A stretch of DNA of 23,436 nucleotides, taken from positions 1 to 23,436 of IMG/VR virus record IMGVR_UViG_3300017971_000773. One strand, written 5' to 3'. The notes under the pieces are model-generated. The model saw only the letters and a list, made by a program, of their open reading frames with translations. It searched no databases and was not told the DNA's origin. A program made the translations under genes and the position numbers. Each line of letters starts with the position of its first letter. Within the stretch, counting starts at the first letter, position 1. This stretch comes from a virus. Below, piece after piece: positions 1-23,436 of this stretch.

Positions 1-587
1 ACCTTTACGGTTAGAATTTCCCCGCCGCTTAAATTGTATGGTTGCCCTATGCTCGAAATAATGGCCGAATTAGCAACCCAACCGGAAACCGGCGTAACGA
101 TATTGTTAATAGTACCGGCGAAACCCGTAACCGGGCCGTTATTCTCGCTATCCGCCGCTACGGACGCAAGGATCGGATCGGATCCGGCATTACTTACGGC
201 CTCGGTTGTTACAAATCGGTTACCATTGGCCCCGACCGAAACGATCCGGCCCGCGTCCAACGTTACGCCCGGATCGATATAAAGACGATCCAAGGTGGCA
301 ATGGACGGGCGGGCCGATTCTCTTTCCGCCCCGGTAATAGCCCCTACGTTATCTAGGGCCTCGTCGCTAGCACTATCGGGGTATTGAGATCGATAAACGG
401 CCCCGGCTACCTCCCATAATTCGGCTAGCTTGTCCGAAAATACGCCGGTAATTTGCCCGAAAACCGACGAGGCTAAAAGATTGGTTTCGGGGCCAAATGC
501 CGCCCTTAGATCGTTATCGATCTCGTTTTTTATGTCGTCGAATTCTTTTTGAGAAAACCCGTCCGGTAATACGCCAAAACTAGACAT
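1..587 (-). CDS. Baseplate J/gp47-like protein, N-terminal part (cut by window edge)
   Basis: Open frame on the minus strand starting with ATG at 587-585 (MSSFGVLPDGFSQKEFDDIK) and running without a stop off the left edge, so only about 195 residues are visible. The start resembles the baseplate J / T4 gp6-like wedge family: an N-terminal helical stretch (NEIDNDLRAAFG, LLASSVFGQ, LAELWEVAGAVY) with the SASDEALDNVGAITG block, followed by a beta-rich region (LDRLYIDPGVTLDAG) that continues to the edge. Family members form the baseplate wedge ring that holds the central hub. It follows the gp25-like gene by 10 bases, the usual W-J order of contractile-tail baseplates. The assignment rests on this block and the gene order; the C-terminal domain cannot be seen. 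Confidence 0.85.
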   Translation of the reverse strand, partial: MSSFGVLPDGFSQKEFDDIKNEIDNDLRAAFGPETNLLASSVFGQITGVFSDKLAELWEVAGAVYRSQYPDSASDEALDNVGAITGAERESARPSIATLDRLYIDPGVTLDAGRIVSVGANGNRFVTTEAVSNAGSDPILASVAADSENNGPVTGFAGTINNIVTPVSGWVANSAIISSIGQPYNLSGGEILTVK

Positions 588-597
588 AGCGATCCCT

Positions 598-972
598 CTA
601 TTGCGGCAATGGTACTATTAATTCGTCCTCGTAGGTTAACGGGCCCTCGGTTGTTTGACAATCAAAGCGGATCGATAGTGTCCGCGTAGTCCCCTCATAG
701 TCAAGATCTAGCCTCGTTAATCGCAAAACCCCGGCGGTACTTAGGATCGCGTCCCGAAATAGCGATCGGACTACGTTAAGATCCGGGGCCTTTATTAGGA
801 TCTCGTCGAAATAAGGGATCCCTAAACGGGTATCTAGATCCCATTCCCCGCGGAAAAATTTAAGACGGGTTTCTAGATCTTGCCTGATAGCGTCTAGGCC
901 CGTTACGAGGATTAGATCCCCGTCCGTCCCGATCTCGATATCCCCGCTATCGTCTAATTTTATATCCGCCAT
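598..972 (-). CDS. Baseplate wedge protein, gp25/GpW-like
   Basis: 124 residues. The central pattern (LDAIRQDLETRLKFFRGEW followed by DLDTRLGIPYFDEI) is typical of the T4 gp25 / P2 GpW wedge family, in which the conserved FF..G-W and LG-P-F/Y stretch joins sheath to baseplate. Length fits the family (about 110-140). The start codon shares one base with the stop of the upstream spike gene (TAATG at 974-970), implying coupled translation. The next gene downstream is the baseplate J-like protein, the expected partner in the wedge. Identification is good from motif plus order. Confidence 0.88.
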   Translation of the reverse strand: MADIKLDDSGDIEIGTDGDLILVTGLDAIRQDLETRLKFFRGEWDLDTRLGIPYFDEILIKAPDLNVVRSLFRDAILSTAGVLRLTRLDLDYEGTTRTLSIRFDCQTTEGPLTYEDELIVPLPQ

Positions 973-1724
973 TAGGTAGCCTTGGATTTTGTGGATCCTA
1001 CGCTAGATCCTGGTAATGGTGGCACAACCGGGGTTTGCGGATAGGCTGCATGTAACGGGATCGAATTAGCTACCGCTACGTTAGCGTTTATAGTGCTAGC
1101 CATATTTATAACGGCATTTTCGAGGGCGTTAAATCTGGTATCGGTCTTATTTCCAAGGGCGATCGGTTCAGCTCCATTTTCCGCCCCAATATGCCCAAAC
1201 CCGGCCCCGCTAGGTATTACGCTTACATTTCCGTCCTCTTTAATTACGATTGTAGCCCCTCCGTCTACGCCTAAGCGTAGGTTGTCCGCGTCGAAATTAC
1301 GGATCGCTTTGCTTTCGGGATATGCCCCAGGCATCGCGTAGGCGTCCGATAGATCGAACCGCCTAAAATCGTCCGGCTCTACCTCATTACCGGATCCCGC
1401 TTTGAAGTTATCCCGGCTAGCCTCGGTAAATACTAGCTCTACGAGATCCCCGGCCTTGATCGGCCAAGTGATAAAAAATCTACCGGCCCTAGGGTATTGT
1501 AGCGGTACCCGCGGAATAATCGGCAGGCTTTCGGTTATCTCGGATCCGTCCGGGTAGGCTAATTGCCTCTTAATTAGCGGCTTTACGTCTACGGTTTGGT
1601 TGCTAGCGTTTATTTTCTCAACCCGCCCCGGGATCGAGGTATGTACCTCGGCCAGCCGATAATCGATCGCGTTACGGATCAATTCCGCCAAATCGGGCGA
1701 TCTGCTAGCTTGTCCGGTACCCAT
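972..1724 (-). CDS. Baseplate spike protein, Gp138 N-terminal-domain type
   Basis: 250 residues. Residues about 10-145 match what I know of the phage Gp138 N-terminal domain: helical LAELIRNAIDYRLAEVHTSI, an OB-fold-like segment (GRVEKINASNQTVDVKPLIK), the VPLQYPRAGRFFITWPIKAGD block and the closing FDLSDAYAMPG motif. The second half (LRLGVDGGATIVIKEDGNVSV) has short beta repeats like the needle part of GpV/gp5 spikes; the C-terminus is Pro/Ser/Lys-rich. The expected role is the membrane-piercing tip below the hub. No lysozyme domain and no HxH iron-site motif is evident at the tip. The gene lies between hub and wedge genes. Confidence 0.85.
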   Translation of the reverse strand: MGTGQASRSPDLAELIRNAIDYRLAEVHTSIPGRVEKINASNQTVDVKPLIKRQLAYPDGSEITESLPIIPRVPLQYPRAGRFFITWPIKAGDLVELVFTEASRDNFKAGSGNEVEPDDFRRFDLSDAYAMPGAYPESKAIRNFDADNLRLGVDGGATIVIKEDGNVSVIPSGAGFGHIGAENGAEPIALGNKTDTRFNALENAVINMASTINANVAVANSIPLHAAYPQTPVVPPLPGSSVGSTKSKAT

Positions 1725-1746
1725 TTCCCTAACCTATCCCGTTACA

Positions 1747-2640
1747 TTAGAGGGGGCTACCCTCTATATCGGTGTACCAATCCCCGCCCCAAGTATCGCC
1801 GGTTAGGGTTGCCTTATCAATTCTAAAAAAGCCGTCTATATCGTATTGCCCATTTTTGAGGCCGGATCTTACCTGGATCTTTTTGCCGGGCGTCAATTCC
1901 GGCTGTAGTAGGGATCGGCATTTTATGATCCCCTTTTCGCCTAATTCCGGGACGCCTATAAGCCCGGTACCCTGCTGCAATAAAATAGCCTCGTTAGGGT
2001 TTATAACCCCGCCCGGCCTAATTAGCTGGATTTGCCCGTCTTGTACGCTCCAATTAAACCCGGCCCGCTTAATGATTTTATCCAATTCGTTAGAGGTTTG
2101 CCCGCTCAAAACGAGTCCTTTAACGTATTGCTGAGCGGACGATCGAGGGGCCCCCTTATCTAACTCTTGGGTTATGTTTCCGAGGCCTACCCCCAGGGAA
2201 TCCGCGGCCGTCTTTAGTACGTCCTTTAAAAGCGTAGAGGAATCGAAACTAACGTTTATCCTCGAGGATCTTAATTGCTTACCCCCGTCCGCGCTTTGCA
2301 GGGTTGTTACCCAATCCGTCCCGGCCCGATTGGTTGCCGAATATTCGACGTTACCCGAGAAAATTAGGGACGTATTACCGAAATAACCGGCCTCTATTAC
2401 CGTAGGGATCCCGGTTTGTTTTAGGGCTATTTTGGTGGGATCCGGGGCCCCCAATGCGGCCCGGGAATCTTTGGATAGGTTGTAGATCTGCAAATCGGCG
2501 GTATTAGGATCCCGCTGGATCGTCTTTTCGATCTTAAAGGTAACCCTTAGGATCGGCTTGGTTTCGCCGGTAACCGATCGGCTAGCGATCCTAACGCCCC
2601 CGATATTTAGGGCGATCTCTCGATTATATAGATCTGTCAT
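1747..2640 (-). CDS. Baseplate/tail hub protein (gpD/gp27/gp44-like)
   Basis: 297 residues. The N-terminal beta domain (MTDLYNREIALNIGG, LRVTFKIEKTIQRDPNTADL, IYNLSKDSRAAL) and the middle section (SSTLLKDVLKTAADSLG, SGQTSNELDKIIKRAGFNWS, VQDGQIQLIRPGG) are characteristic of tail hub proteins of the late-control-D / T4 gp27 / Mu gp44 superfamily. These form the trimeric ring between tube and spike. The C-terminus has GIIKCRSLLQPELTPGKKI and a GQYDIDGFFRI strand, typical of the last hub domain. The start overlaps the plug gene stop by four bases (2637-2640, ATGA). The hub-then-spike order supports the call. Confidence 0.85.
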   Translation of the reverse strand: MTDLYNREIALNIGGVRIASRSVTGETKPILRVTFKIEKTIQRDPNTADLQIYNLSKDSRAALGAPDPTKIALKQTGIPTVIEAGYFGNTSLIFSGNVEYSATNRAGTDWVTTLQSADGGKQLRSSRINVSFDSSTLLKDVLKTAADSLGVGLGNITQELDKGAPRSSAQQYVKGLVLSGQTSNELDKIIKRAGFNWSVQDGQIQLIRPGGVINPNEAILLQQGTGLIGVPELGEKGIIKCRSLLQPELTPGKKIQVRSGLKNGQYDIDGFFRIDKATLTGDTWGGDWYTDIEGSPL

Positions 2641-2987
2641 AAAATATCCGGGTAAGGCGGATCTGGTACCTCGCCCTCGGGATAGTAGATTAAAACGACC
2701 TGATTACCTAAGTCCTCGAGGCCTGCCCGCAAATCCTCGCCGGTTGTGTCTATCGCGTACAATTCCCCGGGCGGGCGGCCCTCTTTTGCGAGTAGCCGGA
2801 AAAGCGGGAAATTGGTAACTACCTTTTTGCCTTGCCTGAGCGGGTTTCCGTCCTCGTCCAAGAGATCGAAAAACCACGATTGATCCCGCTCGTTAAATTG
2901 AAACCGAAAGCGATATAGGATCGCGTCTAATTCGATCTCGAATTCGTAAGTAGCCAGATCCGTCCTCGTTGGCACAATAACCGGCAT
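2637..2987 (-). CDS. Baseplate plug protein (cyanophage Pam3 gp18-like)
   Basis: 116 residues, all-beta. The sequence LATYEFEIELDAILYRFRF, then NERDQSWFFDLLDEDGNPL and later the closing VVLIYYP motif, is the pattern of the short baseplate 'plug' domain described for the cyanomyovirus Pam3, found in many small contractile-tail baseplates between the Dit-like and hub genes. Position fits exactly: it follows the Dit-like gene by two bases and overlaps the hub start by four. In known structures the plug fills the hub lumen before ejection; that role is inferred here from family resemblance. The C-terminus is proline-rich (EGEVPDPPYPDIL). Confidence 0.75.
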   Translation of the reverse strand: MPVIVPTRTDLATYEFEIELDAILYRFRFQFNERDQSWFFDLLDEDGNPLRQGKKVVTNFPLFRLLAKEGRPPGELYAIDTTGEDLRAGLEDLGNQVVLIYYPEGEVPDPPYPDIL

Positions 2988-2989
2988 AA

Positions 2990-3574
2990 TTAACCCCCGA
3001 ATAAATTAGCTAATAATGAGTCTTGTGGGGCGGTTGTTTCCTTTGCCACTTTTTTGCCTTCTTTTTTCTTTTTAGCCCTTTGCTTTTTAACGGGGTTAGG
3101 CGGCTCTACGGTTTCCGTAGTGGCTATTATGATTTGCTCGAGGGTAATTGTGGCGTCTAGGATCTGGCCCGTATCCTTATCTCTACTAGCGTCGATATTG
3201 GCGAGGATCATATCGTCAAAATTTCGCAAATCCGTAACAACCCTAACCGGCGTTTTTGCGTCCATTATTTGCTCTAGGGCTTGGTATGCGTCCGCCACGA
3301 TCGATCGGGGGGCTGGCCCGGTACGTTGGGAGGCCGCGAATTGGATCGGGTTATTGCTAACCCAGCCTTGGATCGTAATCGTCCGAGGTAATACCCGTAC
3401 ATGGTCCGTTATGTCCGCCCCTTGCTCTACGGGGTGTTTTGTTACCTCGGCCGATCGGCTAATTCCCTCGTTTAGACTAGCGTCGAAACGGAAAAGGATA
3501 ACCGTTATTTCGTCCGTTATAGCCTCCCCTAAAGCCGCGGATCGGTTGGGCCTACTGATTAGTGCGATACTCAT
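2990..3574 (-). CDS. Dit-like baseplate/tail protein
   Basis: 194 residues. The N-terminal part has the pattern of Dit-like proteins of contractile tails: ITVILFRFDASLNEGISRSA, EVTKHPVEQGADITDHVRVL, TITIQGWVSN, then a helix with AYQALEQIMDAKTPVRVVT and a DATITLEQIIIATTE strand. This domain forms the ring linking the tube to the hub. Residues about 163-176 are a very lysine-rich segment (KKQRAKKKKEGKK), followed by an acidic/hydrophobic end (DSLLANLFGG); this tail probably is flexible or binds a partner. The start directly abuts the tape-measure stop (TAA then ATG at 3577-3572), so the two genes are coupled. Confidence 0.8.
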   Translation of the reverse strand: MSIALISRPNRSAALGEAITDEITVILFRFDASLNEGISRSAEVTKHPVEQGADITDHVRVLPRTITIQGWVSNNPIQFAASQRTGPAPRSIVADAYQALEQIMDAKTPVRVVTDLRNFDDMILANIDASRDKDTGQILDATITLEQIIIATTETVEPPNPVKKQRAKKKKEGKKVAKETTAPQDSLLANLFGG

Positions 3575-5104
3575 TTAAGCACCCTGCGGGGACGGGGTTA
3601 ATTGGTTTAGCGTCCGGCGGTTTAGCCGCTCTTGGCTACTCTCGAACCGTTCCGCGGCCTCGCTGGCAACCGCCGCCGGATCCGCCTTATTGCTTGTTAC
3701 GTTGATCTCTACTTTCGTGTTTTGATTACTGCTTACGTTAGGACGCCCGGCCGCCGCGGTAGTAGCCGCCCCCGCCGCTACGGTTGCCGGGCCGGTTGCG
3801 GCGTTTACGCCCTCATTTGCGCCGAAAAACAGATCCGCCACTTTATCCCCGAAAAACGATCCGACCGTCTTAAATGCGTCCGCTATTCGTTTTGGGATTT
3901 CAGCTATAAGGTTAAAGAATTCCTCTACTTTTTCCCGCGATACGTCAAACCAAAAGGTTATAGCCGTTATTAGGATCTCTTTTATAGCCCCGGCTATACT
4001 GCCTACTTGCTCTAGCCAATAGTTAAACTCCTCTATTAGGCCGCCTATAACCGAGTTACCGCCCTCCCCCATTGCTATTAGATCGTCGATTACCGCATAG
4101 ATCGCGAAACCAATAAGGCCCAACAAAACGATCGGGAGGCCCAAGATCGCTACCAAAACCCCGAGGATAATAACCACTTGGGTTATAGATTCCTCGAGGC
4201 CCAAAAATTCCTTAGCCATAAACACGATCAGATCGTTAATCTGAATAAAGCCCTCTGCAATTAAAGAGGCTACATCCCATATTGCGCTAAAAACGGCTTG
4301 GACTACTTTAGCCGCCCGGACAAGTGGGCCGGACATAGATCGGGCAAGATCTCGCATTGTAACCACAAAATCCGCGGCCGTAGGTAAGAATACGGCCCCG
4401 ATATCGGCCTGCAAATCCTGAAAGGCCCCGGCTAATCCACGTTGGGCATTTGCGAAACCGTCCGCGGTTTTTGCGGCGTCCCCTACGGCCCCTTGCTCGG
4501 TTAGTCGCTGCAAAATCAGGTTATACCTAAGGCTCGTTTTTTCGGCCGTAGTCATAGCCTTGGTTGATTTTGTGATCCCTTGCTCTAACGCAAATTGCGC
4601 TAGGGCGGCCTCCCTAACGTCGATACCGAGGGTAAGCAAAGGCTCGGACGATCCAACCAAACCGGCCCGCAATTTATCAAGGGCTACGTTAGGTTCGAGG
4701 TTTTGAAAGCTAGCTATATCGAAAGCTAGGCCGGTTACCCCTTGCGCCATTTCCGCGGCGGCCTCGGTAGTGCCTAGCATTGGTTTAAGTAGGGCCCCAA
4801 TATCGGCGGACATACCTTGAATCACGGCCCGCGATTGGCCGATCTCGTTTGCGGTAGCGTCCGAAAACTCTAGCATTTCGTCGGTAAGATCCCCGAATAC
4901 GGCCCCTAATTTATTGGTTACCTCGGCGGCATCGCTAGCCGCGTCGATCATGCTTTTAAAGCCTTGGGCTACAACCCCGGCGGCAAAAAAGGCCCCTACC
5001 GCTTTTACGCCCTTGGTTATTTTTCCCAAGGATCCCTCTACCTCTTTTTCGGATCCCTTATCTACCTTAAAGCCTAAAAGGGCTACCAATTCCCTAACGA
5101 CCAT
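3575..5104 (-). CDS. Tail tape measure protein
   Basis: 509 residues; the longest tail protein here and located right after the frameshifted chaperone, as expected. The N-terminal part is helical and Ala/Gly/Asp-rich (LVALLGFKVDKGSEKEV, FKSMIDAASDAAEVTNKLG), the usual start of tape measure proteins with internal PTGLAF-like repeats (QGVTGLAFDIASFQNLEP). Residues about 308-340 are a continuous hydrophobic region (VVIILGVLVAILGLPIVLLG...), a membrane segment likely to help DNA ejection across the inner membrane. The end is Ala/Thr-rich and then polar. From the common ratio of about 0.15 nm per residue, tail length would be roughly 75 nm (inference). The start overlaps the end of the frameshift extension by 11 bases. 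Confidence 0.92.
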   Translation of the reverse strand: MVVRELVALLGFKVDKGSEKEVEGSLGKITKGVKAVGAFFAAGVVAQGFKSMIDAASDAAEVTNKLGAVFGDLTDEMLEFSDATANEIGQSRAVIQGMSADIGALLKPMLGTTEAAAEMAQGVTGLAFDIASFQNLEPNVALDKLRAGLVGSSEPLLTLGIDVREAALAQFALEQGITKSTKAMTTAEKTSLRYNLILQRLTEQGAVGDAAKTADGFANAQRGLAGAFQDLQADIGAVFLPTAADFVVTMRDLARSMSGPLVRAAKVVQAVFSAIWDVASLIAEGFIQINDLIVFMAKEFLGLEESITQVVIILGVLVAILGLPIVLLGLIGFAIYAVIDDLIAMGEGGNSVIGGLIEEFNYWLEQVGSIAGAIKEILITAITFWFDVSREKVEEFFNLIAEIPKRIADAFKTVGSFFGDKVADLFFGANEGVNAATGPATVAAGAATTAAAGRPNVSSNQNTKVEINVTSNKADPAAVASEAAERFESSQERLNRRTLNQLTPSPQGA

Positions 5105-5788
5105 GTTTTCTCGCTTTCGCTTTTCGCCTTATTTCCTCTTGTGCAAAGTATTCGGAATCCTCCCTAGCGTCTAGGATCTCGTTTGCGGCCTGTACTTCCG
5201 TTATATCCCAAAAACGCCGGATTTCCTCTAGCGTAGCTACCGGGGGGTTATTGGTAACTAGCCGCCATATCGACCATTGGCGGCCTATGCGGGCGGGTAG
5301 GGTTATTCTCCCAGGATCGATCGCTGGCCTACGAACCTTATAGCGTCCGGGATTGTCTCGAAAAAAGATCGTAATTGGACGTTTAGGCCCCAAGCGGCCC
5401 ATTTATACATTAGGCCAATACGGCCCATAAAAACCACTTGAAACGAGCCTGATAACTTACCCTTGCCGTCTATAACCGTTACCTTGGCTAATTCCTCCAT
5501 TATCCAACGGGAGGTTTTAACGTCCAGGTTTTGAAATAGCTTAGATACGCCGCGGGCCAAAAATTCCGGGTTTACTTTCTTATCTAGCAGATCCGCGCTT
5601 TCCTCGATCTTGTCTTTTAGATCCTTGCCGTCCTCTTTTGCCATTGTAGCCCCGATCAACTCCCCGATCGATGGGCCTATAACCTTGCTTATGGCGTGTA
5701 GGATCTCATTAGCAACCCAAGGATCAAGCATACCCATAGTAAACGTAAGATCCTCTAGGGTTATGGTTTCGGTTGTTTGTTGCGACAT
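5094..5788 (-). CDS. Tail assembly chaperone, -1 frameshift fusion product
   Basis: Product predicted if ribosomes slip back one base at T_TTT_TTC (5366-5360). The zero frame is read from 5788 to the TTC codon ending at 5360; after slipping, base 5360 is read again and the frame continues with CGA GAC AAT CCC to a stop at 5096-5094. That gives 143 zero-frame residues plus 88 new ones (RDNPGRYKVRRPAIDPGRIT ... RRKAKARKHGR), 231 in total. The extension includes VATLEEIRRFWDITEVQAANE, a helical stretch like the T part of gpGT, and ends strongly basic. The extension has no start codon or ribosome site of its own that looks usable: the in-frame ATG at 5402 sits deep in the zero frame. The tape-measure start overlaps its end. 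Confidence 0.8.
5303..5788 (-). CDS. Tail assembly chaperone, zero-frame product
   Basis: 161 residues from the chosen ATG at 5788-5786 (MSQQTTETITLEDLTFTMGM). A further in-frame ATG exists at 5833, but it has no Shine-Dalgarno and begins right after a terminator T-tract, while 5788 is preceded by AAAGGGG with five bases spacing, so I prefer 5788. Helical, with a repeat of LLDKKVNPEFLARGVSKLFQ and TSRWIMEELAKVTV. Located between tube and tape measure, the place of lambda gpG-type chaperones, and contains the slippery site that makes the longer gpGT-like form. Such proteins coat the tape measure during tail assembly and are absent from the mature virion. Family assignment relies on place, frameshift and helical character. 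Confidence 0.82.
   Translation of the reverse strand: MSQQTTETITLEDLTFTMGMLDPWVANEILHAISKVIGPSIGELIGATMAKEDGKDLKDKIEESADLLDKKVNPEFLARGVSKLFQNLDVKTSRWIMEELAKVTVIDGKGKLSGSFQVVFMGRIGLMYKWAAWGLNVQLRSFFETIPDAIRFVGQRSILGE
5360..5366 (-). other. Slippery heptamer T_TTT_TTC for -1 frameshifting
   Basis: Reading the minus strand in the chaperone zero frame gives CGA TCT TTT TTC GAG. The heptamer T TTT TTC fits the X_XXY_YYZ rule, keeping pairing of both tRNAs after a one-base backward slip. The zero frame ends about 55 bases downstream (stop 5305-5303), and the -1 frame is open from before this point to 5094. No strong pseudoknot is obvious to me just downstream; a weak CCAG...CTGG stem is possible. 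Confidence 0.85.
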
Positions 5789-5845
5789 AGGATCCCCTTT
5801 CCGTTTCGGAGTCTTAAACCGCAATTTGGCCATTAGGTAAAGCGC

Positions 5846-5887
5846 AAAAAAAGAGGCCGCCCCGATCGGAGACTACCGAGGCGGCCC
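5846..5887 (-). terminator. Rho-independent terminator between tube and chaperone genes
   Basis: On the minus strand, GGCCGCC (5886-5880 complement) pairs perfectly with GGCGGCC (5861-5855 complement) as a seven-base, all-GC stem, with an additional inner CGG/CCG pairing, and is followed by TCTTTTTTT (5854-5846 complement). It lies after the tube stop (5937) and before the chaperone start (5788), in the direction of transcription. It would end or attenuate the message after the abundant tube protein. Confidence 0.75.
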
Positions 5888-5936
5888 TTACCCTATCGTC
5901 GAAACGATCGGGGTTTTGTTTAGTAATGGTAACCCA

Positions 5937-6359
5937 TTAAGGAATACCTCCGGTAAGGATAAGCAGATTATCGGTTTCTAGTACCCATTCCCGGTTTTCG
6001 GTTTCCCGGGCATAGGTGGCGTTCGCCGGTTGTTGCAACCAAGCGGATTCTGCTTTAACCAAATCGACGCCGGAAAGATCCTTGATTAGGAGCGGTAAAA
6101 CACCGTCCCCGCTTTGCTCGTCTAACAGACTTTGCGCCGTTAAAAGGGCGTTAGTTAGGGAGGATTGCAAAAGGGTAACCGTAACGGTGCCGGATTTATC
6201 ATTAGAGATCGCCCGGCAGGCGTCCCCCGTAGATCCAACCGCAAGGTTAACGGACGGATTATTACGGGCCGCCTCGATAAACGTACCGTCCGCAAAACCC
6301 TCCATTATGATCGGGCCCCAAGCTACAATTACTTTTTTCGGGTTATACGTAGCCGCCAT
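5937..6359 (-). CDS. Tail tube protein (DUF3277-like)
   Basis: 140 residues. Pattern of the contractile-tail tube family: N-terminal MAATYNPKKVIVAWGPIIME, then GFADGTFIEAARNNPSVNL with the VGSTGDACRAISNDKSGTV turn, the TVTLLQSSLTNALL strand-helix and a QSGDGVLPLLIKD loop. These proteins stack as hexamer rings to make the inner tube. It lies directly after the sheath gene, and the ribosome site is TAGGAGC (6374-6368 complement) followed by TTAAGAAA before ATG, the same strong site as in sheath, capsid and cement genes. High expression is thus expected. Confidence 0.9.
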   Translation of the reverse strand: MAATYNPKKVIVAWGPIIMEGFADGTFIEAARNNPSVNLAVGSTGDACRAISNDKSGTVTVTLLQSSLTNALLTAQSLLDEQSGDGVLPLLIKDLSGVDLVKAESAWLQQPANATYARETENREWVLETDNLLILTGGIP

Positions 6360-6378
6360 TTTCTTAAGCTCCTATTGG

Positions 6379-7878
6379 TTAAACTGAAAGGGTGCCCACG
6401 ATATCGGCAAAATGGATCGCCCCGGCGTAGGTTCCTCTAAATACGATATCTACGGCCTTTCTTTCGGCGCGATCGTTGGGGTTAACGTCCGATACGAGCG
6501 GGACGGTAACGACGGGTTGCGGGTTATCGGTAAGGATTTGCCCCGATCCTCCCCCGTCCCGGGTTGCGGATTGCAAAACGGAATCCACGGTGCCCTGGAT
6601 CGCCCCATAGCCCGCGTCCGTATAAGGGATCTTGGGGTTGTTTCGGAAAAGTAAAAATACGTCCTCTTTAATCCGTTGGATGATCCAATCCGTACCGCGG
6701 ATTATGTCAATAAACTCCCCTACGTGCATTACCCCCTCGGCAAGCATTGGTTCCCCAAAATACTCTATGTAATGGTTTCCATTTTTAGCGATCAAGGTAT
6801 TGCGTTCGCCGGTAGTGAAGCTATCGAATACTTGCCCCACGATTTCCTTAAATTTCCAAGTAGACGCCCCGGGATCGGTTGGGAATTGCTTACCGTAAAC
6901 CCCGGCAACAAAACCGTTATGGGGATCTGATTTCCAACAACCGCCGGATCCCTCGTAAGACTTGGCCTCGAGGTTACTAAATGCGTCGTCTGTGACGGCT
7001 TGATCCAGGATATCGGTATCTTGGCAAGCCCATAAATGGATCTTATCCAAGGTTTCGACATAGGCCGCCGCGGCGTCCGCGGTTGCCTCGTCGTACCAAT
7101 CCCCGGTTACCCCGTACCATGTATCGTTTACATTCCGTACCGCGGCAAGATCCGCCGCGATCCCGGCGTCCGGGGTATTGTCTTTAGCGTCGAAAAGGGC
7201 CCGATCGAATTCAACAGAAAACGGGGCCCCGGCTTGGGCGGATCCGCCGGGGGCGTCCGCCGATTGCACGTCTAGATCGGTGGAATTATCTACACCCCTT
7301 ACATTTTGCTCGGGGCCTTGGTAATCCCAAGTAACCGTACCGTCTACTTGCCCGCTACCCGTACCGCTCGGGCCCGTAGATCCCGAGGTACCGGCAACCG
7401 TGCAAATATAGATCTTATTATCCGCCCTAACATGGTCGCCAACCGCGTAAGCGGTAGTAGCCAACCAAGCGGTTTGGGTAAGCGCGGCAACCAAGCCCGC
7501 GGTAATTTCCGCGGCGGTAGGCGTGGTATCGGTAGTAAAATCGAATTTAGTACCGCCTACCTCGAGCCTATAGAGGGTTTCGCTGGCTACCGGATCTACC
7601 GGGAGGAAATTAACGATCCTCGTCGGTTGATTTTGGCGTTTACCCAAAACGAATTTATCAACCTTGGGGCTTTGCCCAAGCAAAGCGGCGGCAAAAATGT
7701 AGGCCGGATCGCTCGAGCTAAATCCGTCGTCCGTCATTTCGTCGAGGGTTGAATATTCCTTAGCTACCTCGGGGATCGTGTCGTGCGTCATAAGCAAAAG
7801 CGGCGTATTGAAAGATACCCGCGTAATACTAGCGGTAGCCCGCGTAACGGATACCTGAATAATATTTTGCTCTGCCAT
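6379..7878 (-). CDS. Tail sheath protein (DUF3383-like) with inserted carbohydrate-binding-like domain
   Basis: 499 residues. The N-terminus (IIQVSVTRATASITRVSFNT, ILLLM-type strand, YSTLDEMTDDGFSSSDPAY) and the C-terminal part (ELIDIIRGTDWI-like FIDIIRGTDWIIQRIKEDVF, NPKIPYTDAGYGAIQGTVDS) match the DUF3383 family of sheath proteins. The C-terminal region has the conserved closing strand block (RGTYAGAIHFADIVGTLSV). Residues about 138-188 (DNA 7315-7467) form an extra module: WLATTAYAVGDHV, then YICTVAGTSG-STGPSG and DGTVTWDYQG. This is the look of the small aromatic-rich carbohydrate-binding-like modules seen in phage fibres, here inside the sheath. Ribosome site TAGGAGC at 7892-7886 complement. 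Expected role: contraction that drives the tube into the cell. Confidence 0.9.
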   Translation of the reverse strand: MAEQNIIQVSVTRATASITRVSFNTPLLLMTHDTIPEVAKEYSTLDEMTDDGFSSSDPAYIFAAALLGQSPKVDKFVLGKRQNQPTRIVNFLPVDPVASETLYRLEVGGTKFDFTTDTTPTAAEITAGLVAALTQTAWLATTAYAVGDHVRADNKIYICTVAGTSGSTGPSGTGSGQVDGTVTWDYQGPEQNVRGVDNSTDLDVQSADAPGGSAQAGAPFSVEFDRALFDAKDNTPDAGIAADLAAVRNVNDTWYGVTGDWYDEATADAAAAYVETLDKIHLWACQDTDILDQAVTDDAFSNLEAKSYEGSGGCWKSDPHNGFVAGVYGKQFPTDPGASTWKFKEIVGQVFDSFTTGERNTLIAKNGNHYIEYFGEPMLAEGVMHVGEFIDIIRGTDWIIQRIKEDVFLLFRNNPKIPYTDAGYGAIQGTVDSVLQSATRDGGGSGQILTDNPQPVVTVPLVSDVNPNDRAERKAVDIVFRGTYAGAIHFADIVGTLSV

Positions 7879-7889
7879 TTTGTTAGCTC

Positions 7890-8492
7890 CTAGCTTGTAG
7901 AGTCAACGTCTATCGGGCCAACGTTACGAGAAAACCCATTTTCTAACGTCCCGGTAACCTCAGCCTTGCTAATTATTTCTATATCCTCGATAACCGACGA
8001 GGCCAAGGTAAACCTAACCTCTAGTACTTTCCTATCAAGGTAAAAATCCGCTACGTTTATGCTAGCGTCCGTTAATGGGTTGTAACTAATAACACCTAAT
8101 CCCGCCTCATCTAACGGACGCCAAAAAGCCTCGATATTAAGGCTAGCCTGTAACCGTCCGGCTAGGTGGCGGCTATGGCATAATGGGTTTTCGTTATCGG
8201 GCGGCCCGGTATTAACCTGGATCTCTACCAATATTTCCCGCTGGCCCCTATGCTCTTGGGTGTAGCGATCGAGGCCTTGCCCCGCGCTATCGGTTAATTC
8301 TGTTACCCGTTTTTCGTCCCCCGTCCCGATCTCGGTTGGGCCGGTAATCGAAAGCAAGGCATACGGCAGGGAGGCTTGGGGATCTGCTTGATCGGCCCAT
8401 TGTACGTTTATTCCGGTAACCTCGGAAACCCAATCGTAAAGGGCGTTTTCTACGGTTTGCCAGTTTATCGGCGTCGAAATATCTACCGCCAT
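7890..8492 (-). CDS. Neck/tail terminator-like protein
   Basis: 200 residues. Features include a short N-terminal helix (WQTVENALYDWVSEVTG), INVQWADQADPQASLPYALL, which resembles the 'phage neck terminator gp12-like' (LIC_12616-type) family, and a strand QREILVEIQVNTG with a helix HSRHLAGRLQASL. Terminators cap the tail at the head-proximal end. Position supports this: it is the last neck gene before the sheath. The start shares one base with the stop of the preceding stopper-like gene (8492). The part after residue 150 is beta-rich and less recognisable. Name is moderately secure. Confidence 0.7.
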   Translation of the reverse strand: MAVDISTPINWQTVENALYDWVSEVTGINVQWADQADPQASLPYALLSITGPTEIGTGDEKRVTELTDSAGQGLDRYTQEHRGQREILVEIQVNTGPPDNENPLCHSRHLAGRLQASLNIEAFWRPLDEAGLGVISYNPLTDASINVADFYLDRKVLEVRFTLASSVIEDIEIISKAEVTGTLENGFSRNVGPIDVDSTS

Positions 8493-8851
8493 TATTGCCC
8501 CGTTTTAATAGCTAGGTACTTTCTATGCCGGGGCCAATCCTCCCCGCTTTCGATCTCAAATTGGATCCCGTTATAGACAGTTCCGCAAGGCACAACTAGA
8601 TCCGGCTTTATGTCCGGCGGATCCCCTACGATTAATTCCGCGTCCGTCCAAATAGCCACGGTAAGATCGGTGCGGCGGCCCTCGGGTATTTTTTGTAAGT
8701 CCTCAGGGGTTGCCGGTTGAAAGCTCCCGCGACATTTAAAGCGGGTAGGTTGTCCGCCTTCCAATACCCGGCCCTTAACTCGCTCTACCGGCGGCCTACG
8801 GATAACCACAAAATCGGCCGCAAAATATTCTAAAACCGCGTCTAAGCTCAT
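8492..8851 (-). CDS. Head-tail joining (stopper-like) protein
   Basis: 119 residues. Small beta protein with FVVIRRPPVERVKGRVLEGG, RFKCRGSFQPATPEDLQKIP, EGRRTDLTVAIWTDAEL and ending GEDWPRHRKYLAIKTGQ. The 'P-G-R-x-...R-x-G-S-x-QP' character and the ending with a W..H..Y strand are typical of head-closure/stopper proteins between connector and terminator. Overlaps the upstream gp10-like gene by four bases and the downstream terminator by one. The function is inferred mainly from order (connector, gp10-like, stopper, terminator, sheath). Confidence 0.6.
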   Translation of the reverse strand: MSLDAVLEYFAADFVVIRRPPVERVKGRVLEGGQPTRFKCRGSFQPATPEDLQKIPEGRRTDLTVAIWTDAELIVGDPPDIKPDLVVPCGTVYNGIQFEIESGEDWPRHRKYLAIKTGQ

Positions 8852-9354
8852 TTTCTAACCGCATACGTAATAGAGGCTACTAGCTGCCCCGTGTCAATTA
8901 ACGGTTTACTACTACCCTTTCGATCCACGGTTTCCGGCATAAGCGGCGGCGGGATCCCGGCCCGTATGGTGCGGCGTATATCCGCTACGGCCTTTTCGCC
9001 TACAATCCCCAAAACCCGGCGGATATTAACCCGCTTAGGCCCGTATAGCTGCCGGGTAGCCCTACCCATTAGACGTTGCCAGCTAAGCACCTTACGATCG
9101 AACGTAGAGCGGATAAACGATCTTTCGGGTATGCCGCCGTATTCCGCCCCGGATCGCCCTAGGCTTATCCCAGCCGTGCCGAATTCGTGGAAAAACCCAA
9201 GATCGGCGTTAGTGATACCGGATCCCTTATGCTCTACCGCGCTAGCCTCGCTACCTTGGATCCCGATTGCTATTTTTAGACGCCCGGCCTTATTTACTTG
9301 CCTAATGATCCGGTTGAGGCCCCGATCGATAACCGTAACGCGGGTAGTAGCCAT
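8848..9354 (-). CDS. HK97 gp10-like neck/tail completion protein
   Basis: 168 residues. Motifs known from gp10-like / Mu virion morphogenesis-type proteins are visible: LKIAIGIQGSEAS near the start, DLGFFHEFGTAGISLG, the conserved IPERSFIRSTFD, then PPPLMPETVDRKG and the C-terminal LIDTGQLVASITY. The last motif (LxDTGxLxxSI) is a hallmark of this group. Starts five bases downstream of the DUF4054-like gene and ends overlapping the stopper gene start. Basic protein, consistent with contact with DNA or with the acidic connector ring, though that is inference. Confidence 0.78.
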   Translation of the reverse strand: MATTRVTVIDRGLNRIIRQVNKAGRLKIAIGIQGSEASAVEHKGSGITNADLGFFHEFGTAGISLGRSGAEYGGIPERSFIRSTFDRKVLSWQRLMGRATRQLYGPKRVNIRRVLGIVGEKAVADIRRTIRAGIPPPLMPETVDRKGSSKPLIDTGQLVASITYAVRK

Positions 9355-9358
9355 AGCA

Positions 9359-9712
9359 CTACGCGCACCTACAAGGAAAAGCGGTGCGTCTTAGCTCGAG
9401 GAACTGCCGCCCGTAGGCGGTAGATCCGAAAGCGGAATCCGTAAACACGGTAGAAACCGAAAACGATACGCTCAGGGCCCCCTCGCCCATAGAGGAAATA
9501 GGCCCGGACGCTAACGAATTGCCGGTAACCATAAATACGAGGAAATGCCCCGCTAGGTAGATCGTAGCCTCCCGGGCCCTATTCTCGCCCCATTGCTCGG
9601 TATTTATATAGCAGGCCGCGGCGGCTATCGCCTTTTCGATATCCTGGTTATCGAGGTTACAGAATTCGGGCAACCGATCCCGGATATCTTGCACGGTTAC
9701 AGGATCGGCCAT
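9359..9712 (-). CDS. Head-tail connector/adaptor (DUF4054-like)
   Basis: 117 residues. The start TVQDIRDRLPEFCNLDNQDI, a helix IEKAIAAAACYINTEQWG, then EATIYLAGHFLVFMVTG and the end AYGRQFLELRRTAFPCRCA match DUF4054-type adaptor proteins, which join portal to neck. Near the end AFGSTAYGRQFLEL is the well-conserved block. It is the first of the neck genes after the capsid block; nine bases separate it from the preceding gene. Confidence 0.8.
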   Translation of the reverse strand: MADPVTVQDIRDRLPEFCNLDNQDIEKAIAAAACYINTEQWGENRAREATIYLAGHFLVFMVTGNSLASGPISSMGEGALSVSFSVSTVFTDSAFGSTAYGRQFLELRRTAFPCRCA

Positions 9713-9722
9713 TGGTTACCGC

Positions 9723-10103
9723 CTATTCCTCGTCGGTTTCGGTTTCCTCGCTATCGGCCAATTCCTCGAGGCGGGCTTGGATCGCGTTTTGCACGGTTTT
9801 CCGATCGTCGCTATGCTTAAGATCTTCCAACCATTGCAGATCGTCGCATATCTTAACCTTAGCAATTACCGCATTAGCCTTGGGCTTTTCCTCTTTCGGG
9901 GCCGCCGGTTTCGCTTTCCCGTCTAGGATCTCGATTACCGGCGGATCGCCCTCGAGGTAAGCCCTGGTACTCTTACGGCTACGGTTTAGATCGGCTACCA
10001 ATTCGTCCGGGTATTCGTGATCCCCTGTCTCGAATTTTAAAACCCCGTGGCTATTGGTAAGCAATCCTACGGATCCGTCTTTTCGGTTACGGACTAATGC
10101 CAT
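9723..10103 (-). CDS. Hypothetical virion-region protein downstream of capsid
   Basis: 126 residues from the ATG at 10103-10101 (MALVRNRKDGSVGLLTNSHG). The frame is open further upstream to an ATG at 10310, but that would overlap the capsid gene by 167 bases; the internal ATG has a good GGGG site (AAAGGGGCC) seven bases before it, so I chose it. Domains visible: a small basic N-terminal part (about 1-55), an Ala/Pro/Lys linker (GKAKPAAPKEEKPKANAV) and a helical C-terminal part (LQWLEDLKHSDDRKTVQNAI) with an acidic tail (DSEETETDEE). I do not recognise the family. Position between capsid and connector suggests a head decoration, fibre-anchor or assembly factor. Confidence 0.75.
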   Translation of the reverse strand: MALVRNRKDGSVGLLTNSHGVLKFETGDHEYPDELVADLNRSRKSTRAYLEGDPPVIEILDGKAKPAAPKEEKPKANAVIAKVKICDDLQWLEDLKHSDDRKTVQNAIQARLEELADSEETETDEE

Positions 10104-10143
10104 AATTGGCCCCTTTCCCCTTTCGGTTTTAACCAAATAAGCC

Positions 10144-11088
10144 CTAGATATCGTCCGAGTAATCGAGCGACAGCGGATAGGGCAAAGCCGCCCCGGCGGT
10201 TTGCGCCAAGGTATGCACCACAAGCTCCAATCCCTGCTCTTGCACCGGGAGTTGAGTAAACTCTTGGGTAATATCTTGGAACAATTTATCCGGGCTACGC
10301 TCGTAAACAACCATACGATCCGATCCGCCTGCCCCCGCTCCTGTCAAACGATACCAAGGCTCGATCGCGGTAATGCGCGGGAAAGAGCGCAAAACGAATT
10401 CTAGGATCGTGGTATCCGATTGGGTGGATCGTGCCGTAGTGGCAATCAAGGCATGCTGAGCGTCCGGCAAAAGGATCGTATTAGGATACTCTACCCCATT
10501 GGTAGCGGCTACGATCCGCTGAATTGCCTTTGAAATATCCGCAAGGATCTCGTCCGGGGTTTTGGTGCTCCATTCAGGATTACCGCCAACCCCGTTCGGG
10601 ACGGACTGGGCCGGGACGGCCGAGGAATTAAGCATACCCTCGGCAATTCCGTATTCCGGGGCCCCTACGGCCGCGGTTTCGTCCAGGCCTTCCTCGATCG
10701 CCCGGCGGGCGGCCATAGCCCGCATATTATTCAGGTTACGCCGCGCAAAAGCCGCGCTTTGAACCTCCATTACCGTCCAGCCGTAGGCGGCGGCCCAAGG
10801 GCGGACGGGGCGGGGGAATTCCTTACCAAAAACGTCTACCCGCGGTACGTCTTTAGCGTTCGGGCTAACGATCTTAGCGCGGCCTACCCGATCGAATTGC
10901 TGGTAGGTTACTTGGGTGGCCCCGGCCCCGGCGTCATTCATTACCGGGCAAAAATCCCTAGCGCGTAGATTTGGGTACCGCTTATTGTAAAGGGTCGATT
11001 TAATCGCTTCCAATTCGCGGGCCATAAAGGCCGCCTCGTTAGCGTCCATACGTTGAACGCAAGCAAGGTTCTTAATCTCGTCGTACAT
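10144..11088 (-). CDS. Major capsid protein (DUF2184-like)
   Basis: 314 residues. Recognisable DUF2184-type coat protein: helix VQRMDANEAAFMARELEAIK, RDFCPVMNDAGAGATQVTYQ, the AAAYGWTVMEVQSAAF block, the RRAIEEGLDETAAVGAPEYG spine, DEILADISKAIQRIVAATNG and C-terminal SDRMVVYERSPD, then QGLELVVHTLAQTAGA. These are features of an HK97-fold capsid protein. No obvious prohead-cleavage delta domain at the N-terminus, although the neighbouring protease implies processing of at least scaffold. Ribosome site TAGGAGC (11102-11096 complement) followed by ATAAAAA. It follows the cement gene. Confidence 0.92.
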   Translation of the reverse strand: MYDEIKNLACVQRMDANEAAFMARELEAIKSTLYNKRYPNLRARDFCPVMNDAGAGATQVTYQQFDRVGRAKIVSPNAKDVPRVDVFGKEFPRPVRPWAAAYGWTVMEVQSAAFARRNLNNMRAMAARRAIEEGLDETAAVGAPEYGIAEGMLNSSAVPAQSVPNGVGGNPEWSTKTPDEILADISKAIQRIVAATNGVEYPNTILLPDAQHALIATTARSTQSDTTILEFVLRSFPRITAIEPWYRLTGAGAGGSDRMVVYERSPDKLFQDITQEFTQLPVQEQGLELVVHTLAQTAGAALPYPLSLDYSDDI

Positions 11089-11123
11089 TTTTTATGCTCC
11101 TATTTCCTTTTTTGCGTCCAAGG

Positions 11124-11630
11124 TTACACTACGACGGGTTCCAAAAGCTCGAGCAATGCAAGCCCGGCCCCGGCGGTAGTGGATCGAAAAACCCCATTAA
11201 CGGCTTGGGCGTTAGCGGTATCCGCGTCGTTTCGGAATTTACCGATATCGGCGGCGGTTCCTGTATGCCGCACAAAAGCGGGATCGCCCGCGTTTACGGC
11301 CTCGTCTACCTCAACCCAAACCCGGCCCAAGGTAAGCATATCGCCCGGTTCGCCCTCTTGTAGTCCGGTTTCTCCGCCGGATCCGCCGGATCCAAATTGG
11401 GCCCTTTGCTCGGTTTGGTGACGATGCACCAAAACGCCCGCAAAAGAGGCGGCCCCGGTAAAGGCCTGAAATTGCTTTTCGGGATCCGTCCCGGCTGCAT
11501 ATCCAAGGCCGAATTTAGCGAGGGCGGAATCCTCATTAGCGAGGCTATGGATCATAGCGTTCGCGTTTGGATCGGCCAGCAAACCGGCAAAAGCCCGATC
11601 CGCTTGCAGGGAATAATCGGTTTGACTCAT
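11124..11630 (-). CDS. Structural cement/decoration protein (Gp24-like)
   Basis: 168 residues. Begins MSQTDYSLQADRAFAGLLAD, and contains SALAKFGLGYAAGTDPEKQF, then GEPGDMLTLGRVWVEVDEAV and PAFVRHTGTAADIGKFRND, a beta-rich layout typical of 'structural cement protein Gp24' genes that precede DUF2184-type capsid genes. It binds the outside of the expanded capsid and stabilises it. A glycine-rich linker (GSGGSGGETG) lies mid-protein. Ribosome site TAGGAGC at 11644-11638 complement, spacing as in capsid, consistent with equal copy number. Confidence 0.87.
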   Translation of the reverse strand: MSQTDYSLQADRAFAGLLADPNANAMIHSLANEDSALAKFGLGYAAGTDPEKQFQAFTGAASFAGVLVHRHQTEQRAQFGSGGSGGETGLQEGEPGDMLTLGRVWVEVDEAVNAGDPAFVRHTGTAADIGKFRNDADTANAQAVNGVFRSTTAGAGLALLELLEPVVV

Positions 11631-11661
11631 TTTTTACGCTCCTACCTAGTGGTTTGCTAAC

Positions 11662-12267
11662 CTAGTTAGCGGTTTTTCCCAAGGGGCGGATCCCCCGCTC
11701 TTGGTTATCTTTGATCATTGCCAAGCGGGCCTTCTCGGAATCGATCCGATCTTCCGTATCTGCATGGGCCGCTTGCCGGACGCCCTCGAGGCCCTTATTG
11801 CCTTCCGGCTTGGGCGGCTCGTAGGTTTCGACTGCTTGATCGAAACGGGCCTTAATGTAAACGTCCCGATCCTTACCTTCCAACCCGTCGATTTTCTCTT
11901 GGGCCTTGGGTGAGGCTTTCAGGATCGCCATTACGCGGATCTCTTCGTCCGTCTTTTCCTCGTATTTAATGCCGTTACCGTCCGCGTCTTTATCCCCGAC
12001 GATTCGGCGGGCATCATTGATCAAGGCGAGGCGGGATTTAACGATCTCGTTAATGGCCTCGGGTGCGGTTGCGTCGTTACGAGCCTTAACGGCCTCGTCC
12101 CGATCTTCCTCGGCCTTATCGGCTCGGGCTTTTTCCTCGGCTACCGTCTTTTCCGCGGTATCCAATTTTTCGGCCATTTCGTCCATACGATCGAGGGCCT
12201 TAGTTACGGCTTGGGCCGCGGCCTCGTTATCGATCTCGTATTCGATCCCGTCGATCTTGATCTTCAT
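11662..12267 (-). CDS. Nested scaffold protein from internal start (predicted)
   Basis: In-frame ATG at 12267-12265 inside the protease gene (Met259, MKIKIDGIEYEIDNEAAAQA) is preceded by GAGGT at 12279-12275 complement with seven bases between, a good site by the standard of this genome. It starts exactly where the protease domain ends and the scaffold-like coiled coil begins. The 201-residue product would be an independent scaffold, as in lambda C/Nu3. The initiation site is seen in the sequence; the use of it is inferred. Confidence 0.62.
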   Translation of the reverse strand: MKIKIDGIEYEIDNEAAAQAVTKALDRMDEMAEKLDTAEKTVAEEKARADKAEEDRDEAVKARNDATAPEAINEIVKSRLALINDARRIVGDKDADGNGIKYEEKTDEEIRVMAILKASPKAQEKIDGLEGKDRDVYIKARFDQAVETYEPPKPEGNKGLEGVRQAAHADTEDRIDSEKARLAMIKDNQERGIRPLGKTAN

Positions 12268-13041
12268 TTTTCTTACCTCGGGGAATAACGATCCCTGTTT
12301 TGGTTTAACCTCTGTTACTCTGTTAACCATTACACGATCGTCCGAGTCAAGCCTAAGCGTAGCGTCTTTACCGGCCCGGGCGTTTTCTACAATCGCTAAA
12401 TGGTTGCCTCTAATATTCCTTTGGATCGCGTCGTACCGTAAACCGTCCGGGATCCCATCGATCCCCATAGTGATCCCGTTATTTAATTCTAGATCGCAAT
12501 TATAGCCACAAGACAACCGCTTTTTTTCCTTAGCCGCCGCGATCCCGTCCTCGGTTGTAATTGTAACCCGCCCGGCTACAAATTCGGAATCCTGCTTAAT
12601 GTCCCTAACGTGGCCTACGTGGTATTTTTTGCTATTTTTGCTTGTTACGGCCTCGGGGGGGTGTCCGTCCGTAAGGCTAAGATCCTCGAAGGATTTAAGG
12701 CTATCCTCGTTAAATACTTCCTCAGGTAGCCTCAACTCCCGGCGGGTTGTGCCGTCCTTATTCAAATATTCAAAAACCCCAACCCGGGTTAGGCGGGCAT
12801 CGCATTTTAGATACCCGTTAGGTAATTCCTCAACCCGCCCCATTTCGGATCCGTCGTATCTTGTAACTGCCATTTTTTCCGCCTCGTCTAATTTAGGGGT
12901 TTGCTTTCCCTCTGATTTACACGATTCCTCGAGGGTACGTCTAGCAATAGCTACCGCTTGGGCCGGGGGTTTACCGGCCTCTATTTCCGTCCGTATATTT
13001 TGGCGGTAAGCCTCTACGCTACACGATTTAATTAAAGGCAT
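11662..13041 (-). CDS. Prohead protease-scaffold fusion (DUF2213-like)
   Basis: 459 residues. Residues 1-45 are a small helical domain (EAYRQNIRTEIEAGKPPAQA) found at the start of several phage head proteins. Residues about 55-235 resemble DUF2213 prohead proteases: LSLTDGHPP (His127), KRLSCGYNCDLE (Ser177) and NHLAIVENARAG (His214) are the likely catalytic elements of a Ser/His protease. Residues about 257-459 are scaffold-like: a short beta start (MKIKIDGIEYEI), a charged coiled coil (MDEMAEKLDTAEKTVAEEKA) and a helical acidic/basic end. The order MuF, protease-scaffold, cement, capsid is typical. An internal in-frame start probably yields scaffold alone (separate entry). Ribosome site AAAGGA. 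Confidence 0.88.
   Translation of the reverse strand: MPLIKSCSVEAYRQNIRTEIEAGKPPAQAVAIARRTLEESCKSEGKQTPKLDEAEKMAVTRYDGSEMGRVEELPNGYLKCDARLTRVGVFEYLNKDGTTRRELRLPEEVFNEDSLKSFEDLSLTDGHPPEAVTSKNSKKYHVGHVRDIKQDSEFVAGRVTITTEDGIAAAKEKKRLSCGYNCDLELNNGITMGIDGIPDGLRYDAIQRNIRGNHLAIVENARAGKDATLRLDSDDRVMVNRVTEVKPKQGSLFPEVRKMKIKIDGIEYEIDNEAAAQAVTKALDRMDEMAEKLDTAEKTVAEEKARADKAEEDRDEAVKARNDATAPEAINEIVKSRLALINDARRIVGDKDADGNGIKYEEKTDEEIRVMAILKASPKAQEKIDGLEGKDRDVYIKARFDQAVETYEPPKPEGNKGLEGVRQAAHADTEDRIDSEKARLAMIKDNQERGIRPLGKTAN
12275..12279 (-). promoter_or_regulatory. Internal ribosome-binding site GAGGT
   Basis: GAGGT on the minus strand, seven bases before the in-frame ATG at 12267 within the protease gene. 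It decides the proposed internal scaffold start; it lies in codons for the Pro-Glu-Val-Arg linker, where coding constraint is low. Confidence 0.6.
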
Positions 13042-13074
13042 TTCCTTTAATCCTGTTATCTAAGGCGGGATCGG

Positions 13075-14517
13075 TCAACCCTCGGATCCCCGTCTACGCT
13101 CTAGCCGTGTATTGGCTAAATCTAGGGCCCGGTTTTCCTTATTTGCTTGGGCTAATTCCTTTTCTAGTTTTGCAACCCTATCCCTAAGGGGCTTATTTGC
13201 CGCCCGGGCTTTTTTGGTTTGCTCTTTTACGCGATCGGTTTCGGCTCGTAGTTTTGCGATCCTGGATTGCGTACGGCCCATTCTCTCGTTAGCTAGATCC
13301 AATTCCCTATTTAGCTTTTTAACCCGCTCCAATTCGGCCTTGGTTGTTTCTACTTGTTTAGCTAATACGCGATTTTCCCTAGCCGCCTTTTTCGCTTGCT
13401 CTTGGGTTTCGCTTAGTCGCTTTTGCGTCCGGGCCGTCCTCTTTTGTTGGGTTTCTAACGATCGCCTAGCCGCCTCGGTGCGTTTACGGCTTTCCTCTAA
13501 TTCGGATCGTAGTCTAGCCGTCCGCTCGGTTGCGGTTTCGCGCCTAGGTTGTGGTTTTGGTTTCGGCTTAGGTTTCGCTACGGCCTCAGGCTGCACCGTC
13601 CCCTTAGCCGCTGGGGTTTCCTCGCCCAATAGTTGATCTATGTTAGGCTCTGCCGTGCATCTGCAATTAAAATCTTGTCCGGGATGATTCCGGCGTCCCG
13701 TCCTTTTATCGGTTATCGGCCCCGGCCCTTTCCAGCTATGTACCGTCCCCTCTAACGCGGCGTGATCTGGCCTAACTCTTTCGTCTAGGCTAGTCCGCCA
13801 AATATAGGTACGTAGACCTAGATTTTGTTGCCTATCGCGGGTTAGGTTTCCATTTAGTTTTAAAACTTGATCCCTAGCAATAAAGGCCGCCCTTTGCCGG
13901 GCCTTAGATCCTAGCTTTGCGATATCGGCCGCCACGGTATCCGCCCTTTGCCCCGTCCGAAAGCCGCGCATAACGGCCCCCTCTATTTGCTCGAAATAAT
14001 CGGCGGAAAGGGTTTTTATTAGGGCCACGTTTTCTTTAACTGCCGCCTTTAAAATAGGCTCTAACGCCGGGGCAGCGGCTATTACGTCTACTCCCAAAAC
14101 CTGTTTAGCCTGATTTTGGATCCGCTCCTGGTTAATCGTGTTTACCTCGGATCCCATTACGTTGGCGGCGGCCTCTGTCGCTTGATCTGCCCCCTCAAAA
14201 TTAAACCTTATTTGCTCCATTATGCGGGCGGCTTTATCGGGCCAATCGTCTACGTCCCGCCTTGCGCTATCTGTTACGGTTGCCTCGTTTGCCAATTCCC
14301 TAAGCCGCGGGATTAGTAATTGCCGGACTAGGCCGCGGGCCCTATCGACGATCTTAAGCAAGGCCGATCGGTAGTTACGTTCGGCCGTTTTCGGGATCCG
14401 CTGGATTGGGGGCCGCTTTAGCTTGATCGGCTTTTTCTTTCCCCGCGCTTTCCGTTGGGCCTCTTGTGCCGCGATAATTTGGGGGATCGGTTTCGGGTTA
14501 GAAAGTAGGCTAGCCAT
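13075..14517 (-). CDS. MuF/SPP1 gp7-like head morphogenesis protein with coiled-coil extension
   Basis: 480 residues. Residues about 45-290 are the MuF-type minor head domain: FIARDQVLKLNGNLTRDRQQ, RTYIWRTSLDERVRPDHAAL and the ending HPGQDFNCRCTAEP, with the conserved D-ERVR-DH and H-G-x-x-xNCRC motif. Usually the protein ends soon after. Here it continues with a Lys/Pro hinge (KPKPKPKPQP, residues 315-324) and about 150 residues of highly charged heptad-type coiled coil (ELEESRKRTEAARRSLETQQ and beyond), with two similar segments, LNRELDLANERMGRTQ and ENRALDLANTRLERRR. The family is attached to the portal inside the prohead. The start overlaps the portal end by eight bases. Confidence 0.87.
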   Translation of the reverse strand: MASLLSNPKPIPQIIAAQEAQRKARGKKKPIKLKRPPIQRIPKTAERNYRSALLKIVDRARGLVRQLLIPRLRELANEATVTDSARRDVDDWPDKAARIMEQIRFNFEGADQATEAAANVMGSEVNTINQERIQNQAKQVLGVDVIAAAPALEPILKAAVKENVALIKTLSADYFEQIEGAVMRGFRTGQRADTVAADIAKLGSKARQRAAFIARDQVLKLNGNLTRDRQQNLGLRTYIWRTSLDERVRPDHAALEGTVHSWKGPGPITDKRTGRRNHPGQDFNCRCTAEPNIDQLLGEETPAAKGTVQPEAVAKPKPKPKPQPRRETATERTARLRSELEESRKRTEAARRSLETQQKRTARTQKRLSETQEQAKKAARENRVLAKQVETTKAELERVKKLNRELDLANERMGRTQSRIAKLRAETDRVKEQTKKARAANKPLRDRVAKLEKELAQANKENRALDLANTRLERRRGSEG

Positions 14518-16024
14518 TATCCCCGGTTTCCCCCTCGGTATCGTCCGGCGGTTCCTCGGTTAGCGGCGGCGGGTTGATTACCGGATCGGTTTCCGGCTCT
14601 ATTTCGTCCGCTAGCTTGTCCTCTTGTCGCCTTTCAAGATCTAGGATTGTTTCCGGGCTATATTTATCCCCACCGAAACGGCTATAGGCTATTTCGTCCT
14701 CGGACACTACGCCCATTTCGATATAGATCTTATCGCTATTAGCTTGCTTATTCCTTAGATCCGCTTGCTCCAATTCGGTAAGGCGGTAAAGCGGGTTAAA
14801 ATAAAAACTCCATTCCTCAGGCTCTACCCCTCCGGTTGGGCCGTCTTTTGCCTTAAAGCATAACTTGATCAACCGCTCGATCTTAGGCCTTAGGCTGCTT
14901 TCTTGCTTGGCCGAAATTTGATCGTAAAAAAATCGGATATCGGCGGCCCCGGTTGATTGCATACCGCTAGGCGATTGGCCGAAAAGCAAAGTAGCCGGGG
15001 CCCGAAATGCCGCGGACATACGATAGGCAAAACGATCCATTAAATCCGGCAGGCCTGCTAGGGGCGTAGGTTTCCGATCGAAGTCCTCCCCGTCCGCGTC
15101 TAGTGGTACCGCTCGAGATACGCCGCGGCATAAATCGATCTGGGCCATACGACGCAATACGAGATCGTCCTTATCGCTTAAAATCGCGTCTTTTAAGCCT
15201 TTCATTTTAAAGATCGCTTGGGCAAAATCTTGCAAAATATTCGCTACACTATGCCAAGCTACGTCATAGTCTCGGATAAGATCCCGCGTCCGAGTAAAGA
15301 CTGGATCGGCCCAACCCCCGTTTTCTTTCATACGGCGGCGGTTAGTTAAAACCCCATCGAAACGGATAAAGCGGCTTTCGTGGATCAAGGCATTGATCCC
15401 GGTCGATACCCCGTTAAAAGTGGTTTCGTTAAGGCGGTAATATTGCGGTTGGCCGAATTTTTCCGCGCTTGGATCCGTATAGTAGCTATCTATATGCACA
15501 TCCCACCGATCAAAAACGGCTAAGAATTTAATAGACTCGATCCGATCCTCGTCTAGCGGTTGCATCATAGCCCTAGGATCGTCCCCGCCTTGATCGTCCG
15601 CACCAATAAACAAAAGGGATCCGCCGAATACTTGGGCCCATACCTCGGCCTCGAAATACTTACTTTTTGCGTCCAATTCCTCGAGCTTGTTAAGCATAAG
15701 GTTACCGATCGAGATCCGTTCCTCGGTAGTGCTTTCGGATTCCTCTTTTCGGCTTTTATCGTCTACGGTTTTCGGATCGTTTGCGACAATAGAGATCCAT
15801 TGGCGGACCATTTCCGAGGCTATTAGCTCTACGGCCGTTCGGGCCATATCGGACGAAAAATAGAGGTTTTGATTTTCGGTGTAATTCGTATTGTACCGGG
15901 GCGGGATTACTTGGCTACCTACCCGCTTATCCCGGGAGGTACCTAGCCCGGTTATTACGTTTTCCCAGCCGTCCTTATTTTCCTCGGCCGCTTGTAGCAT
16001 TTCCTTAGGTTTCGGCTCTGCCAT
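14510..16024 (-). CDS. Portal protein (DUF1073-like)
   Basis: 504 residues. The N-terminal part (NTNYTENQNLYFSSDMARTA, VELIASEMVRQWISI) and the body match DUF1073 phage portal proteins: a WAQVFGGSLLFIGADDQGGD block, WDVHIDSYYTDPSAEKFGQP, a helical ALIHESRFIRFDGVLTNRR stretch, the LLFGQSPSGMQSTGAADIRF block, and the C-terminal EEWSFYFNPLYRLTELEQAD. It forms the dodecameric DNA gate. The C-terminus is acidic and proline-rich. Located directly after terL with nine bases between, ribosome site GGGG six bases before ATG. N-terminal similarity of this family to some anti-CBASS proteins is known, but nothing suggests the present protein is other than a portal. Confidence 0.9.
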   Translation of the reverse strand: MAEPKPKEMLQAAEENKDGWENVITGLGTSRDKRVGSQVIPPRYNTNYTENQNLYFSSDMARTAVELIASEMVRQWISIVANDPKTVDDKSRKEESESTTEERISIGNLMLNKLEELDAKSKYFEAEVWAQVFGGSLLFIGADDQGGDDPRAMMQPLDEDRIESIKFLAVFDRWDVHIDSYYTDPSAEKFGQPQYYRLNETTFNGVSTGINALIHESRFIRFDGVLTNRRRMKENGGWADPVFTRTRDLIRDYDVAWHSVANILQDFAQAIFKMKGLKDAILSDKDDLVLRRMAQIDLCRGVSRAVPLDADGEDFDRKPTPLAGLPDLMDRFAYRMSAAFRAPATLLFGQSPSGMQSTGAADIRFFYDQISAKQESSLRPKIERLIKLCFKAKDGPTGGVEPEEWSFYFNPLYRLTELEQADLRNKQANSDKIYIEMGVVSEDEIAYSRFGGDKYSPETILDLERRQEDKLADEIEPETDPVINPPPLTEEPPDDTEGETGDNG

Positions 16025-16033
16025 TTCGATCCC

Positions 16034-17431
16034 CTACATTTTGGTTAAGGCCTCTAAGGCGGCTAGCCCGCTCAATTCTTGACTTACTAGCATATAGGCA
16101 ATGCTAGATCCGTCTATTTGATCGTCTTTTACGTTATCAGATTTAGACGGGAAAGCCTCTAGCTCGGATATGTAGCTATCATTCCATGGGCCCCTAACGA
16201 GCGATACGTTACCGCCTAACCATTGGCTAGAAAACGGTTTAGCGTAGGCCTCTTTTTTCTTGGTTGCGGGGTATGATTCTACCATGTAACCGTTAAGTAG
16301 CCGCCTAAAGTGGGCTACCTCGGATTTTCCGGCTTGGGCCGGATCTTGCCATAGTCCAACCTTACAACCGTGCCCGTCTTGCTCTGCCGTCTTAATCATT
16401 AACCGTTCTACCTCGAGCGGATCCAGCCGATCCCGCTTTACGTCCAATACGTAAACCCGGCCTTGATTATCGATCCCCATTTTGACGCCTACCGTATAGT
16501 CGGGATCCGGGTTTTCCGGGCTTGGTTTTGTTGCGGCCTTATCCCAACCTCGGGATATTTGCTTTAAATTGCTCGGGGCCTCGTCTACGTAGTTTACGCG
16601 ATCCCCTTTGAAATAGTCCCCGGCCGCGGGCCTTACGTTCCAATTTCCACCCAATAGCATAAGGCGATCTATTTCGTGCATTGCTAATAGATTCGCCCGA
16701 TAGCCCGGATCTAGCTCTTGTAGGATTTTGTTATCGTCCAATTTAGCCGGGATAAAAGTAAGGCTTTTAGGTTGAAATTCGCTAGGCGGTAAATAGTCGA
16801 ATTGCTTTTTAAGGTCGGCTACGCTATCGGCCCAATGCAGGTTATCCTGGTACCTAAGAAAAAACCGCAAGACGCCCGATCGCTCGGGTATCGGGTAACC
16901 GTCCTTACCTATCCACCAGTCAATTAACGTCCTAATATGGCTGTCTGGATCGGGGTTAGTGGCGGCCCGTATATACGGCTTAACCCCACAAGTGGATCTA
17001 TTCCGGCTAAGTAGGTACCAAAACTGCCCCTCTGTTATGTCGGTTACCTCGTCGAAACCAATATAGGCATATTGCTTGCTTTTGTGGCTATACTTGTCGC
17101 TTTCGTGTTGTAGGTGGGAAAATTCGATCGCGGCCCCGCTTGGAAACCTCCAATCTAACTGAGAGCCCTCCCGCGGTACTCCCCCCATATAGGGGTATAG
17201 CTTCCCGCTTTCCTCCCATACCGATCCGCCGCCCCTTAATTGTTTGGTTGTCCGCCTAAATATGATCCCGGTAAAGGCTGGGATATCTACCCACCTAAGC
17301 GGATCGTAAACTAGGGACCACGATTTACCGGGCCCGGCAGCCCCTCCAAAGATCGCAATATCCGCCGGGCTTGCCGCAAAAATACTTTGGGGGCCCTCTT
17401 GCGGACTAATGTTAATTGACGCGCTAGCCAT
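16034..17431 (-). CDS. terL: Terminase large subunit
   Basis: 465 residues; packaging ATPase and nuclease. Walker A GGAAGPGKS at residues 29-37; Walker B with catalytic Glu in YAYIGFDE at 121-128; a coupling-motif AATNPD at about 156-161. The C-terminal RNase H-fold nuclease shows the expected acidic residues: GWDKAAT (Asp297), LWQDPAQAG (Asp363 region) and DDQIDGSSIAY (Asp437/Asp440). Length is normal. The start TAATAATG at 17431 has no clear Shine-Dalgarno. It faces away from the + strand cassette, with 53 bases between. The small subunit is not adjacent but about 2.6 kb upstream. Confidence 0.95.
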   Translation of the reverse strand: MASASINISPQEGPQSIFAASPADIAIFGGAAGPGKSWSLVYDPLRWVDIPAFTGIIFRRTTKQLRGGGSVWEESGKLYPYMGGVPREGSQLDWRFPSGAAIEFSHLQHESDKYSHKSKQYAYIGFDEVTDITEGQFWYLLSRNRSTCGVKPYIRAATNPDPDSHIRTLIDWWIGKDGYPIPERSGVLRFFLRYQDNLHWADSVADLKKQFDYLPPSEFQPKSLTFIPAKLDDNKILQELDPGYRANLLAMHEIDRLMLLGGNWNVRPAAGDYFKGDRVNYVDEAPSNLKQISRGWDKAATKPSPENPDPDYTVGVKMGIDNQGRVYVLDVKRDRLDPLEVERLMIKTAEQDGHGCKVGLWQDPAQAGKSEVAHFRRLLNGYMVESYPATKKKEAYAKPFSSQWLGGNVSLVRGPWNDSYISELEAFPSKSDNVKDDQIDGSSIAYMLVSQELSGLAALEALTKM

Positions 17432-17444
17432 TATTAGACACTAT
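17416..17444 (+). promoter_or_regulatory. Possible promoter for the + strand cassette
   Basis: TTGACG at 17416-17421 resembles a sigma70 -35 box; 17 bases on, CACTAT (17439-17444) is a poor -10 box. It precedes the + strand gene starting at 17485. The -10 match is weak (3 of 6), so this is only a candidate. Confidence 0.25.
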
Positions 17445-17484
17445 CGGATCCCGTAATAACCCCTAAAACTTTTGAGGTAAACCA

Positions 17485-18081
17485 ATGGGCAGAATAGCAA
17501 AGCAGATCAAATCTAAAATGGGTATCCATTCTAAACTAGCCCTAGATCTTGAGGATACGATCGGGGATCTCGAAAGGGTAGAGGATCAACTAGAACGGCT
17601 AGAGGTTTACAGCATACAGAAAGTGATCAAAAGCCTAAATAAGGCCCATTCCGATTTAAAGCGCAATTTTCGGATCGATCGATTGGTTGCGGCCTGCATA
17701 TCGGGAAAATGCGTTTTAGAATTCAACCAAGCGGATCGGGACGTACCGATCGCGGGGCCCAATGGTGCCGCCGCCGGTACGTTTAAGCGGCCCCTCGTTT
17801 TAACCGTGAAAACACTAAAGGGCGAGGTAATAGAAGTATTGGACGGAATAGCCCCAGCCATTACCCCGGCTAAAAGCGGGGCCGGTTTTTCGGATCCTAC
17901 CATTTCCCCGGCTAGCCCCGTTTTCGTAAAGGGCCGCGCTAGCCTGGATCTTATCTACACAACCGACGAGGGATCCTCCGAAATTTACGCCGCGGACGAT
18001 ACGGTTAGCCTTTCCGCGGATCTGTCGGTTTGCGGTATAGATTTGGATCAAGTGATTTATACGGATACGCTTATAGCGTAA
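17485..18081 (+). CDS. Hypothetical protein, coiled-coil plus beta domain (reversed cassette gene 1)
   Basis: 198 residues on the + strand, opposite to all neighbours except the next gene. The start has a good site (GAGGT seven bases before ATG). Residues about 16-62 are a charged helical/coiled-coil region (LEDTIGDLERVEDQLERLEV, KVIKSLNKAHSDLKRN). From about residue 90 the protein turns beta-rich with small residues (KRPLVLTVKTLKGEVIEVLD, GRASLDLIYTTDEGSSEIYA) and resembles an immunoglobulin-like or decoration domain only in character. I do not recognise a family. No signal peptide or membrane segment. Codon and word usage look like the rest of the phage. It could be a virion accessory protein or a moron. 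Confidence 0.8.
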   Translation: MGRIAKQIKSKMGIHSKLALDLEDTIGDLERVEDQLERLEVYSIQKVIKSLNKAHSDLKRNFRIDRLVAACISGKCVLEFNQADRDVPIAGPNGAAAGTFKRPLVLTVKTLKGEVIEVLDGIAPAITPAKSGAGFSDPTISPASPVFVKGRASLDLIYTTDEGSSEIYAADDTVSLSADLSVCGIDLDQVIYTDTLIA

Positions 18082-18164
18082 CCGATCTTTTTGCCGCCCT
18101 TTTGGGTGCCTAGCATTGCTAGCCTAATCAATTTAACGCCGCATAGCGGCAAGGAGTTAGCGTT

Positions 18165-19310
18165 ATGGCTAAACAGACCTTTGAATTCGATACAGAGCAA
18201 CAACCGGCAGAGCTTACGTTTGCTCAACTTAAGGCCTCGATTGAGGCTTACGCCCTGGCCAATAGCCTTAATAGCCTTAAGGTGCATAGCACCAAAACAA
18301 AACACGGTAAAAAAATGCTAGAGGGCTTTGCTACTTGGGGTAAGGGGGATCTTTCGCAAGAAAACCTCGAGGGGTTATCCCTGATTATTTCCTCACAGCC
18401 CGGCCTTGTCGGTTACTCGCCCCCGATCCCCGAGCCTTTGATCTTGGACGTAGCAAACGATCTTGAGGCGGCAGAGGGAACCTTCCCAGCCGTTACCGGC
18501 GTTACCGCGGCTACGGGTACGCTCGAGCTATTAATGCCGGGCGGGGTTGCCCCTGCCGGTTGGGATGGCAAAACCGTTACCTTGGATAATGGCGTAGACG
18601 ATCCGACTGTTTTTGAGTTCGATAGTGACGGATCGGTCGTTGAAACCGACTATCTTAGGGCTATCAATTTTACCGCCGGGGATTCACTGGCTACGGTTAT
18701 AGCCGCCGCCCAAGCCGCTTTTTTTAATGCACCCTATTTGAATATGTCCGTTGTTAATAACGGAACTACTGCGGACGCAATCCGGGTTAAGTATATTAAC
18801 AACTATCTCGGTACCGTTGGTAACGTCCCGATCCAAACCACCTTCTTGGGATCCGAGGCAACCGTTACCGGAATGGAGGGCGGGGCAAACGCCGAGGGGG
18901 CCATTATCGAGATCGGTACCGTTAACGATCTCTTTCAGACCTTTGAAATGGCGCAATTAACGCCCGAGGGGCTTAGCATTTTAAACGCTACCAATGCCGC
19001 CGGGTACCCGCATACTTTTGTTGAATTGTACTCGAGACAAGCCGCGGCCCCGGGCCAAGACGGTACACCGGAATGGACGGTAGATCCCGGATCGTTAACC
19101 ATTAACGGATCCCTCGTTTTGCAAAACCAAAACCCGATCGTTATGCCCGCCACTACGTTTTATTCCAAAGAGCAAAGGATCTATTACGTAGACGACGATC
19201 TTAAGCTCTATTTGGCGTATGCGTTCGGCTTGGTTGCGCCAAATCAACCGGGCGTAAATACGGTACCTTGGCGATCGTTCGACGAGGCCGTTTCTTTTGG
19301 GGCGGTTTAA
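18165..19310 (+). CDS. Putative virion appendage/fibre-type protein (reversed cassette gene 2)
   Basis: 381 residues on the + strand with a strong AAGGAG site eight bases before ATG. Residues about 15-80 form a helical N-terminal part with LNSLKVHSTKTKHGKKMLEG. Residues about 131-240 have the layout of a module I know from phage tail-fibre and decoration proteins: DGKTVTLDNGVDDPTVFEFD, GDSLATVIAAAQAAF and YLGTVGNVPIQTT. The last part is rich in aromatic residues (FYSKEQRIYYVDDDLKLYLA). No collagen-like repeats or receptor-binding tip can be named. The gene follows the previous one by 83 bases; its TAA shares bases with the stop of the convergent minus gene. A terminator follows at 19325. Probably a structural protein; precise role unknown. 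Confidence 0.82.
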   Translation: MAKQTFEFDTEQQPAELTFAQLKASIEAYALANSLNSLKVHSTKTKHGKKMLEGFATWGKGDLSQENLEGLSLIISSQPGLVGYSPPIPEPLILDVANDLEAAEGTFPAVTGVTAATGTLELLMPGGVAPAGWDGKTVTLDNGVDDPTVFEFDSDGSVVETDYLRAINFTAGDSLATVIAAAQAAFFNAPYLNMSVVNNGTTADAIRVKYINNYLGTVGNVPIQTTFLGSEATVTGMEGGANAEGAIIEIGTVNDLFQTFEMAQLTPEGLSILNATNAAGYPHTFVELYSRQAAAPGQDGTPEWTVDPGSLTINGSLVLQNQNPIVMPATTFYSKEQRIYYVDDDLKLYLAYAFGLVAPNQPGVNTVPWRSFDEAVSFGAV

Positions 19311-19549
19311 GCCAACCGGGATCCGCCGGTACCCTTAGCCGTTTCGGCAACCGGCTTTTTTCCATTCGGCCTAATTACCTTACAACCATACCGGGCCTCG
19401 AGGCCTCGGATCTCGGTTTCGTCCATATCGTCCAAGGTGCGGACGGGCGAGGGCGGCGGCAATAGTACGGTTAGCGCGTTTTCTAATTCCGTAGGGCCCG
19501 CGCTCCAATATTTCGACCATACGTAATCTGATTTAGGGGCCCCACCCAT
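19307..19549 (-). CDS. Small hypothetical protein
   Basis: 80 residues (MGGAPKSDYVWSKYWSAGPT ... KGTGGSRLA). It continues the terS operon: the start is 10 bases after the preceding stop, without a clear Shine-Dalgarno, so translation may be coupled. Includes LDDMDETEIRGLEARYGCKV, a helix-turn typical of real protein, and a Pro-rich linker (LLPPPSPV). It ends tail-to-tail with the + strand gene, the two stops sharing three bases (19308-19309 within TTAA). The + strand terminator lies inside its last codons. No family recognised; could be a shadow, but operon fit argues for a gene. Confidence 0.55.
   Translation of the reverse strand: MGGAPKSDYVWSKYWSAGPTELENALTVLLPPPSPVRTLDDMDETEIRGLEARYGCKVIRPNGKKPVAETAKGTGGSRLA
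19325..19361 (+). terminator. Rho-independent terminator of the + strand cassette
   Basis: GCCGGT (19325-19330) pairs with ACCGGC (19350-19355), followed at once by TTTTTT (19356-19361). A second hairpin, GCCG TTT CGGC (19338-19348), stacks inside. It lies 15 bases after the stop of the 381-residue gene. It is embedded in the 3' end of the convergent minus-strand gene. Confidence 0.8.
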
Positions 19550-19559
19550 AGGCGGGTTA

Positions 19560-19991
19560 TTATTCGGGATCGGTTGCCTCGTCTAGCTGTATTTTCCTGG
19601 CGTGTAACATAGCGTCCGCCTCTAAATAACGCATTTGGGCCCTAATGCCGATTATTTCGCCTACCTCAAAACTACGGGCCCCAACCATACGCCCCTTAAG
19701 GGCCTGGATTGCGGCGTCCCAGGGTATGTTTATTTGGCTAGCGAAAAAATCACGTAGCGGCATAGGGCCTATTGTTAGTTGATCATTTTCTACGTGGTTA
19801 GCTAAGCCCTCGGCGCAATCGCATTTAGAAAAATCTTGCCAATCCCAATAAGGGCAATTTTCCCAATGGCCTAAATGGTTTCTGTTTTCCGGGGCTGCCG
19901 GTATGTCTATAGGTGGTTTACTTAATTCCATTTTGTCCCCTTTCAATTCCGCCATTACTCTAGCGTAATGATCTAGCCTGCCTATCGGCAT
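19560..19991 (-). CDS. Hypothetical phage protein with Cys cluster, terS-linked
   Basis: 143 residues. The start shares one base with the terS stop (TAATG at 19993-19989), implying coupled translation; later Met13 or Met21 are alternatives. Middle part has a cysteine/tryptophan cluster (WENCPYWDWQDFSKCDCAEG, Cys46, Cys57, Cys59), perhaps metal-binding. The second half, GPMPLRDFFASQINIPWDAA and IIGIRAQMRYLEADAMLHAR, resembles a widespread family of small phage proteins of unknown function with the 'LRDxFA ... YxxADAML' pattern. No function can be assigned. Confidence 0.78.
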   Translation of the reverse strand: MPIGRLDHYARVMAELKGDKMELSKPPIDIPAAPENRNHLGHWENCPYWDWQDFSKCDCAEGLANHVENDQLTIGPMPLRDFFASQINIPWDAAIQALKGRMVGARSFEVGEIIGIRAQMRYLEADAMLHARKIQLDEATDPE

Positions 19992-20431
19992 TACTTTTTA
20001 GGCCCTCGCCCATTATCCGGGTAGTGCAAAACCACTTGGGCCGCCCCGCTATGCTGTACGTTTAGGTTAAGATCCTTATCGAGCATACCGAGGGATTTAG
20101 CCAGGATTTGCAAGGCCCGGATCGCGGCGTGATCATTCTTTCCGCGTATGGCCCTTACGTGCGCCTCTTTTAGCTTTTGTATTACCCAACCCTTACTTAC
20201 GTCCGTAGCCTCGGATAATTCCTTAAGTCCCTGCTGGATAGCGGGCCGGATCTTTTTGTGGCGGATAAGGCGGCTAGCTGTTACGTGCGCCGAGTCTTTT
20301 GCATACCCGGCCCGAATAGCCGCCCGCGTCCCTATAAGATCCTTTAGATACTCCCGTACAAATTGGCCTTGTTGCGGCGTTAATTCGTCGATCAATGCTT
20401 CAAAATCGGGATCTTTTTTCTTTCGTGGCAT
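19991..20431 (-). CDS. terS: Terminase small subunit
   Basis: 146 residues. The core ELTPQQGQFVREYLKDLIGT, RAAIRAGYAKDSAHVTASRL and IRPAIQQGLKELSEATDVSK is the Terminase_2-type small subunit: 'LTPkq..FV.EYL.d.n.t.AAirAGYs...A...aSrLL...kV...I' followed by a helical oligomerisation region (AHVRAIRGKNDHAAIRALQI, LAKSLGM). It recognises the packaging site and feeds DNA to the large subunit. N-terminus MPRKKKDPDFEA is basic. Between it and terL lie two minus-strand genes and the reversed + cassette, an unusual separation. Only a weak AAGAG site two bases before the ATG. Confidence 0.92.
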   Translation of the reverse strand: MPRKKKDPDFEALIDELTPQQGQFVREYLKDLIGTRAAIRAGYAKDSAHVTASRLIRHKKIRPAIQQGLKELSEATDVSKGWVIQKLKEAHVRAIRGKNDHAAIRALQILAKSLGMLDKDLNLNVQHSGAAQVVLHYPDNGRGPKK

Positions 20432-20455
20432 AGCTCTTATTATGGCCTATAGATC

Positions 20456-20626
20456 CTATTGCGTCGATTTGCCAGCCTTGCCCAATATTCGGATCGTTAC
20501 GTCTTTTTTGGCGGCCTTTTTTATTTTGCCTAGATAGGTGGCGTTTTTAGTGCCTAGGATTATCCCCTTGCCTACCTCGATCCTGTCCTCGCAAAACTGG
20601 ATCCCTATTTTTTTCGTATCGCCCAT
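20456..20626 (-). CDS. Small basic hypothetical protein
   Basis: 56 residues, ATG at 20626-20624 to TAG at 20458-20456 (MGDTKKIGIQFCEDRIEVGK ... GKAGKSTQ). It fills the gap between the small membrane protein and terS. A GGGAG site lies ten bases upstream. Basic, especially in the C-terminal half (KIKKAAKKDVTIRILGKAGK), with alternating hydrophobic residues suggesting a small beta or beta-alpha fold. It overlaps the preceding 32-codon frame by 22 bases. No family recognised. Confidence 0.6.
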   Translation of the reverse strand: MGDTKKIGIQFCEDRIEVGKGIILGTKNATYLGKIKKAAKKDVTIRILGKAGKSTQ

Positions 20627-20703
20627 AAGAAAACTACTCCCGCTATCGGCATAAGGGCCGTAGCTATTACCGCTAGCGCGGCTTTTTTTATAGCGTCCCG
20701 CAT
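20605..20703 (-). CDS. Small single-span membrane protein
   Basis: 32 residues, ATG at 20703-20701 to TAG at 20607-20605. The layout is MRDAIKK, then a hydrophobic stretch of about 19 residues (ALAVIATALMPIAGVVFLW), then AIRKK: one membrane helix with basic flanks. The ATG is one base after the methyltransferase stop (TGA T ATG, counted on the minus strand), so translation would be coupled; no separate Shine-Dalgarno. It could be a holin-like, toxin-like or regulatory peptide, or accidental. The composition is the only evidence. Confidence 0.5.
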   Translation of the reverse strand: MRDAIKKAALAVIATALMPIAGVVFLWAIRKK

Positions 20704-20704
20704 A

Positions 20705-21424
20705 TCAGAAAAGGGTAGGCGTATAGCCCCGCTTAATCCTTGTTACGGCCTTTTTATAGGTTTCCGGGTTAGCCTCGCAACCTACGGCCCGGCGGTTTTC
20801 CATAGCCGCGGCTATTAGCGACGTAGCCGATCCAGCATAGGGATCCACGATCAGATCCCCCTCGCTCGAGTAGTCGCGAATAAGGGCCCGCATACCGTCT
20901 AGATCTTTGCGGCCTACGGTTTGCCCGTCCGATTTTGCGGCCTTAACTATGTAATGCCCCGGGCGGCTACCCTTTCCCCATACCTCGGCCCCAACCCTAC
21001 GCCTAGCGATCGTTATGTAGTCGCAAGTAGAACTAGGGCCGTCCCCGATAAAGCGCGGCATATTCGGCTTAACCCAAACAACCGGGGCAAAAACGTACCA
21101 ATCCCGATCAAGTAGATCGTCCCCGTATTCACGGGCTAGGAAATGATCCGAGAAAATACAGATCCACTTAGAGGCCCACTTGGTAGCAAACCCGCAAAAC
21201 TCCGAAACGGTAATAGGATCCATATGCGAATAACCGATCGTGGTATCGCCATTAGGATCCGATCCGCTACGTTGGCCCTTATGTGTCCGCTCGGAATATG
21301 GGGGATCGGTTATAACGCTATCGCAAGTAGCCAGATCCGAAAGCGCGGCTTGATACTCCCCTAGCCTTAATTCAATTAGCCCGCATTTCGATCGGTAGTA
21401 TTCGTAGCCGTTACGTTTAGGCAT
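20705..21424 (-). CDS. DNA methyltransferase, DPPY type (N4/N6, probably beta class)
   Basis: 239 residues. Catalytic motif DPPY at residues 40-43 (SVITDPPYSERTHKG) precedes the SAM-binding motif DPYAGSATS at 194-202 (LIVDPYAGSATSLIAAAMEN, then RRAVGCEANPETY), the order of beta-class amino-methyltransferases. An intervening region (WASKWICIFSDHFLAREYGD, WVKPNMPRF) carries the W-KP block typical of phage DNA methylases. Length is usual for orphan phage enzymes. No restriction endonuclease gene is adjacent, so self-protection or regulation is more likely than a restriction system. Target sequence cannot be read from the protein. GAGG site nine bases before ATG; start overlaps the previous gene by eight bases. 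Confidence 0.9.
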   Translation of the reverse strand: MPKRNGYEYYRSKCGLIELRLGEYQAALSDLATCDSVITDPPYSERTHKGQRSGSDPNGDTTIGYSHMDPITVSEFCGFATKWASKWICIFSDHFLAREYGDDLLDRDWYVFAPVVWVKPNMPRFIGDGPSSTCDYITIARRRVGAEVWGKGSRPGHYIVKAAKSDGQTVGRKDLDGMRALIRDYSSEGDLIVDPYAGSATSLIAAAMENRRAVGCEANPETYKKAVTRIKRGYTPTLF

Positions 21425-21695
21425 TTTTTATTTCCTCAATTCTAGCCATAGCCTCGTAAATACGATCCGGGCTACCGTCGATTAGGGCCTTAGCGGTTTC
21501 CTCTAATACGGCCCTAAAACGCAAAAGACGATCGGTTAATTCCTCGTTTTCCGCAAATAGCCTTTCGCAATCGCAACCGAGGGCCGGGTATTTATTCGCT
21601 AGCTCTGCTTTTAAATCTTCCTTTAGGCGTCCGTTTTCGGCCTCTAGTGTTTTAATCGATCGCTCGAGGCTTTCAATTTCTAGATCGCGATCCAT
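21417..21695 (-). CDS. Small coiled-coil protein
   Basis: 92 residues, MDRDLEIESLERSIKTLEAE onward. Almost entirely helical with leucine heptads (SLERSIKTLEAENGRLKEDL, LFAENEELTDRLLRFRAVLE). One CDC motif (LGCDCERLF). The site AAAGGGG lies five bases before the start codon at 21695. Overlaps the methyltransferase start by eight bases. No family recognised; a coiled-coil accessory or regulator is plausible. Confidence 0.75.
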   Translation of the reverse strand: MDRDLEIESLERSIKTLEAENGRLKEDLKAELANKYPALGCDCERLFAENEELTDRLLRFRAVLEETAKALIDGSPDRIYEAMARIEEIKNA

Positions 21696-21720
21696 AATTA
21701 CCCCTTTCGATATCGCGGCC

Positions 21721-21770
21721 GATCAAGGGGCTAAATGGGGGACTAATCGGCAAAACCCAGCCCCTTGATC
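21721..21770. repeat. 12-base perfect inverted repeat
   Basis: GATCAAGGGGCT (21721-21732) and AGCCCCTTGATC (21759-21770) are exact reverse complements around a 26-base loop. It sits in the gene-free stretch between the zinc-ribbon and coiled-coil genes, 25 bases before the start of the latter on the minus strand. No T-tract follows on the minus strand, so it is not a standard terminator there; an operator, attenuator or replication element is possible. Confidence 0.8.
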
Positions 21771-21773
21771 GAT

Positions 21774-21790
21774 CCCGGCCCCATGCCGGG
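21774..21790. repeat. Short GC hairpin
   Basis: CCCGGC (21774-21779), five-base loop, GCCGGG (21785-21790). A six-base perfect stem directly next to the 12-base inverted repeat. Confidence 0.6.
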
Positions 21791-21826
21791 TTAACCGCTA
21801 CTTAAAACCCCGTCATAGTGCGGGCC

Positions 21827-21856
21827 CCGGGCCTCGGGCGTGGAATTGAGGCCCGG
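21827..21856. repeat. 9-base GC-rich inverted repeat
   Basis: CCGGGCCTC (21827-21835) and GAGGCCCGG (21848-21856) with a 12-base loop. Its right arm overlaps a second palindrome, CCCGGTTACCGGG (21852-21864), so the two structures exclude each other. Confidence 0.7.
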
Positions 21857-21859
21857 TTA

Positions 21860-21877
21860 CCGGGTAGCTACTCCCGG
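21860..21877. repeat. Hairpin with direct-repeat motif GTTACCGGGT nearby
   Basis: CCGGG (21860-21864) and CCCGG (21873-21877) enclose the palindrome-like TAGCTACT. The ten-base word GTTACCGGGT occurs at 21856-21865 and again at 21905-21914, so one copy overlaps this hairpin. Confidence 0.5.
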
Positions 21878-21919
21878 CCCCGCGCTAGTATTATCGCACA
21901 AAATGTTACCGGGTTGCCA

Positions 21920-22126
21920 TTAGTAGAAACCTAAAAATGGCATTTTTACCCGCCCGCATTTCGAGCAAGTAGCATTAGGCCCGGGCTTTACCCCTACGCT
22001 ATCGTTAACCTGGATCGTATCGTCTGCCTTAACGTAGCGTCCGCATTTCGGGCAAACCCGGACAAAATAACCCGCCCCGGTACTTTCGGAAACATAGCTA
22101 ACGGTAGGGGGCTCGTTAAATTCCAT
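21920..22126 (-). CDS. Small zinc-ribbon protein
   Basis: 68 residues from the ATG at 22126 (MEFNEPPTVSYVSESTGAGY), two bases after the RusA stop. A longer frame back to 22180 would run into the RusA gene and is rejected. Two CxxC pairs (VCPKCGR at 25-28 and CSKCGR at 54-57, with Cys in each first and last position) can bind one zinc ion; the surrounding beta-strand pattern fits a zinc ribbon. The function is unknown; such proteins often sit near recombination or replication genes in phages. Confidence 0.78.
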   Translation of the reverse strand: MEFNEPPTVSYVSESTGAGYFVRVCPKCGRYVKADDTIQVNDSVGVKPGPNATCSKCGRVKMPFLGFY

Positions 22127-22128
22127 AG

Positions 22129-22605
22129 CTAAACGTCCGAGTAAAATTGGGCCGCGGCCCAAAGATCCGTAGGCCTGCAAATTACGATCTCTATTCTCGG
22201 GTTTTCGTAATCCTTAGCCCGCTTGATCCAGCATACCGAAAATTGCCGATCGTTTTTAACGATCCCGGCTTTTTCTAATGCGTCGAGTGGGCCCGCGGCT
22301 AGGTTGTCTACGTCCGGCCTTTGCCGTTTCGCTAAATACGCTAAGACGATTGCGGCTAATTCGTCCTCGATCGGATCTAGACTCCATTGGGCCTTTAATT
22401 GCTTAACGATATCCCTACGCCATTTAGCCACGGCAGGATTATCGACGATAATCGGCCGCCTTTCGTAGGGGTACCGTTTAGCCCATACGATCTGTTTACT
22501 GTTTTTTTGCACCATAGGCTTACCGTAGAGGGTAAACGTATAGATCCCGCCACCAATTCCGCCCATAGTGCGGATCTGCTTGCTCGTTTCGTTTTTTCGG
22601 GCCAT
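22129..22605 (-). CDS. rusA: RusA-type Holliday junction resolvase
   Basis: 158 residues. N-terminal strand YTFTLYGKPMVQKNSKQI, then the KWRRDIVKQLKAQW helix, and the hallmark RPDVDNLAAGPLDALEKAGI followed by VKNDRQF. Asp98, Asp100 and Asp119 correspond to the metal-binding/catalytic Asp residues of RusA. It cuts four-way junctions arising in phage recombination or replication and helps make packageable DNA. Ribosome site AAAGGGG eight bases before ATG. Located right after helicase-loader-like gene with a 65-base gap that holds a strong hairpin. Confidence 0.9.
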   Translation of the reverse strand: MARKNETSKQIRTMGGIGGGIYTFTLYGKPMVQKNSKQIVWAKRYPYERRPIIVDNPAVAKWRRDIVKQLKAQWSLDPIEDELAAIVLAYLAKRQRPDVDNLAAGPLDALEKAGIVKNDRQFSVCWIKRAKDYENPRIEIVICRPTDLWAAAQFYSDV

Positions 22606-22624
22606 ATTTAGATCCCCTTTCGGT

Positions 22625-22682
22625 GGGGGCGGTAGCGTTTAAGCCTTAGAGCTAGGCGGCTCGGGGGTTGCTACCGTCCCCC
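22625..22682. repeat. 12-base imperfect inverted repeat around helicase-loader stop
   Basis: GGGGG+CGGTAGC (22625-22636) pairs with GCTACCG (22670-22676) and CCCCC (22678-22682), one base (22677) bulged out. The loop has further GC-rich pairing (AGCC/GGCT). It covers the stop codon of the upstream gene and stops four bases before the RusA ribosome site. No T-tract, so probably not a terminator; may control RusA translation or mRNA stability. Confidence 0.6.
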
Positions 22683-23051
22683 CATTTTCTTGGTTAACTC
22701 CCCTACGATCTTGCTTATTTTAGCCTTAGCTATTTCGGGATCCGTTAGCGGATCGTCCTCGTCGCCTATAGGTTTTAATTGCCTATCGAGCCTTTCAACC
22801 CGGGCCAATTCCCGCTTTGCCTCTTGGCATAATTCGTTAATCTGCCCTACCGTTGGTAGGTATTTTGGGTAAACGTCTACGGCCCGATCCATAGCTCTAA
22901 GTATGACCCGATCGTCATAGTGCCGGATCTTGTCATAAAAAGCCCTTTGGGTAGACTGCCACGATTGCTTATCGAGCCTTAGAAGGCTCGGGTAACAAGC
23001 CCTTAGACGGGCCATAGCTACCGAAAATTCCGGTTTTTCCATTTTGATCAT
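22671..23051 (-). CDS. Helicase loader-like replication protein (G39P/DnaT-type)
   Basis: 126 residues. The core (FSVAMARLRACYPSLLRLDK, RAFYDKIRHYDDRVILRAMD, YPKYLPTVGQINELCQEAKR) matches the look of small phage helicase-loader proteins such as SPP1 G39P ('loader of G40P helicase'): helical, with a 'fP.lP.vgqi' motif. The C-terminal half is charged (DEDDPLTDPEIAKAKISKIV) and likely flexible. The start at 23051 (MIKMEK) is reached by GAGG only three bases before; Met4 (23042) is an alternative. It overlaps the upstream replication gene by 83 bases, an unusually long overlap. Confidence 0.7.
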   Translation of the reverse strand: MIKMEKPEFSVAMARLRACYPSLLRLDKQSWQSTQRAFYDKIRHYDDRVILRAMDRAVDVYPKYLPTVGQINELCQEAKRELARVERLDRQLKPIGDEDDPLTDPEIAKAKISKIVGELTKKMGGR

Positions 23052-23436
23052 CGTCCTCGTTTACAAAATCAACCATAGATTGCTCTAACTCGCTTAATTT
23101 CCGTTTAGGCGGATTACGCTTAAATCCTATAAACCGCTCTATAGAGCTATCGTCTTTTAGGGCGTATTTAAGGCTAAGGTATTTTTCCCGATCCTCCCAG
23201 GGATCTAGGTGGATCCCGTCTATTGCGGCTATTAAATCCTCGGGCTGGTATCCGGCTTTTAGCCATTTCTTGATTAGGTTTTTTTGGTTAGGGGTTGCCC
23301 TGGCGGTAGTATGGTAGGTTTTCCAATGATCAAAAACGAGAGTAACCGCCGGATCCGGTTTTCGCTTATTAGCGGGTTTCTTATTTGCCTTATTATTATT
23401 GGGTACGGGTACGGGTACGGGTACGGGTCCTTTAGC
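22969..23436 (-). CDS. Replication initiator-like protein, C-terminal part (cut by window edge)
   Basis: Open frame entering from the right edge and ending with TAA at 22971-22969; 155 residues visible. It begins in a Pro-Val repeat (KGPVPVPVPVPNNN), passes a Lys/Asn linker (NKANKKPANKRKPDPA), then a helical domain: LVFDHWKTYHTTARATPNQK, NLIKKWLKAGYQPEDLIAAI, then DGIHLDPWEDREKYLSLKYA and SIERFIGFKRNPP. The 'f..W......R.tp.Q...I..wL..Gy..edL..AI.g....pw' pattern is like the C-terminal domain of phage O/DnaD-type initiators, which recruits the helicase loader. The next gene being helicase-loader-like supports this. N-terminal DNA-binding part is outside the window. Confidence 0.7.
   Translation of the reverse strand, partial: AKGPVPVPVPVPNNNKANKKPANKRKPDPAVTLVFDHWKTYHTTARATPNQKNLIKKWLKAGYQPEDLIAAIDGIHLDPWEDREKYLSLKYALKDDSSIERFIGFKRNPPKRKLSELEQSMVDFVNEDDDQNGKTGIFGSYGPSKGLLPEPSKAR
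23401..23424. repeat. Tandem hexanucleotide repeat GGGTAC x4
   Basis: Four exact copies of GGGTAC (GTACCC on the minus strand), followed by a degenerate GGGTCC. In the initiator-like protein this reads Pro-Val repeated. The number of copies may vary between related phages through slippage. Confidence 0.85.

Follow-up and report, generated by a model that had tools for sequence, protein, structure and literature searches.

We identified a tail assembly chaperone gene that very probably uses a programmed -1 ribosomal frameshift to give a short and a long form of its product. The gene lies in a stretch of viral DNA of 23,436 nucleotides from IMG/VR, which is called the window here. Based on the gene's sequence and those of its relatives, we put the probability of this reading at about 0.94. 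The evidence in the window is suggestive by itself, and the comparative sequence data make what we consider a decisive case. An earlier note on this DNA had proposed a G/GT-type programmed frameshift, and this proposal is now supported by the identity of the gene, the gene order, the conservation of the site and of the extension, and published work on related myophages.

The chaperone gene and its two reading frames

The zero-frame product matched Phage_TAC_15 (PF21822) in a profile search with an E value of 1.3e-9 and 39.1 bits, exceeding the curated cutoff of 22 bits, and it matched phrog_1613 with an E value of 7e-13. Compared with the corresponding protein of L002, a related IMG/VR contig, it was 41% identical by tblastn and 43% identical over the alignment. 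We preferred the start at 5788 to the longer ORF's start at ATG 5833 because a Shine-Dalgarno-like AAGGGG lies just 5' of it and the resulting MSQ N-terminus is common to L002. ATG 5833 has neither feature. The gene order is sheath, tube, chaperone and tape measure, all on the minus strand (Table 1). Profile matches and gene order agree with the earlier placement of the chaperone gene between the tube and tape-measure genes.

Table 1. Features of the predicted frameshift locus and its neighbourhood (window coordinates)
Feature	Coordinates	Strand	Basis
Tail sheath protein (DUF3383)	6379..7878	-	phrog_205 E 1.7e-88; PF11863 E 1.1e-31
Tail tube-like virion protein, upstream of chaperone	5937..6359	-	phrog_280 E 6e-35; KPP10_Orf10 PF11681 E 5.7e-6
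Tail assembly chaperone, zero-frame short form TAC-N, 161 aa	5303..5788	-	PF21822, phrog_1613, L002 alignment
Candidate slippery heptamer T_TTT_TTC	5360..5366	-	Direct sequence; same heptamer in L002; slippery-type sites in 17/17 phages
-1-frame extension, 88 codons + stop; with chaperone codons 1-143, the predicted 231-aa TAC-NC	5094..5360	-	Open frame; L002 identity; HMM
Tape measure protein gene, start overlapping -1-frame end by 11 bases	3575..5104	-	phrog_1535 E 2.3e-23

Read in the zero frame, the minus-strand sequence is TTA CGA TCT TTT TTC GAG, and TTT and TTC are the zero-frame codons within the heptamer. The heptamer is located near the 3' end of the gene, 57 nt before the end of the zero-frame stop codon. 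Direct reading showed that T_TTT_TTC at 5366-5360 had been given correctly to the base and register. Its description as a canonical slippery site also holds, with the X_XXY_YYZ register in the zero frame and a position upstream of the stop. As a bare string, TTTTTTC is no rarity, with 13 copies in the window against an expectation of 10.3. In the scored genes it occupies 2 of the 5790 in-register positions. The second in-register T_TTT_TTC, at 19749 on the minus strand, was rejected as a candidate; there the -1 frame stops immediately (CGC TAG).

The -1 frame reads ATC TTT TTT CGA GAC AAT across the site and stays open past the zero-frame stop to a TAG at 5096-5094, inside the tape-measure gene, whose start is at 5104. 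The computed slippage product has 143 + 88 = 231 residues with the junction LRSFF-RDNPG. The open frame down to 5094, the 88 added residues and the length of the fusion reported before are exact in the sequence. Over the 206 bases beyond the zero-frame stop, a given frame was open in 1.4% of dinucleotide shuffles. The only start codons in the -1 frame are ATG 5402 and TTG 5393, both 5' of the heptamer and inside the chaperone gene. No Shine-Dalgarno was found before either of them, and no -1-frame start codon follows the heptamer. These observations bear out the view that the extension has no plausible start of its own.

Other features of the neighbourhood were observed. A strong intrinsic-terminator-like hairpin (5887-5847, minus strand), with 13 pairs followed by CTTTTTTT, lies between the tube and chaperone genes, and may lower the mRNA for the chaperone and tape measure relative to that for the sheath and tube. 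Phage DIBBI has an annotated terminator in the matching tube-chaperone position (L016 5270-5297), and no terminator is apparent between these genes in L002. Residues 137-165 of the sheath protein gave a weak match to the carbohydrate-binding module CBM_5_12 (E 6e-5), below its curated cutoff. At 17485-19310 on the plus strand, two ORFs of 198 and 381 aa adjoin the terminase large subunit gene and run opposite to the structural module, which otherwise lies on the minus strand. No Pfam match was found for either ORF.

Conservation of the site and the extension in related phages

Searches of viral contigs with the chaperone, tube and sheath proteins and with the extension returned only L002 and an identical contig (L001), which adds nothing because it is the same phage as the window at the DNA level. 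No relative was found by a scan of genome contigs or by tblastn of both chaperone frames against phages, and 15 further phages were therefore reached via their sheath and tube genes. Two phages were left out: LIET2 (L011), whose chaperone is not separately annotated, and the Mooglevirus Sf13 (L014), whose record ends shortly after the chaperone. The resulting panel comprised 17 phages, namely the window phage and 16 relatives (L002 and the 15 further phages).

We found the -1 frame open for 110-269 nt past the zero-frame stop in all 17 phages. In most of them it ends no more than about 20 bases from the start of the tape measure gene. In VH-8 and CR3 the frame ends 36 and 64 bases short of that start, respectively, and in Rheinheimera phage barba 10-8B the -1 frame and the tape measure gene are separated by a gene on the opposite strand, which is annotated as DNA binding (L017 6039-6716).

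A slippery-type site was found at, or no more than two codons from, a single column of the protein alignment in 17 of the 17 phages. L002 keeps T_TTT_TTC at the aligned site (GAT TTT TTC), and TTTTTTN is present there in 10 phages of the panel, among them the cultured relative POR1 with TTTTTTC. The sites of the other seven, which were picked by eye at the aligned column, are CCCTTTT (DIBBI), GTTTTTC (Faunus), GGTTTTT (PAK_P5 and Bitten), NTCTTTT with the codons TCT TTT (Phab24 and VH-8), and GGGAAAG (barba), the last being two codons downstream of the column. The TCT TTT sites of Phab24 and VH-8, which do not form a canonical heptamer, the displaced site of barba and the choice of the seven sites by eye count against the frameshift reading. 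Taking the heptamer and the overlap together in relatives that keep both frames, the claim of the earlier note survived, with slippery-type sites in every phage and TTTTTTN in 10 of them.

Furthermore, the codon before TTT (TCT, GAT, CGT, GGT, AGT, CCT or TGT) ends in T in all 10 TTTTTTN phages, and the residue closed by that T varies (Ser, Asp, Arg, Gly, Pro or Cys). When each phage's codon-usage probabilities are multiplied, the product is 2e-6 for a T-ending preceding codon and 1.6e-5 for the use of TTT instead of TTC as the first Phe codon; both products assume that the 10 phages are independent, an assumption that holds only approximately.

The -1-frame protein is also conserved. The -1 ORF of L002 shares 41% amino acid identity with the window extension, including FWDI..V..ANEILD. 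Past the zero-frame stop, the window and L002 differ mostly at the third position of -1-frame codons (30, 27 and 49 differences at positions 1, 2 and 3). Of the 27 identical residues, 18 are encoded by different codons. An HMM was built from the -1-frame tails of the 15 other phages, leaving out the window and L002, and was searched against all six-frame segments of the window. It matched the ORF at 5097-5402 with an E value of 1.9e-9, and the next match had an E value of 0.44. By these comparisons, the extension represents a genuine and conserved protein domain.

Eight extensions were tested against known families (those of the window, L002, L008, L010, L015, L016, L018 and L021). phrog_4364 was matched by 7 of the 8, and phrog_4625 and DUF6889 by 3 each. 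The window's own extension gave weak PHROG matches only (E 0.009 for phrog_4364 and 0.017 for phrog_4625) and no Pfam match. The families phrog_4364, phrog_4625 and DUF6889, all annotated as of unknown function, appear to correspond to the C-terminal half that the frameshift would add to the tail chaperone.

Stimulatory elements and alternative explanations

RNA downstream of the heptamer in the window folded at the shuffle average (z between -0.2 and 1.4, nested folding). As far as nested structure is concerned, the earlier statement that there is no strong downstream pseudoknot holds. Inspection by eye showed no Shine-Dalgarno-like element 5' of the heptamer. Such stimulators are frequent in G/GT-type frameshifts without being obligatory, and both negative results weigh against the frameshift reading. 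In the panel folds, a lower-than-expected folding energy was seen only in Phab24 and VH-8, the phages with non-canonical sites, and to a lesser degree in ctsHD2. We give even odds to the combined proposition that the heptamer alone, without an RNA stimulator, works at a useful level and that phrog_4364, phrog_4625 and DUF6889 represent the frameshifted chaperone half across a wide range of contractile-tailed phages.

The long form could also be produced by RNA polymerase, rather than the ribosome, slipping on the six-T run. The site is indeed a T6 run, and slippage on homopolymer runs is known (reviewed in PMC5009743). However, the homopolymer is not kept in the relatives, where CCCTTTT, GGTTTTT and GGGAAAG are found in its place or up to two codons away, and these motifs fit in-register tandem-tRNA slippage, not a simple requirement for run length. 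Six bases are, moreover, a short run for bacterial polymerase slippage, which counts against this explanation. Transcriptional slippage is less likely because the T run is not what the relatives conserve, and we regard it as quite improbable.

Annotators of related phages usually record the -1 ORF as a separate overlapping gene, which here would start at ATG 5402 and encode 102 aa. An ATG is present at the matching place in L002, but neither ATG is preceded by a Shine-Dalgarno, and ATG 5402 arises where the codons of a conserved Lys-Trp pair meet (AAA TGG). A start is absent from that place in most of the other phages, and several have none anywhere 5' of the conserved part. A separate gene also leaves the conservation of the slippery site and the surrounding codon choice unexplained. 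Since the only starts sit inside the chaperone gene and have no ribosome-binding site, we consider a separate gene highly unlikely. A chance combination of a functionless open -1 frame and a T6 run, which could appeal to the TTTTTTC string not being rare in the window and to the 1.4% chance of such an open frame, has a negligible probability and is already refuted by a -1-frame protein sequence that is homologous across divergent phages, with the frame open in all 17.

Proposed mechanism and relation to known frameshifts

Under a programmed ribosomal frameshift, the majority of ribosomes would stay in the zero frame and produce the short form of 161 aa. In a minority, the tRNAs on TTT and TTC would slip back by one base at T_TTT_TTC and pair with TTT TTT, and tandem slippage of this kind is the simplest reading of the site. 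The slipped ribosomes would continue in the -1 frame, giving the 231-aa long form with its 88-aa C-terminal domain, and the slippery site would set the ratio of the two forms, as had been suggested earlier. By analogy with lambda gpG/gpGT, the tape measure protein would be covered by many short and few long forms, with the C-terminal domain recruiting the tube subunit, and both forms would depart before the tail is completed. The sequences themselves establish what the gene is, where the site lies and in which register, that the -1 frame is open, and that the extension is conserved and homologous among relatives. We infer that slippage occurs and that it is translational, and likewise its efficiency and the assembly roles of the two forms.

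The lambda slippery site is G_GGA_AAG. As predicted for the window, lambda makes two chaperone products by a -1 frameshift in a gene that precedes the tape measure gene, with a gpG/gpGT molar ratio of 30:1 in the lambda model (review PMC5009743), but it is a siphovirus with another chaperone protein family. A parallel in gene content is found in phage Adele and its relatives, where a conserved -1 frameshift with GTTTTT in the chaperone gene was described for 56 alleles of Vandenendeviridae and also for Andersonviridae (PMC12846349). These phages share with the window the genome neighbourhood, related sheath and tube families, the -1 direction, a poly-T site near the 3' end of TAC-N and a -1 frame open up to the tape measure gene. 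They differ in the motif, which is GTTTTT there and T_TTT_TTC in the window, and are too divergent for tblastn matches with the window chaperone.

Frameshifts were also annotated by the authors of the genomes of the Felix O1-like myophages Moogle, Michonne and Mijalis (PMC5543628, PMC4319497, PMC4591319). They likewise have a chaperone gene with an annotated translational frameshift before the tape measure, but are distant in sequence. A putative frameshift was reported in Agrobacterium phage Milano (PMC6588377).

We regard the finding as correct and ordinary; this type of frameshift is already known from lambda, Vandenendeviridae, Andersonviridae and Felix O1-like myophages. With it, the set of known chaperone frameshifts extends to a divergent, uncultured lineage of contractile-tailed phages. 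In this comparison the letters of the slippery site vary between phages, but the site keeps to a single homologous position or close to it. In deposited records of related phages, the downstream piece is given as a separate hypothetical protein or is omitted. Recognising this piece as a frameshifted domain would therefore make it possible to re-annotate phrog_4364, phrog_4625 and DUF6889.
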